Below, piece by piece: positions 1 to 64,000 of a stretch of 64,000 nt of DNA (position 1 is the stretch's first letter; every line of letters begins with the position of its first letter). The notes under the pieces were generated by a model. The model did no database searches, was not told the DNA's origin, and saw only the letters and a list, made by a program, of their open reading frames with translations. The stretch spans positions 310,001 to 374,000 of the forward strand of contig JAQWIT010000003.1 of assembly GCA_029248745.1 (NCBI GenBank), read 5' to 3'. Both the position numbers and the translations under genes were made by a program. The DNA comes from Gammaproteobacteria bacterium (GTDB lineage Bacteria; Pseudomonadota; Gammaproteobacteria; Nitrosococcales; Methylophagaceae).

Positions 1-404
1 CAATACGTCGTCGCAGGACTTGTACTGGGTGTAACGAACGCTTTACAACTTATGAGACGGTAGAGTTAACTTTACCCCGGTTAATCAAGCGTGATGAATC
101 ACGGGCCTTGTTCGATGAGAGTAAACTCAGAGCAAGTTTTTTAAGAGCACTAGAAAAGCGTCCTGTAAATACAGATGCCGTTGATAGTGCAGTGAATGGG
201 ATCATCCATCGTTTAAGAGCCACCGGTGAACGCGAAGTGGCGAGTCGTTTAATTGGCGATTGGGTGATGGATGCATTACGCGAACTGGATGAAGTCGCAT
301 ACGTTCGTTTTGCATCGGTTTACCGAAGCTTCCAAGATGTGAATGCATTTCGTGAAGAGATTGAACGGATGGAAAATACCTCAGAATCGGTTAAGAAGGA
401 TTAG
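1..404 (+). CDS. nrdR: Transcriptional repressor NrdR (5' end cut by window)
   Basis: Open frame from position 3 reads [31 protein letters not shown]..., continuing into the 98 aa ORF; classic NrdR zinc-ribbon/ATP-cone sequence. Confidence 0.93.
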
Positions 405-409
405 ACGAT

Positions 410-631
410 ATGCTAAGAGTGATTGTTTTTTGTGATGTCTGTAACCCTCAAGGGATCCGTTATATTGAGCAGCAACACAACTCCGAAGATGGTGATGAGG
501 GCGGGCGAAGAATTACAGATGGCCGTGCGTGGTATGAGGGATCTTTGACAGAAGCAGAACAAACCGGTTGGGTCATCGACGATGACAAGCACATCTGTCC
601 AAAATGTGAAGCGCGCCGAAACAAAAGCTAA
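410..631 (+). CDS. Small hypothetical protein with two Cys pairs (CDVC, CPKC), possible zinc-binding
   Basis: 73 aa ORF between nrdR and ribD in the same direction, overlapping the ribD start. Confidence 0.65.
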   Translation: MLRVIVFCDVCNPQGIRYIEQQHNSEDGDEGGRRITDGRAWYEGSLTEAEQTGWVIDDDKHICPKCEARRNKS

Positions 632-1725
632 TGTCCCATGAATCGATGATGGCCCGTGCGCTGATTCTAGCAGAGCGAGGGCTTTACACAACAGCACCTA
701 ACCCAAGAGTCGGATGCGTCATCGCTAAAGATGACGAGGTATTGTCTGAAGGCTGGCATCAAAAAGCGGGTGAACCTCATGCGGAAATTAACGCATTGAA
801 TCAATTGGATGATAAATCAGCACTAGGTGCTGACTGTTATATTACGCTAGAACCTTGTAGCCATACTGGACGAACACCCCCTTGTGCTGATGCCTTAATC
901 AAAGCAGGTATTAAACGGGCTTTTATCGCTATGGCCGACCCAAACCCATTGGTTGCAGGTAACGGCATAAAAAAACTAGAACAAGCAGGCATAACGGTTG
1001 TGACAGGTTTACTACAGCAGCAAGCTGAGGCCCTAAATCGAGGGTTCTGCCAGCGAATGAGACAAAACAGGCCCTATATTAGAAGTAAAATAGCCATGAG
1101 TCTTGATGGGCGTACCGCGATGGCCTCGGGAGAAAGTCAGTGGATAACAAGCCCTGATGCGCGACAAGATGTGCAAAAGTTACGAGCACAAAGCGGTGCG
1201 ATTGTCACAGGCATAGGCACGGTCTTAGCGGATGACCCATTGATGACGGTACGACCTTCACAATGGTATCCACAAGGACAAACAGTCAGACAACCGTTAA
1301 GAGTGGTTGTTGACAGTCAGTTTAAAATACCTAAGACAGCTAAGATACTGAGTGCTGAGGGTGAGATATGTATCGCAACCTGTAGCGATAAGAGCAAAGA
1401 GAATATTGCGGCCATTAAATGTCAGTACTTAGACGAACAAATTGACCTAACTGAGTTAATGAGTGAATTAGCAAAACGTGAGATTAATGATGTGCTGATT
1501 GAAGCAGGGCATCAGCTGAATGGCGGGCTTTTGAAAGCAGGTTTGATCGATGAGTTGGTGATTTATATGGCACCCAAATTAATGGGTAATAATGCGAAAG
1601 GGTTATTTCACTTACCGGCATTGAAGAAGATGTCGGAATGTATCGATCTGACGATTAGTGATATCAGAGCGGTAGGGTGCGATTGGCGTATTACCGCTAA
1701 ACCCAATCATTCTGAAAAAAATTAA
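631..1725 (+). CDS. ribD: Bifunctional riboflavin deaminase/reductase RibD
   Basis: HAE...PCSHTGRTPPC deaminase motif plus reductase domain; followed by ribE. Confidence 0.96.
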   Translation: MSHESMMARALILAERGLYTTAPNPRVGCVIAKDDEVLSEGWHQKAGEPHAEINALNQLDDKSALGADCYITLEPCSHTGRTPPCADALIKAGIKRAFIAMADPNPLVAGNGIKKLEQAGITVVTGLLQQQAEALNRGFCQRMRQNRPYIRSKIAMSLDGRTAMASGESQWITSPDARQDVQKLRAQSGAIVTGIGTVLADDPLMTVRPSQWYPQGQTVRQPLRVVVDSQFKIPKTAKILSAEGEICIATCSDKSKENIAAIKCQYLDEQIDLTELMSELAKREINDVLIEAGHQLNGGLLKAGLIDELVIYMAPKLMGNNAKGLFHLPALKKMSECIDLTISDIRAVGCDWRITAKPNHSEKN

Positions 1726-1743
1726 CGACAACGAGGACAAACC

Positions 1744-2385
1744 ATGTTTACCGGCATTATTGCAGCATTAGGTAAAGTACAAGCCATTGACGCAAAAGGC
1801 GGTGATGTCAGTTTAGATGTTGCGATGCAAAAGTTAGATCTTTCCGATGTCATATTGGGGGATAGCATTGCGATTAACGGTGTTTGTCTAACCGTAGTTG
1901 AAATCAATGATAAACAACTTGTGTTTGATGTCTCACGTGAGACACTAGACAGAAGCAGTTTAGGCACATTAAAAACAGGTTCACAAGTGAACTTAGAAAA
2001 AGCATTAGCGGTGGGTGATCGTTTAGGGGGGCATTTTGTCAGTGGTCATGTTGACGGTTTAGGGGAATGCATTCAGCGTGAAGCATCGGCTCGCTCGATT
2101 AAATTCAGATTCATTGTACCTGTAGGGTTAGAGCGTTATATTGCCGAAAAAGGTGCTATTTGCATAGATGGCACGAGTCTAACAGTCAATAATGCAGCTG
2201 AAAATTGGTTTGAAGTGAATATCATTCCGCATACGCTACAAGAAACCATCATTAAAACGTATCAGGTCGGAACAAAAGTAAATTTAGAAGTGGATTTGAT
2301 TGCCCGTTATTTGGAACGTTTATTACCAGAGAAACAAACGGGCATCACACACGAAACATTGTCAAAACATGGGTTTGCAAAATAA
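1744..2385 (+). CDS. ribE: Riboflavin synthase alpha subunit
   Basis: MFTGII start, duplicated lumazine-binding domains. Confidence 0.96.
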   Translation: MFTGIIAALGKVQAIDAKGGDVSLDVAMQKLDLSDVILGDSIAINGVCLTVVEINDKQLVFDVSRETLDRSSLGTLKTGSQVNLEKALAVGDRLGGHFVSGHVDGLGECIQREASARSIKFRFIVPVGLERYIAEKGAICIDGTSLTVNNAAENWFEVNIIPHTLQETIIKTYQVGTKVNLEVDLIARYLERLLPEKQTGITHETLSKHGFAK

Positions 2386-3503
2386 TGAAATTAAACACAA
2401 CGGCTGAAATTATCGACGATTTCAAGCAAGGGAAAATGGTCATTATCATTGATGATGAAGATCGTGAAAACGAAGGCGATCTGGTCATGGCAGCAGAATG
2501 TGTTACACCAGAAGCGATCAACTTTATGGCACGATTCGGCCGTGGCTTGATTTGTTTAACCCTAACGGAGCAACGTTGTAAGCAATTAAGATTGCCCTTA
2601 ATGGTGTCAGATAATCAAGCGGCTTATTCGACTAACTTTACCGTGTCTATAGAAGCAGCAGAAGGGGTGACAACAGGGATATCAGCCGCAGACAGGGCTT
2701 TAACTATCCAAGCAGCTGTCAGCGAAGAGGCCAAGTCAGAAGATGTGGTTCAGCCAGGTCATATTTTCCCATTAAAAGCGCAGCTTGGCGGTGTATTAAC
2801 ACGTGCGGGGCATACTGAAGCGGGTTGTGACTTGGCACAACTAGCAGGTAAAACACCCGCCTCTGTTATTGTTGAGATCTTAAATGAAGATGGCAGCATG
2901 GCGAGGAGACCAGACTTAGAAAAATTTGCCGAAACACATCAATTAAAAATCGGTACGATTGCCGATTTGATCAGTTATCGCCTTGAAAATGAAATGACAG
3001 TTCAACGGCTTTCACAGTGCCAGATGCCAACAGCACAAGGTGAATTTGAGCTTGTTAGTTTTCAAGATACCGTTAATGGGCAAGTGCATATTGCTTTGGT
3101 TGCGGGTGATATCAAACCTGATGAAGAAACATTGGTACGTGTTCATATGGCAGACCCATTGAATGATTTATTGGGTGCAACCAGAGAAAAAATTCACTGG
3201 CCTTTAGAAAAGGTGATGACTGAAATTCAGCAAGCAGGGAAGGGTGTATTAGTAGTACTCAGACAACCTGAACAGAATAAGCGCTTAGCTGAAAAAGTTG
3301 AACTATATCAGCAGCAAGATCGTGGCGATGCATTAACACAGAGTAAAATGAGTTGGGATATGCGGACTTTTGGTGTTGGCGCACAAATTTTAGCGGATTT
3401 GGGCGTCAAAAAAATGCGTGTGATGGGCACGCCAACCAAATTAACAGGGCTGTCAGGATTTGGCCTAGAGTTAGTCGGTTATGCTGAAGGAAAGAAAGCT
3501 TGA
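2385..3503 (+). CDS. ribB: 3,4-dihydroxy-2-butanone-4-phosphate synthase with degenerate GTP cyclohydrolase II-like C-terminal domain
   Basis: DDEDRENEGDL motif; the C-terminal domain lacks the Cys zinc ligands and the HRQEGR-type motif of active RibA. Confidence 0.92.
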   Translation: MKLNTTAEIIDDFKQGKMVIIIDDEDRENEGDLVMAAECVTPEAINFMARFGRGLICLTLTEQRCKQLRLPLMVSDNQAAYSTNFTVSIEAAEGVTTGISAADRALTIQAAVSEEAKSEDVVQPGHIFPLKAQLGGVLTRAGHTEAGCDLAQLAGKTPASVIVEILNEDGSMARRPDLEKFAETHQLKIGTIADLISYRLENEMTVQRLSQCQMPTAQGEFELVSFQDTVNGQVHIALVAGDIKPDEETLVRVHMADPLNDLLGATREKIHWPLEKVMTEIQQAGKGVLVVLRQPEQNKRLAEKVELYQQQDRGDALTQSKMSWDMRTFGVGAQILADLGVKKMRVMGTPTKLTGLSGFGLELVGYAEGKKA

Positions 3504-4648
3504 ACGCTAACATCATGGTAGTAGTGGGCGAAGCCTCTGGTGATGCTCATGCAGCGAGAGTTGTAACAGCGCTCAAGCAACGTGCGCCAGATATTAAAGT
3601 CAGTGGTATTGGCGGCGAGAAATTACGAGCTGCGGGCATGGAAATCAATATTGATTTTTCTGAGCTGGCGGTCATGGGATTAGTTGAAGTCCTAAAACGT
3701 TACCGGCATTTAAAAAATGTGTTCAATCAAATGGTGGAACGACTGAAAACCCATAGACCTGATTTATTGGTTTTAGTGGATTACCCAGGCTTCAACTTAA
3801 AAATGGCTAAAGAAGCCAAAAAGTTAGGTATTCCCGTTGCGTACTATATTAGCCCTAAAGTATGGGCATGGCGGAAAGGCCGAGTGAAAACGATTCAGCG
3901 TGTTGTGGATAAAATGCTGGTGTTGTTCCCTTTTGAAGTCCCTATCTATGAACAAGCAGGTGTCGCTGTTAATTGTGTTGGTCATCCACTAGTCGATGCT
4001 GTAAAAAGAACGTTAACGACAATTCAAGCTAAAGAAAAATTGGGCCTAGAAAAAGCCCATAAAGTCATTGGCTTATTTCCAGGTAGTCGCCACAGTGAAG
4101 TAGAAATGTTATTACCTTTAATGATTCAGGCTGCTGAGCGAATTAAACAACAACAGCTGGATATTCAGGTTGTTGTCCCTCTGGCTCCAGGTTTAAATAA
4201 AGAGGCGTTAGCACCGATATTGGCAGCATCTCGATTGCCTATTCAAGTTGTTGATAGTGAGTTTTATGATCTTACTTCAGCCTGTGATGCAATTGTGGCA
4301 GCTTCAGGGACAATAACATTAGAAATTGCCTTATTGGGTGTACCGCATTTTATTTGTTATCGCGTCTCACCCGTCACATATAAGATCTTACGGTGCCTTG
4401 TGAAAATCCCCTATGTCGGCCTATGTAATATTGTGACCAATAAAGCCTTGATAACAGAGATTTTACAAGATGATGTGACTGTACAACGCTTAGAAGAAGA
4501 ATTGCGTGATCGTTTGAGCCGAACAGATCAGCAAGCCGTAACTGAAGATATCCGTCAACAAGTATTGGCTGCCTTAGGTCCATCTGGCGGCGCTGATAAT
4601 GCCGCTGAGCAGTTATTGGTGATGTTATCTGAACAACAGGCCGCGTAA
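3500..4648 (+). CDS. lpxB: Lipid-A-disaccharide synthase (TTG start overlapping the ribB stop)
   Basis: [30 protein letters not shown] motifs. Confidence 0.95.
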
Positions 4649-5214
4649 TGTCAGAATATATTGCAGGTGTCGATGAAGTAGGGCGAGGTCCCCTAGCAGG
4701 TGCAGTTGTGACAGCAGCGGTTATTTTAGATCCCAATAACCCTATAGCAGGCTTAGCAGATTCAAAAAAGCTAAGCGAAAAACAACGAGAAAAATTAGAA
4801 CCTTTAATCAAACAGCACGCACTTGCTTGGGCATTAGGCCGGTCAGAGCCGGATGAAATTGATGATATCAATATTCTGCAAGCAACATTAGTAGCCATGA
4901 AGCGAGCAGTCGAAGACTTGAGTATTAAACCAACACATGCATTAGTTGATGGTAATCAAGCTCCGGCATTGGCTTGCTCGATAACGACCGTGATAAAAGG
5001 GGATCAGTCTGAGCCGGCGATTGCAGCAGCATCAATATTAGCGAAAGTTGCAAGGGATAGAGAAATGACCAAAATGGAGGCGACTTATCCAGGCTATGGC
5101 TTTGCGAAACATAAAGGTTATCCAACACAGCAACATCAGCAAGCTTTGTTGGACTTAGGCGTGACACCCATTCACCGTCGGTCATTTAAACCTGTTCAGC
5201 GGGCATTGAAATGA
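4648..5214 (+). CDS. rnhB: Ribonuclease HII
   Basis: [23 protein letters not shown] motif. Confidence 0.96.
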
Positions 5215-5276
5215 AGCTAAAACACAGTGATATCAATGTTTTCAATGAGAAAGCAGGCAGTGAAAAGTAGCAAGCG

Positions 5277-5285
5277 TGGTATGAT
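5277..5285 (+). promoter_or_regulatory. Extended -10 promoter TGGTATGAT ahead of pcnB
   Basis: TGn-TATGAT ends 9 nt before the pcnB ATG at 5294. Confidence 0.5.
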
Positions 5286-5293
5286 AGCCTGCA

Positions 5294-6676
5294 ATGTTAT
5301 CCATAACTAAAATTTTTAATAGAAAGCAAAACCGATCTGAACATGAAGCTGACAGTCTGGGACAGCCGACAGTGCCATTAATTGTCTCGCGCGATCAGCA
5401 CAATTTATCCCGTTCTCAAGTCAGTCCTCAAGCGTTAAAAGTACTATACGGTTTAAAAGATGCCGGTTTTGAAGCTTATTTAGTGGGTGGCTGTGTACGT
5501 GACTTGTTATTAGGCTACGAGCCCAAAGACTTTGACGTTGCCACCAATGCTTCGCCAGAAGAAGTGCATAAACTATTTAAACGAAGTCGTTTAATTGGCC
5601 GTCGTTTTAAACTGGTTCACGTTGGCTTTGGCCGGGAAGTGATTGAAGTCGCTACTTTTAGAGCACCACCAGAAGCTGAGCAACACATCGATCAGCATGG
5701 TAAAATAGTACAAGACAATGTTTTTGGTACATTAGAACAAGATGCCTGGCGTCGCGACTTCACTATCAATGCCCTATATTACAACATCCGTGATTTTTCG
5801 ATTGTCGACTATACCGGTGGTATTAACGATCTGCAGGCAGGAAAAATTGGGTTAATTGGTGATGTTGAAACCCGCTATAGAGAAGATCCCGTTCGTATTC
5901 TACGAGCCTTACGTTTCGTGGGTAAATTAGGGCTTACATTAGAGCGTGATACCGAAAAGCACATTAAAGGCCTGGCAAAATTACTTCAAGATATTCCGCC
6001 GGCACGTTTATTCGATGAAACATTAAAGCTCTATCTAAGTGGCAAGGCAGTTGAGACACATCAATTACTAGTCGAATACGGAATATTTGGTCATTTATTC
6101 ACTGATAGCGCACGTTTATTAGCATCAGAACCAGAGAGCACCGCAGCAAAATTATTGACTAGAGCATTAGAAAATACCGATACGCGGATAAAAGAAGGTA
6201 AGCCAGTTACACCTGCTTTTTTATTTGCAGCTATTCTTTGGGGGCCGACATTTGCGCGTTGGCAAAATTATCAGGATAAAAAAATACCACCGTTGCCCGC
6301 ATTACAGAAAGCGGCGAATGAATTGATTTCAAAACAAGTACAACGTGTTGCCTTTCCAAAACGACTTACACTAGTGGCGCGTGATATTTGGTTGCTACAA
6401 ATTCGTTTGACAATGCGTCAGGGTAAACGGGCTTTTCGTTTATTGACACACCCAAAATTTAGAGCAGCTTATGATTTCTTGCTATTGCGTTCTGATGCAG
6501 GTGAACCGTTTGAAGAATTATCACAGTGGTGGACAGACTTTCAGTTTGCTGATGAATCAGAACAACAGAAAATGGTTGGTGAATTAGCGCCAGCACCATC
6601 TAAACGGAAACGGCGGCGTAGACGCGGGACTACAACGAAAAAGTCAGTGGTTGTTTCAACGAATCAAGCATCATAA
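5294..6676 (+). CDS. pcnB: Poly(A) polymerase I
   Basis: LVGGCVRDLLLGYEPKDFDVATNA; basic C-terminal tail KRKRRRRRG. Confidence 0.95.
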   Translation: MLSITKIFNRKQNRSEHEADSLGQPTVPLIVSRDQHNLSRSQVSPQALKVLYGLKDAGFEAYLVGGCVRDLLLGYEPKDFDVATNASPEEVHKLFKRSRLIGRRFKLVHVGFGREVIEVATFRAPPEAEQHIDQHGKIVQDNVFGTLEQDAWRRDFTINALYYNIRDFSIVDYTGGINDLQAGKIGLIGDVETRYREDPVRILRALRFVGKLGLTLERDTEKHIKGLAKLLQDIPPARLFDETLKLYLSGKAVETHQLLVEYGIFGHLFTDSARLLASEPESTAAKLLTRALENTDTRIKEGKPVTPAFLFAAILWGPTFARWQNYQDKKIPPLPALQKAANELISKQVQRVAFPKRLTLVARDIWLLQIRLTMRQGKRAFRLLTHPKFRAAYDFLLLRSDAGEPFEELSQWWTDFQFADESEQQKMVGELAPAPSKRKRRRRRGTTTKKSVVVSTNQAS

Positions 6677-7158
6677 TGCAAGCCTTTATTGGTTTAGGCA
6701 GTAATCTTGCCGCCCCGCAACAACAGGTGCTTTTAGCGCAATGCGATCTTTCAGCACTGCCTGAGACAGCCTTTATCAGGCATTCATCACTATACAAAAG
6801 CCCACCAATGGGTCCGCAAGACCAACCTGATTTTATTAATGCGGTGTCCGCAATCGATACGACATTGTCGCCTGATGCGTTATTAAATCATTTGCAACAA
6901 ATAGAGCAGCAACATGGTCGGGTTAAACAGCGTCATTGGGGCGAGCGTACGCTTGATTTGGATATCTTGCTATATGACGACTGGCAGATCGAAGAGTCAC
7001 ATTTGCATGTGCCGCACAAAGGGATAGCAGAACGTGCTTTTGTGCTTTATCCTTTAGCTGAAATAGCACCTAATTTAGATATCCCTGGCTTAGGGCCTAT
7101 CGCTGAATTACTTGCATCGTGTCCTAAAAGCGGTTTAGAAAGACTAGAAACGAAATAG
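6676..7158 (+). CDS. folK: HPPK (6-hydroxymethyldihydropterin pyrophosphokinase)
   Basis: FIGLGSNL, GERTLDLDILLYDD motifs. Confidence 0.95.
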   Translation: MQAFIGLGSNLAAPQQQVLLAQCDLSALPETAFIRHSSLYKSPPMGPQDQPDFINAVSAIDTTLSPDALLNHLQQIEQQHGRVKQRHWGERTLDLDILLYDDWQIEESHLHVPHKGIAERAFVLYPLAEIAPNLDIPGLGPIAELLASCPKSGLERLETK

Positions 7159-7160
7159 AT

Positions 7161-7817
7161 ATGAATACATCTTTACCACAACGTTATATTGTAGTTGAAG
7201 GCCCAATTGGTGTTGGTAAAACCCATTTGGTAAACCGTTTGGCGGAGAGTTTTTCTGGTACGGCCTTATTTGAGCAGCCAGAACATAACCCGTTTTTAGA
7301 AAAATTTTATACCCATCCTCAGCAATCCGCATTGCCAACACAGTTGAGTTTTTTAATGCAAAGAATAAAGCTGAGTAAAAGTCTGCAACAAGATGATTTT
7401 TTTCATGATCTACAAATCGCTGATTTTATGATCGATAAGGATCGTTTATTTGCTCAGATTACCTTGGATGATGATGAGTTAGCCTTATACAATATGGTGT
7501 ATGACAATCTCACCATGCATCATCGTCAGCCCGACTTGGTGATTTATTTACAAGCACCGCTTTCTGTACTAAAAAACAGAATATCGCAGCGGGGTATTGG
7601 CTATGAACAACGGATTGAAGATGCATATCTACAACGTTTAACAGAAAGCTATGCTGATTTTTTTCATTACTACGAAGCTTCTCCCTTATTGATTGTGAAT
7701 GCTGAGCAAATTAATTTGGTCGATAGTGAGCAAGATTATGAAAACTTGATTGATCAAATCAGGCGTATTCAAAGTGGGCGCCATTATTACAACCCTCTGC
7801 CAAACAAAGAGAAATAG
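7161..7817 (+). CDS. Deoxynucleoside (deoxyadenosine/deoxyguanosine) kinase
   Basis: YIVVEGPIGVGKTHLVNRL P-loop; between folK and panB. Confidence 0.88.
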   Translation: MNTSLPQRYIVVEGPIGVGKTHLVNRLAESFSGTALFEQPEHNPFLEKFYTHPQQSALPTQLSFLMQRIKLSKSLQQDDFFHDLQIADFMIDKDRLFAQITLDDDELALYNMVYDNLTMHHRQPDLVIYLQAPLSVLKNRISQRGIGYEQRIEDAYLQRLTESYADFFHYYEASPLLIVNAEQINLVDSEQDYENLIDQIRRIQSGRHYYNPLPNKEK

Positions 7818-7818
7818 C

Positions 7819-8613
7819 ATGAATCGTCTAACCCTAACGCAATGCCGCCAAATGAAAAAAGATGGGGATAAAATCGCTGTTCTGACTGCTTACGATGCCA
7901 GTTTTAGTACTGTCTTAGAGCAAGCCGGTATCGATGTGATTTTAGTTGGGGATTCACTAGGTATGGTAATTCAGGGGCAAGAAAGCACATTACCAGTGAC
8001 TGTCGAAAATATGGTTTATCACACACAGAATGTGGTACGCGGTAGTAAAAAAGCGTTTATCATCGCCGATCTGCCTTTTATGAGTTATGCCAATCAGGAA
8101 CAAGCGATTACCAATGCAGCTCGTTTGATGGCTGAAGGCGGAGCACAAATGGTCAAGCTAGAAGGTGGCCCGATTGTTATTGATATCGTTAAGCAGCTGG
8201 TGGATAGAGGTATTCCTGTATGTGGCCATTTAGGCCTTTTGCCACAGTCAGTTCATCGTTTAGGTGGGTATCGTGTACAAGGACGTGAACCAGAGCAAGC
8301 ACAAGGGTTGATTGAAGCAGCGCAGCAGTTAGAGCAAGCGGGTGCGGATTTGTTGATATTAGAATGTGTGCCGGCGAGTCTTGGTAAAGTGGTGACAGAA
8401 GCGGTCAATATGCCAGTGATTGGTATTGGCGCAGGGGTAGATTGCGACGGTCAAGTCTTAGTCTTGTATGACATGTTAGGTATCACACCAGAACGAACCC
8501 CTAAATTTAATCATGACTTCCTAAAAGGAGCTGGCAGCATATTAGCTGCTGTAACAGATTATGTGAAAGCCGTTAAATCTGGAGAGTTCCCTACTGCTGA
8601 GCAGCAATATTAA
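7819..8613 (+). CDS. panB: 3-methyl-2-oxobutanoate hydroxymethyltransferase
   Basis: ATG at 7819 (MNRLTLTQCRQMKKDG); VLVGDSLGMVIQGQESTLPVT motif. Confidence 0.96.
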   Translation: MNRLTLTQCRQMKKDGDKIAVLTAYDASFSTVLEQAGIDVILVGDSLGMVIQGQESTLPVTVENMVYHTQNVVRGSKKAFIIADLPFMSYANQEQAITNAARLMAEGGAQMVKLEGGPIVIDIVKQLVDRGIPVCGHLGLLPQSVHRLGGYRVQGREPEQAQGLIEAAQQLEQAGADLLILECVPASLGKVVTEAVNMPVIGIGAGVDCDGQVLVLYDMLGITPERTPKFNHDFLKGAGSILAAVTDYVKAVKSGEFPTAEQQY

Positions 8614-9464
8614 TGCAACTAGTATCATCGCTAGAGCAGCTTCGCCAACAAGTTAAACAATGGCGCCAGCACGGTTTAATGATTGGTTTTGTACCCACAA
8701 TGGGTAACCTTCATGCTGGCCATTTGTCTTTAGTTGAAAAAGCCAAGCAGTATGCTGATAAGGTGATCGTGAGCATCTTTGTTAATCCGCTGCAATTTAA
8801 TGAGCAAAGTGATCTTGATGCCTATCCAAGAACACAAGAGAAAGACGCAGCACAACTTGTTGAAACAGCATGTGACATTGTTTTCATGCCAGATGCGAAG
8901 ACAGTTTACCCAGAAGGTATGGCAAAACAGAGCAAAATTATCGTGTCGGAAATAGGGGATAGGCTTTGTGGCGCCCACCGCCCTGGCCATTTTGATGGGG
9001 TGGCTACAGTTGTTACCAAATTATTTAATATGGTCATGCCCGATATTGCGGTATTTGGTGAAAAGGATTACCAACAGTTATTGTTGATTAAAAAATTGGT
9101 CGATGATCTTAATATGCCAATTAAAATAATTGGTTCACAAACACATCGAGAGCAGAATGGTTTAGCAATGAGTTCTCGAAATCAATATTTATCTGAGGCA
9201 GAGAAAACGACAGCTGGCGAAATTTATCACACATTGGTGGATATTAAACATAGTTTAGAAAACGGGCGGAATGATTTCACAACATTGTGTGAACAAGCCA
9301 AGCAAAATATTGAGCAAAAAGGCTTTGATATCGATTATATTGAGATTTGCCGTGAGATAGACTTGATGCCGGCCCAATCAAGCGATAAGGTGCTTAGGAT
9401 ACTGATGGCAGCACAATTAGGGCCAGCAAGATTAATCGATAATGTTACTTGTCATCTTGCTTGA
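8613..9464 (+). CDS. panC: Pantothenate synthetase
   Basis: GFVPTMGNLHAGHLSLV; GEKDYQQL. Confidence 0.96.
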   Translation: MQLVSSLEQLRQQVKQWRQHGLMIGFVPTMGNLHAGHLSLVEKAKQYADKVIVSIFVNPLQFNEQSDLDAYPRTQEKDAAQLVETACDIVFMPDAKTVYPEGMAKQSKIIVSEIGDRLCGAHRPGHFDGVATVVTKLFNMVMPDIAVFGEKDYQQLLLIKKLVDDLNMPIKIIGSQTHREQNGLAMSSRNQYLSEAEKTTAGEIYHTLVDIKHSLENGRNDFTTLCEQAKQNIEQKGFDIDYIEICREIDLMPAQSSDKVLRILMAAQLGPARLIDNVTCHLA

Positions 9465-9515
9465 TATCGTCGAAAAAGCGATAATAGCCTGCTGATTTTA
9501 ATAAAAATGCTATTT

Positions 9516-9896
9516 ATGAAATTAACGCTACTAAAAACAAAATTACATCGGGCTTGTGTGACACATTCAGAACTTGAGTATGAAGGCTCGTGTGCGATTG
9601 ATGGTCAGTTATTAGAAGCAGCGGGCATTCATGAATATGAACAAATTCAAATTTATAATGTGACTAATGGTGAGCGTTTTACAACTTATGCCATTCGTGC
9701 TGAAGCGGGTTCTCACATCATCTCTGTCAATGGTGCGGCAGCACATAAAGCGTCACCTGGCGATCGCATTATTATTTGTGCTTATGCAACATTAGACGAA
9801 CAAGAACTAACCAACTTTAAACCAACGTTGGTCTATTTAGATGAAAATAATCGCATTACAAACAAGAGACACGCGATCCCTGTTCAAGCTGCATAG
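9516..9896 (+). CDS. panD: Aspartate 1-decarboxylase
   Basis: [21 protein letters not shown], with the Gly-Ser cleavage site. Confidence 0.95.
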
Positions 9897-9938
9897 GCGT
9901 GTCATTTTGTTAGAACACGTCATAAAACAGTAACCAAA

Positions 9939-9956
9939 CTGTTATTAAATTGTCAT
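9939..9956 (+). promoter_or_regulatory. Pho-box-like direct repeat CTGTTAT-TAAA-TTGTCAT
   Basis: 7-4-7 repeat close to the PhoB consensus CTGTCAT-N4-CTGTCAT, about 50 bp upstream of the pseudogene at 10003. Confidence 0.5.
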
Positions 9957-10002
9957 TCGCCTTATTTATGCTTAATCAACTAAACAAGAAATGAGGCGAT
10001 GA

Positions 10003-10368
10003 ATGCTCAATATTGAACAGGCGATCCAAGAAAAATTTCCAAACTTTGAACAACGAAGTTCTTGGGTAAAAAGTCCAACAATCAGTCTATTACGAAAGCT
10101 GACCTACGAGTAAGAAATCAATCAGTTTTTAGAAAGGCATCAAGACCTCCAAGGTTCTGATTTCATGAATAACTATTTTGTACCCGATGATGATTTAAAA
10201 TATGCTCAGTCTTATTACAGAGGGTGGAATAAAGATTAGGGCTGGCAACATAGCCCAATGAAGGGCGCTTTTAAGACAGCTAATTTAAATATCAGTGCTT
10301 TCGATGTTGATTACTCAGAAGGTGAGATAGATGAGATCTTTGTCTGGAACAATCAAGCCTCAGATTGA
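10003..10368 (+). pseudogene. Remnant of an acyltransferase (PlsC/ornithine-lipid type) N-terminus with in-frame stops
   Basis: One frame reads MLNIEQAIQEKFPNFEQRSSWVKSPTISLLRKLTYE*EINQFLERHQDLQGSDF..., with further stops at 10237 and 10366. Confidence 0.5.
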
Positions 10369-10625
10369 GAGTTGCTAGGTCCATTAGCAGGTGCAGATGG
10401 TATTTTCTCATTTACAGATTTTCTTTAGATTCGAGTTGCTTTGATGAAATCAATGATGGGTTACAATCAAGAATGGAGATCGCAACTGTAGTGAACGCTG
10501 GGTCGTCACTTGAGCAAAATCATCATTATCAATCGATGGTGGTGCATTACCAACACCGAGTGCTGTACCTATCACAGCTGCGGTGTGGTTTTTTGCTAAT
10601 TCATTTGTAGATTAAGGAATGATAA

Positions 10626-11123
10626 TTACATTGCTTCTAATTTACCCGGTAATGTTTCATGACATTTCTTATACTTCTTACCACTACCACAAAAGCAAGG
10701 AGCATTACGCTCTAATTTGATAGGGGGTAATTCTTCACCGTCGAAGTAATACCATTTGTCGTTAACGAAAACAAATCTAGAACGTTCATGTTGCTGTGCA
10801 ATCAAACCATCTTTAATATGAAACGCAACAAAGTCGACGTAAGCCACTACGTCATCTTGTTTTTCAGAGCCTATAATTTTAAGTCCGACCCAACGTGTTT
10901 TTTTAATCTGCCGAGAGAGTGAAAAAGATAAACCAAAACGGCGTTTCCTAGGGTGAAGCGTATCGAGTAAATAGCCTATATCACCATAACAAAAAGCAGT
11001 GTAACGCGCTCGCACAATGCGTTCTACATCAGGGTTTTCAACTTTACCTTTATGGACTAACTCGCAACATTCCGTATAAAGTTTTCCACTAAAGCAGGGA
11101 CAGGGGTAAGTATTTTCAGTCAT
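10626..11123 (-). CDS. YchJ/UPF0225 family SEC-C metal-binding protein
   Basis: N- and C-terminal Cys-rich motifs CPCFSGKLYTECC and APCFCGSGKKYKKCH. Confidence 0.88.
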   Translation of the reverse strand: MTENTYPCPCFSGKLYTECCELVHKGKVENPDVERIVRARYTAFCYGDIGYLLDTLHPRKRRFGLSFSLSRQIKKTRWVGLKIIGSEKQDDVVAYVDFVAFHIKDGLIAQQHERSRFVFVNDKWYYFDGEELPPIKLERNAPCFCGSGKKYKKCHETLPGKLEAM

Positions 11124-11128
11124 CGAGA

Positions 11129-11920
11129 TTAACCGGTTTCGTTAAAAGGTATTTGCATTACATCTGGGTATATAAAATGATAACCCAACCGTTGTTTGAT
11201 TTTAGCATTACTCACCGTTTTCGTCTGGCCGAGTGTTTGATCAGAGAAGGCGGGTGGGTGATCGCCTAGTAAAAGACGTGCATGACTATAAAATTGGCGT
11301 TTCGTAGGGTGTGTATCAGCACAGCCATTAAAAACATCACCCCAAGCCGATTGCTCAAGAATCTGGCCGATAATCTTAATACAATCATCACGGTGAATTA
11401 AGTTAACGGGCGCATCAGGCTGAGGAACAACTTTACCGTTAGAGAAGAATCGTCCTGGGTGACGTTGATAGCCGATAAGGCCACTTAATCTGAGAATAGT
11501 GGTATCAAAGTGTGAGCAGGACTGAAATGTCTGTTCAATTCGAAATAACACGTTATCTGTATCTTCAGCATCACTATCTTCAGTGACAACGGCATTGGCG
11601 TTGTGGTATACCGAGGATGAACTGATAAATAAAACGTGTTGAATCTGCGAATCTGCTATCTGTTCTATGAGTTTGTCAAACCCAGCTTGATTTTTCGACG
11701 TGATATTACAGATCAAAATATCCGACTCGAAAAAAGCTTTAGGGAAGAGAGCTTGATCAATATCAACGATATATGGGGTAGCACCAAATTGTTCAAAGGA
11801 GACCAGTTTTTCAGTTTTCCGTGTTGATATATGAACAGGGTAGCCTTGTTGAATTAGGTCTTTAGCAAGCGGTAAGCCCAGCCAACCGCTACCAAGAATG
11901 CTAACGTTATTCTTTTTCAT
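11129..11920 (-). CDS. NAD-dependent epimerase/dehydratase family protein
   Basis: VSILGSGWLGLPLAKDLIQQGYPV Rossmann start; SSSSVY... Confidence 0.85.
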   Translation of the reverse strand: MKKNNVSILGSGWLGLPLAKDLIQQGYPVHISTRKTEKLVSFEQFGATPYIVDIDQALFPKAFFESDILICNITSKNQAGFDKLIEQIADSQIQHVLFISSSSVYHNANAVVTEDSDAEDTDNVLFRIEQTFQSCSHFDTTILRLSGLIGYQRHPGRFFSNGKVVPQPDAPVNLIHRDDCIKIIGQILEQSAWGDVFNGCADTHPTKRQFYSHARLLLGDHPPAFSDQTLGQTKTVSNAKIKQRLGYHFIYPDVMQIPFNETG

Positions 11921-12227
11921 ATAACTGTTTAAAAGTTCGAACGCTGAAGCCAGTCATTTGCTCATCATCAATTAAAATAAGCGGCACACCACGACCATTA
12001 AGCGCATCATATTCCTGTTTTGCTTGAGCACTTTTTTCGATATCGAGTTCTTTAAAAGGAATCCCTTGACGGGTAAATGATTCCCGTGCTTTACGACAAT
12101 AACCACACCAGCCAGTGGAATACATCGTGACTTGTTTATCGTTGGGTGTAATAGTGGGTTCTAACCAGCAAAAAGGGTCGGCTAAGAAAAAAAGAAACAT
12201 TGCACCCAGTGCAATACTAAGCGGCAT
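11907..12227 (-). CDS. Membrane-anchored glutaredoxin-like protein
   Basis: N-terminal hydrophobic helix, then VTMYSTGWCGYCRKARESF and GRGVPLILIDD. Confidence 0.85.
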   Translation of the reverse strand: MPLSIALGAMFLFFLADPFCWLEPTITPNDKQVTMYSTGWCGYCRKARESFTRQGIPFKELDIEKSAQAKQEYDALNGRGVPLILIDDEQMTGFSVRTFKQLYEKE

Positions 12228-12241
12228 AATAAAAACCTAAA

Positions 12242-13123
12242 TTAAAGATCATAAGCTTGTCTAACACGTGACATAGCATACCATCGTGTAGCACGGGCTT
12301 TTATATATTTATCTTCATCCTGTGGTTGACCACCGGGCTTTCTAAGCCAACTTTGCTTACCGAGGTACTGCTGATACATGGACTCTTGATAGACAGACAA
12401 TGAAGGGTATCTATCCATCAAGACAAGAGAAATGGACTCAGCATTAGCCCCACTGGGGTGAGGAGGACCAATAACGCGCCCGCCAAAGCGGGGTAAATGG
12501 TGAGGAAGATGATTATCCGGATCTAAATGATTTAAAACATCGGCCACCATTTCACCCAGAGGGACAATATGGGCGTCGGGCTGAATGGATTGGATATCTC
12601 TAACAAACTGCTCGAATAATAAGTATCTTAATTGTGGGACTTTAAAAAGATTGGGTTGCCCACAGTAATCCTTACCGCTAACAAAAATGGGATATTTCAA
12701 TACTGAACAAAAATGAACGAGATCATTATGCTCAGCCCATAAGCTACTACAACAAGTAATGCCTAGCTTTTCTGCATAACCCAAGCGATTCAGCATCTCG
12801 ACCAAGCGAGGCCGCATCGTGCCACTCAAACTGGCATTTTGTTTAACGGACTCAAGTGCTTGTTCAGGGCTGTGACCATTAGCAAGTGCTTGCTTTAAAG
12901 CATTAATAGATCGGTTCATTTGTGTCCTACCCGGTGTGATGCCGACAATAATTAACTTAGCATCGATGTTTACATATTCAAAAGGCGCATAAAAGCAGCT
13001 TAACTTTTTACTGGGTAAATCCCATAGTTGAAGGGAAGCATCAGGCAGACTTCTATCTTGCCGTATGGTCAAAGCATCAATATTACTTAAATAGGGCGAA
13101 AGTTGGTCAGTATGGGAACTCAT
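12242..13123 (-). CDS. Uracil-DNA-glycosylase-superfamily-like protein
   Basis: LIIVGITPGRTQ (motif-A-like) and GPPHPSGANAES (HPS motif) in a 293 aa protein. Confidence 0.55.
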   Translation of the reverse strand: MSSHTDQLSPYLSNIDALTIRQDRSLPDASLQLWDLPSKKLSCFYAPFEYVNIDAKLIIVGITPGRTQMNRSINALKQALANGHSPEQALESVKQNASLSGTMRPRLVEMLNRLGYAEKLGITCCSSLWAEHNDLVHFCSVLKYPIFVSGKDYCGQPNLFKVPQLRYLLFEQFVRDIQSIQPDAHIVPLGEMVADVLNHLDPDNHLPHHLPRFGGRVIGPPHPSGANAESISLVLMDRYPSLSVYQESMYQQYLGKQSWLRKPGGQPQDEDKYIKARATRWYAMSRVRQAYDL

Positions 13124-13202
13124 GGTGTATTCATTTTATGGATGCTTAATGATTGCGATAGCATAATAGGAGATAACCATTTTACGATACTGAGGTCAAT
13201 CA

Positions 13203-13928
13203 TGGAGTACAGCACACTGGGCTAACACTGATATCAAAGTCAGTAAAATTTGTTTGGGTACGATGACCTATGGCGAACAAAATACCGAAGCAGAAGGTCA
13301 CCAACAGCTGATTATGCGGTGAATAATGGCGTCAATTTTATTGATACGGCAGAGTTGTATTCCATCCCGCCCAAAGCAGAGACCTATGGTAGAACAGAAG
13401 AAATTATCGGCACTTGGTTAGCAAAGCGAGGTCGCCGTGATGATATTGTTTTGGCCAGTAAAATTGCAGGGCCAGGTTTATACTTTGTGAGTCATATTCG
13501 ACATGGTAAAACCAAGTTTGATAGCGAGCATATCGAGCAAGCCCTAAACGCCAGTTTAACGAGGCTAAAAACAGATTATATCGATTTGTATTAGCTACAC
13601 TGGCCCGAAAGGCGGACAAATTATTTCGGCCAACTAGGCTATACAAAGAGTGAAACAGAGGAAAGTCTAACCCCAATAGAGCAAACGCTACGCGCCTTAA
13701 AAAAATATGTTGATGAAGGCAAAATTCGCCATATCGGCTTATCTAATGAAACGCCATGGGGCATCATGCAGTTTCTAACAATTGGAAAACAATATGACTT
13801 ACCCGTCGTTGTTTCAGCACAAAATCCCTATAGCTTGTTGAATAGGACCTATGAAACAGGCAACGCTGAAGTCAGCCATAGGGAACAAGTCGGGTTACTG
13901 GCCTATTCACCACTCGGCCTCTCGTGTT
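13203..13928 (+). pseudogene. Aldo/keto reductase (Tas-like) pseudogene, 3' truncated
   Basis: Fragments in shifting frames: MEYSTLG / NTDIKVSKICLGTMTYGEQNTEAEGHQQL / DYAVNNGVNFIDTAELY...DYIDLY*LHWPER...KIRHIGLSNETPWG...GLLAYSPL. TAG at 13592. Confidence 0.9.
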
Positions 13929-14164
13929 GATACACGCTCTTTATTTGGGAAAACCCCTCCAGTGAGCTCTCTAACGGGGATTTTAAAGTCATTGGGGTTG
14001 CAGACATCAATTTTAAAAACAGCCTGTTGTTTTTCAGCTGAAAAGGAAATAAGTGTGATGTTATGGGTTCGCGGTGTTTGCATTGACGCCATATCGATTG
14101 CATACACAGAAGACCTGAGTATCAAACTTAAAAATAAAATTAGGCGGGTCGTTAGCTTTGTCAT
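13907..14164 (-). pseudogene. N-terminal fragment of a secreted/membrane hypothetical protein
   Basis: MTKLTTRLILFLSLILRSSVYAIDMAS... signal-peptide-like start; truncated where it meets the AKR remnant. Confidence 0.45.
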
Positions 14165-14240
14165 AGTGAATGAGGATAATGGGTAAGGATGATGCTCTAA
14201 TTCCCATAGTTAACTAACAGTTCTGACAGGGTGTTTTTTC

Positions 14241-15200
14241 TTAATCTAAGTCAGTTGTTGTGATCGTTAGCGGCGTACCATCACTTAAGACTAGACCCGT
14301 TTCCATATTGGCTAATTTCAAACTAACAAGGCAATTTAAATGGCCGTTTTGTTGGCAGGCAGAAACAATGTGCCCTGCGATTTGGCCATCATCTGTTTTG
14401 ACTTCACAAGCCGCAGTGGGGTTTAGCGAGGTATTGGCATTAGCAATAAATAAGCGGCGGCTGGGTTTACCAAGATAATGTAGGCGAGCAACGACTTCCT
14501 GGCCTGGGTAACAGCCTTTTTTAAAGTTAACGGCTTCTGTTAAATCAAGGTTCAGTTGCTGTGGTGTGAATTTTTCTTGGCTATCGGGGTAAATATTGGC
14601 TAATCCGGCAGTGATATCTAGCCACTGCCAGTAATTAGCTGGTAGGTATTGGCTATCTTGCTCATCCAAAGTTGCCGTGAGATTAGTGATATGTTTTTTT
14701 TTGCAGATAACCAACCACCTTGGGGTAGCAGCTGGAAGTTTGGTATTTCGGAACTCGGTATGAACAGCGCCTTGATAGTCAACGTCAGCAAGCGCTAAAT
14801 GATCATGAGTTTGCACTAACCCTAGACAAGTCAGTTGTTTGGAATCATCGCTCAATGTTACTTTGGAGCGTAAGATATACATCGTCAAGCGCTTGGCAAT
14901 GGGCTCGCAGAGTGTCTCTGGCATGACAAGCTGATACTGATTTTCACTGATGCGAATTACTAAAAATAGCGCGAGTAAGCGGCCTTTGGGATTGCATAAA
15001 CCACTATATTGAGACTGGTTATCTGCCAATAAATTAATATCATTGGTCAGTAGGTTTTGGAGAAAAGTGGCGCTATCATCACCAGAAACGGAAAGCACGC
15101 CCAATTGATCAAGGGTCATGTAACAGGGTGTAGCATTAAGATCAGCGAAGGCGATGTCAGTGTCTGCGGTTTGCATAGGATCTACCGAAAAAGGAATCAT
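14241..15200 (-). CDS. ygfZ: tRNA-modifying protein YgfZ / folate-binding protein
   Basis: Contains KKGCYPGQEVVARLHYLGK. Confidence 0.92.
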   Translation of the reverse strand: MIPFSVDPMQTADTDIAFADLNATPCYMTLDQLGVLSVSGDDSATFLQNLLTNDINLLADNQSQYSGLCNPKGRLLALFLVIRISENQYQLVMPETLCEPIAKRLTMYILRSKVTLSDDSKQLTCLGLVQTHDHLALADVDYQGAVHTEFRNTKLPAATPRWLVICKKKHITNLTATLDEQDSQYLPANYWQWLDITAGLANIYPDSQEKFTPQQLNLDLTEAVNFKKGCYPGQEVVARLHYLGKPSRRLFIANANTSLNPTAACEVKTDDGQIAGHIVSACQQNGHLNCLVSLKLANMETGLVLSDGTPLTITTTDLD

Positions 15201-15281
15201 TGAAAGAATAGACTGAGTGTCAGTAACGTCATATTGTAGCGTGTCTATCAGGCAGTCACCACTCGAAAGGAGTCGAGGATT

Positions 15282-15719
15282 ATGACAAAGGATGCATTTG
15301 TACTAGAAGTAAAACAATCAGCAGAGCTATTATGTTATTTAATGGTAATACACGGCCTTTTTGAAGCTTCTATTGCACTGATGCTAATCACCAGACATTG
15401 GCAAACCTTACTTTTCGTCATACACATACTCAGCTTTATTCACTATTATCAATCGCACCACAAAAAGACAGGACGCCACACAGTAAGGCAATTAATGCTG
15501 TCGGAGGGCTTGTGTTCAGTTGATTTTGGTGATGATTCTCGTGTCGAAGACTTAAGCTTACGACAGAGTTTTGTGCAGCCACCATTGGTCATACTGTATT
15601 TCAAGCCTTCATCGGGCTAGAGAACAACACCGACTTACTTGCTGGCTGATCAAGCTGATGCAAAACAGTTACGGCAATTTAGAGTGTACTGTCGAGTTCC
15701 CAAGACTTTCCAGCAATAG
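15282..15719 (+). pseudogene. ygfX: YgfX-family membrane protein interrupted by an in-frame TAG
   Basis: Two-helix N-terminus; TAG at 15618; the same frame continues RTTPTYLLADQADAKQLRQFRVYCRV, resembling the conserved YgfX C-terminus. Located between ygfZ and nadB. Confidence 0.7.
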
Positions 15720-17301
15720 GGGTGTTCTCGGCGGCTTGGTCAGTATTGGCTTCAGGGTAATCCAGTGTGTAATGCAAGCCACGACTTTCTCTACGTTTTA
15801 GTGCTGAAAGAATAATTAATTCGGCAACATCGGCTAAATTACGTAGCTCCAATAAGTCACTGGTAATATGATGCTGATGATAATATTCATCAATTTCTTG
15901 CTGCAATAGTGCCAAACGCCGTTCTGCACGTTTTAAGCGATCATCATTGCGAACAATGCCAACATAATCCCACATAAAACGACGAAGTTCATCCCAGTTA
16001 TGGCTGATAGCGATGGCCTCTTTTGCAGGTCGTGCACGGCTGGCATCCCAGTCAGGAATAGCAGGTAGCAAAGTGTTAAAGGGCAGTAAGGATTGAATGT
16101 GAAGTGCAGCTGAACGAGCATAAACCAAACACTCTAATAAAGAATTACTGGCCATTCTATTTGCACCATGCAAGCCGGTATGAGCTGTTTCACCAACGGC
16201 ATATAAGCCTTCAACTTGCGTCTGGCCTTGTTGATTGACCACTAAACCACCACAAGTGTAGTGAGCTGCAGGAACGACGGGAATAGGCTCTTTCGTAATA
16301 TCAATGCCCAGTTTAAGACAACGTTTGTGAATAGTCGGAAAGTGCGATTCAATAAATTCTGCACTTTGATGACGGATATCTAAATAAACACAATCATCAC
16401 CGAGGCGCTTCATCTCATGGTCAATAGCCCTAGCGACAATATCACGTGGGGCTAATTCGCCCTGTTCATGAAAACGTTCCATAAAGGATTCGCCATTGGC
16501 GAGAACTAATTTAGCACCTTCACCACGTAAAGCTTCACTTATTAGGAAGGATTTTGCTTTAGGGTGATAGAGACAGGTTGGATGAAACTGTACAAACTCC
16601 ATATTAGCCACATCACATCCTGCGCGCCAACCCATGGCAATACCATCACCTGTTGAGACATCAGGGTTACTGGTATAGAGATAAACCTTACCTGCCCCAC
16701 CGGTCGCTAACACCGTGGTGGGTGCAATAAATTGATGTGTGGTATCAGCTTTAATATCTAATACATAACAGCCTAAACAGCTGTTTTTTGATTCGCCTAG
16801 CTGTTTTTGGCTGGTGATAAGATCAATGCCAATATGGAAAGGAAACAGCGCAATGTTGTTATGGGCGATGGCTTTAGCTAATAATGTTGTCTCAACTTCA
16901 CGTCCCGTTGCATCAGCAGAGTGAATGACACGGCGATGGCTATGACCGCCTTCCTGCGTCAGGTGATAGGTTTCTGAGGTGACACCATCTTTGGTAAAAG
17001 AAACACCTTGTTCAATTAACCATTCAATGCTTTCACGTGCATGCTCGACGGTATAGCGAACACTAGTTTCATCACATAACCCTGCGCCGGCAATTAAGGT
17101 GTCATTGATATGAGATTCAATCGAATCAGCTTGATCGAGCACAACTGAAATACCGCCTTGAGCATAAAGAGAGGCGCTTTCTTTCAGCTGGTCTTTGGAT
17201 AAAATGGCAACGCGGGCATTATCAGCTAATTGTAAAGCCAATGTGAGACCAGCAGTTCCACTGCCTATGATTAAAACATCGTACTCAGAATAAGTCGTCA
17301 T
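15679..17301 (-). CDS. nadB: L-aspartate oxidase
   Basis: DVLIIGSGTAGLTLALQLAD, HSHRRVIHSADATGREVE. Confidence 0.95.
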   Translation of the reverse strand: MTTYSEYDVLIIGSGTAGLTLALQLADNARVAILSKDQLKESASLYAQGGISVVLDQADSIESHINDTLIAGAGLCDETSVRYTVEHARESIEWLIEQGVSFTKDGVTSETYHLTQEGGHSHRRVIHSADATGREVETTLLAKAIAHNNIALFPFHIGIDLITSQKQLGESKNSCLGCYVLDIKADTTHQFIAPTTVLATGGAGKVYLYTSNPDVSTGDGIAMGWRAGCDVANMEFVQFHPTCLYHPKAKSFLISEALRGEGAKLVLANGESFMERFHEQGELAPRDIVARAIDHEMKRLGDDCVYLDIRHQSAEFIESHFPTIHKRCLKLGIDITKEPIPVVPAAHYTCGGLVVNQQGQTQVEGLYAVGETAHTGLHGANRMASNSLLECLVYARSAALHIQSLLPFNTLLPAIPDWDASRARPAKEAIAISHNWDELRRFMWDYVGIVRNDDRLKRAERRLALLQQEIDEYYHQHHITSDLLELRNLADVAELIILSALKRRESRGLHYTLDYPEANTDQAAENTPIAGKSWELDSTL

Positions 17302-17392
17302 AATTGAAATTGATAAAAGTGATACCGTCAGTATATAGCAGCGATTAAGCGCGATGGAGGGAACAACAGACCTAACAATATCAAAAAAACGT

Positions 17393-17419
17393 GGAATTCA
17401 TTATGCTTTTTGGTCTAAA
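17393..17419 (+). promoter_or_regulatory. Possible sigma-E-type promoter (GGAATT...TCTAAA) upstream of rpoE
   Basis: GGAATT at 17393 and TCTAAA at 17414, 15 nt apart; resembles GGAACTT/TCTRA. Confidence 0.4.
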
Positions 17420-17525
17420 GGCATTATATTTGAGCACTAATTGGGAACAAAGACATTGCTATGCCAGTCAATAACAACAAATTCATTAAATGTCTCCGGC
17501 CAGTCGGAGTGTGCCGGAACAAGGG

Positions 17526-18107
17526 ATGAGTGTGGATCAAGAGCTAGTACAGCGTGTACAAGCGGGTGATAAGAATGCGTTTGATGTGCTGATAATCAAG
17601 TATCAACAGCGCATTATTAATGTCATTACTGGCTTTGTACATGATCCTGTGGAAGCACAAGATGTTGCTCAGGAGGCATTTGTTAAGGCGTATCGAGCAA
17701 TACCCAACTTTCGTGGAGATAGTGCGTTTTATACCTGGTTATATCGCATCGCTATTAACACATCGAAAAATCACCTGGCGGCGAGGGCAAGAAGGCCACC
17801 AACAAGCGATGTCGATGCTGCCGATGCAACGAATGTCTACGATGCACCTGAATTAAAAGAGTTTGAAACGCCAGAAAGTAACTTGGTGAGCGATGAATTG
17901 GAGCAGGCGATTCATCAAGCGATTGATGAATTACAAGAAGATACAGCAACAGCAATTAAGTTAAGAGAATTTGAAGGAATGAGCTACGAGGAAATTTCTG
18001 AGGCAATGGAGTGTCCTATAGGGACAGTCCGTTCAAGAATTTTTCGTGCACGTGAAGCAATAGAACAAAGAATACAAACCGTAATGGGTGAAGGGGAACA
18101 ACCATGA
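17526..18107 (+). CDS. rpoE: RNA polymerase sigma factor RpoE/AlgU
   Basis: QELVQRVQAGDKNAFDVLIIKYQ...; upstream ATG at 17490 also possible. Confidence 0.95.
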   Translation: MSVDQELVQRVQAGDKNAFDVLIIKYQQRIINVITGFVHDPVEAQDVAQEAFVKAYRAIPNFRGDSAFYTWLYRIAINTSKNHLAARARRPPTSDVDAADATNVYDAPELKEFETPESNLVSDELEQAIHQAIDELQEDTATAIKLREFEGMSYEEISEAMECPIGTVRSRIFRAREAIEQRIQTVMGEGEQP

Positions 18108-18730
18108 CAGCCAATGAAGAAGAACTATTGTCTGCCTTAGTTGATGGGGAACTGCAAGGCGAGGCGCTAGACAGTGCAATAGCATTATTAAGTACAAATG
18201 AAGCTGCAAAAAAACGGTTTCAACGTTATCAATTAACGAGCAATGTACTAAATGGACATGCTATTGGGCATCAACAACAGGATATGACACAAAAAATCAG
18301 TGCGGTTATTGCTGAAGAACCAGCACATAGCATTAACGTAATACAAACTAATGAGCCTGCATTGGAAGCACCTCAAACTGAACCACCAACGGCAGAAGTA
18401 TTGACCTTCCCAGAACGGTTCTGGAAACAAACAGTGGGTCTTGCTGTAGCAGCATCATTTGGTGCATTAGCCGTTGTAGGTACGATGACACAACCTGAAT
18501 ACTCTGTGATGCCAGCTTCCCCATTAGCTTCATTAGCAGCGGCTGATGAACCGGCACAAACGGCGCAGGTGGCAACTCAAATGCCTCAAGAGCCGAGTAA
18601 TCGTTGGACTGTGACCGAACAAGAAATAGAAGATAGGCTAAATGTCTACCTTGTTGATCACAATGAATATGCCGGCGCATCAGATATTTTTTCTAATGCA
18701 CGTGTGATTGCCTATGAATCAGGTCAATAA
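18104..18730 (+). CDS. rseA: Anti-sigma factor RseA/MucA
   Basis: LSALVDGELQGEAL N-terminus, single TM, operon position. Confidence 0.9.
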   Translation: MTANEEELLSALVDGELQGEALDSAIALLSTNEAAKKRFQRYQLTSNVLNGHAIGHQQQDMTQKISAVIAEEPAHSINVIQTNEPALEAPQTEPPTAEVLTFPERFWKQTVGLAVAASFGALAVVGTMTQPEYSVMPASPLASLAAADEPAQTAQVATQMPQEPSNRWTVTEQEIEDRLNVYLVDHNEYAGASDIFSNARVIAYESGQ

Positions 18731-18733
18731 ACA

Positions 18734-19714
18734 ATGCAACGTTTAGCACAAGTTTGTTTGGGTTTTTGTCTTAGTCTGTCATCAGCTATTTCAACGGCAG
18801 AACCCGAAGCAGTAGCATTATTAGAACGGATGGGCACTGCGGCAAAAAAACTGAACTACGATGGCGTTTTCACTTATCAAATGGGCCGTAAAGTCCAAGC
18901 GATTCGTATTATTCACAGTGCTAACGAAAATGGTGAAGTTGAGCGCTTATTATCCTTAAATGGTGCTGCAAGAGAGCTCATTAGGACGAATGATCATGTA
19001 ACTTGTATTTTCCCTGAGGGTAAACGGATTAATGTCGACAGAAGACCTTTAGGCCGTGGCTTTCCAAGTGATTTATTGAGCCGAATGAGTTCGGCGACGC
19101 CTTATTACGCTATCACAATGGGTGATAATGGCCGTGTTGCCAATAGAAAAGCAAAACAACTTGTTGTGTCACCTGTCGATGACTACCGCTATGGTTATCA
19201 TTTGTGGGTGGATAAGGAGACAGATTTATTACTGCAATCTGACTTATTAACTGATAAAGGACAAGTGTTGGAAAGCTTTACCTTTTCTTCTATTAACTTA
19301 AATGTCGACATCCCTGAACTAGCGCTTAAACCGCAAATAGAAGGACAAGCATTGTCATGGAACCGTAATCAGACTGAACCAGTGAGTCAGCGACGAGCAA
19401 AAGAGAAGGGACTTAGCGCTTCTTTATGGCAAGTCGGTTGGCTACCAGAGGGGTTTGCTTTAGTTGCAGAGCAAAGTCGGCGTAAAGCCCACAACGATAA
19501 AGTGGTTGAACAACGTGTTTATAGTGATGGACTTAGCTCAGTGTCCGTTTTTATTGAGCAAAAAGCAGCACATCACCATTTGGAAGGTGGCAGTAGAATG
19601 GGTGCTATCAACGCGTTTGGAGTCATGGAAGATAACCATTACATCACTGCGGTAGGTCAAGTGCCAGGGCATACTGTTGAGAAAATTGTCCGTTCAATAA
19701 CGATGGCAGAATAA
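18734..19714 (+). CDS. rseB: Sigma-E regulatory protein RseB/MucB
   Basis: LNYDGVFTYQMGRKVQAIRIIHS; operon position. Confidence 0.93.
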   Translation: MQRLAQVCLGFCLSLSSAISTAEPEAVALLERMGTAAKKLNYDGVFTYQMGRKVQAIRIIHSANENGEVERLLSLNGAARELIRTNDHVTCIFPEGKRINVDRRPLGRGFPSDLLSRMSSATPYYAITMGDNGRVANRKAKQLVVSPVDDYRYGYHLWVDKETDLLLQSDLLTDKGQVLESFTFSSINLNVDIPELALKPQIEGQALSWNRNQTEPVSQRRAKEKGLSASLWQVGWLPEGFALVAEQSRRKAHNDKVVEQRVYSDGLSSVSVFIEQKAAHHHLEGGSRMGAINAFGVMEDNHYITAVGQVPGHTVEKIVRSITMAE

Positions 19715-19720
19715 GCGGGA

Positions 19721-20140
19721 ATGATTGAACAACAAGCGACCGTTGTCGAGGTCGATGATGACAGAGTTATGCTACAAGCAGCACGCCAATCAACATGCAG
19801 TAGCTGCCAACTAAAACAAGGTTGTGGAACAGGCTTGTTGGCTAAACATGTCGGACAACGTTTCTCAAAAATTGTGGTCAATAAAACGACGGATGTTGAA
19901 ATAGGTCAACAGCGAACAGTCGTGATTCCAGAGCAGACATTATTGCAAGGAGCAGCCCTAATGTACTTATTGCCATTAGGTTTATTGATTCTATTTTCAA
20001 TGGTGGCGAGAATATTAGCACTAGGTGATGGCTTTGAAATTATCTTGGGACTGGTCGGTTTGTTATCTGGTTTTTTATGGGTAAAACAGCGTTTAAAAAA
20101 TAAAAAAGATGGTTTTCAAGCCAGAATTTTAGAGGAATAA
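19721..20140 (+). CDS. rseC: RseC/MucC family protein
   Basis: CSSCQLKQGCGTGLL Cys motif plus two TM helices. Confidence 0.9.
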   Translation: MIEQQATVVEVDDDRVMLQAARQSTCSSCQLKQGCGTGLLAKHVGQRFSKIVVNKTTDVEIGQQRTVVIPEQTLLQGAALMYLLPLGLLILFSMVARILALGDGFEIILGLVGLLSGFLWVKQRLKNKKDGFQARILEE

Positions 20141-20143
20141 AAG

Positions 20144-21568
20144 ATGAAACAGCACAGAATTTGGGTATGGCTAACCGTCATGGTGATAACACTGGCATTA
20201 AGCCTGCCGCTTCAAGCAAGGAGCTTGCCTGAGTTTACTGAATTGGTCTCAAAAAACAGTGCTGCTGTGATTAATATCAGCACAACTAAAAATAATCAAA
20301 CACGTAAGTTACGCCTGCCTAAAGGAATGGAAATTCCAGAAGGTATGCCGCTCGATGATATGTTTAAACATTTCTTTGGTCCGAATAATCGAGGACAAAG
20401 ACCGCAGCCTTCTGAGTCTCATTCTTTGGGCTCAGGCTTTGTCTTATCTGAAGATGGTTACATTATGACCAATCACCATGTGATTAAAGATGCTGATGAA
20501 ATCATTGTACGTTTTAGTGATAGAACTGAGTTGGAAGCAAAAGTGCTGGGTAGCGATGAGCGTAGTGATATCGCGTTATTAAAAGTAGAAGCTAAAGGAC
20601 TCACAGCAGTAAAGTTGGGTGACTCAACTAGGTTACAAGTAGGCGAATGGGTCTTGGCAATTGGTTCGCCATTTGGGTTTGACTCATCAGCCACGGCTGG
20701 TATTGTCAGTGCCCTAGGGCGAAATCTACCGAGTGATAATTACGTTCCTTTTATTCAAACAGATGTCGCGATCAATCCGGGTAATTCCGGTGGTCCATTG
20801 TTTAATCTGGATGGGGAAGTAATTGGCGTTAATTCTCAGATATACAGTAGGACCGGTGGTTTTATGGGCGTATCATTCGCTATTCCAATGGATGTCGCTT
20901 TAGATGTAGTTGAACAAATAAAGTCACAGGGCTATGTCAGCCGAGGCTGGTTAGGAGTTGTAATCCAAAATGTCACGAGGGAATTGGCCGAATCCTTTGG
21001 TCTAGATAAACCGCATGGTGCCCTGGTCTCAAGAGTGACGCCAGAAAGTCCTGCGGCAAAAGCCGGTATCGAAACAGGTGATGTCATACTGAAATTTAAT
21101 GGTCATCGCATCACAACATCATCATCATTACCGCCTTATGTAGGCAGAACTAAAATTGGCGAATCTGTACCCGTCGTTGTCATGCGAAATAAGAAGCAGA
21201 AGACGTTGAGGGTAACGATTGAAAAGCTGGAAGAAAACACAGCTGCAAGGATAAAAGCAGGTAGTAAACCGGGAAGATTAGTTGATGATCGTTTAGCAGT
21301 TGAAATTGCTGAATTAACCCAACAACAACGTGAACAATATGATGTTGAGAAAGGCGGTGTCATCGTTGTGACGGTCGAGAAAGGTGCTGCTGCCAAGGCC
21401 GGGCTGAGACGTGGCGATGTCGTTGTAAGTTTGAATAACTTACAAATTACCAGTGCAAAACAGTTTTTAGATATTGCACGTGATTTGCCGGGAGATAAAG
21501 CCATTCCAGTGTTGGTACAACGCCAGCAAGGGGCTATTTTCTTAGCGTTAAAAATAGAAAAAGAATAA
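20144..21568 (+). CDS. degP: Periplasmic serine protease DegP/MucD (DegQ family)
   Basis: TNHHVI, SDIALL, GNSGGPLFN catalytic motifs; two PDZ domains. Confidence 0.94.
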   Translation: MKQHRIWVWLTVMVITLALSLPLQARSLPEFTELVSKNSAAVINISTTKNNQTRKLRLPKGMEIPEGMPLDDMFKHFFGPNNRGQRPQPSESHSLGSGFVLSEDGYIMTNHHVIKDADEIIVRFSDRTELEAKVLGSDERSDIALLKVEAKGLTAVKLGDSTRLQVGEWVLAIGSPFGFDSSATAGIVSALGRNLPSDNYVPFIQTDVAINPGNSGGPLFNLDGEVIGVNSQIYSRTGGFMGVSFAIPMDVALDVVEQIKSQGYVSRGWLGVVIQNVTRELAESFGLDKPHGALVSRVTPESPAAKAGIETGDVILKFNGHRITTSSSLPPYVGRTKIGESVPVVVMRNKKQKTLRVTIEKLEENTAARIKAGSKPGRLVDDRLAVEIAELTQQQREQYDVEKGGVIVVTVEKGAAAKAGLRRGDVVVSLNNLQITSAKQFLDIARDLPGDKAIPVLVQRQQGAIFLALKIEKE

Positions 21569-21650
21569 TTAGATTAGGGAGAAGGGTTTCACTGTCGTTT
21601 AAACAGGACAGACGACTGCTTTTACCGTAAAATTAAGTATTAAAGTATTA

Positions 21651-21683
21651 TCGGCCGGTACTTAAGTATCGGCCGATTTTTTT
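21651..21683 (+). terminator. Rho-independent terminator after degP
   Basis: TCGGCCGGTACTTAAGTATCGGCCGA inverted repeat followed by a T tract. Confidence 0.9.
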
Positions 21684-21710
21684 ACAGGTACAGATTTTAA
21701 AAGGTATACA
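21681..21710 (+). promoter_or_regulatory. Putative sigma-70 promoter immediately before lepA
   Basis: TTTACA (21681) - 18 nt - TATACA (21705-21710); lepA ATG at 21718. Confidence 0.45.
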
Positions 21711-21717
21711 TAGTTTT

Positions 21718-23514
21718 ATGGAGCATATCCGTAATTTCTCGATCATTGCTCATATTGACCATGGTAAATCTACGATTGCAGATCGTTTTATCCAAGTGTG
21801 TGGTGGCTTAACTGACCGTGAAATGTCATCTCAAGTCCTCGATTCAATGGATATTGAGCGGGAACGTGGCATTACGATAAAGGCGCAAAGTGTTTCTCTA
21901 GACTATAAGGCAAGGAATGGTGAAACTTACCATCTCAACTTCATTGATACCCCAGGCCATGTTGACTTTTCTTATGAAGTATCACGTTCATTAGCAGCCT
22001 GTGAAGGGGCATTATTGGTTGTGGACGCTGCGCAAGGGGTCGAAGCGCAAAGTGTTGCGAATTGTTACACCGCTATTGATTTGGACTTAGAAGTACTACC
22101 GGTCTTAAATAAAATTGATTTACCGTCTGCTGAACCCGAGCGTGTGGCACAAGAAATAGAAGACATTATTGGTGTGGATGCTCTGGATGCTGTGCAATGT
22201 AGCGCCAAAACAGGTTTAGGTATCGAAGATTTATTAGAAGCTTTAGTGGAACGGATTCCAGCACCAAAAGGTGAACCCGATGGGGAGTTAAAAGCACTTA
22301 TTATTGACTCTTGGTTTGATAGTTATGTTGGTGTTATTTCCTTAGTGAGAATCATGCAAGGGTCTATTAAAACCAAAGATAAAATTAAAGTGATGTCGAC
22401 AGGCCATGAGTACCAAGTGGAGCAAGTCGGGGTCTTTACACCTAAACGAACGAAACGAGATGCTTTGTTTTGTGGTGAGGTGGGCTATGTTATTTCTGGC
22501 GTTAAAGATATTGAAGGTGCGCCTGTTGGCGATACGTTAACCCATGTTCATAAGGGTGCAACAGAAATGTTACCGGGGTTTAAATCGGTAACACCACAGG
22601 TCTATGCCGGTATTTTCCCAGTAAGCTCAGATGATTTTGAAGCCTTCCGCGAAGCTTTGGGTAAGTTAAGACTAAATGATGCATCGCTGTTTTTTGAACC
22701 AGAAAATTCTCAGGCCTTAGGCTTTGGTTTTCGTTGTGGTTTTTTAGGCTTGTTGCATATGGAAATTATCCAAGAGCGCCTCGAACGAGAATATGATTTA
22801 GATTTAATTACAACAGCACCCACTGTTGTCTTTGAAGTATTGAATCGAAAAGGTGAAGAGCTAAAAATAGAAAATCCAGCCTTGTTACCGGATACCGGGA
22901 CCATTGATGAAATTCGTGAACCTATTGTTATTGCCGATATATTGGTTCCTCAAGATCATTTAGGTGCTGTTATCACCTTATGTGTGGAAAAACGCGGTGT
23001 TCAAACTGCGATGCGGTATATGGGTAAGCAAGTGGCTTTGTGTTATGAAATACCGATGAATGAAGTAGTCATTGATTTCTTTGATCGCATTAAGTCCGTC
23101 AGCCGAGGTTATGCTTCGTTAGATTACCATTTTGTGCGATTCCAGCCTGCTGATTTGGTGAAGTTAGATATATTAATTAATGGTGAACGGGTTGATGCTT
23201 TGTCAATGATTGTCCATCGAGAACAAAGTATCAGTCGTGGGCGGGAATTAGTTGAGAAAATGAAAGAACTGATTCCAAGGCAAATGTTTGATATTGCCAT
23301 TCAAGCAGCTATTGGTGGCCATATTATTTCGCGTTCAACTGTTAAAGCCATGCGTAAGAACGTATTGGCAAAATGTTATGGTGGTGACGTATCACGTAAG
23401 CGTAAATTACTTGAGAAACAAAAAGCAGGTAAGAAACGGATGAAATCGATTGGTAAGGTTGATGTACCACAAGAAGCCTTTTTGGCCGTATTACAATTAT
23501 CTAAAAAATCTTAA
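21718..23514 (+). CDS. lepA: Elongation factor 4
   Basis: [19 protein letters not shown]; LepA C-terminal domain. Confidence 0.97.
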
Positions 23515-23523
23515 CAGAGGAAA

Positions 23524-24297
23524 GTGAGTGTGAGTTTTCCAGCTTTAATGGTGACCCTTGTAGTAATAACAGGGACAATATGGTTATTAGATAAATGGCT
23601 TTGGGCGCCTGCAAGAGGACCGAAAGAGGCGGAACCGGTCATCGTGGAATATGCAAAATCATTTTTCCCAATTATTTTAGCGGTGCTGATTGTGCGTTCT
23701 TTCTTGATTGAACCTTTCCGAATTCCATCAGCATCAATGGTTCCAACCCTGAGAATTGGCGACTTTATATTGGTCAACAAGTTTGATTATGGTGTTCGGC
23801 TGCCGGTATTAAATAGTAAGGTGATTGAAATGGGTGAGCCTGAGCGCGGTGATGTCGTGGTTTTTCGTTACCCTCCACAACCACAAATAGATTATATTAA
23901 ACGGGTAGTTGGTATGCCGGGCGATCGCATCCAATATAAAGATAAAACTGTTTATATAAACGGCAGGGCTATGGCGCAACAGGTAGAACATAAGCCTATT
24001 GAGTTAATGGGAATCATGGGAACCCAAGACAAACTGCTAACAGAACAATTAGGTGATACAAATCACCAAATCGCAGTATCGCCAGGCCAACAGAGAGTAG
24101 TTGTTGATATGATTATTCCTGAAGGCGAGTATTTTGTGATGGGCGATAATCGTGACAATAGCAGCGATAGCCGTTTTTGGGGAACAGTGCCAGAAGCAAA
24201 CTTAGTAGGGAAAGCATTTTATATTTGGATGAGTTGGGATTGTAATGCGAGTGCCATTTGTATTAACGGTGAGCGAATAGATAATTCAATTAATTAA
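23524..24297 (+). CDS. lepB: Signal peptidase I
   Basis: FRIPSASMVPTLRIGDFILVNKF; GDNRDNSSDSRFWG. Confidence 0.96.
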   Translation: MSVSFPALMVTLVVITGTIWLLDKWLWAPARGPKEAEPVIVEYAKSFFPIILAVLIVRSFLIEPFRIPSASMVPTLRIGDFILVNKFDYGVRLPVLNSKVIEMGEPERGDVVVFRYPPQPQIDYIKRVVGMPGDRIQYKDKTVYINGRAMAQQVEHKPIELMGIMGTQDKLLTEQLGDTNHQIAVSPGQQRVVVDMIIPEGEYFVMGDNRDNSSDSRFWGTVPEANLVGKAFYIWMSWDCNASAICINGERIDNSIN

Positions 24298-24308
24298 TGG
24301 GGGCCACA

Positions 24309-24692
24309 ATGAAACGACAACAAGGAGACATGACACTCATAAGTTGGGTAATCGTATTGGGCACTATTGCATTCTTTGTCACTTTTGCAATGCGTCCATT
24401 TCCAATGTACCAGGAATATTTCGGTGTTGTTACCGTCATGGAAGGGATGGAAAAGGAAATTACAACGAACAAATTGACCAAGTAACAAGTTATGATTTTA
24501 TTAAGTAAGCGTTTTAATACCGGGTATATCTTTAGTGTAATAAAAGATAGTATTGAATTATTGCGAGGTAAAAATAATGTTCATGTCGATAAAATCATTA
24601 TCGACTATGAAGTAAGAGAGTCTTATGTTGCCCAAATCAATTTGGTCGGTAGTTTTCATGTCGAAGCAGAGGCTAAGAATCCAGTTCGATGA
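24309..24692 (+). pseudogene. DUF4845-family protein split by an in-frame TAA
   Basis: MKRQQGDMTLISWVIVLGTIAFFVTFAMRPFPMYQEYFGV...NKLTK*QVMILLSKRFNTGYIF...KIIIDYEVRESYVAQINLVGSFHVEAEAKN; same frame on both sides; between lepB and rnc. Confidence 0.7.
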
Positions 24693-25378
24693 ACATAACA
24701 TCTCGCCAAAATGCACTGCTGACGCAATTAGAATACCAATTCAAAGATACATCGCTGTTTTTACAAGCGTTAACGCATCGTAGTGCCGATGCTAAGAATA
24801 ACGAACGGCTAGAATATTTAGGAGACGCGATTTTGAGCTTCGTGATAGCTGAAGCCTTATTTGACAGTTTTCCCCAAGTACGAGAAGGTAAATTGAGTCG
24901 TTTACGCTCATCTTTGGTGAAAGGCGTAACGCTGGCAGAAATTGGTCGAGAATTAGCGTTAGGTGAAGTGTTGATTTTAGGACCAGGCGAATTAAAAAGT
25001 GGTGGTTTTCGCCGTGAGTCTATCTTAGCAGACACGGTCGAAGCGATTTTAGGTGCTGTATATTTGGACAGTGATGTTGCTCAAGTTAAAGCCTTAATAA
25101 TGAGGCTTTATAAAGAACGGCTTGAGAGCATTGATGTCGATGAGGTGATAAAAGATCCAAAAACACGGCTGCAAGAATTATTGCAAAGTCGCCAACAGGC
25201 ATTGCCTATTTATGGTGTGAAAGAACTAAAACAAGGTTCAGATAAGCCACCCCTATTTGAAGCGTCATGTCAGGTGTCATTATTAGACAAAGTGGTGGTT
25301 GCACAGGGGGCTAGCCATCGTAAAGCAGAGCAAAAATCGGCAGAACGCGCATTGATATTATTAGCAGAGAAATTATGA
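24689..25378 (+). CDS. rnc: Ribonuclease III
   Basis: NNERLEYLGDAILSFVI; C-terminal dsRBD. Confidence 0.96.
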   Translation: MNITSRQNALLTQLEYQFKDTSLFLQALTHRSADAKNNERLEYLGDAILSFVIAEALFDSFPQVREGKLSRLRSSLVKGVTLAEIGRELALGEVLILGPGELKSGGFRRESILADTVEAILGAVYLDSDVAQVKALIMRLYKERLESIDVDEVIKDPKTRLQELLQSRQQALPIYGVKELKQGSDKPPLFEASCQVSLLDKVVVAQGASHRKAEQKSAERALILLAEKL

Positions 25379-26280
25379 CAGAAACGACCTTTAAATCAGG
25401 CTATGTCGCCATTATTGGCCGTCCAAATGTCGGTAAATCGACCCTCATTAATCGCGTGTTAGGGCAAAAGCTGTGCATTACATCTCGCCGGCCTCAAACC
25501 ACCCGACACCGGATTTTGGGAATTAAAACAGAAGAGAGTAGTCAGTTAGTTTATGTTGATACACCTGGCCTTCATACGGATGGTAAACGTGCGATGAATC
25601 GCTATCTAAATCGGGCAGCGGCATCGTCGATTGATGACGTCGATGTGATTTTATTCATGGTGGATGGGCTGAATTGGACAGATGATGATGAGCAGGTACT
25701 AGAAAGGCTTAAAAGCAATGCCACTGCCCCTGTGATATTAGTGTTAAATATGGTCGATAAATTGTCTGATAAAGCGATGTTATTACCCCATGTAGAAAAG
25801 ATAACTCAAGAGTATACCTTTGCCAAGGTATTACCTATTTCAGCACGTAAGGGAATTAATGTCGACGAGCTTGAAACAGAAATAAAACAATTAGTCCCGG
25901 AAGGAGAATTGATTTTTCCTGAAGACCAGTTCACAGATAGGAGTTCCCGTTTTTTAGCAGCTGAACTGGTCAGAGAAAAGTTGTTTAGGCAATTAGGCCA
26001 AGAGTTGCCTTATTCTTTAACGGTTGAAATAGAGCAATATAAGCAAGAAGATGAACTGATAAGAATCAGTGCCGTTATCTATGTCGAGCGAAGTGGCCAA
26101 AAATCCATTGTCATTGGTAAAAAAGGTGAACTATTAAAAGCGGTTGGCCGGGAAGCACGGATAGAAATGGAAGGAATGTTTGACAGCAAAGTCTTTCTGG
26201 AACTTTGGGTTAAGGTTCGCGATGGTTGGTCAGATAATGAACGCATGTTGAAAAACCTTGGATATAACGACGAGTTATAG
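25375..26280 (+). CDS. era: GTPase Era
   Basis: AIIGRPNVGKSTLINRVLGQK; KH domain. Confidence 0.96.
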   Translation: MTETTFKSGYVAIIGRPNVGKSTLINRVLGQKLCITSRRPQTTRHRILGIKTEESSQLVYVDTPGLHTDGKRAMNRYLNRAAASSIDDVDVILFMVDGLNWTDDDEQVLERLKSNATAPVILVLNMVDKLSDKAMLLPHVEKITQEYTFAKVLPISARKGINVDELETEIKQLVPEGELIFPEDQFTDRSSRFLAAELVREKLFRQLGQELPYSLTVEIEQYKQEDELIRISAVIYVERSGQKSIVIGKKGELLKAVGREARIEMEGMFDSKVFLELWVKVRDGWSDNERMLKNLGYNDEL

Positions 26281-26291
26281 CGAGTGATAGT

Positions 26292-27008
26292 GTGAATGTT
26301 GATCTCCAACTAGGATTTATCTTACATCAACGTCCCTATAGAGAAACGAGTGTTTTATTAGATATTTATAGCCAAGATTATGGCCGGCTTAGCATACTCG
26401 CTAAAGGGGTGAGACGGAAAAAACGTAGCCAAGCAGGGTTATTACAACTTTATCAACCTCTATTACTATCGTGGTTTGGACGAAGTGATTTACAAGTATT
26501 AAATGCAGTAGAAGCAAGTGGCCCAGCGTATTTATTACAAGCAGAATCTGCGTTATGTGGACTCTATATTAATGAATTAATGGTTAAACTTTTACCATTA
26601 TGTGAGACCGAACCTGAATTATTCGACGCCTATCAGCAAGCTTTATTGGGACTACAGTCTGGTGGCAATAATGAAATCACATTACGGTTATTCGAAAAGC
26701 ACTTATTAAGTCATCTGGGTTATGGTTTAGTCATTGAACATGAGGCTGAAACCGGTGTTAAGATAGCGGTAGAGGAAAGTTATTATTATGTTGCTGATAC
26801 AGGCTTACATCGCTGGCAACCCGGAATGAGATTCAACCGAATATCAGGTGTAAGCCTACAACATCTCATTGATGAGCAGGGCTTTGATAAAACTAGCTTA
26901 AAAGAAATTAAACAACTGATGCGAATGGTGATACATTTTTACCTTGCAGGAGCCCCCCTGCGAAGCCGTGATCTATTCCATCAACAACATTCAACGACAA
27001 CGCATTAA
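26292..27008 (+). CDS. recO: DNA repair protein RecO
   Basis: FILHQRPYRETSVLLDIYSQDYGRLSILAKGVRR. Confidence 0.94.
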   Translation: MNVDLQLGFILHQRPYRETSVLLDIYSQDYGRLSILAKGVRRKKRSQAGLLQLYQPLLLSWFGRSDLQVLNAVEASGPAYLLQAESALCGLYINELMVKLLPLCETEPELFDAYQQALLGLQSGGNNEITLRLFEKHLLSHLGYGLVIEHEAETGVKIAVEESYYYVADTGLHRWQPGMRFNRISGVSLQHLIDEQGFDKTSLKEIKQLMRMVIHFYLAGAPLRSRDLFHQQHSTTTH

Positions 27009-27030
27009 CAGAAATGGGTAGACAGGAAAC

Positions 27031-27759
27031 ATGACAATACAATTGGGCGTAAACATCGATCACATTGCAACATTAAGACAGACAAGAGGGACGTTATATC
27101 CTGATCCAGTACAGGCAGCAATCGAGTCTGAGCAAGCAGGTGCTGATGGCATAACGATTCATCTTCGCGAAGATCGGCGCCATATTCAAGAACGCGATGT
27201 GATGATGTTGTCAGACATTTTGCAAACAAAAATGAATTTAGAAATGGCTGTGACGGATGAAATGTTGGCCATTGCAGAAAAATATAAACCGAGTGATTGC
27301 TGTCTTGTACCAGAGCGTCGCCAAGAGTTAACAACAGAAGGCGGCTTAGAAGTAGTAGGACAAATGACTAAAATGAAAGCCGCTTGCCAACGTCTAGCTG
27401 ATGCAAATATTAGCGTCTCATTATTTATCGACCCTGATTTTACTCAAATTGATGCTGCGGTGGCTTGTGGTGCGCCAGTGATTGAACTACATACCGGTGC
27501 GTATGCCGATGCACCAACACATGAGGCAGCTCAACAAGAATTAAAAACAATTGCTAAAGCAGTTGATTACGCCAGACAAGGAGGCTTACAAGTGAATGCA
27601 GGCCATGGATTGAACTACCATAACACCACTGCCATTGCTAAGATTCCTGATATCGTGGAGTTGAATATCGGTCACGCCATTATTGCACGTTCAGTTTTTA
27701 CTGGATTGAAAACAGCGGTAAGAGAAATGAAAGAACTGATGCAAGTAGCACGCGGATGA
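27031..27759 (+). CDS. pdxJ: Pyridoxine 5'-phosphate synthase
   Basis: [22 protein letters not shown]. Confidence 0.97.
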
Positions 27760-28139
27760 TATTTGGCATCGGTACTGACATTGTTGAAATCCAGCGCATG
27801 CAAGATTTATTGGATAAGTATGGCGTTAAAGCAGCTCAGAAAATATTGAGTGAGACAGAGTTGGCCGAATTTGAACAAGCCACCAATCAAGCTGCATTTA
27901 TAGCCAAACGATTTGCCGCTAAGGAAGCTACAGCTAAGGCCTTCGGAACAGGTTTTAGAGATGGCCTAAATTTAGGCCATATTGCGGTCAAGAATAATGA
28001 GGCAGGTAAGCCAGAGTTATATTTCACTGAGCGAGCTGGTGCACTATTATTGGAGTTAGGTATCGTAGCCTGTTTTCTTAGTCTCAGTGACGAGCAACAT
28101 TATGCCATAGCCCATGTTGTGATGGAGAAAAAGGTATGA
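27756..28139 (+). CDS. acpS: Holo-ACP synthase
   Basis: [28 protein letters not shown]. Confidence 0.95.
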
Positions 28140-29020
28140 CAGATTATCCGACTATTGATGCTTGTATTGGCAACACCCCATTGGTTAGGCTACAACGACT
28201 CCCGGGTAATACAACTAATACCATCTTAGCTAAGCTTGAAGGAGATAATCCAGCAGGTTCTGTAAAAGATCGCCCGGTGCTGAGTATGATAAAACGCGCT
28301 CAAGCACGGGGGGATATCAAGCCAGGAGATACCTTGATTGAAGCTACAAGCGGCAATACCGGTATTGCACTGGCGATGATTTCAGCGATTCTCGGCTATA
28401 AGATGGTTTTGATTATGCCTGAGAATATGAGTATTGAACGAAGAGGATCAATGAAAGCCTATGGTGCTGAGATTATCTTAACCGACTCGATGGAAATATC
28501 ACGAGATTTGGCCTTGGAAATGGAAGCCAACGGACAAGGCAAAGTGTTAAATCAATTTGGTAACCTTGATAACCCGTTGGCTCACTATGAAACGACGGGA
28601 CCTGAAATTTGGCAAGATACGAGTGGTAAAGTGAGCCATTTTATCAGTGCGATGGGTACGACAGGGACAATCATGGGTGTATCACGTTTCCTAAAAGAAC
28701 AAAATGAAGCGGTACAAATCATAGGTGTACAACCGACTGAGGGCAGTGCGATTCCTGGAATAAGGCGCTGGCCGAAAGAATATCTCCCCACTTTTTTTGA
28801 AGCTAAACGCGTAGATGACATCATGGATATGGCGCAAGATGAAGCAGAAGAAACAATGCGACAATTAGCGATTCAAGAAGGTATTTTTTGTGGCGTATCA
28901 TCGGGGGGTAACGTGGCAGCAGCATTAAGATTATCTAAACAAGTGGCTAACAGTACTATCGTCGCTATCATTTGTGATCGAGGAGATCGTTATTTATCCA
29001 CGGGTGTTTTCCCAGCTTAA
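28136..29020 (+). CDS. cysM: Cysteine synthase B
   Basis: GNTPLVRLQRLPGN...EGDNPAGSVKDRP. Confidence 0.95.
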   Translation: MTDYPTIDACIGNTPLVRLQRLPGNTTNTILAKLEGDNPAGSVKDRPVLSMIKRAQARGDIKPGDTLIEATSGNTGIALAMISAILGYKMVLIMPENMSIERRGSMKAYGAEIILTDSMEISRDLALEMEANGQGKVLNQFGNLDNPLAHYETTGPEIWQDTSGKVSHFISAMGTTGTIMGVSRFLKEQNEAVQIIGVQPTEGSAIPGIRRWPKEYLPTFFEAKRVDDIMDMAQDEAEETMRQLAIQEGIFCGVSSGGNVAAALRLSKQVANSTIVAIICDRGDRYLSTGVFPA

Positions 29021-29022
29021 GA

Positions 29023-29178
29023 ATGCGAGTCCTAGTTGTATTTGTCGTTTGTTGCTTGATAGCAAATACGTCATGGGCAATTGAACAAATACAGCTCTCT
29101 GTAGGTCATTGGCAGAATGATGACATCAAGTTAGAAAATCTAGATTTAAATATCAGTTATACACAACAGGGTGAATAA
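29023..29178 (+). pseudogene. 51 aa signal-peptide-bearing fragment (possible truncated gene)
   Basis: MRVLVVFVVCCLIANTSWAIEQIQLSVGHWQNDDIKLENLDLNISYTQQGE*; below the ORF-track cutoff. Confidence 0.4.
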
Positions 29179-29259
29179 AGCGGCAAAAGGTTGGTGGTAT
29201 CAAAGCGGTGACAAATGGCAGCCAAAATAAGCTAACCGAAAAAATAAATTTAGCCAGTA

Positions 29260-29292
29260 AACCAGTGGTGGTGTACCATCACTGGTTTTTTA
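29260..29292 (+). terminator. Rho-independent terminator before rlmD
   Basis: AACCAGTGGTGG-TGTA-CCATCACTGGTT followed by T-rich tract. Confidence 0.85.
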
Positions 29293-29318
29293 TTTAGACG
29301 ATAAAGAGCAGACAACAC

Positions 29319-30650
29319 ATGGCAAGACGCAATCGCCGACGAAAGTTACCACAAGACCCCGTAGTAGCTACAATTGAGTCGTTATCTCATGACGGTAGGG
29401 GAATTGCACGAATCGAAGGTAAAACGATTTTTATTGATGGGGCTTTAGCCGGGGAGACCGTACAGTTTCTTTATACCAAAAAGCACAGTAAGTTTGACGA
29501 AGGCCGTGTAGTTGAAATTGCTAACCCCTCTGTAGATCGCGTAGAAGCAAAATGCCAACATTTCGGACTCTGTGGGGGTTGTAGTTTAATGCATATGTCG
29601 CCACAAGCGCAGCTCACTTTAAAGCAAAATACGCTGATGGAACAGATGAGCCATTTCGGTCAGTTGACACCTGAAGAGTGGCTTGAGCCCTTAACTGGAC
29701 CATTATGGGGCTATCGGCGTAAAGCGCGTTTAGGCGTTAAACATGTGCCGAAAAAGGAACGTGTCTTAGTTGGCTTTAGAGAAAAAGGCTCACCTTATCT
29801 AGCTTTATTAGAGCAATGTGAAGTGCTTGATGAGAGAGTAGGACATCGTTTATCAGATCTGGGCGAAATGATAGCTGATCTTGATGCTTATAACCGTATT
29901 GCTCAAATTGAAGTGGCAATGGATGATGAACATGTTGCTTTGGTTTTTAGAAATTTAGATGAGCTTTCGGAGTCAGATCAACAAACTATACTGGCATTTG
30001 GCCAGCAGAATGACTTTTGGATTTATTTACAATCAGGTGGCCCTGAGACAGTCACGCCAATTTGGCCATTAGATCCTCAATTGCACTATGTACCAGAGTT
30101 AGGTTTAACATTAAATTTTGAACCCAATGATTTCACGCAAGTCAATGCGGATATTAATGAAAAAATGATACAAAAAGCGATGGACTTGTTGGAAGTAACT
30201 GAGCAAGATCGTGTTCTGGATTTATTTTGTGGTTTAGGTAATTTCAGTTTGCCAATGGCAAAACGGGCTGGTGAAGTAGTAGGTGTCGAAGGAGATGAAG
30301 CATTAGTTAGGCATGCACAACAAAATGCGGCTCTAAATAATTTAGAAAATGCCATATTTGAACAAGCTGATCTGAGTAAAACAACTTTAAAAGAATACGA
30401 TTGGTCGCAAGCCGGTTTTAACAAAGTTTTATTAGATCCACCCAGGAGTGGTGCTTTTGAGGTATTACCCCAATTAGCTGAGCTAGGTGCACAACGCATT
30501 GTCTATGTGTCATGTAACCCAGCGACATTAGCGAGAGATGCAGGTGAACTGGTTAATCAACTTGGTTACAAACTATTATCAGCCGGTATCATGGATATGT
30601 TTCCACATACTAGCCATGTCGAATCGATAGCTATTTTTGAAAAACAATGA
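29319..30650 (+). CDS. rlmD: 23S rRNA (uracil-1939-C5)-methyltransferase RlmD
   Basis: N-terminal TRAM domain, Cys cluster CQHFGLCGGCS, LDLFCGLGNFSLPMA, VYVSCNPATLARD. Confidence 0.94.
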   Translation: MARRNRRRKLPQDPVVATIESLSHDGRGIARIEGKTIFIDGALAGETVQFLYTKKHSKFDEGRVVEIANPSVDRVEAKCQHFGLCGGCSLMHMSPQAQLTLKQNTLMEQMSHFGQLTPEEWLEPLTGPLWGYRRKARLGVKHVPKKERVLVGFREKGSPYLALLEQCEVLDERVGHRLSDLGEMIADLDAYNRIAQIEVAMDDEHVALVFRNLDELSESDQQTILAFGQQNDFWIYLQSGGPETVTPIWPLDPQLHYVPELGLTLNFEPNDFTQVNADINEKMIQKAMDLLEVTEQDRVLDLFCGLGNFSLPMAKRAGEVVGVEGDEALVRHAQQNAALNNLENAIFEQADLSKTTLKEYDWSQAGFNKVLLDPPRSGAFEVLPQLAELGAQRIVYVSCNPATLARDAGELVNQLGYKLLSAGIMDMFPHTSHVESIAIFEKQ

Positions 30651-30831
30651 ATATCCTAAAATTGAGCGCATATGGCCTAACTAACCAAAAAGAAGGGTAT
30701 GAAGAATTAGCAAATGAATGCTAGTCCGCGCTTATTGATAAAATTTAGTATCAAATTCCATTGTTTTTGATTGTGGCTAAGAGTATTTTTTCAATACAGG
30801 GGCTAACTGAGCAATACTGTACGGCTTTTTT

Positions 30832-30918
30832 AAACATTAAGCCAAGGTTGGTGAGAGCCAAATACGGAAAGCTATAGGTCTTTAGTATTTAAACATTAAA
30901 GATGGCTCGGTTGCATTT
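30832..30918 (+). ncRNA. Probable cyclic-di-GMP-I (GEMM-I) riboswitch
   Basis: AAGCCAAGGTTGGTGAGAGCCAAATACGGAAAGCTATAGGTCTTTA...TAAAGATGGCTCGGTTGC: GNRA (GAGA)-capped stem, ACGgAAAGC receptor-like segment, paired GGTCTTTA/TAAAGAT, terminal GGCTCGGTTGC; 20-odd nt before a start codon. Confidence 0.6.
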
Positions 30919-30938
30919 TTCGATATAAGGAAAATGAC

Positions 30939-31571
30939 ATGAAAAAAATTGTTTTATTTGCATCAGCATCGCAGATGTCAGTACAAGCGCAAGCTGCTAT
31001 CCTTGGCGTTACGGGGTAGAGTGTACAAAGCACCCCAACGGTTGTAGAAGAAGATGGGGTCTTGAGTACTGATGGTAATGGCCGTTATGTACAAAATGGT
31101 TTTGATGAACAGAAGGGTATATTTATAGGGAGTGCCCTTAATGCTGATGCTGGAGTACGAAGCATAGCTCGAAACCAGTACGTTAACAGCCATCTTATCT
31201 TTTTGAACACCAAAGGCAATACACTTGCATCAACAACTGCTACATGGGAGTTTGACGGTAAGATATTAGGTATTATGTTAGACACTGGAGGAAACTTAAT
31301 GGAGGCCAGTGATCCTTTACTGGCATATGCTAACTATTTTACAAATACAGGTGGTTTATCTACATTTAATTTGGCTGGTTTTGAAAGTAATGACTCGTAT
31401 TCGGGCTTAGGTACAAATTTCCTTACTGTAATAAGCAAAGCAAGAGAACCAGGTGATAGGATTCGCGTTGTAACTGTTTCTGAAGTCCCAGTACCTGCTG
31501 CATTATGGTTATTTGCACCTGCACTTATGGGCTTTTTAGGGTACGTAGAAAGTCTAAAGCAGCGTAAATAA
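30939..31571 (+). pseudogene. VPxPA/PEP-CTERM-type exosortase substrate with in-frame TAG after the signal peptide
   Basis: MKKIVLFASASQMSVQAQAAILGVTG*SVQSTPTVVEEDGVLSTDGNG... same frame; C-terminus VPVPAALWLFAPALMGFLGYVESLKQRK. Confidence 0.75.
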
Positions 31572-31940
31572 CAAACAAAACATCTAGTTAAGTTTGATCC
31601 GGGCTTATTTTGATAAGTTCAGCTTTTTTATGAGATTAAAAAGCAGAAGTCATTTAACTTTCTTAAGAGAGTAATCAGTCCATCATTTCGGAATTTGTAC
31701 CATGTTTACATCATAAAGAATAATAAAGTCATTGAGAGCAAACTCATTGAACTACTTAGCGGAAGTGCCTTTTATCAACAAGGAAGTAAACGGAGCAAAC
31801 ATTGGAAGTGATACGCAACCTGATAGACATAGTTTCTGAACCTCAATTGTTAGTAGTGTTATGGCTGCTTTCACTGGTTCTAATTGCTAGTCATACAGAA
31901 GAAAAGTAAGCTAACAAACTAAGTCTTTGGAATAGCTAAT

Positions 31941-31974
31941 AGAAAAGCCGTGAGATAATTCTCACGGCTTTTCT
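31941..31974 (-). terminator. Terminator of ppsA (bidirectional-looking hairpin)
   Basis: AGAAAAGCCGTGAGA-TAAT-TCTCACGGCTTTTCT perfect inverted repeat. Confidence 0.88.
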
Positions 31975-32010
31975 ATTATAGGCATCCTGTCTGAAAGCGC
32001 TCAGCTCAGG

Positions 32011-34416
32011 CTAAGACATTTTAGCTTCCATATCTGAAACAACATGGGCCATTTCTACGACACTATCTGGGTTAACAGAGACACTACTGACGCCTTGTTT
32101 AACCAAGAACTTAGTGATTTCAGGGAAATCAGATGGTGCTTGTCCACAAATCCCAACGTACTTGCCCGCTTTTCTACAAGCAGCAATCGCCATTTCAAGC
32201 ATTTTAAGGACGGCCTCATTGCGCTCATCATAGTGACCAAGTAGATTAGAATCGCGGTCAACGCCCAATGTTAACTGCGTTAAGTCATTTGAACCGATAG
32301 AGAAACCATCGACCAATTCAAGGAACTGGTCTGCCAAAATAACATTAGCAGGAATTTCACACATTAAGAAAATCTTAAGACCGCGTTTACCCCGAACTAG
32401 GCCGTGAGAAGCCATTAAGTCAATAACTTGTTTGGTCTCTTCAACAGTACGGGCAAAAGGAATCATGACCGTTACGTTATCTAGTCCCATGGTTGTGCGA
32501 GCAATACGTAAGGCGTTACATTCAAGGGCAAATGCTTCACTGAATGCTTCACTTAAATAACGAGTAGCCCCACGAAAACCCAACATTGGATTTTCTTCAG
32601 AGGGTTCATAAATACTACCGCCGATTAAGTTGGCATATTCATTTGATTTGAAATCGCTTAAACGAACAATAACCGGTTTAGGGTAGAAAGAAGACGCAAG
32701 TGTTGCAATGCCTTCAGCCAATTTATGAACATAGAAAGAAATGGGGTTAGGGTAACCAACCAAACGAGGTTTGATTTGAGCCTGAACCTCTTTTGGTAGA
32801 GTATCATATTCGATTAAGGCATTGGGGTGGACACCTATACTATTGTTAATGATAAATTCCATTCGGGCTAAACCAACACCTGAGTTAGGTAAGTTACTTG
32901 TCTTAAAAGCAATTTCTGGATTAGCCAAATTAAGCATAATGCCTGTCTTTTCTGGCTTAGGAATGCTTGAGATATCAATTTTTTCAATGTGATGTGGTAA
33001 TTTACCTTGATAAACAAGACCTGTATCACCCTCAGCACAACTGACAGTAACAATATCTCCTGTTTTGATCACTTCGGTTGCTCTATTAGTACTAACAATA
33101 GCGGCGATACCGAGTTCGCGAGCGATAATCGCTGCATGGCAAGTACGTCCACCACGGTTAGTAACAATGGCGCCCGCAATCTTCATGACAGGTTCCCAAT
33201 CAGGGTCGGTAATGTCTGTGACTAGGATCTCACCAGGTTTTAACTCGGCCATCTGTTCGGTTTTCATAATGACACGAGCTTTACCACTGGCAATTTTACT
33301 GCCGACACTCTTACCTTCAATAACGACTTTGCCGCGGGCTTTAAGAACATGGTTCTCAAGCGCATTTAATGACTTGGTAGATTCAACTGTTTCCGGACGG
33401 GCTTGAACAACAAAAAGCTCACCACTATCACCATCTTTGGCCCACTCGATATCCATTGGCATGGGACGACCAGCTTTCTTAGAGTAGTGTTTTTCGATAA
33501 TGACAGCCGTTTTAGCCAAGCTCAGAACTTCATCATCATTAATACAGAATTTTGCCTGCATCGCCGGTGAAACTTTTGTGTTTTCAACAGCACCTGTCGA
33601 ACCAGATTGGTTTTCAGAGTAAACCATCTTCAACTGTTTACTACCCAGTTGATGTTTAATTATAGGGAGGTATTTTGTCCCTAGTGTTGGTTTGAAAACG
33701 TAAAATTCATCTGGATTAACCGCACCTTGTACAACATTCTCACCAAGACCCCAAGCACCAGTGATAAAGACAATATCTCGGAAGCCGCTTTCAGTATCAA
33801 TGGTGAACATGACACCTGAGGAGGCTTTATCTGAACGAACCATTTTTTGTACAGCAATCGCCAAGGCGACACTCATATGGTCGAAACCTTGGTGTACACG
33901 ATATGAAATAGCACGGTTAGTGAAGAGGGAAGCGAAAATCTGGCGGCAACTATTAATAAGTGCTGCTGTACCAGTAATATTCAAATGAGACTCTTGCTGA
34001 CCTGCAAACGATGCATCAGGTAAATCTTCAGCTGTTGCAGAGCTTCGTACAGCGACATCAACATTAGTACCGTATTCTTTTTCTAACTCTTTATAGGCTA
34101 GGCCTATTTCATCAACGACGTCTTGTGGCATGGTGCCATTGATAATCAAAGAACGAATATGTTCACCAGTTTCAGCTAATGCTTTAGTGTCATCAACATC
34201 TAGTGTCGAGAGCGCATCTGTAATTTTTGCTTCTAAGTCATTATGTTTAAGAAAGTAGCGATAAGCTTCAGCAGTCGTTGCAAAACCATTCGGGATATTA
34301 ACTCCTTCACGGCTCAGTTCACTGTACATTTCACCCAAGGAAGCGTTCTTCCCACCGACACTGTCGACATCATCAATACTAATATCTGAAAAAAAGCGAA
34401 TATATTGGTAGCTCAT
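32011..34416 (-). CDS. ppsA: Phosphoenolpyruvate synthase
   Basis: GGKNASLGEM; GGRTCHAAIIARELGI; 801 aa. Confidence 0.96.
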   Translation of the reverse strand: MSYQYIRFFSDISIDDVDSVGGKNASLGEMYSELSREGVNIPNGFATTAEAYRYFLKHNDLEAKITDALSTLDVDDTKALAETGEHIRSLIINGTMPQDVVDEIGLAYKELEKEYGTNVDVAVRSSATAEDLPDASFAGQQESHLNITGTAALINSCRQIFASLFTNRAISYRVHQGFDHMSVALAIAVQKMVRSDKASSGVMFTIDTESGFRDIVFITGAWGLGENVVQGAVNPDEFYVFKPTLGTKYLPIIKHQLGSKQLKMVYSENQSGSTGAVENTKVSPAMQAKFCINDDEVLSLAKTAVIIEKHYSKKAGRPMPMDIEWAKDGDSGELFVVQARPETVESTKSLNALENHVLKARGKVVIEGKSVGSKIASGKARVIMKTEQMAELKPGEILVTDITDPDWEPVMKIAGAIVTNRGGRTCHAAIIARELGIAAIVSTNRATEVIKTGDIVTVSCAEGDTGLVYQGKLPHHIEKIDISSIPKPEKTGIMLNLANPEIAFKTSNLPNSGVGLARMEFIINNSIGVHPNALIEYDTLPKEVQAQIKPRLVGYPNPISFYVHKLAEGIATLASSFYPKPVIVRLSDFKSNEYANLIGGSIYEPSEENPMLGFRGATRYLSEAFSEAFALECNALRIARTTMGLDNVTVMIPFARTVEETKQVIDLMASHGLVRGKRGLKIFLMCEIPANVILADQFLELVDGFSIGSNDLTQLTLGVDRDSNLLGHYDERNEAVLKMLEMAIAACRKAGKYVGICGQAPSDFPEITKFLVKQGVSSVSVNPDSVVEMAHVVSDMEAKMS

Positions 34417-34662
34417 TCAAATCCCCCCCGGGGTTAAATCTAATAAATATGAATCAATAAAAGAAGTGATGACCTTCACCTGAAGTACATTGATAGCACG
34501 GTACTGAGTTTTCGATTGGGAACGAAAGCGAGAATGGACAGTGAGATTTTTCAATATTACAACAGACAGATTAAACAGCTTCTCAGAATAAAAATTTTAA
34601 AAGTTCATACAACGAGTCAAGTTACTTCAGTTTTACGTTAAAGTATACTACCCGTCAGTCCC

Positions 34663-34767
34663 TTATGAGTTTAATAAACCGTAAACGACTAGTGACAGCC
34701 AAAAAACAGATATAGCCGCAATAATCACGAAGAACTGATCGAGAATGAATTGCTCTAGTTTTTTCAT
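34663..34767 (-). CDS. Candidate 34 aa single-TM small protein
   Basis: MKKLEQFILDQFFVIIAAISVFWLSLVVYGLLNS*; below ORF-track cutoff. Confidence 0.35.
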   Translation of the reverse strand: MKKLEQFILDQFFVIIAAISVFWLSLVVYGLLNS

Positions 34768-35118
34768 AGATATGCCGTCTCAAACAAATATGACAAATTG
34801 ATGACTAAAAGATACCAGTAATAGACTGGTTTTGCGAGCATTTTTGGCCTAAGAGGTAGTAATAACGGGCACTGACAGTAAATTAATCAGATTAAATGTA
34901 ATTAAACCGCACCGGAACGGTGCTAAAAATACAATATAATCAAAGAGTTTTGAAGGACTTGCTGAAACATTGTAAAAAGCATGGTTTTATTGTTGAAATA
35001 CCCTGCTTCAGAGACTAAATTTATGTTTGCGATGGGCTATAGATAGAGAGATAGCCTAATAATCATACGTATCTAGGTAACAAAATTAAGCAACTAATGA
35101 AAGCGATGTACAGAGTAA

Positions 35119-35480
35119 TCAACCAAAATTGATTTTCGCTTTCAAGTCGTTTCGAGAGTCTGCATTACGCAAGGCTTCTTCTAACGAAATACGGCCATCT
35201 TTGCGGAGTGCTAATAACGCTTCTTCGAATGTAATCATACCCTGATCACAACTGGTACTCATCGCTTCCTTAAGCTCACTTAATTAACTTTTCAAGATTA
35301 GGTTAGTGATATGCGAGGTACTGAGTAAAACCTCAATAGCAGCACAGCGTTCACCTACTGTATCAGGGATCAGGCGTTGGGAAATTACGGCACCTAAATT
35401 AGCCGATAAATCCATGAAAAGTTGCTTATGTTGAGATTGTGGGAACATGTCAATAATGTGCTCCATCGCATTATTGCCTC
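35119..35480 (-). pseudogene. C-terminal remnant of a second PilU/PilT-type retraction ATPase
   Basis: NSSEAMEHIIDMFPQSQHKQLFMDLSANLGAVISQRLIPD...ITNLILKS*LSELKEAMSTSCDQGMITFEEALLALRKDGRISLEEALRNADSRNDLKAKINFG*; N-terminus missing, in-frame TAA. Confidence 0.85.
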
Positions 35481-35499
35481 ACTTGAGTTAATGGGTGTC

Positions 35500-36740
35500 T
35501 TGGTTTGAAAAAGACTATTACCGTAATCATGGTCTGTTAGTAAAGCTAGGCCAGCACTGACTGAAGCTGCTTTAGATTGCTGCTGTTGAACACTGACATC
35601 TTGAAGATCGGATTCGACTTTTAATCCAGCACCAAAGTCATCAGCAACATCTTCATCATTACCATCTTTTTCGAGTTTAATTTTTAAACGAACCTCATTA
35701 ACCGAGTCTGTATTTCTTAAAGCCACGTCATAGCTAATTCTGCCGGCTTTATAAAAGTCAAATACCGCGTGGTCGAAGGTTTGCATACCCAGCTCACGTG
35801 ATCGTGTCATGACTTCTCTAATACCCGAAACATCTCATTTAGAAATCAAGTCAGAAATAAGCAGGGTATTGATCAAAATTTCAATCGCGGCTACGTGACC
35901 ACCATCCAATGTTTTGATCAAACGCTGGGAAATAATGGCACGTAAGTTAAGCGATAAATCCTGCATTAACTTGATTTGTTTATCAGTAGGGGAAAAATCA
36001 AGAATACGATCAATAGTCTGGTTAGCTTTATTGGCGTGAAGGGTTGCTAAGGCCAAGTGACCTGTTTGTGCGAACTCAACGCCAAGTTCCATAATCTGTT
36101 TTATCACGAATCTCACCCAAGACAATAACATCAGGGGCTTGTCGTAGGGTATTATTTTTGGTTTCTTTCCAACTTTCCGTATCGATACCAACTTCACGTT
36201 GCATAGTGATGCAGTTTTATGTGGATGGACGTATTCTATGGGGTCTTCAACAGTGATGATATGACCAAAGCTATGTTCATTACGATGATCTAGCATTGTA
36301 GCCATTGAGGTTGATTTACCAGCACGGGTACCACCTACGATCACAACTAAACCGTTTTTAGTCATAATGATATCTTTCATAATGGCGGGTAAATCAGAGG
36401 AATCAATTGTCGGTATCTCAGAAGCCATAACATGCATGACTAATCCGGACATCCCTTGATGAACATTAGCATTAACATGGAAACGACATAAGCTTGCAGG
36501 GGCTATCACAAAATTACATTCTTTGGTTTCTTCACATTGTTTGAGTTGCTTATCATTCATGACAGCCTGAGTAATAGTCTGTGTATCCTCAGGTGAAAGT
36601 AGGTGTTGAGATAGTGGTGTCATGAGACCTTTCATCATGATAGCAGGGGGAAAGCCACCAGTGATAAGGTAAGTCAGAACTATCTTGTTCTAACATCATG
36701 CTCAGCAGCTTCACTACCAAAGACATTGCTTCATTTCTTT
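35500..36740 (-). pseudogene. pilU: PilU-type twitching-motility ATPase pseudogene
   Basis: MSLVVKLLSMMLEQDSSDL / MMKGLMTPLSQHLLSPEDTQ...GLVVIVGGTRAGKSTSMATML...TVEDPIEYVHPHKT / frameshifted centre / FAQTGHLALATLHANKANQTIDRIL...LISDLISK*DVSGIREVMTRSRELGMQTFDHAVFDFYKAGRISYDVALRNTDSVNEVRLKIKL; at least three frame disruptions plus a TGA. Confidence 0.9.
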
Positions 36741-36903
36741 CCACCTTATGGCCTCTAATACAGCGTTTGTTATAACTAGCTGAACAAACTTATTTAATAG
36801 ATAGTAAATATGATGCCAGTAAACAACCGGTTTTTAAGTGAAGAAGTTCACACCTTCATAAGGCTATGACTAGGCTTCATATTAGTTCAGGGTAGAGAGT
36901 GAA

Positions 36904-36912
36904 TGGTATGAT
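36904..36912 (+). promoter_or_regulatory. Extended -10 promoter TGGTATGAT upstream of lpxR-like gene
   Basis: Part of an 18-nt sequence identical to the one in front of pcnB. Confidence 0.5.
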
Positions 36913-36945
36913 AGCCTGCAAGAAATAAAGATATAATTGAGTGAC

Positions 36946-37941
36946 ATGAAATTACATCAGTATGCAGTGTTGATACTCTTAACACTGATGGCAAATACCG
37001 TCTCGGCAGAATCTGGTTCCAGCTGGGATTGGGATATGGACTGGGTATCTGGCACATTAGACAATGATTTGTTTTTAGGTAATGACAACGGCTATACCAA
37101 CGGTGTGTTTTTCTCTGCCTACGATACAGGCTTAGCAGATGAGCAACCACAAGCAAGCCATTTCGTCTGGCCATTACTTTGGACATTACCTGATCAGCAA
37201 TTTGATGCGGCGGTAAACGCTTATAGTGTTGGCCAAGTGATGATGACGCCAGATGATATCACCGTAAAAAAACCACCTGAATATCAATTACCTTATTCAG
37301 GCATGCTTTTTTTCAGCACAACCTATTTAGCGATTGATAAGCAAGTTGCCGATAAACTAAGTAGCACCTTGGGTATTGTTGGTCCTGCAGCTGGGGCAAA
37401 AGTCACCCAGAAAACTGTGCATAAATGGATTGGATCGGATGATCCGAAAGGCTGGGGCACACAATTAGAAAATGAACTGGTTTTCCAAATAAGCAGGGGC
37501 AGATTGTGGCGACATTGGGTGTCACATAACGAACATGCCGATATTCTACTAAGTAGTGAGGCAGGGATAGGTACGCTATCGAGTTATGCAGAGTCTAGTT
37601 TTGTCATACGTTATGGCCGTGGTTTAAGTCGTTCCTATGCCAGTGTTCTGTTAAATAACTCTAGAATCACAAACCCAGTCGCCATTGATAATGGCTGGTA
37701 TTTATATGCGGGTATGACTGCGGGCTATACGTTTAACCAAATCTATACTGATGGTAATACCTTTCAGGATAGCCAATCGATTGACTATGGCCAAGAACGA
37801 CTCGGCGTGACAGCAGGCTTAGCTTATTCCTGGGGCAAAATATCAATCACACTAGCCTTAAATGATGCCAATATTTTGGATACACGTTCGGAAGAAGAAC
37901 TAGAAGATTTGACCCAATATGGATCATTATCTATTGCTTAA
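36946..37941 (+). CDS. LpxR-like lipid A deacylase / DUF2219 outer-membrane protein
   Basis: Signal peptide, then GTLDNDLFLGNDNGYTNGVFFSAYDTG (DNDLF..DxxYTNG signature). Confidence 0.85.
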   Translation: MKLHQYAVLILLTLMANTVSAESGSSWDWDMDWVSGTLDNDLFLGNDNGYTNGVFFSAYDTGLADEQPQASHFVWPLLWTLPDQQFDAAVNAYSVGQVMMTPDDITVKKPPEYQLPYSGMLFFSTTYLAIDKQVADKLSSTLGIVGPAAGAKVTQKTVHKWIGSDDPKGWGTQLENELVFQISRGRLWRHWVSHNEHADILLSSEAGIGTLSSYAESSFVIRYGRGLSRSYASVLLNNSRITNPVAIDNGWYLYAGMTAGYTFNQIYTDGNTFQDSQSIDYGQERLGVTAGLAYSWGKISITLALNDANILDTRSEEELEDLTQYGSLSIA

Positions 37942-37981
37942 AAATTGAAATAGGTTGAGCGACTGTTACGAAGGCTGAATA

Positions 37982-38066
37982 TGGTACCGAGGGTCGGAAT
38001 CGAACCGACACTTCCGAAGAAACCGGATTTTGAATCCGGCGCGTCTACCAGTTCCGCCACCCCGGC
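37982..38066 (-). tRNA. tRNA-Leu (CAA), CCA encoded
   Basis: Reverse complement GCCGGGGTGGCGGAACTGGTAGACGCGCCGGATTCAAAATCCGGTTTCTTCGGAAGTGTCGGTTCGATTCCGACCCTCGGTACCA; class II tRNA with loop TTCAAAA. Confidence 0.96.
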
Positions 38067-38203
38067 ATATTCAGGCTGAGGATTATAGCGATTGAAAGTC
38101 TTTTAGGGAAGTCTTATTTTATGGAAAGCCTCACTTTTACTCACACCTAGCCCGAGTTGTAAGAATTGAAGCGCTGTCAAAACAGTGAAAAAAGTAGTCA
38201 GTT

Positions 38204-38212
38204 TGTTATGAT
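38204..38212 (+). promoter_or_regulatory. Extended -10 promoter TGTTATGAT abutting queA
   Basis: TATGAT ends 7 nt before the ATG. Confidence 0.5.
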
Positions 38213-38218
38213 CATCGG

Positions 38219-39250
38219 ATGAAACTAACAGATTTTAAATTTGATTGCCCTACTGAACTCATTGCCCAATTTCCAACCCCAGATAGAACAGCCAGTCGAC
38301 TACTATCGCTAAATGGAGAAACTGGTGAATACTTAGATCAGAAATTCACTGATTTAATAAAGTTTTTAAGGCCAGGTGATCTATTGGTGTTCAACAATAC
38401 GAAAGTCATTCCAGCCCGCTTACTAGGTCATAAAGACAGCGGTGGTAAGGTTGAAGTATTGGTCGAACGTATCTTGGATGAGCATCGTGTATTAGCGCAT
38501 ATTCGAAGCAGTAAATCACAGGGAAAAGGACGACGGTTATTATTAGAAGATAAACTCAATGTAGAGGTGTTAGGGCGACAAGGGGCCCTATTTGAGTTGT
38601 TTTTTCATCATGATGAATTGATAACGACACTACTAGAACAAGTAGGTCGTTTACCGTTACCACCCTATATAGATAGGGAAGTCGCTGAAAACGATGCAGA
38701 GCGTTACCAGACTGTTTATGCTGAGGAACTCGGGGCTGTTGCGGCTCCAACAGCTGGCCTTCATTTTGATCAAGCCATGCTCGATAAATTATCTGAATTA
38801 GGTTTTGAAACAGCACAGATTACATTGCACGTTGGTGCAGGTACTTTTCAGCCGGTTCGAGTAGATGATATACAAACCCATCAAATGCATTCAGAACGAA
38901 TTGAAGTAACGGAACAGGTTTGCGAACAAGTTAAAAGAACCAAGGCCAGAGGAGGGCGAGTGATTGCTGTAGGAACAACCAGTGTAAGGGCATTAGAAAG
39001 CGCTTCACAGTCAGGTCAAATTGAAGCATTTAATGGTGAAACAGACATATTTATTTACCCAGGCTATGACTTTAAGCAGGTTGATGCGATGATAACCAAC
39101 TTTCATTTATCAGAATCAACGCTATTAATGTTGGTATCTGCCTTTGCAGGTAGAGAAAATATATTGCAGGCTTATCGACATGCGGTAGAACGACAATACC
39201 GCTTTTTTAGCTATGGCGATGCGATGTTTATCACTCGGAAAACAGTATGA
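38219..39250 (+). CDS. queA: S-adenosylmethionine:tRNA ribosyltransferase-isomerase
   Basis: [32 protein letters not shown]. Confidence 0.96.
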
Positions 39251-39981
39251 AGTCATTAGAGAATATCCGTTTTGTGCTGGTGGGTACGACCCACCCTGGC
39301 AACATTGGTGCAGCGGCACGTGCAATGAAGACGATGGGCTTAACCAAATTACATTTAGTTGAACCATTGCATTATCCTAACGCGGAAGCGACAGCACGTG
39401 CATCAGGGGCAGATGATGTTTTAGCAAGTGCTGTCGTTCATCAAGATTTAGTCTCTGCTATAACAGGTTGCCATCAAGTTTATGGTATGAGCGCACGCCT
39501 ACGTCATCTACCCATTTCGGTTGTTGACCCAAGGCAAGCAGTTGCCCGAATTCAACAGCAAGCTGATGATTCTCAAGTCGCTATATTGTTCGGTAGAGAA
39601 CATTCAGGCTTGTCCAATGAAGAGTTAGATAAGTGCCAACATTTGATTAATATTCCGGCAAACCCAGAGTATAGTTCTTTGAATTTAGCAGCAGCTGTGC
39701 AAGTTTTTGCTTATGAATTAAAAATGAGCTTTGCCCCAAGTATAGAAGTTGGGCGAGTGGGTGAAGAACGTGAAGCCATTAATGCCGAAGATTTGGAGCA
39801 TCTTTACCAACATTTTGAACAGAGCTTAACGGAAATTGGTTTTCTAGACCCAGAAAACCCCAAAAACTTAATGCGTAGATTGAAACGATTATTTAATCGT
39901 GCAGATTTGGACAAAAATGAGTTGCAAATTTTACATGGTATTCTGCGATCAGCAGAAAATAACAAGGGAGAACAATCATGA
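39247..39981 (+). CDS. trmJ: tRNA (cytidine/uridine-2'-O)-methyltransferase TrmJ
   Basis: [30 protein letters not shown] motifs; upstream of iscR. Confidence 0.93.
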
Positions 39982-40766
39982 GTGAGAACGTCAGTACATG
40001 GCAACATATCAAAGAAGATATTCGCTGCGTTTTTGATCGTGATCCTGCAGCTAGAACGACCATTGAAATTATAACGACTTATCCTGGTGTGCAAGCGATA
40101 CAATGGCATCGTCTTAGTCATGCTTTATGGAAACGTAACCTAAAATGGCTCGCGAGAATATTGTCAACATTCAGTCGCTGGTTAACGGGAGTAGAAATTC
40201 ATCCTGCTGCTAAAATCGGTCGGCGGTTCTTCATTGATCACGGTATGGGCGTTGTGATCGGTGAAACAGCAGAGATTGGTGATGATTGCACCTTATATCA
40301 TGGCGTGACATTAGGTGGAACTTCATGGAAAGAAGGCAAACGCCACCCAACATTGGGCAATGATGTTGTCGTGGGGGCCGGGGCAAAAGTATTAGGACCT
40401 ATCACTCTTGAAGATGGTGCTCGTGTCGGATCGAATGCTGTTGTGGTGAAAGATGTTCAGTCAGAGCAAACAGTAGTTGGTATCCCCGCTCGTGTCGTCA
40501 GAAAGCCTGAAACAGAAGACCAAAAACAAAAACAGAAATTGGCTGAATCGGTGGGGTTCGATGCATACGGCACCTCGAATGAAACGCTCGATCCTGTGGC
40601 GACTGCGATTCATGGGTTGATTGAACATATTCATTTGACAGACAAGCGTGTTGATGAAATGTGTAAAACAATTCACCAGCTTGGAGGTGAAATCCCCAAT
40701 GTTAAAATGCCCGATTTAGCTGACTGTGACTTGGCCGAAGAGGATGAAAAAGCACCATCAGCCTAA
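39978..40766 (+). CDS. cysE: Serine O-acetyltransferase
   Basis: [30 protein letters not shown] hexapeptide repeats. Confidence 0.95.
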
Positions 40767-40769
40767 AAG

Positions 40770-40786
40770 TTGACTAAAATACTCGG
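40770..40786 (+). promoter_or_regulatory. IscR type-1 binding site upstream of iscR
   Basis: TTGACTAAAATACTCGG matches YYGACTRWWWYAGTCRR at 16 of 17 positions by eye. Confidence 0.6.
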
Positions 40787-40842
40787 ACATGTAAAGATTT
40801 CGTCATATAATAAAAACAACAGGAATAATAGGAGGGATTGCT

Positions 40843-41295
40843 ATGAGATTAACAACAAAAGGCCGTTACGCTGTCACAGCGATGTTAGATTTAAGTCTAA
40901 ATTATGGTGTTCGTCCTATCACACTCGCCGACATTTCAGATCGACAGGGGATCTCTTTATCGTACCTCGAACAGCTATTTTCTAATTTACGCCGCCAAGG
41001 ACTTGTCAGTAGTTCACGTGGGCCTGGTGGAGGCTATCGCCTAAGCCGTTCAGCAGATGAGGTGACAGTATTGGATATCATTTCTGCTGTTGATGAAAAG
41101 GTGGATACAACTCGTTGTGAAGGCAAAGGCAACTATTCAAATGGGGAACAATGTCTGAGTCATGAAATCTGGCATAGCCTGAGTGAACAAATCAAAATGT
41201 ACTTAGGTGGTATTACCCTAGGTCAGGTTGTAAAGGACCATCAAATGAATAATGGGACCAGTGATAAGGTCATCAAATTTGAGGCAACAGGATAA
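40843..41295 (+). CDS. iscR: Fe-S cluster regulator IscR (Rrf2 family)
   Basis: [17 protein letters not shown]; Cys ligands [13 protein letters not shown]. Confidence 0.95.
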
Positions 41296-41298
41296 AAA

Positions 41299-41625
41299 GT
41301 GATTACCGTAACAGAATCAGCAGCGAACCGAATTAAAGACATGATCGCTAAGCGCGGGTCAGGTGTTGGATTACGCGTGGGCGTGACAGAAAGTGGCTGC
41401 TCAGGATACAAATATGCATTGGATTATGCTGAATCTGTCACTGATGATGATGTTGTAATTGAGCGTGACGATGCCAAAGTGGTTGTTGACCAAAAAAGCA
41501 TGGACATTATTAATGACACGGAATTAGATTTTGTTAGAGATGGACTAAACCAAAGTTTTAAATTCAACAACCCCAACGCAGTATCTGAATGTGGTTGTGG
41601 TGAAAGTTTTAGCATTACAAAATAA
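41299..41625 (+). CDS. iscA: A-type Fe-S carrier (IscA/SufA)
   Basis: VTESGCSGYKYALDYAE; ECGCGESF. Confidence 0.92.
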   Translation: MITVTESAANRIKDMIAKRGSGVGLRVGVTESGCSGYKYALDYAESVTDDDVVIERDDAKVVVDQKSMDIINDTELDFVRDGLNQSFKFNNPNAVSECGCGESFSITK

Positions 41626-41659
41626 AACCAAGTAAATTTCCCGATAATAACATCAACAC

Positions 41660-41668
41660 TGCTATGAT
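41660..41668 (+). promoter_or_regulatory. Extended -10 promoter TGCTATGAT abutting bioA
   Basis: TATGAT ends 7 nt before the bioA ATG at 41675. Confidence 0.5.
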
Positions 41669-41674
41669 CTTGGT

Positions 41675-42976
41675 ATGCAAGATTTAGATAACCTTACTTT
41701 TGATGCTAAACATATCTGGCACCCATACAGCAGTGCCAAACAACCTGGCCAAATTCATGAAGTCATCTCTGCCAAAGGGGTTTACTTAACCCTGAATGAC
41801 GGTAGAAAAGTGATTGATGGTATGTCATCGTGGTGGTCTGCCATTCATGGTTATAATCACCCTGAGTTAAATCAAGCAGCCAAACAGCAAATCGATAATA
41901 TGGCCCATGTCATGTTTGGAGGCTTAACGCATCCTCCTGCCATTGAACTTGCACGAAAATTAATCGATATTACGGCAGCACCATTGCAATATGTCTTCTT
42001 TGCTGATTCAGGCTCAGTGGCAGTTGAAGTCGCTATTAAAATGGCTATTCAATATTGGTTTTCTCAAGGTAAAACACAAAAACAAAAAATATTAACACTT
42101 CGAAATGGCTATCACGGAGATACCTTCGGCGCCATGTCAGTCAGTGACCCTGAAAATGGTATGCACAGTATGTTTGAGCAAGTATTAACCAAACAAGTCT
42201 TTGCTCCAGCACCTGCTTGCCAACGAGATGAAGACTGGCAAGAGAGTGATATCTCAGAATTTGAGGCCTTAATAGAAGCACAGCATGGAGAGTTGGCAGC
42301 GGTCATGCTAGAGCCATTAGTACAAGGTGCGGGTGGTATGCGAGTCTACTGCCCAGAATACCTACGCCAGGTCAGGAAGCTGTGTGATCAATATAACGTG
42401 CTATTAATACTAGATGAAATAGCAACTGCCTTTGGGAGAACAGGGACTTTATTTGCCTATGAACAAGCCGATATATGTCCAGATATTCTTTGCTTAGGCA
42501 AAGCGCTAACGGGGGGCTATTTGACCTTGGCAGCGACATTATGTACGAACAAAGTCGCTAAAGGGATCAGTGCAGATGACAATGGGGTTTTAATGCATGG
42601 CCCGACGTTTATGGCGAACCCTTTGGCTTGCAAGGTAGCATCCGCAAGTTTAGATGTATTACTAGCATCAGATTGGCAAAACCAAGTGAAGCAGATTGGG
42701 CAACAATTAGAGTCTGAATTAAGGGGTTACCAGTCGAATTCGCTAGTGAAAGAAGTCAGAGTGAAAGGGGCAATCGGTATTATTGAACTCCATGACATGA
42801 TATGGGAGCAAATGGCATGGATGCCTAAATTTATTGTTGATCAAGGCGTGTGGATCAGGCCATTCAAGAACCTAATTTATACTATGCCGCCCTATATTAT
42901 TCAGTCTGATGAATTAGGTCAGTTAACCTCAGCTATGGGCAAAATACTACTAGAATTAAAGAGTAGAAGTATTTAA
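41675..42976 (+). CDS. bioA: Adenosylmethionine-8-amino-7-oxononanoate aminotransferase
   Basis: HIWHPYSS, DGMSSWWSAIHGYNHPELN. Confidence 0.95.
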   Translation: MQDLDNLTFDAKHIWHPYSSAKQPGQIHEVISAKGVYLTLNDGRKVIDGMSSWWSAIHGYNHPELNQAAKQQIDNMAHVMFGGLTHPPAIELARKLIDITAAPLQYVFFADSGSVAVEVAIKMAIQYWFSQGKTQKQKILTLRNGYHGDTFGAMSVSDPENGMHSMFEQVLTKQVFAPAPACQRDEDWQESDISEFEALIEAQHGELAAVMLEPLVQGAGGMRVYCPEYLRQVRKLCDQYNVLLILDEIATAFGRTGTLFAYEQADICPDILCLGKALTGGYLTLAATLCTNKVAKGISADDNGVLMHGPTFMANPLACKVASASLDVLLASDWQNQVKQIGQQLESELRGYQSNSLVKEVRVKGAIGIIELHDMIWEQMAWMPKFIVDQGVWIRPFKNLIYTMPPYIIQSDELGQLTSAMGKILLELKSRSI

Positions 42977-43015
42977 ATTGGAGCAGCTCATATATACAGG
43001 AGAAAGGGGAAGGAT

Positions 43016-43303
43016 ATGTCAAACGAAGGTTACCACGAGCCAGTTGACGAACTAAGCCATAAAACAAGGGATGTGCATCGTGCCATTACATCATTGATGG
43101 AAGAGCTAGAGGCCGTCGATTGGTATAACCAACGTGTCAATGCGTGTAAAGGTCCAAAGCTAAAAGCGATCCTGGAACTTAACCGTGATGAAGAAAAAGA
43201 ACATGCAGCGATGGTACTAGAATGGATCCGCCGCCAAGATCAGACTATGGATAAAGAACTGAAAGATTACTTGTTCACGGATAAACCGTTAGCACTCGAT
43301 TAA
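43016..43303 (+). CDS. Encapsulated-ferritin (EncFtn)-like protein
   Basis: HEPVDELSHKTRDVHRAITSLMEELEAVDWYNQRVNACKGPKLKAILELNRDEEKEHAAMVLEWIRRQD...DYLFTDKPL; EncFtn core with E..ExxH residues, no C-terminal targeting extension. Confidence 0.85.
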   Translation: MSNEGYHEPVDELSHKTRDVHRAITSLMEELEAVDWYNQRVNACKGPKLKAILELNRDEEKEHAAMVLEWIRRQDQTMDKELKDYLFTDKPLALD

Positions 43304-43353
43304 ACTTAAAATGGCTGGCTTATGGTTATTTATATTAAGTAGCCATAAGCTGG

Positions 43354-43977
43354 CTATTGGTATTGAGTGAAATACCATTCAAAGGTTTCATCCTTCCGGG
43401 CATCATAAAGTGTCACTACCTCATAATTTTGCCCATCAAGACGAGTGACACTGTGCTTGATAAACTCTAAGCCATGAAACTCAATAAAAGCATCTCTTTC
43501 AGCGCGATTAATCACTTGAAATGCAGTTTCCAATGATTCGCCATTTCCAGTGAGCCAAACCGCCTCTAACAACTGATTCATCACTGACTCGTGATATTGG
43601 CTTTGAGCGGCATCATCCGACTCAAGCTGACATACCATCGCAGTGTAATGACCATTTAGACTAGCGTAATTCATGGCTAAAAGCTCATCAACAATATCGA
43701 GACAAGTCGTCCAGTCGATAGCTTCTATCGCTTCGAAAGCACCATGAGTCAATGTTTCTTCAGCAATGGCATGTGATTGATTGCGTATCGTTAAAACTAC
43801 AAACTGTCTTAGCTCTGTTATTTTCGTAAGAACTGGCCCAGTCTCAATATCATCAATTAAAGCTAGGTAACGAGCTGCATATTCATTTTGAGCCTGATCG
43901 CTTGGTATTTGAGTTTGTCGTACAGAAGTACAAGATGAAAGTAAACAAACCATAAAAGTAAAAAGAATAGATTTCAT
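43354..43977 (-). CDS. Putative lipoprotein
   Basis: MKSILFTFMVCLLSSCTSVRQ lipobox; internal start preferred over the 44067 ORF start. Confidence 0.7.
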   Translation of the reverse strand: MKSILFTFMVCLLSSCTSVRQTQIPSDQAQNEYAARYLALIDDIETGPVLTKITELRQFVVLTIRNQSHAIAEETLTHGAFEAIEAIDWTTCLDIVDELLAMNYASLNGHYTAMVCQLESDDAAQSQYHESVMNQLLEAVWLTGNGESLETAFQVINRAERDAFIEFHGLEFIKHSVTRLDGQNYEVVTLYDARKDETFEWYFTQYQ

Positions 43978-44382
43978 TGTTAGAAGCTTGTGTTGTAATA
44001 AATAATACCAAAGGCTTAAGAATTTATCCTTTTCGATATAAATTTGTCGTAAATTATATAGCTTCATAACTTAATTGGAATAAGTAATACGGACCCTAAT
44101 GAAAAACATAAGAAAAACCTAGAAGGATTTCAGTTTGCAGGTTTTATCGCTACGATTGGAATATTATTATTAAGTATCGCACTAGAAGCAATTAATGTCT
44201 CAAAGGGTAATGCGTTAATACGTGTGCTTACTAATGAAACAACACCTAAAGCTACGTTGGTAATAGGCGCCGTCATAGTGTGGTGGAGTAAAAGGCGAAC
44301 AGTGTCTTTGATTAAAGATAATGCGGAGATCCGAGCAGCAGACGGCTGAAAGCTTCGTAAGAAAAAGAACAACCTTATTTTC

Positions 44383-45093
44383 TTATAGTGGCCTTCTAGC
44401 CAATTCAACTAACGCCTGCCGAGCTTCCATTGTATCGCTAATGGGCGAATCAAACCGAATACGGTGTAATCGACTATTGACACGTAGATGAAATCCTTCA
44501 CTATCAATTCCCACCAGCTTGGGTAAGTTTTCAGTATCGTAGGCGATATCAAATAAGTCACAATAATGGTTGATTGCATCTTGATGATCGTCATTCATAT
44601 GATCAACCATGCCGGTTTCTTCTTCAAAATGGAACGGATTCGCTTTGAGAAAATCAGCTTTCTCAACCCAGTAAATTTCACCAAAACCACCGATATACCT
44701 CACACGGACACAATCGAGCGTGTAGAAATTGAAATCATGACTTTTATGAAAGCCGCGTGAGTTAGGGTAGAAGCGATAATATCGCTCAGCAACAACATCA
44801 CTATCATTCAATACAGCATCGGCAAGATAAGTGGTGCGCCCAGATGCTTGGCTATCATCAGTGAACGGATCATAGCTAATCAGAGACACTTTGTTATCTG
44901 CTTTGATATTACACGTATGTTGCGCAATGGTGCTGATCAGAATGATGGGACGACCATCGCCATCAAGACAAAAAGGCGTAATCGAACCAAAGGGATAGCC
45001 AGACATATCAATGGATAGGGTACTCAATACACCATTACATTGGCTTTGTAATAAGGCTCTAGCTTGTTGTGCAGCCTGGTCTGTTTTGCTCAT
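44383..45093 (-). CDS. HugZ-like / pyridoxamine 5'-phosphate oxidase family heme-utilisation protein
   Basis: Split-barrel N-terminus with GVLSTLSIDMSGYPFGSITPF; C-terminal VDHMNDDHQDAI motif. Confidence 0.85.
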   Translation of the reverse strand: MSKTDQAAQQARALLQSQCNGVLSTLSIDMSGYPFGSITPFCLDGDGRPIILISTIAQHTCNIKADNKVSLISYDPFTDDSQASGRTTYLADAVLNDSDVVAERYYRFYPNSRGFHKSHDFNFYTLDCVRVRYIGGFGEIYWVEKADFLKANPFHFEEETGMVDHMNDDHQDAINHYCDLFDIAYDTENLPKLVGIDSEGFHLRVNSRLHRIRFDSPISDTMEARQALVELARRPL

Positions 45094-45114
45094 ATATGTC
45101 TCGAGAGTGGGTAT

Positions 45115-45387
45115 TTAAGAAAGATTGATTTTGATGACTTTCATTATCTCAAAATTCATCCCGGCAATGTTTTCAGTGTCGGGGTAATAAATCATATCAA
45201 CACATGCACCTTTTAAAGATTTATAGGTCTTTAGACGCTTGTACTTAAAAGGCACATCATGGCCTTCCACTAAAACAGTGTTAAAAATCCATTCGCCTTT
45301 TTGTCGTTGCACATGCGAGGTGATCTTTTGCATGGTGGAATGAATCAAATTGTCATTCTCAGCCAGAAATCTTTTGATACTTTTCAT
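45115..45387 (-). CDS. Conserved hypothetical protein (90 aa)
   Basis: ORF in a same-strand gene run with tight spacing. Confidence 0.6.
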   Translation of the reverse strand: MKSIKRFLAENDNLIHSTMQKITSHVQRQKGEWIFNTVLVEGHDVPFKYKRLKTYKSLKGACVDMIYYPDTENIAGMNFEIMKVIKINLS

Positions 45388-45390
45388 CTG

Positions 45391-46074
45391 TTAGAGTGCG
45401 ATCTGATAACGTTTATGCAAAATACCCACACGTTTGACATACACTTCAGTTTCTTTATAAGGTGGTACACCATTATATTTTTTAACGACACCCGGCCCAG
45501 CATTATAAACAGCAGTCGCTAGTTGAATATTACCATTGAAACGTTTTAATAATTGAGCAAGAGACTTTGTGCCGCCTGAAATATTTTGACTGGGGTTAGA
45601 GGCATCTTCCACACCCAACTCTTTGGCTGTTGCTGGCATCAGTTGCATCAAGCCTTTTACACCTTTATGGGATAAAGCATCAGCATTAAAAGCATACTCA
45701 GCATGCATTAAGGTACGAGTTAAAGCAGGTTCAACACGATGTTTTTTAGCTGCTTGATCAACAGCATCGGAATAAGAAGTGAGATTGAGCCGAACACGAT
45801 ACCATTTGAATTTAGAGTCTGGGTTACAGGCATAGCAACCGTATTTTAGAACTTCAAATTCAGTGATGTTTTGTGGCTTTTTATTGGTAAATACCACGAG
45901 ATCATCAGACTCAGAATATTTATAGATAATCGTTGTTTTAACCGGTTTTTTCTTTTTTAATGGGGAGACATTACTAAATTCGACCGAACCATCTTCTGAC
46001 TTTATGCGTTCAATACCATTCTCTGCTAAACATAGGCTGGGTAAGAGAAATAGAATCAGGATAAAATGCAACAT
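45391..46074 (-). CDS. Lytic transglycosylase (SLT domain) with N-terminal signal peptide
   Basis: LTRTLMHAEYAFNADALSHKGVKGLMQLMPATAKELGV...ATAVYNAGPGVVKKY. Confidence 0.9.
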   Translation of the reverse strand: MLHFILILFLLPSLCLAENGIERIKSEDGSVEFSNVSPLKKKKPVKTTIIYKYSESDDLVVFTNKKPQNITEFEVLKYGCYACNPDSKFKWYRVRLNLTSYSDAVDQAAKKHRVEPALTRTLMHAEYAFNADALSHKGVKGLMQLMPATAKELGVEDASNPSQNISGGTKSLAQLLKRFNGNIQLATAVYNAGPGVVKKYNGVPPYKETEVYVKRVGILHKRYQIAL

Positions 46075-46092
46075 ATTGAGATTTAAGATAGC

Positions 46093-46539
46093 CTAGTAAA
46101 ACTGGCCAGCACTACCTATAACAGTCACGATCAAGCCCAGTAGCAGGTTAATTGAAATCAGTAATCGAATCTGGTTAAGTGCTTTTGCACCTGTTTCCCA
46201 ATCTTGGCTTTCTACAGCACGACCCAATTTTTTATGGGGTGCAAAAAACACATGCAAAAACATTAGCATCATAATAATGCCTAGCAACAACATTATATGA
46301 ACATGAGGGCCAACTTCACCCATGCCGCCATACTGCTTAATAAGCCAGAATCCAGAGGCTAACAAAGTGATAACACTGACCCATACCCAAGGGAAGAAGC
46401 GTCTAAAGGTTTGGGACCATAGAGGTAACCGGAGTGAAGGCTCTAGAAAACTCGCGGCAGGCCGTAAAGCCATATAGGCGAAGAACATACCGCCAACCCA
46501 AATAACAGCAGCTAATAAATGTAATGTGATGGCAAGCAT
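46093..46539 (-). CDS. CopD-family-like integral membrane protein
   Basis: Four predicted TM helices; HLLAAVIWVGGMFFAYMALRP. Confidence 0.75.
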   Translation of the reverse strand: MLAITLHLLAAVIWVGGMFFAYMALRPAASFLEPSLRLPLWSQTFRRFFPWVWVSVITLLASGFWLIKQYGGMGEVGPHVHIMLLLGIIMMLMFLHVFFAPHKKLGRAVESQDWETGAKALNQIRLLISINLLLGLIVTVIGSAGQFY

Positions 46540-46562
46540 GGAGACTCCTGATTAAACAATAA

Positions 46563-48086
46563 TTATTTTTTTTGAATGCTGATGTCAGCAATGTTCTGGC
46601 GCCATTCTTTTGGCCCAGATTCGTGGACAGATTCACCGAGACTATCAACAGCGACAGTCACAGACATATTTTCGACATAAAACTCTCTAATTGATTCCAT
46701 TCCTAATTCTTCGAAGGCAACCACTCGAGAAGATTTAATCGCTTTTGAAACTAAATAGGCTGAACCACCAACTGCGATTAAGTAAACCGATCGGTGTTGC
46801 TTGATTAATGCCACGGTATCGGGTCCGCGTTCTGCCTTACCAATCATGCCTAATAAACCAGCTTTATCTAACATCATTTCAGTGAATTTATCCATGCGAG
46901 TAGCCGTCGTTGGGCCGGCAGGTCCAACGACTTCATCGCGAACGGGATCAACAGGACCAACGTAGTAGATAAAGCGGCCTTTAAAGTCTAACCCTTTGGG
47001 AAGAGGCTGGTTTTCTGCAAATAAATCAGCGAGTTTTTTATGAGCAGCATCACGACCAGTTAAAAGGTGACCCGTTAATAAAAGGGTGTCACCGGGTTGC
47101 CATGTTTCTATCTCAGCTTGTGTAATGGCATCTAGATCAATATGGCGGGTATTTTTCGATACTTCACGCGTGATTTCAGGCCAATCATCTGAGGCAGGTA
47201 GGGTAAATTGAGCAGGCCCGTTGCCATCTAGAATAAAATGAGTATGTCTGGTCGCAGCACAACTAGGAATAATCGCAACAGGCAATGAGGCAGCGTGGGT
47301 AGGGTAGTCATTGACTTTGACGTCCAAAACAGTGGTCAAACCACCTAAGCCTTGGGCCCCTATACCAAGCGCATTAATTTTTTCATATAACTCGATGCGC
47401 AGTTTTTCAGCTGCGGTTTTTGGCCTGCGTTCAATCAAAGCTTGAATATCAATTGATTCCATAATTGAAGACTTGGCCAACAGCATGGCTTTTTCAGCTG
47501 TACCTCCAATACCAATACCAATCATACCGGGAGGACACCAACCGGCGCCCATTGTGGGGATAGTATCTAAGACCCAATCAACCAAATTATCGCTAGGGTT
47601 AAGTGTGGTAAATTTTGCTTTGTTCTCTGAGCCACCGCCTTTAGCAGCGATATGAACTTCAACGGTGTCACCTGGCACTAATTCAGTATGAATAACGGCT
47701 GGTGTGTTGTCGCCAGTGTTCTTACGTGCACCGATAGGATCATCAACAATAGAGGAGCGAAGCACATTATCAGGATGTGTGTAGGCTCGCCGTACACCTT
47801 CGTTGATCATATCGTCAAGGCTAAGTTCGCTATCCCACTGTGCTGACATACCGACTTTAACAAAGACAGTAACGATACCAGTATCTTGGCAAATAGGTCG
47901 TTGGTCTTGCGCACAAAGCCGCGAGTTGATCAGAATTTGAGCGATAGCATCCTTAGCAGGAGGTGATTGCTCTTTATCATAGGCTGCTGACATAGCCTGA
48001 ATAAAATCTTTCGGATGATAGCAGGCAATAAATTGCAAAGCATCAGCTATGCTATCGATAAGATCTTGCTGCTTAATAATAGCCAT
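46563..48086 (-). CDS. fumA: Class I (Fe-S) fumarate hydratase
   Basis: CQDTGIVTVFVKVG; GGSENKAKF; PAGPTTATRMDKF. Confidence 0.93.
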   Translation of the reverse strand: MAIIKQQDLIDSIADALQFIACYHPKDFIQAMSAAYDKEQSPPAKDAIAQILINSRLCAQDQRPICQDTGIVTVFVKVGMSAQWDSELSLDDMINEGVRRAYTHPDNVLRSSIVDDPIGARKNTGDNTPAVIHTELVPGDTVEVHIAAKGGGSENKAKFTTLNPSDNLVDWVLDTIPTMGAGWCPPGMIGIGIGGTAEKAMLLAKSSIMESIDIQALIERRPKTAAEKLRIELYEKINALGIGAQGLGGLTTVLDVKVNDYPTHAASLPVAIIPSCAATRHTHFILDGNGPAQFTLPASDDWPEITREVSKNTRHIDLDAITQAEIETWQPGDTLLLTGHLLTGRDAAHKKLADLFAENQPLPKGLDFKGRFIYYVGPVDPVRDEVVGPAGPTTATRMDKFTEMMLDKAGLLGMIGKAERGPDTVALIKQHRSVYLIAVGGSAYLVSKAIKSSRVVAFEELGMESIREFYVENMSVTVAVDSLGESVHESGPKEWRQNIADISIQKK

Positions 48087-48091
48087 ATTGC

Positions 48092-49804
48092 TTAGCTGAC
48101 CATCAGTTGCTGAAGTTCTACCAGGACATCATCAATGGCAAACTTTGTTGAATGACCATCAGCGCGACGTTTATATTCAACGTTGCCTTCATCAAGCCCG
48201 CGTTCACCTAAAATGAGGCGGTGTGGAATACCAATCAAATCCATATCTGCAAAGGCAACACCAGGTCTTTGACCACGATCGTCAAGTAAGATATCAAAAC
48301 CTGCATTGACTAAAGTTTGGTACATCGCCTCAGCCGCTTCGCGTAAACGAGCAGATTTATGTGCATTGATAGGCACTAAGACAACTTGGAACGGGGCAAG
48401 CGCAAGCGGCCAAATAATACCGCGGTCATCATGATTTTGTTCAATTGCAGCAGCAACAACACGAGACACACCGATACCATAACAACCCATAGTTAGAATC
48501 TGTGACTTACCAGATTCAGCTAATACATTGGCATTGAGCTTTTCACTATAGTTATCACCGAGTTGGAAGATATGGCCGACTTCAATACCACGGACGATAT
48601 TTAACACGCCTTTGCCATCTGGGCTGGCATCACCGGCAACAACATTACGCAAGTCTGCAGTTTCTGGTTCGGGTAAATCACGGCTCCAGTTAACGCCAGA
48701 CAAATGTTGTTCATTTTGATTGGCACCACAAACAAAGTCAGCGATGTGGGCTGCGGCACGATCAACAATAACAGGAATCGTTAAACCGACAGGACCGATA
48801 GAACCAATATTTGCACCACAAGCTTCTGTAACTTGTTCCGGTGTCGCGAAAGTAAGGGGTGTCGCAATAAGCGGGTGCTTTTCAGCTTTAATATCATTTA
48901 GTTCGTGATTGCCACGGAGCACTAGTGCAACGACACTGCCTTCTTCGTTGCCTTTGACTAATAGCGTTTTTACGCATTGTTGCGGTGTGACTTTCATAAA
49001 GTCACACACTTGTTCAATTGTGTGTTGTTTTGGTGTATCAACGATTGTCATAACTCGAGTAGGAGCTGGGCGGTCACCTGCGGGGGCAACGGCTTCAGCA
49101 AGCTCAACATTAGAGGCATACTGGCTCTGATTGCTAAACGCAATGGCATCTTCACCCGAACTGGCTAGCACATGGAATTCATGAGATGCATCACCACCAA
49201 TACTACCGGTATCAGCTTGAACAGGTCTAAAATCCAAACCCATGCGCTCAAAAATACGAGAATAGGCAGCGAACATATCGTCATAAGTTTGTTGTAAAGA
49301 GTCTGTATCGAGATGGAAAGAATAGGCATCTTTCATCAAAAACTCTCTGGCCCTCATTAAACCGAAACGAGGACGAATTTCATCACGGAATTTCGTTTGA
49401 ATTTGGTAGAAAGTAATCGGTAATTGTTTATAACTACGAATTTCTTGCCGAACTAAATCAGTAATTACTTCTTCATGAGTGGGGCCATAGCAAAACTCAC
49501 GGTCATGGCGATCAGTGATGCGTAACAATTCCGGACCATATTTTTCCCAGCGCTGACTTTCTTGCCATAACTCAGAAGGCTGTATAGAGGGCATTAACAG
49601 TTCTTGTGCTCCTGCGTTAGCCATTTCTTCGCGAACAATAGCCTCTGCTTTACGTAATACTTTTAGACCCATGGGTAACCATGTATATAAACCTGAAGCT
49701 AAACGGCGAATTAAACCAGCACGAAGCATCAACTGATGACTAATGATTTCAGCATCAGCTGGCGTTTCTTTTTGAGTGGCGACGAAGACTTGAGAACTAC
49801 GCAT
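48092..49804 (-). CDS. proS: Prolyl-tRNA synthetase
   Basis: [31 protein letters not shown]. Confidence 0.96.
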
Positions 49805-49865
49805 ATCCGGGATGTTATCCTATAACGGTTAAATGAATGAGAAAAAGGGTTAAAGTCGTAAAACA

Positions 49866-50201
49866 TTAGAAAGTTTGATGATTCCAGCCCCAATTCTGGC
49901 GCTCAGAATCAGTCATGCTGACATATATGCGCTCACCAGGAATGGATAAACGTTCCGAAATCAACTGACATAAGGCATCCGAAAAAGCAGAGCGCTCTGC
50001 TGGTAATCCCAGCGCACGGTAATCCAAAAAGGCTAGCGGAGCTGTACTGCCGCCCATCATCATATTTGGGTTATGGGCCGCGCTGACCATGACATAAGTT
50101 TCTTGTTTACCGGTAGCTTCGCTCACAGTTCGACTGGCAGCTGCTAGTAAAGCAGATTCGTCTTCAATCGTTTTGTTTGTCACAATATTTAAATAGGGCA
50201 T
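49866..50201 (-). CDS. MIF-like tautomerase-superfamily protein
   Basis: MPYLNIVTNKTIEDESALLAAASRTVSEATGKQETYVMVSAAHNPNMMMGGSTAPLAFLDYRALG; Pro after Met, 111 aa. Confidence 0.85.
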   Translation of the reverse strand: MPYLNIVTNKTIEDESALLAAASRTVSEATGKQETYVMVSAAHNPNMMMGGSTAPLAFLDYRALGLPAERSAFSDALCQLISERLSIPGERIYVSMTDSERQNWGWNHQTF

Positions 50202-50276
50202 GTCTATTCTCCTTAATCGCAGTACTTTTGAACATCTTGTTTAAGTTGTTTAATTCTATTTTGCCGATCCACTTCG

Positions 50277-50675
50277 TTAATTTGGTCTTATTCGCCATTG
50301 GCTTTTTTTAGCTTGGCTATTGGGGTTATCAAGATATTTCTGAAGATTATTTGTAGCAAAGTCGCAATTTCTGGTTTTGGCTTGTTCGCGTTCCGACTCT
50401 TTCTGCTTGGCAATTACAGCCTCTTCTTTTTCTTTTTGATTAGTAGTTTGCTGCTCGATTAGTTTGTCGACGGCTTCTTGTGATTGTTCAGGAGTGACTT
50501 TGGGTCCTGTTACAATTTTGATAATATCCACTTCTCGATCAAGGGGGGCCCGTTGTGAAAAATTTACTTGCCCATCATCATCGATCCATTTGTATGCAAC
50601 TGTAGCCTGTGCAGTTGCTTGAAATGATAAAATTATAACGATAGAACAGCAGTACTTTAAATAATGTGTAAACAT
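50277..50675 (-). CDS. DUF4124-domain periplasmic protein
   Basis: Signal peptide, then VAYKWIDDDGQVNFSQRAP. Confidence 0.8.
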   Translation of the reverse strand: MFTHYLKYCCSIVIILSFQATAQATVAYKWIDDDGQVNFSQRAPLDREVDIIKIVTGPKVTPEQSQEAVDKLIEQQTTNQKEKEEAVIAKQKESEREQAKTRNCDFATNNLQKYLDNPNSQAKKSQWRIRPN

Positions 50676-50730
50676 TAACCAGCCTCCCCATCAAAAAATC
50701 TAATTTTACGTCAAACTAGCGGAACATAAC

Positions 50731-51588
50731 ATGTCTGAGTTGCCAAAACGCTTCGAAAAACATATAGAAGTTATGAAGGAGTGTGGCTTTGCAGTAGATA
50801 TATTGTCCGCAGAGACAGGATTATCTAAGCAGTTGACTAAGCAATTAATGCAAAAGGGCGCGGTTTGGCAAACACAAGGTAAAAAAACGCAGCGTTTGAG
50901 ACGCACAAAAAAAATAGTAAAAACAAATACCACATTGCATCTTTACTATGATGAATTGGTTTTAGAGCGCAAACCTCCTGAACCGACGTTAATTAGCGAT
51001 GAACATCGATATAGTGTCTGGCATAAGCCTTATGGTTTGTTATCACAAGGTTCAAAATGGGGTGACCATTGTACGATTACACGTTGGGCTGAGCAACATT
51101 TGTTGCCTCAGAGAAGCAGTTTTATTGTCCATCGCTTAGATAGAGCGGCAAATGGGTTAATCATTGTTGCTCATGAGAAAAAAGCAGCAGCAGCTTTATC
51201 AGCATTATTTCAGCAACGCGATATTGATAAACGTTATCAAATCTGGGTACATGGCAAATTCGAGGCCCCAGCGACGAAGAGTGCACCTTTTACTATTGAA
51301 CAAGAAATAGAAGGCCGGCATGCAAAAAGTCATTTTATTTTCTTACAATATGATGCAGAGAAGGACCGTTCTCAACTTGAGGTCAGAATAGAAACAGGAC
51401 GAAAGCACCAAATTAGAATACATAGTGCTTCAATGGGTTTTCCCGTCGTGGGGGATCGCTTATATGGCCATATAGGTGTGACGGGAAATTTACAGTTAAT
51501 GGCCTATTATTTAGCGTTCAAATGTCCATGGACGCAGCAAAATAAAGTATTCAATTTAAAAAGTACAAAGATTGAAAAAAATAGTTAA
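50731..51588 (+). CDS. RluA-family rRNA/tRNA pseudouridine synthase
   Basis: VWHKPYGLLSQG; SSFIVHRLDRAANGLIIVA; HQIRIHSASMGFPVVGDRLYG. Confidence 0.9.
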   Translation: MSELPKRFEKHIEVMKECGFAVDILSAETGLSKQLTKQLMQKGAVWQTQGKKTQRLRRTKKIVKTNTTLHLYYDELVLERKPPEPTLISDEHRYSVWHKPYGLLSQGSKWGDHCTITRWAEQHLLPQRSSFIVHRLDRAANGLIIVAHEKKAAAALSALFQQRDIDKRYQIWVHGKFEAPATKSAPFTIEQEIEGRHAKSHFIFLQYDAEKDRSQLEVRIETGRKHQIRIHSASMGFPVVGDRLYGHIGVTGNLQLMAYYLAFKCPWTQQNKVFNLKSTKIEKNS

Positions 51589-51632
51589 AAGTGTAATTTA
51601 GCTTATATGAAAAGCAGTAAGAAGGAATAGCC

Positions 51633-51857
51633 ATGACTGATTTCACACAAAAGAAGATTCGATCGGATGTCGAGTGGCTCGCTGCAGGTAACAGGGAACG
51701 TCGTTCGCATGAAAGGTGCGATGGCTATGATAGACGTGAAATGATCAGCTTCGTTCTAGAATAAGGCGATCGAGGTGGTTATCAAGTTCGTCGTAATAAT
51801 GCCAACGCATGGCAGAATGATCGCGTCTTTTATGTTAAAACAACGATTAAATTCTGA
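51633..51857 (+). pseudogene. Short basic hypothetical ORF interrupted by TAA
   Basis: MTDFTQKKIRSDVEWLAAGNRERRSHERCDGYDRREMISFVLE*GDRGGYQVRRNNANAWQNDRVFYVKTTIKF*; one frame. Confidence 0.35.
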
Positions 51858-51886
51858 TAAAGGGTAGTGCTGAAACAGGCGTGTTC

Positions 51887-53206
51887 TCATGTAGATAATA
51901 TACGAGGCAGATAATAAGCCTGACTGATTCCACGGGCAGCTAAAAATATTAGTAACGCAATCCATAAACCGTCATTTCCGTAGGGTTGTAGAATAAACCA
52001 AGCAGGCAAGTAACACACAAAAGCAGAAAGAAGCATTGTATTACGCATTTCTACGCTTCGCATGGCACCGATAAAAAGGCCGTCAAACAAATAACTCCAG
52101 ACGCCGATAAGTGGTGCTATCACTAACCATATTAAATAGTCTTCTGCACTATGAATCACCTCAGGTATGGTTGTTAAAAGTTGAATAATATTTGAGCCAA
52201 ATAGGCTATAGGTAAAGCTAAATAAAAGGGCAATCGCCACGGACCAAATAGCGGCATAGTGAAATCCTTTTTTTAATAAGGCTTGGTTTCCAGCACCAAT
52301 AGCTTTACCAGTAATGGCCTCAGTTGCATTAGCGAAGCCATCTAAGAAAAAAGCCATAAAAGTAATAAAGTGTAATAACACTGCATTGGCCGCCAGTGTC
52401 ACATCACCCTGCTTAGCCCCTTGTGCAGTGAAAAATGCAAAACAAAAGATGAGGCATAGGGTGCGAATGAAAATATTGCCATGCAGATTGAGTAGGGTCC
52501 TCCATTTAAACGGGCTGTCAAAAGTGATTTTGTTAATTAGTGTAAAGCCACGACGCTTTATTAGGAAATAGGCAAGCGCAAGACCGAGGTACTCAGCAAT
52601 AACTGAAGCAATGGCAACGCCTTCAACAGCGAGATTGAAAATAGTTACAAATAATAAGTCTAAAACGATATTACTGATATTGACGACCAAAATTAACCAC
52701 AATGCAGCACGAGTGTCACTGTGACCGATAAGCCAGCCTAAAATAACGTAGGTAGCCAGAATAGCGGGTGAGCTCCATATTCGAATAGTAAAATACTGTT
52801 GTCCTAATGTTGCAACGCCTTCACTACTTTCAATAACAGAAAAAGCAAGGTGCGAGAGTGGTATTTGGCAGAGGACTAGTACTACCGATATGACTAATGA
52901 TAGTTTAAGTGTTTTTCGTAAAATAAACTGTGTTTCTATACTGTTCCTCTCAGCGCGGCCAACAGCCTGTGCTGTTAACCCTGTCGTAGCCATTCTGAGA
53001 AAACCAAACCCCCAAAACAAAAAACTAAAAATCAGTGTACCGATCGCGATAGCGCCAACATAAGCTGGACTATCTAAGTGGCCAACAACGGCGGTATCAA
53101 CCATCCCCAAAATAGGAATAGAGATATTGGCCAAAATCATTGGGCCTGCCAGTTGCCAAATTTTTCGGTGCGTAATACTGGAAGTGTCAGTGAGAGAATA
53201 AGACAT
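51887..53206 (-). CDS. MATE-family efflux transporter (DinF-like)
   Basis: 439 aa, 12 TM; IWQLAGPMILANISIPILGMVDTAVVGHLDSPAYVGAIAIG. Confidence 0.93.
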   Translation of the reverse strand: MSYSLTDTSSITHRKIWQLAGPMILANISIPILGMVDTAVVGHLDSPAYVGAIAIGTLIFSFLFWGFGFLRMATTGLTAQAVGRAERNSIETQFILRKTLKLSLVISVVLVLCQIPLSHLAFSVIESSEGVATLGQQYFTIRIWSSPAILATYVILGWLIGHSDTRAALWLILVVNISNIVLDLLFVTIFNLAVEGVAIASVIAEYLGLALAYFLIKRRGFTLINKITFDSPFKWRTLLNLHGNIFIRTLCLIFCFAFFTAQGAKQGDVTLAANAVLLHFITFMAFFLDGFANATEAITGKAIGAGNQALLKKGFHYAAIWSVAIALLFSFTYSLFGSNIIQLLTTIPEVIHSAEDYLIWLVIAPLIGVWSYLFDGLFIGAMRSVEMRNTMLLSAFVCYLPAWFILQPYGNDGLWIALLIFLAARGISQAYYLPRILST

Positions 53207-53216
53207 TTAAAAATAT

Positions 53217-53242
53217 AAAGCCACGTGCAAGCACGTGGCTTT
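53217..53242 (-). terminator. Terminator of hppA
   Basis: AAAGCCACGTGC-AA-GCACGTGGCTTT perfect repeat; T-rich on the minus strand beyond it. Confidence 0.88.
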
Positions 53243-53261
53243 AGCTTAAGTAAAAGAAAAA

Positions 53262-55274
53262 TTAAACAAGTAGAGGAGCAATAACAAGGCTCACAATAGC
53301 CATTACATTAATCAAAATATTCATTGAAGGGCCTGATGTATCTTTCAAAGGGTCACCAACAGTATCACCAACAACAACTGCTGTGTGAACATCAGAACCT
53401 TTACCCCCTAAATTACCTTTTTCGACATGCTTTTTGGCATTGTCCCAAGCGCCACCGGCATTAGCCATCATCAAGGCCATCATTACACCGGTGATTAATG
53501 CACCGCCTAACATGCCGCCTAATGCTTCGGGACCGATGCCAAAGCCGACAATGACAGGGGCCAGGATAGCTAACGCACCAGGCAAGACCATTTTATCTAA
53601 GGCTGCTTTTGTTGCGATATCCACACAGCGGGCTGTGTCGGGTTGTGCTGTGCCTTCTAATAGGCCAGGAATATCACGGAATTGGCGGCGTATTTCATGG
53701 ATCATATCGAAGGCAGCATCACCAACAGCAGTCATCGTTAGAGCACTAACTAAGAATGGAAAAATACCACCTAAAAACATCCCAACTAACACAACAGGAT
53801 TGTTAAGGAGTAATTGGAATTCACTGTCGCCAAGACTAATCGTCTCAATATAAGCACTGATTAATGCCAATGCAGCAAGGGCAGCAGCACCAATTGCAAA
53901 GCCTTTACCTATAGCAGCTGTTGTGTTACCTAACTCATCAAGGGAGTCAGTGATTTCACGTGTTTGTTCTTCCATTTCAGCCATTTCAGCAATACCACCT
54001 GCATTATCTGCCACGGGGCCATAGGCATCAATTGCCATGGTAATACCAACGGTAGCTAACATACCAACAGCAGCAATACCCACACCATATAACCCAGCAT
54101 AATGACTAGAAACAAAGATGATGGTAGCAATGGTGAGAACAGGAATAGCAACCGATTGCATCCCCAGCGCCAGGCCACTAATCATAACCGTAGCAGGACC
54201 AGTCTCACCGTCTTTAGCGAGTTTTCTAACCGGTGGCCCACCTGTATAATATTCAGTCACTAAACCAATAATGATTCCACCTACAGCGCCAGATAAGACG
54301 GCCATCCAAAGGTTGAATGTGCCACCCATTGAGAAGATCAGAATTAAAGCCACAACAACAAAAATAGCAGAAGAGCCCATGGTCCCAATTCTTAAAGCGA
54401 CTTCAGGGCTTTTGTCTGCAAAATGTTTAACAGCATAGATACCTGCGATAGAACACAGTAAACCGATAGAGGCTAGGGCAAGTGGCATAAACATGAGCGT
54501 TTGCTGGTTATCAGCCAGTTGATGGATAGCGGCTAAACTCATGGTGGATGCAATAGCGAGACTGGCAATCATTGAGCCACAATAAGATTCAAAAATATCA
54601 GAACCCATACCTGCAACGTCACCGACATTATCACCAACGTTATCAGCAATAACGCCAGGGTTACGAGGATCATCTTCAGGAATGCCTGCCTCAACCTTAC
54701 CTACTAAATCTGCACCAACATCGGCACTTTTAGTGAAAATACCGCCACCCACACGTGAGAATAATGCAACAGAAGAAGCACCCATACCAAACCCATGGAT
54801 GACATGCGCAGTATGCGGGTCAGAACCAAAAATTAAATATAAGATGCCTAAGCCAAGAAGCCCCATTGAAGCGACGGTCAATCCCATAATGGAACCACCG
54901 AAGAAAGCAACAGTTAATGCCTCTGAAGCGCCCTTATCTTGGGCAGCCGTAGCGGTACGAACGTTAGCCTGCGTCGCGGCGTACATCCCGATGTAACCAG
55001 CTGCACCTGAACATAAAGCACCAAGGAGAAATGCGAAGGCTGTTGTTCCGCCTAAATCACTCATCCAGATGGCTAACAGTACGATAGTGGAAAAAATAGC
55101 TAATCGCGTGTATTCAGCCTTCATGAAAACCATAGCACCGAGGTGTATTTGGTCCCCTATTTCAATCACTTTACCTGACCCTGCTGGTGCACTTTTAACC
55201 ATGCCATAAACCAAATAAGCACAGTAAAGACCAATGACACCGAACAAAGCCGGCACGAAACTCAACACTGACAT
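53262..55274 (-). CDS. hppA: Membrane-bound ion-pumping pyrophosphatase, apparently K+-dependent type
   Basis: [49 protein letters not shown]. Start at MSVLSF preferred. Confidence 0.95.
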
Positions 55275-55428
55275 AAGCAGAACCCCATCTATAAAATTAG
55301 TAAATAGTGATATGAATAAACACGAACCCAATAATCAATTAATAAAGATAACGCTTCTTATACCTTGGATTGTATCAGCCTGTAAAGTTGTAAACAGCAA
55401 ACTCATGAATCTGCTAGATTAGTGGGTC

Positions 55429-56228
55429 GTGATTGGATGGGTAAGTTTCGCCTTAATAGGCATATCCGTGGGCATCAGTACTGGCTTATCAAGGCTAGGT
55501 AGGGGCTTAGTTAGCGTGCCTGCTTTATCATATATTTTAAACTTTTATGGTATGCCAGAAACACATTTAATACATATCGCCGTTAGCACATCTTTGATGG
55601 CAATCATCGTGACTTCCTTTTCATCATTACTCGCACATCATCGCGGGAAAAATGTGGATTGACAACTGATGAAAAGGCTTTTTATAGGCCTAATAGTGGG
55701 TGGCTTTCTTGGCGCATATTTCGCGACTTAATGTGCAGTCAATTGTTACAACGCTTTTTTGCTGTTTATGCTTTCTTGATGTCCATTAGGTTGTGGGTCT
55801 CAATACCTGTTTTAGAGATATCAACGCGCTTGTTAAAGCAGCCTTGTTTAGTTGTCTCTAGTGCTAGCTTTTGTGGTGTTTCCGCTTTGGCCGTGACGGG
55901 AGGAGGTACCATGGTTGTCCCGTATTTATTTTTGGCCGGACAAAAGATACAAACAGCCATAGGTACATCAGCCGCTTGCGCATTTTCAATCGCGGTTTCT
56001 GGGGTATTGGGTTTCATTGCTACGGGGCAACAACATCAAATAGCAGGAGAATGGCGAATAGGCTTCATTTATTGGCTGGCATTTTTAGGCTTGATTAGTA
56101 TCAGTATGATATCTGCACCATTAGCAGTAAAATGGTCAAGAAATTATCCGCTGGTTTCATCAGAACGCTTGTTCTCGTTAGTATCGATGGCGGTATCGAT
56201 ATCATTGTTTTTGGTTAGGAGTGTGTGA
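55429..56228 (+). pseudogene. TauE/SafE-family sulfite/anion exporter, frameshifted
   Basis: N-half MIGWVSFALIGISVGISTGLSRLGRGLVSVPALSYIL...SSLLAHHRGKNVD*QLMKRLFIGLIVGGFLGAYFAT* and C-half VTGGGTMVVPYLFLAGQKIQTAIGTSAACAFSIAVSGVLGFI in a different frame. Confidence 0.85.
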
Positions 56229-56396
56229 ATGAATAAATGGGTTTGTATGGTATGTGGCTTTATCTACGATGAAGAAAAAGGCCTACCTGAAGAGGGTATT
56301 ACGCCAGGTACACGTTGGGACGATATACCTGATGACTGGCACTGCCCAGAATGTTCTGTCGGAAAAGAAGATTTTGAAATGGTGGTTTTAGAATAA
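56229..56396 (+). CDS. Rubredoxin (55 aa; absent from ORF track)
   Basis: [55 protein letters not shown]; two CxxC motifs. Confidence 0.95.
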
Positions 56397-56483
56397 GATG
56401 AAATGTGTATCTGAGTTTAATCAAGCATTAAATTCTTATATAATTATTTGATTTTATTCTTTGCTTATTTGGAGCACCATTTT

Positions 56484-57023
56484 ATGAATCTTGACCGAGT
56501 TGGTTCAGGGAAAAATTTACCTGATGACATTAACGTAATTATTGAAATTCCATCCCATTCCGATCCGGTTAAATATGAAGTTGATAAAGAAACAGGCGCA
56601 TTATTTGTTGATCGTTTCATGAATACGGCCATGTTTTACCCATGTAACTATGGCTATGTGCCCCATACCTTATCTGATGATGGCGATCCAGTAGATGTTT
56701 TAGTTATGAGCCCATACGCACTTATCAGTGGCTCAGTTGTACAATGTAGGCCAGTGGGTATGCTTAAAATGACAGATGAGTCTGGTGAAGATGCAAAGGT
56801 TATTGCTGTACCACACGATAAGTTGTACGACGATGTTAAAAACATCGAAGACGTATCACCCCGTTTATTAGATCAATTAGCGCACTTTTTTGAGCACTAT
56901 AAAGATCTAGAAAAAGAAAAATGGGTCAAAATTGAAGGTTGGGTTGGACTTGAAGAAGCAAAAGCAGAAATTATGGAAAGCGTGGAACGCTTTAACGAGG
57001 CACCAGTTAAACCACAATTCTAA
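56484..57023 (+). CDS. ppa: Soluble inorganic pyrophosphatase
   Basis: [36 protein letters not shown]. Confidence 0.96.
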
Positions 57024-57105
57024 CTTTATCATGCGTTTAGATACATTTATCGGCGGGCTGATATCTCATTAGACTCGCCGAGATTGTTTTTAGAGAAGGA
57101 AAATA

Positions 57106-57939
57106 ATGACCAAACTCGTATTACAAGGCAATGCATTAACAAAAGATATTGCTTCAGATATCGCAGAAAAAGTAGCAGGCAGTCTTGACTATAAGCCCGA
57201 CTTTTCAACAATTACAGTCACGCAACGGCTAGGACAGGAACAATTGAAAGCCCTTCGAGAAGACTATGCTTTTGATATTAATGAAATACCTGAAGAGTTT
57301 GATCCCAGTGAAGCCTCGCTATTGGTAACGGATATGGATTCAACGCTCATCAGTATTGAATGTGTTGATGAGATCGCATATTTTATTAATGCCAAACCAC
57401 AAGTGTCTGCCATTACAGAAGCTGCAATGCGAGGTGAGATTGATTTTGAAACATCACTCCGGCAGCGCGTTGCCTTATTAAAAGGATTGGACTTTTCGGT
57501 ATTAGAACAAGTGTTTGAACAACGTCTGAGTTTAAACTCAGGGGCGAAAACAATGCTTGAGGGCCTAAAACAGAAGGGCATCAAAACGGCACTAGTATCA
57601 GGTGGTTTCACCTTTTTTACGGAACGATTACAGCAACAATTAGGTCTAGATTATACCTTGGCAAATATGCTCGCTTCACAGGATGGCAAATTAACGGGCG
57701 AAGTTGAAGGAGAAATCTGTGGTGCACAAGCCAAAGCAGATTTTCTATTGCAGCAATGCCAACAACTGGGTATTTCACCATCACAGACTGTTGCGATGGG
57801 AGACGGAGCAAATGATCTGGTCATGATGAAAGAGGCTGGGCTTAGTATTGCTTATCATGCGAAGCCAGCTGTACAGGCACAGGCTATGACCCAGTTAAAC
57901 CATTGTGGTTTAGAAGGCGTATTGGGACTATTGCAGTAA
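57106..57939 (+). CDS. serB: Phosphoserine phosphatase
   Basis: VTDMDSTLISIECVDEIA; GDGANDLVMMKEAGL. Confidence 0.95.
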   Translation: MTKLVLQGNALTKDIASDIAEKVAGSLDYKPDFSTITVTQRLGQEQLKALREDYAFDINEIPEEFDPSEASLLVTDMDSTLISIECVDEIAYFINAKPQVSAITEAAMRGEIDFETSLRQRVALLKGLDFSVLEQVFEQRLSLNSGAKTMLEGLKQKGIKTALVSGGFTFFTERLQQQLGLDYTLANMLASQDGKLTGEVEGEICGAQAKADFLLQQCQQLGISPSQTVAMGDGANDLVMMKEAGLSIAYHAKPAVQAQAMTQLNHCGLEGVLGLLQ

Positions 57940-58027
57940 GGTTTTAACTAGCATAAGCTTGAAATTGGTATGGAGATCCCCACTTATGCGAACGAGGATC
58001 AGATTTTTTAATAAAAGAGGTAGTACG

Positions 58028-58342
58028 ATGGATGTGATGGACCGGATTAAGCAGGCGATTGAGTCTAATAACGTTATTTTGTTTATGAAGGGAACACCAG
58101 ATTTTCCACAATGTGGATTCTCTAGTCGTTCTTCAGCAGCATTAACAGAATGTGGCCAAGAATTTGCTTATATCAACGTGCTGGCAGAACCAGAAGTACG
58201 GGAAAACTTACATCGCTTTGCTGACTGGCCAACGTTCCCACAATTGTATATTGGTGGTGAGTTAGTGGGCGGTTGTGACATCGTAATGGAGCTATACGAA
58301 TCAGGCGAATTAAAAACAATGGTTGAACAAGCAGGCAAATAA
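58028..58342 (+). CDS. grxD: Monothiol glutaredoxin (Grx4 family)
   Basis: IESNNVILFMKGTPDFPQCGFSSRSSAAL; WPTFPQLYIGGELVGGCDI. Confidence 0.95.
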   Translation: MDVMDRIKQAIESNNVILFMKGTPDFPQCGFSSRSSAALTECGQEFAYINVLAEPEVRENLHRFADWPTFPQLYIGGELVGGCDIVMELYESGELKTMVEQAGK

Positions 58343-58347
58343 TCGAA

Positions 58348-58674
58348 ATGAGTGAAGAATACGATCATGATTGGCAAGGGGAGAGCGGTCTAACCGTTTC
58401 ACCCGTTAAGCCGGACTTAAAACAACCTCCAAAATATCGGGTGTTGATGTTAAATGACGACTATACCCCAATGGATTTTGTGATCGAAATATTGGAAGGT
58501 TTATTCAGCATGGAGCGTGAGAACGCGACACGTACGATGATGCAAGTCCATACCGAAGGTTATGCACAATGCGGTATGTACACGTTTGAAATTGCAGAAG
58601 CAAAAGTAGAACAGGCGAATAGTTATGCGCAACAGCATGGTCATCCCTTGCAATGTACGATGGAAGAAGAATAA
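58348..58674 (+). CDS. clpS: ClpS adaptor
   Basis: KYRVLMLNDDYTPMDFVIEIL; upstream of clpA. Confidence 0.96.
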   Translation: MSEEYDHDWQGESGLTVSPVKPDLKQPPKYRVLMLNDDYTPMDFVIEILEGLFSMERENATRTMMQVHTEGYAQCGMYTFEIAEAKVEQANSYAQQHGHPLQCTMEEE

Positions 58675-58701
58675 ATCACTGGGTGAACAAGAGGTCACAT
58701 A

Positions 58702-60960
58702 ATGCTAAGTAAAGAGCTAGAACAAACATTAAGCCAAGCATTTAGTCATGCACGTAAATCAGCACATGAGTTTTTGACTGTCGAACATTTACTTCTAGCA
58801 CTATTAGAAAATGGCCAAGCGCTCGCAGTCCTAAAAGTATGTGATGTCAACATCACAACATTGAGACGAGAACTGTCAGATTTCTTAGCTGACAATTTAC
58901 CAACCTTATCAGAAGAAGCAGAACGTGAAACGCAGCCGACACTGGCATTTCAGCGTGTACTTCAGCGTGCAGTTATGCATGTGCAATCGTCAGGCGGAAC
59001 CGAAGTGACCGGAGCTAACGTTTTGGTTTCTGTTTTTTCAGAACAACGATCACAAGCGGTTTATTTTTTACAGAAACAAGATGTCATGCGGCTGGATGTG
59101 GTCAATGCCATTAGTCAAGGGGCGGAAAATGATCTGCTTGAATTACAATCAGAGGAAAGTGAAGAAGCGATAAGCCAAGAGTCAAGCGAGCAAGATAGCA
59201 AAAACCCACTCGCAATGTATGCATCAAACTTAAATACCTTGGCATTAGCCGGTAAAGTTGATCCCTTGATTGGGCGAGAACATGAGATAGAACGAACGCT
59301 ACAAATTTTATGCCGTCGTCGCAAAAATAACCCCTTATTTGTAGGTGAAGCGGGTGTTGGTAAAACAGCATTGGCAGAAGGTTTAGCCAAACGTGTTGTC
59401 GAAGGGCAAGTTCCAGAGGTACTTGAAAATTCGGTGATTTATTCCCTCGATATGGGAGCGTTAGTCGCAGGTACAAAATACCGTGGTGATTTTGAAAAGC
59501 GTTTAAAAGCATTATTGAAAGAAATAAAAAAGCAGCCTGATGCGATTTTATTTATTGATGAAATTCATACATTAATTGGCGCTGGTTCTGCTGGTAATTC
59601 TGCTATGGACGCTGCCAACCTATTGAAACCGTTACTGGCATCAGGTGAGCTTAAATGTATGGGTTCAACAACCTATCAAGAATACCGTGGTATTTTTGAG
59701 CATGACCATGCCTTAACGCGTCGTTTCCAGAAAATAGATGTGCCAGAACCATCAGTTGAAGAAACCAAGCAAATTCTGAAAGGCTTGAAATCAGGTCTAG
59801 AAGAACATCATGATGTGCGCTACACAACTGGGGCTATCGAACAAGCAGCAGAACTATCTGATCGCCACATAAACGATCGTTATTTACCCGATAAAGCCAT
59901 AGATGTATTAGATGAAGTAGGTGCTGCACAACGAATTTTACCTAAATCTAAGCGCAAGAAAAAAATCGGTGTCAGTGATGTGCAAAGTATTGTTGCTAAG
60001 ATTGCTAGAATTCCAGCGAAGACAGTCAATAACACAGATAAAGACAATCTCAAGAACCTTGAGAAAAACCTCGAGCATGTCATTTTCGGTCAAGGGGAAG
60101 CGATTTCAGCCTTATCTTCTGCTATTAAAATGGCCAGATCAGGTTTAGGTCACCCAGAACGCCCAACAGGGGCTTTTCTATTCACAGGGCCTACAGGTGT
60201 CGGTAAAACCGAAGTTACACGACAATTGGCTCATAATTTAGGTGTCGAACTAATTCGTTTTGATATGTCTGAATATATGGAAAGCCATACTGTTTCTCGA
60301 CTTATTGGTGCGCCACCAGGCTATGTTGGTTACGATCAAGGTGGGCTACTAACAGAAGCCATTAATAAACAGCCACACGCAGTACTCCTGCTGGATGAAA
60401 TCGAGAAAGCCCATCCAGATGTGTTCAATTTGTTACTACAAGTGATGGACCATGGCACACTGACGGATAACAATGGTCGTAAAGCTGATTTCCGTCATGT
60501 GGTCTTAGTAATGACCAGTAATGCGGGCGCACACGAAATGGGTCGTTCGTCGATGGGCTTTACCCAACAAGATCATCAAGCTGATGGAATGGAAGTGATT
60601 AAACGTGCCTTTACACCTGAGTTCCGTAATCGCTTAGATGGCATCATCCAATTTAAATCGTTGGCGAAAGACGCTATTTTACGTGTTGCAGATAAAGCAG
60701 TTCTAGAGCTTGAAATGTTATTACAAGACAAACAGGTCACATTAGAAATTGAAAATGATGCTCGAGAATGGCTGGCTGATAATGGCTACGATGTGAGTAT
60801 GGGCGCAAGACCAATGGCGAGATTAGTACAGGAAAAAATTAAGCGGCCACTTGCTGATGAGTTACTATTTGGTCGTTTGAACAAAGGCGGTCATGTCCGT
60901 GTTGTCCTGAACGAAGGAGAGCTCGAGCTCGAGTTTGAAAACGAAATCGAATCAGTCTAA
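58702..60960 (+). CDS. clpA: ATP-dependent Clp protease ATP-binding subunit ClpA
   Basis: Two AAA+ modules: [15 protein letters not shown] and [15 protein letters not shown]. Confidence 0.97.
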
Positions 60961-61130
60961 AAAGGAAGTCTTGTTTTTAGACTGATAGTAGCCACTATCG
61001 CCGATTGTTACCAAAAAATATCAAGATAAAAAGCTTGACAAATCGATAGTTATTCACGCGTACTATGCGTAGTGTCATAAAACTATCATAAAGTAACGCT
61101 AAGCTGTTGATTAATAAAATACTGTTTGTA

Positions 61131-61179
61131 AACCATTGATTTTATTGATATTAAAATCATTGGTTAAAAAGTAACCAAT
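61131..61179. other. Overlapping, mutually exclusive inverted repeats in clpA/cobO intergenic region
   Basis: AACCATTGATTTTA...TTAAAATCATTGGTT (61131-61165) and ATTGGTTA-AAAAG-TAACCAAT (61159-61179) share the ATTGGTT segment. Confidence 0.5.
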
Positions 61180-61237
61180 TTAAGCTGATCGCTTATGTAT
61201 GAATACTTTAAGGAACACCGAAAGACTTAATCACAGA

Positions 61238-61262
61238 GTTATCCACAGAAATTGTGAGTAAC
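61238..61262. promoter_or_regulatory. DnaA-box-containing imperfect dyad
   Basis: GTTATCCACAGAAATTGTGAGTAAC; TTATCCACA is the exact consensus DnaA box, the opposite arm is TTACTCACA. Confidence 0.5.
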
Positions 61263-61302
61263 TTTATAGTTTTATGAGAAAGTTCCCTAAGGCTAGAAAA
61301 AA

Positions 61303-61926
61303 TTAAAGCTCAATGCCTTTTTGAGCTTGGATACCAGCCCTAAAAGCATGCTTAACGTCTTCGATACGACTCACAGTATCACCAGCTTCAATAATGGCAT
61401 CTGGTGCACCCCGGCCAGTAATGATCACATGCTGCATGGCGGGGCGTTGAGCAATATCATTTAATATACTGTCTGTCTCTAAATAACCCATTTTGAGTAC
61501 AATATTAAGTTCATCGAGTAAAACCATATCAATAGAAGGGTCCTGTAAGAGTTTTTGGCAAACGGACCAACCGGCTTTAGCCGAAGCAATATCTTGCTCT
61601 AAATTTTGCGTGTCCCAAGTAAAGCCGTCGCCCATAATATGGTAATCGACCTCATCAGGAAACCGTCTAAAAAAGGCTTCTTCACCGGTGCTAAAAGCAC
61701 CTTTGATAAATTGGATAATACCGACTTTCATATTATGGCCCAGTGCTCGCGCAACCATGCCAAAGCCAGAAGAACTTTTCCCCTTACCATTACCAGTAAT
61801 AACAAGTAAGAGTCCTTTATCTTTGTTAGCTTTTTGAACCTGTTTATCTACAACGTCTTTTTGACGCTGCATTCTCTTTTTGTGACGTTCAGGTCTATTG
61901 TTGACCATAGTATTATCCATTAGAAA
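61303..61926 (-). CDS. cobO: Cob(I)yrinic acid a,c-diamide adenosyltransferase (CobO/BtuR type)
   Basis: LLLVITGNGKGKSSSGFGMVARALGHNMKVGIIQFIKG; start near MDNTMVNN preferred over the 61974 start. Confidence 0.93.
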   Translation of the reverse strand, partial: FLMDNTMVNNRPERHKKRMQRQKDVVDKQVQKANKDKGLLLVITGNGKGKSSSGFGMVARALGHNMKVGIIQFIKGAFSTGEEAFFRRFPDEVDYHIMGDGFTWDTQNLEQDIASAKAGWSVCQKLLQDPSIDMVLLDELNIVLKMGYLETDSILNDIAQRPAMQHVIITGRGAPDAIIEAGDTVSRIEDVKHAFRAGIQAQKGIEL

Positions 61927-62006
61927 AGAAAGGTTATTAAAGAATGGACACCTTCTGCTCCAGAAAGTGTCCATTTGGCTGATAATTAAATCTGTGAAGA
62001 GAGCGT

Positions 62007-63848
62007 TTACATGTGTGGCCGGTAATGTAATGACATCAAGAAGTTAGCGCCGTCGGTATTGTAACCAGAGACTTCTTCATATTCTTGGTTGAAGAGGTTT
62101 GCTATTTTTAATTGTAAGTGTAAGTTTCTAATAACCTTATAATTTCCGACTAAATCTACAGTTGTATAGGGCGCTAATCGTCGACTATTCGCTGAGTCAT
62201 CGAACCGTCGGCCGACAGTATAAATTTTAGTAGCAAGAGAATAACAGCCAAATGACTTATAGCCATTTAACGTAAAGGAGTGTTCAGCACGTCTGGCTAA
62301 AACATTGCCTTCATTAGTAACTGATGAGCGGTTTTCTGGTTCAGCAAGTGTTAGTTGACTATCAAACTCGATACCAACTATTTGTTTTTGAGCTGTAAAC
62401 TCAACGCCTCTGATACGTGCTTTCGAAATATTTTGTGGGATAAAAAAGCTATCAAGAGAGATAAAATCATTAATGTGAGTTTGGTAGATGGCTAAAGACC
62501 AATTGGTATTAAAGTGTGAGCCGGATAACCCAATCTCGTAACTTTTAGATTCTTCTGGCTCTAAATTTGGGTTAGCACCAAATGGTGAATATAAGTCAAC
62601 AAAAGAGGGTGCAGTGTAGGCCGTACCATAAGAAACGTATGCTCTTAGAGCATTTGAAACTTGATGGCCAAAGGCAACATTACCAGTTGTATGATGCCCA
62701 AATTGGTCATTATCATCAACACGTAGTGCTATACGGTAATCACTATTGCCAAATTGGCCTACTAATTGGCTAAAATAGGCCCTGTTATTAGATTCGTCTT
62801 CATTAAAATCATTCGTCGTATCAATTTTGTCATTTTCAAAATCAAAACCAAGACTCAACAAGGTGCCAGCATCAAGTTTAAAATCATTTTGTAAGCTAAA
62901 GTAGTTTTTTTCGTTATCAGTAAAGTTAACGTCAACACCATCTTTATTATTTTCAGACTCTACTTTCCCTTGGCTAAGTGAACTAGTGATAGACCAACTA
63001 GGAGTAATTTCGCTATCCAAACGCATGCCGAGAGTATGTTGCAAAAAATCAGTCTGATTACCTACAAAAATCGAACCATCAAATTCAGTTTCACCTTCGC
63101 TGTATAGATTAAAAATCTCAATATTGGTCCGTTCGGTAAATTGATGGCCAATATGTACTGATAGGTTCCGGTTTTGGTATGCATCATTATCAGGTTCATT
63201 GGTAAAGCAGCCAATAAAAAGCCTGCCACTCCGGCCATCACAGCTGTTAAAGCCATCACTTTCTTTATAGCCTGCACCTACATTAAACCAAGTATTGTTG
63301 TTACCACCTGAAATTGAGAAATTGGCGAGTTTAGTGCTGTGCGTGCCATAGCCAATAGAAAAGTGAGGGGTTAATGAATTGCTTTTAGCTTGTTTTGTGA
63401 AAATTTGAATAGTACCCCCAATTGATTCTGATCCATAAAGGCTAGATTGTGGACCACGTAAGAGTTCAATCCTTTCAATATGCTCTAGTGGAATATGTTC
63501 AAGCTGAGGAGCTCCAAACTCACTTGTAGCGAGTTTAATGCCATTGAGTAAGATTTGAGTATGATTAGAATCAGTGCCACGAATAAAAAGGGAGGTTAAT
63601 TTTCCAGTACCTCCTGTATTAGCTATATCCACCCCAGGTAATGACGATATAGCTTCTGTAAGCGTTTGATAGTTGAAACGTTCAATATCTCGTCGAGTAA
63701 CGACTGAAACAGATGACAGTAAGCGAGCAGCAGGAATATCTGTCCTATGAGCTGAGACAATCATTGTGTCGAGTTGAGTTTCGTTAGCGGAAACTGGCGT
63801 CGACATAAGTATGGGTAGTAGTGATAAAGCAATAAAGCGGGATGACAT
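62007..63848 (-). CDS. btuB: TonB-dependent vitamin B12 receptor BtuB
   Basis: LDTMIVSAHRTDIPAARLLSSVSVVTRRDIE TonB-box/plug; C-terminal NLFNQEYEEVSGYNTDGANFLMSLHYRP; upstream cobalamin element. Confidence 0.93.
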   Translation of the reverse strand: MSSRFIALSLLPILMSTPVSANETQLDTMIVSAHRTDIPAARLLSSVSVVTRRDIERFNYQTLTEAISSLPGVDIANTGGTGKLTSLFIRGTDSNHTQILLNGIKLATSEFGAPQLEHIPLEHIERIELLRGPQSSLYGSESIGGTIQIFTKQAKSNSLTPHFSIGYGTHSTKLANFSISGGNNNTWFNVGAGYKESDGFNSCDGRSGRLFIGCFTNEPDNDAYQNRNLSVHIGHQFTERTNIEIFNLYSEGETEFDGSIFVGNQTDFLQHTLGMRLDSEITPSWSITSSLSQGKVESENNKDGVDVNFTDNEKNYFSLQNDFKLDAGTLLSLGFDFENDKIDTTNDFNEDESNNRAYFSQLVGQFGNSDYRIALRVDDNDQFGHHTTGNVAFGHQVSNALRAYVSYGTAYTAPSFVDLYSPFGANPNLEPEESKSYEIGLSGSHFNTNWSLAIYQTHINDFISLDSFFIPQNISKARIRGVEFTAQKQIVGIEFDSQLTLAEPENRSSVTNEGNVLARRAEHSFTLNGYKSFGCYSLATKIYTVGRRFDDSANSRRLAPYTTVDLVGNYKVIRNLHLQLKIANLFNQEYEEVSGYNTDGANFLMSLHYRPHM

Positions 63849-63904
63849 AGTGTTGAGCCCCTAGTTTTGACTTGTTATTTGTAACAAGTAATTTCAATTA
63901 ACCA

Positions 63905-64000
63905 AGACACAGCACAAGGAAGGCACCAGATAGACTGATTCCTATTACCCAGAGTTCGCCCGCCGCGAATTGGTCGCATTCACACCAGGCCGGTCTCCGG
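63905..64000 (-). ncRNA. 3' part of a cobalamin riboswitch upstream of btuB (truncated by window end)
   Basis: Minus strand begins CCGGAGACCGGCCTGG (B12-box-like), followed by GCGGCGGGCGAACTCTGGGTAATAGG. Confidence 0.7.

What the first reader, a model, noticed from the sequence alone, without database searches (positions are those of the whole stretch)
43016..43303. Orphan encapsulated-ferritin (EncFtn) core with no adjacent encapsulin
The 95 aa protein reads like the EncFtn catalytic domain (MEELEAVDWYNQRVNA...NRDEEKEHAAMVLEWIRR). It stops right after that core, with no C-terminal cargo-loading extension, and the next gene is an unrelated lipoprotein on the opposite strand. EncFtn proteins are normally encoded beside, or fused to, an encapsulin shell gene. 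A free-standing, tail-less EncFtn downstream of iscR-iscA-bioA would be a shell-independent ferroxidase or one that loads in trans by another route.
Basis: partly seen in the sequence, partly recalled or inferred. Interest (0 to 1): 0.62.

Follow-up and report, generated by a model that had tools for sequence, protein, structure and literature searches.

The report
Tail-less, encapsulin-free EncFtn ferritin gene
The gene is a genuine small iron-oxidising protein of the encapsulated-ferritin family, but the short form without a shell or targeting tail is already known and is actually the commoner form in related bacteria, so this is an ordinary member with one unusual amino-acid change.

Summary
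43016-43303 (+) encodes an intact 95-residue EncFtn protein (Pfam PF22277, E=1.8e-42) with every ferroxidase ligand, no targeting peptide, and no encapsulin shell gene (PF04454) in its 1.73 Mb, 99.99%-complete genome. The 'orphan' reading is not new. The closest solved protein, NE0167 of Nitrosomonas europaea (3k6c), is also 95 residues and tail-less, and a 2024 review calls this class s-FLP. In 274 gammaproteobacterial genomes, 66 of 81 EncFtn loci lie away from any shell. Genomes with such genes carry a shell no more often than others (4/66 against 10/208, p=0.75). All 14 shell genomes have their own EncFtn beside the shell. Loading in trans is therefore unlikely for this class.

Two points go beyond the finding. 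(1) The window copy is the only one of 163 s-FLPs with Leu instead of His at position 55, the counterpart of R. rubrum His57 in the proposed exit/mineralisation site. (2) In 19 of 66 genomes (17 families) the s-FLP gene lies in the aerobic rubrerythrin cluster. I found no paper noting this. It suggests shell-free ferroxidase work in peroxide and iron defence, but this genome lacks that cluster. Verdict: new member of a known kind.

The parts
43016..43303 (+). Tail-less EncFtn (s-FLP), 95 aa
   Evidence: PF22277 E=1.8e-42; 3k6c NE0167 E=6.7e-42; AF2 model pLDDT 93.4, best Foldseek hit 3k6c
42998..43013 (+). Shine-Dalgarno-like purine run AGGAGAAAGGGGAAGG before the ATG
   Evidence: sequence read directly
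43100..43126 (+). Helix-1 metal residues E29, E30, E32, W36, Y37 (Rru E31, E32, E34, W38, Y39)
   Evidence: E29, E30, E32 and Y37 invariant in 163/163 s-FLPs, W36 in 162/163; roles of the Glu and Tyr residues from PMC5012862
43178..43180 (+). Codon CTT: Leu55 where 162 of 163 s-FLPs and 11 of 11 tailed forms have His (Rru His57, proposed exit/mineralisation site)
   Evidence: role from PMC5012862
43190..43204 (+). Helix-2 residues E59, E60, E62, H63 (Rru E61, E62, E64, H65)
   Evidence: invariant in 163/163
43277..43300 (+). Short C-terminal end TDKPLALD; the class consensus is T(D/E)KPIAH(K/E/D), and there is no targeting peptide
   Evidence: tail comparison of 130 unique s-FLPs and 11 tailed forms
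41675..42976 (+). bioA, 39 bp upstream and same strand; likely co-transcribed
   Evidence: TIGR00508; same order in three congeners
40843..41625 (+). iscR-like Rrf2 regulator and iscA-like A-type Fe-S carrier
   Evidence: PF02082 and PF01521
43312..43356 (+). Terminator-like stem-loop between the convergent genes (only a consensus match, about as many as in shuffles)
43354..44067 (-). DUF4919 lipoprotein-like protein, convergent
   Evidence: PF16266

Best explanation
The gene encodes a short, shell-independent EncFtn (s-FLP). Two long antiparallel helices pair with a second subunit to make a di-iron ferroxidase centre (E30, E60, H63, Y37, with gate residues E29 and E32), and five such pairs probably form an annular decamer like NE0167. 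It would oxidise Fe(II) in the cytosol, using O2 or H2O2, and release Fe(III) rather than store it, lowering the free Fe(II) that feeds Fenton chemistry. Fe(III) may pass to other acceptors such as the bacterioferritin that the same genome encodes. Shown here: family, predicted fold, intact ligands, absence of tail and shell, purifying selection, vertical inheritance at a syntenic site. Inferred: decamer, ferroxidase activity, oxidant, role in peroxide/iron defence, hand-over to Bfr. The loss of the exit-site histidine (L55) in this species should weaken iron binding on the outer rim but not the ferroxidase centre.
For: Family and closest solved relative. All catalytic residues are retained in a family where they are invariant. 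AF2 model (pLDDT 93.4) matches 3k6c, 5da5 and 5n5f. No encapsulin in the genome, one EncFtn only. The class-wide distribution is independent of encapsulins, and 49 of 50 named s-FLP genomes have none; the exception, Thiogranum, has a separate tailed EncFtn beside its shell (L156). The tail is of nearly fixed length and lacks any targeting motif in 130 unique relatives. The genome has Bfr with Bfd. Relatives place the gene in the aerobic rubrerythrin cluster in 19 of 66 genomes, and s-FLP and DUF3501 co-occur genome-wide (46/66 against 72/208, p=8e-7, not corrected for kinship). A peroxiredoxin gene is the upstream neighbour in L116 and L117.
Against: The eLife study of R. rubrum EncFtn argues that the family cannot store iron without a shell, so a shell-free form needs another acceptor, and none is shown. 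The window genome has no rubrerythrin (only Coq7) and no DUF3501, so the peroxide-cluster link is indirect for this species. The gene is dispensable in the genus: a 30-residue remnant in G027 at the same locus, and a broken copy in G007.
Confidence: 0.65

Rival explanations
1. It is cargo that loads in trans into an unlinked encapsulin through a cryptic C-terminal signal.
For: The 2024 review leaves open whether the short disordered C-terminus binds a shell. The C-terminal motif KPIAH is conserved in the class.
Against: No family-1 shell in this genome, in 62 of 66 class genomes with a free EncFtn, or in 49 of 50 named s-FLP genomes. Where a shell exists it already has its own EncFtn beside it. 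The window copy has even lost the conserved His of the C-terminal motif (L94).
Confidence: 0.03
2. It is chiefly a peroxidase or redox protein like rubrerythrin, with electrons from a partner Fe-S protein, rather than an iron-handling protein.
For: In 19 of 66 class genomes it lies beside DUF3501, typically with RFO (Fe-S oxidoreductase) and often rubrerythrin upstream. Cys44 is conserved in 160/163 s-FLPs but only 4/11 tailed forms.
Against: The ferroxidase and gate residues are the same as in true EncFtn ferroxidases. The window genome lacks RBR and DUF3501. No rubredoxin-type or other electron-transfer domain.
Confidence: 0.2
3. It is an iron-loading partner of the resident bacterioferritin: it oxidises Fe(II) outside and passes Fe(III) to Bfr.
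For: Bfr and Bfd are encoded in the genome, and a shell-free ferroxidase needs an acceptor.
Against: Bfr normally has its own ferroxidase centre and needs no helper (general knowledge); the two genes are unlinked (contigs C15 and C16).
Confidence: 0.1
4. In this species the gene is on its way to becoming a pseudogene.
For: Unique loss of His55 and loss of the commonly conserved His94; remnants or breaks in G027, G007 and G036, and absence from several near-complete congeners; the genome is among the smaller near-complete ones of the genus.
Against: The frame is intact, all ferroxidase ligands are kept, dN is about 0.1 with dS near or beyond saturation, and only 3 of 59 strongly conserved positions have changed, rank 15 of 163.
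Confidence: 0.1

Closest known systems
NE0167 of Nitrosomonas europaea (PDB 3k6c), the type structure of the 's-FLP' class (PMC11202242)
   Same: Same length (95 aa), same core, no targeting peptide; 76% identity in the structural alignment, TM-score 0.86-0.90
   Different: Different organism; the window protein has Trp36 where NE0167 has Leu, and Leu55 where NE0167 has His
Rru_A0973 EncFtn of Rhodospirillum rubrum (PDB 5da5), tailed cargo (FLP-TP)
   Same: Same fold and ferroxidase residues; E=3.8e-30
   Different: Has a C-terminal extension with a targeting peptide and an encapsulin shell partner; the window protein has neither. Rru His57 corresponds to Leu55 here
Aerobic rubrerythrin cluster RBR-RFO-DUF3501 (Cardenas 2016, PMC5114695)
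   Same: In 19 of 66 class genomes the s-FLP gene is an added member of this cluster
   Different: The window gene is not in such a cluster and its genome has no RBR or DUF3501

Membership tests
EncFtn-like family (PF22277) | Profile match over the whole domain above the gathering score | tested here: met
   143.4 bits against 27, profile positions 2-85 of 85
EncFtn-like family (PF22277) | Ferroxidase ligands (Rru E32, Y39, E62, H65) and gate residues (E31, E34) | tested here: met
   E30, Y37, E60, H63, E29, E32 present
EncFtn-like family (PF22277) | Outer-rim exit/mineralisation site His57, Glu61, Glu64 (proposed in the literature, not definitional for the family) | tested here: not met
   Leu55 replaces His; E59 and E62 kept
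EncFtn-like family (PF22277) | Two-helix subunit fold | tested here: met
   AF2 helices 15-43, 47-74, 76-86; best match 3k6c
EncFtn-like family (PF22277) | Metal-dependent decamer of dimers with ferroxidase activity | not testable with these tools
   only monomer prediction is available
FLP-TP (tailed encapsulin cargo) | C-terminal targeting peptide (GSL-like) after a linker | tested here: not met
   the protein ends seven residues after YLFT; all 11 shell-adjacent comparators carry a long tail
FLP-TP (tailed encapsulin cargo) | Encapsulin shell gene adjacent or in the genome | tested here: not met
   no PF04454 in the genome, controls rang; PF19307 also not found but no control rang
s-FLP (short FLP, type 3k6c) | About 95 aa EncFtn domain, short C-terminus, no targeting peptide | tested here: met
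   95 aa; 100 of 130 unique relatives are exactly 95 aa
Aerobic rubrerythrin cluster member | Gene adjacent to RBR, RFO or DUF3501 | tested here: not met
   neighbours are bioA and DUF4919; no DUF3501 in the genome, and the only rubrerythrin-family hit is Coq7

The most novel reading that the evidence does not exclude
The tail-less EncFtn lineage is a cytosolic, shell-free arm of peroxide and iron defence that is functionally wired to the aerobic rubrerythrin system (RBR-RFO-DUF3501) and spread free-standing through Pseudomonadota. The window species carries a variant that has lost the outer-rim iron site and therefore passes its Fe(III) on differently, for example directly to bacterioferritin.
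Probability: 0.3. Interest if true: 0.5.

Novelty: new member of a known kind. Interest (0 to 1): 0.3.

Why it matters
The founding EncFtn study treats the protein as something that needs a shell to store iron, and the review literature leaves open whether the short form is encapsulated. The survey here shows that short forms occur with no relation to shells, which makes a direct test of shell-free EncFtn function worthwhile. The recurrent place in the rubrerythrin cluster gives a concrete hypothesis for that function, and the natural His55-to-Leu change is a ready-made probe of the proposed exit site.

Tried and rejected
A tree of 176 sequences (95 columns) is too poorly resolved to say whether the rubrerythrin-cluster placement is ancestral; cluster and free states need at least 17 changes on it, and mean distances to the tailed forms barely differ. 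The test of tailed forms as one clade did not finish. No conserved neighbour links the free-standing copies as a whole. The rubrerythrin-family hit in the own genome proved to be Coq7, not rubrerythrin. The family-2 shell search (PF19307) gave nothing, but no control rang, so it is weak evidence. The promoter scan found no promoter-like site directly before the gene and fewer sites than shuffles. An assembly error as the cause of Leu55 could not be tested: no second assembly of the species was at hand.

Full report
What is there. The ORF at 43016-43303 (+) is real: ATG, 95 codons, TAA, a purine-rich SD-like run before the start, and many stops on the opposite strand of the same stretch. It matches the EncFtn-like Pfam family over the whole domain (143 bits, E=1.8e-42) and NCBIfam TIGR04535 just over its cut-off. 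The closest solved protein is NE0167 of Nitrosomonas europaea (3k6c, E=6.7e-42), itself 95 residues and tail-less, then the tailed EncFtns of R. rubrum and H. ochraceum. The AF2 model (mean pLDDT 93.4) has the two long helices plus a short third one, and its best Foldseek match is again 3k6c, TM-score 0.86-0.90.

Active site. Compared with 163 unique s-FLP sequences, all ferroxidase and gate residues are present: E29, E30, E32, Y37, E59, E60, E62 and H63 are invariant, and W36 is kept in 162. One position stands out. Residue 55 is Leu only here; 162 of 163 s-FLPs and 11 of 11 tailed forms have His. By alignment this is R. rubrum His57, which with Glu61 and Glu64 was proposed as the exit portal and mineralisation site (PMC5012862). 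His94 of the C-terminal KPIAH motif is also lost. The codon is CTT at 43178-43180. An assembly error cannot be excluded. Overall the gene is under strong purifying selection against congeners, dN about 0.1 with dS near or beyond saturation.

Shell. The window genome (1.73 Mb, 20 contigs, 99.99% complete) has no family-1 encapsulin and a single EncFtn gene. A family-2 shell was also not found, but that search had no ringing control. In the order, 36 of 63 genomes have EncFtn and one has a shell (G060), whose EncFtn is tailed and next door. In 274 genomes drawn evenly from the class, 81 EncFtn loci split into 15 beside a shell, covering all 14 shell genomes, and 66 away from any shell. Shell presence is the same in genomes with and without a free EncFtn (4/66 against 10/208, Fisher p=0.75). 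Of 50 named genomes holding close s-FLP relatives only one, Thiogranum, has a shell, with its own tailed EncFtn beside it. The tail classes are cleanly separate: 100 of 130 unique s-FLPs are exactly 95 aa and nearly all lie between 94 and 101 aa, while tailed forms run 116-134 aa with GSL-like ends. So the premise that EncFtn is normally beside a shell does not hold for this subclass, and loading in trans is very unlikely here.

Locus and history. The order queA-trmJ-cysE-iscR-iscA-bioA-sFLP-DUF4919-HugZ-like is largely conserved in three congeners (L197, L200, L205), and the nearest sequence on the tree is the syntenic L037, which is the same contig as L197, so the gene is inherited vertically there. 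In G027 at the same locus only a 30-residue C-terminal remnant is left; copies in congener G007 and same-family genome G036 are frameshifted or broken. The gene is therefore dispensable in some relatives. Contig lengths identify congeners as Methylophaga sp. LH_M6 and Piscirickettsiaceae MAGs; the family name Methylophagaceae is an inference.

Other ferritin-like proteins in the genome. There is one bacterioferritin with a nearby Bfd and Coq7, with no rubrerythrin and no DUF3501. The s-FLP is thus not the only ferritin.

Wider context, a side result. Among 163 unique s-FLP loci, 19 lie beside or within the cluster rubrerythrin, Fe-S oxidoreductase (CCG domain), s-FLP, DUF3501. That set is biased towards close relatives of the window protein. 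In the even class sample 19 of 66 free EncFtn loci, from 17 families, are within 2.5 kb of DUF3501, and the two genes co-occur genome-wide (46/66 against 72/208, odds ratio 4.3, p=8e-7, not corrected for kinship). Cardenas et al. 2016 describe the RBR-RFO-DUF3501 cluster without mentioning an encapsulin-type ferritin (PMC5114695), and searches of the held library found no paper joining the two. This suggests that s-FLPs work in peroxide and iron defence. The window genome lacks the cluster, so this is indirect for it.

Comparison with the known. The 2024 review (PMC11202242) defines s-FLPs as a class, cites Giessen and Silver for their original classification as non-encapsulated, and says it is unclear whether their short C-terminus holds a binding sequence. 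The window protein is a member of that class. It fails the two features of tailed cargo (targeting peptide, shell), both tested. Decamer and activity could not be tested.

Verdict. New member of a known kind; the natural loss of the exit-site histidine and the rubrerythrin-cluster link are the only parts that would interest a specialist.

Noticed in passing
L171:2945-3232(-), L185:3980-4288(+), L187:3986-4288(+), L095:6001-6288(+) and 15 more loci: Tail-less EncFtn genes lie beside or between the Fe-S oxidoreductase (RFO) and DUF3501 genes of the aerobic rubrerythrin cluster; this placement was not found in the literature searched.
   Followed up: partly
window 43178-43180: Leu55 codon CTT where all other 162 s-FLPs compared have His; a natural variant of the proposed iron exit site, or an assembly error.
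   Followed up: partly
L205:5507-5611; L204:1907-2180; L206:5367-5722: Remnant or frameshifted s-FLP copies in two congeners (G027, G007) and a same-family genome (G036), showing repeated loss of the gene.
   Followed up: yes
window 44383-45093 (-): HugZ/HutZ-like haem-utilisation protein (DUF2470 plus CREG barrel, below the NCBIfam equivalog cut-offs) two genes downstream; also conserved near the s-FLP gene in congeners.
   Followed up: partly
L116:815-1414(+), L117:800-1399(+): AhpC/TSA peroxiredoxin gene directly upstream of the s-FLP gene, another peroxide-defence neighbour.
   Followed up: no
s-FLP residue 44 (window 43145-43147): Cys44 is conserved in 160 of 163 s-FLPs but in only 4 of 11 tailed EncFtns; a possible class-specific redox or metal residue.
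   Followed up: no
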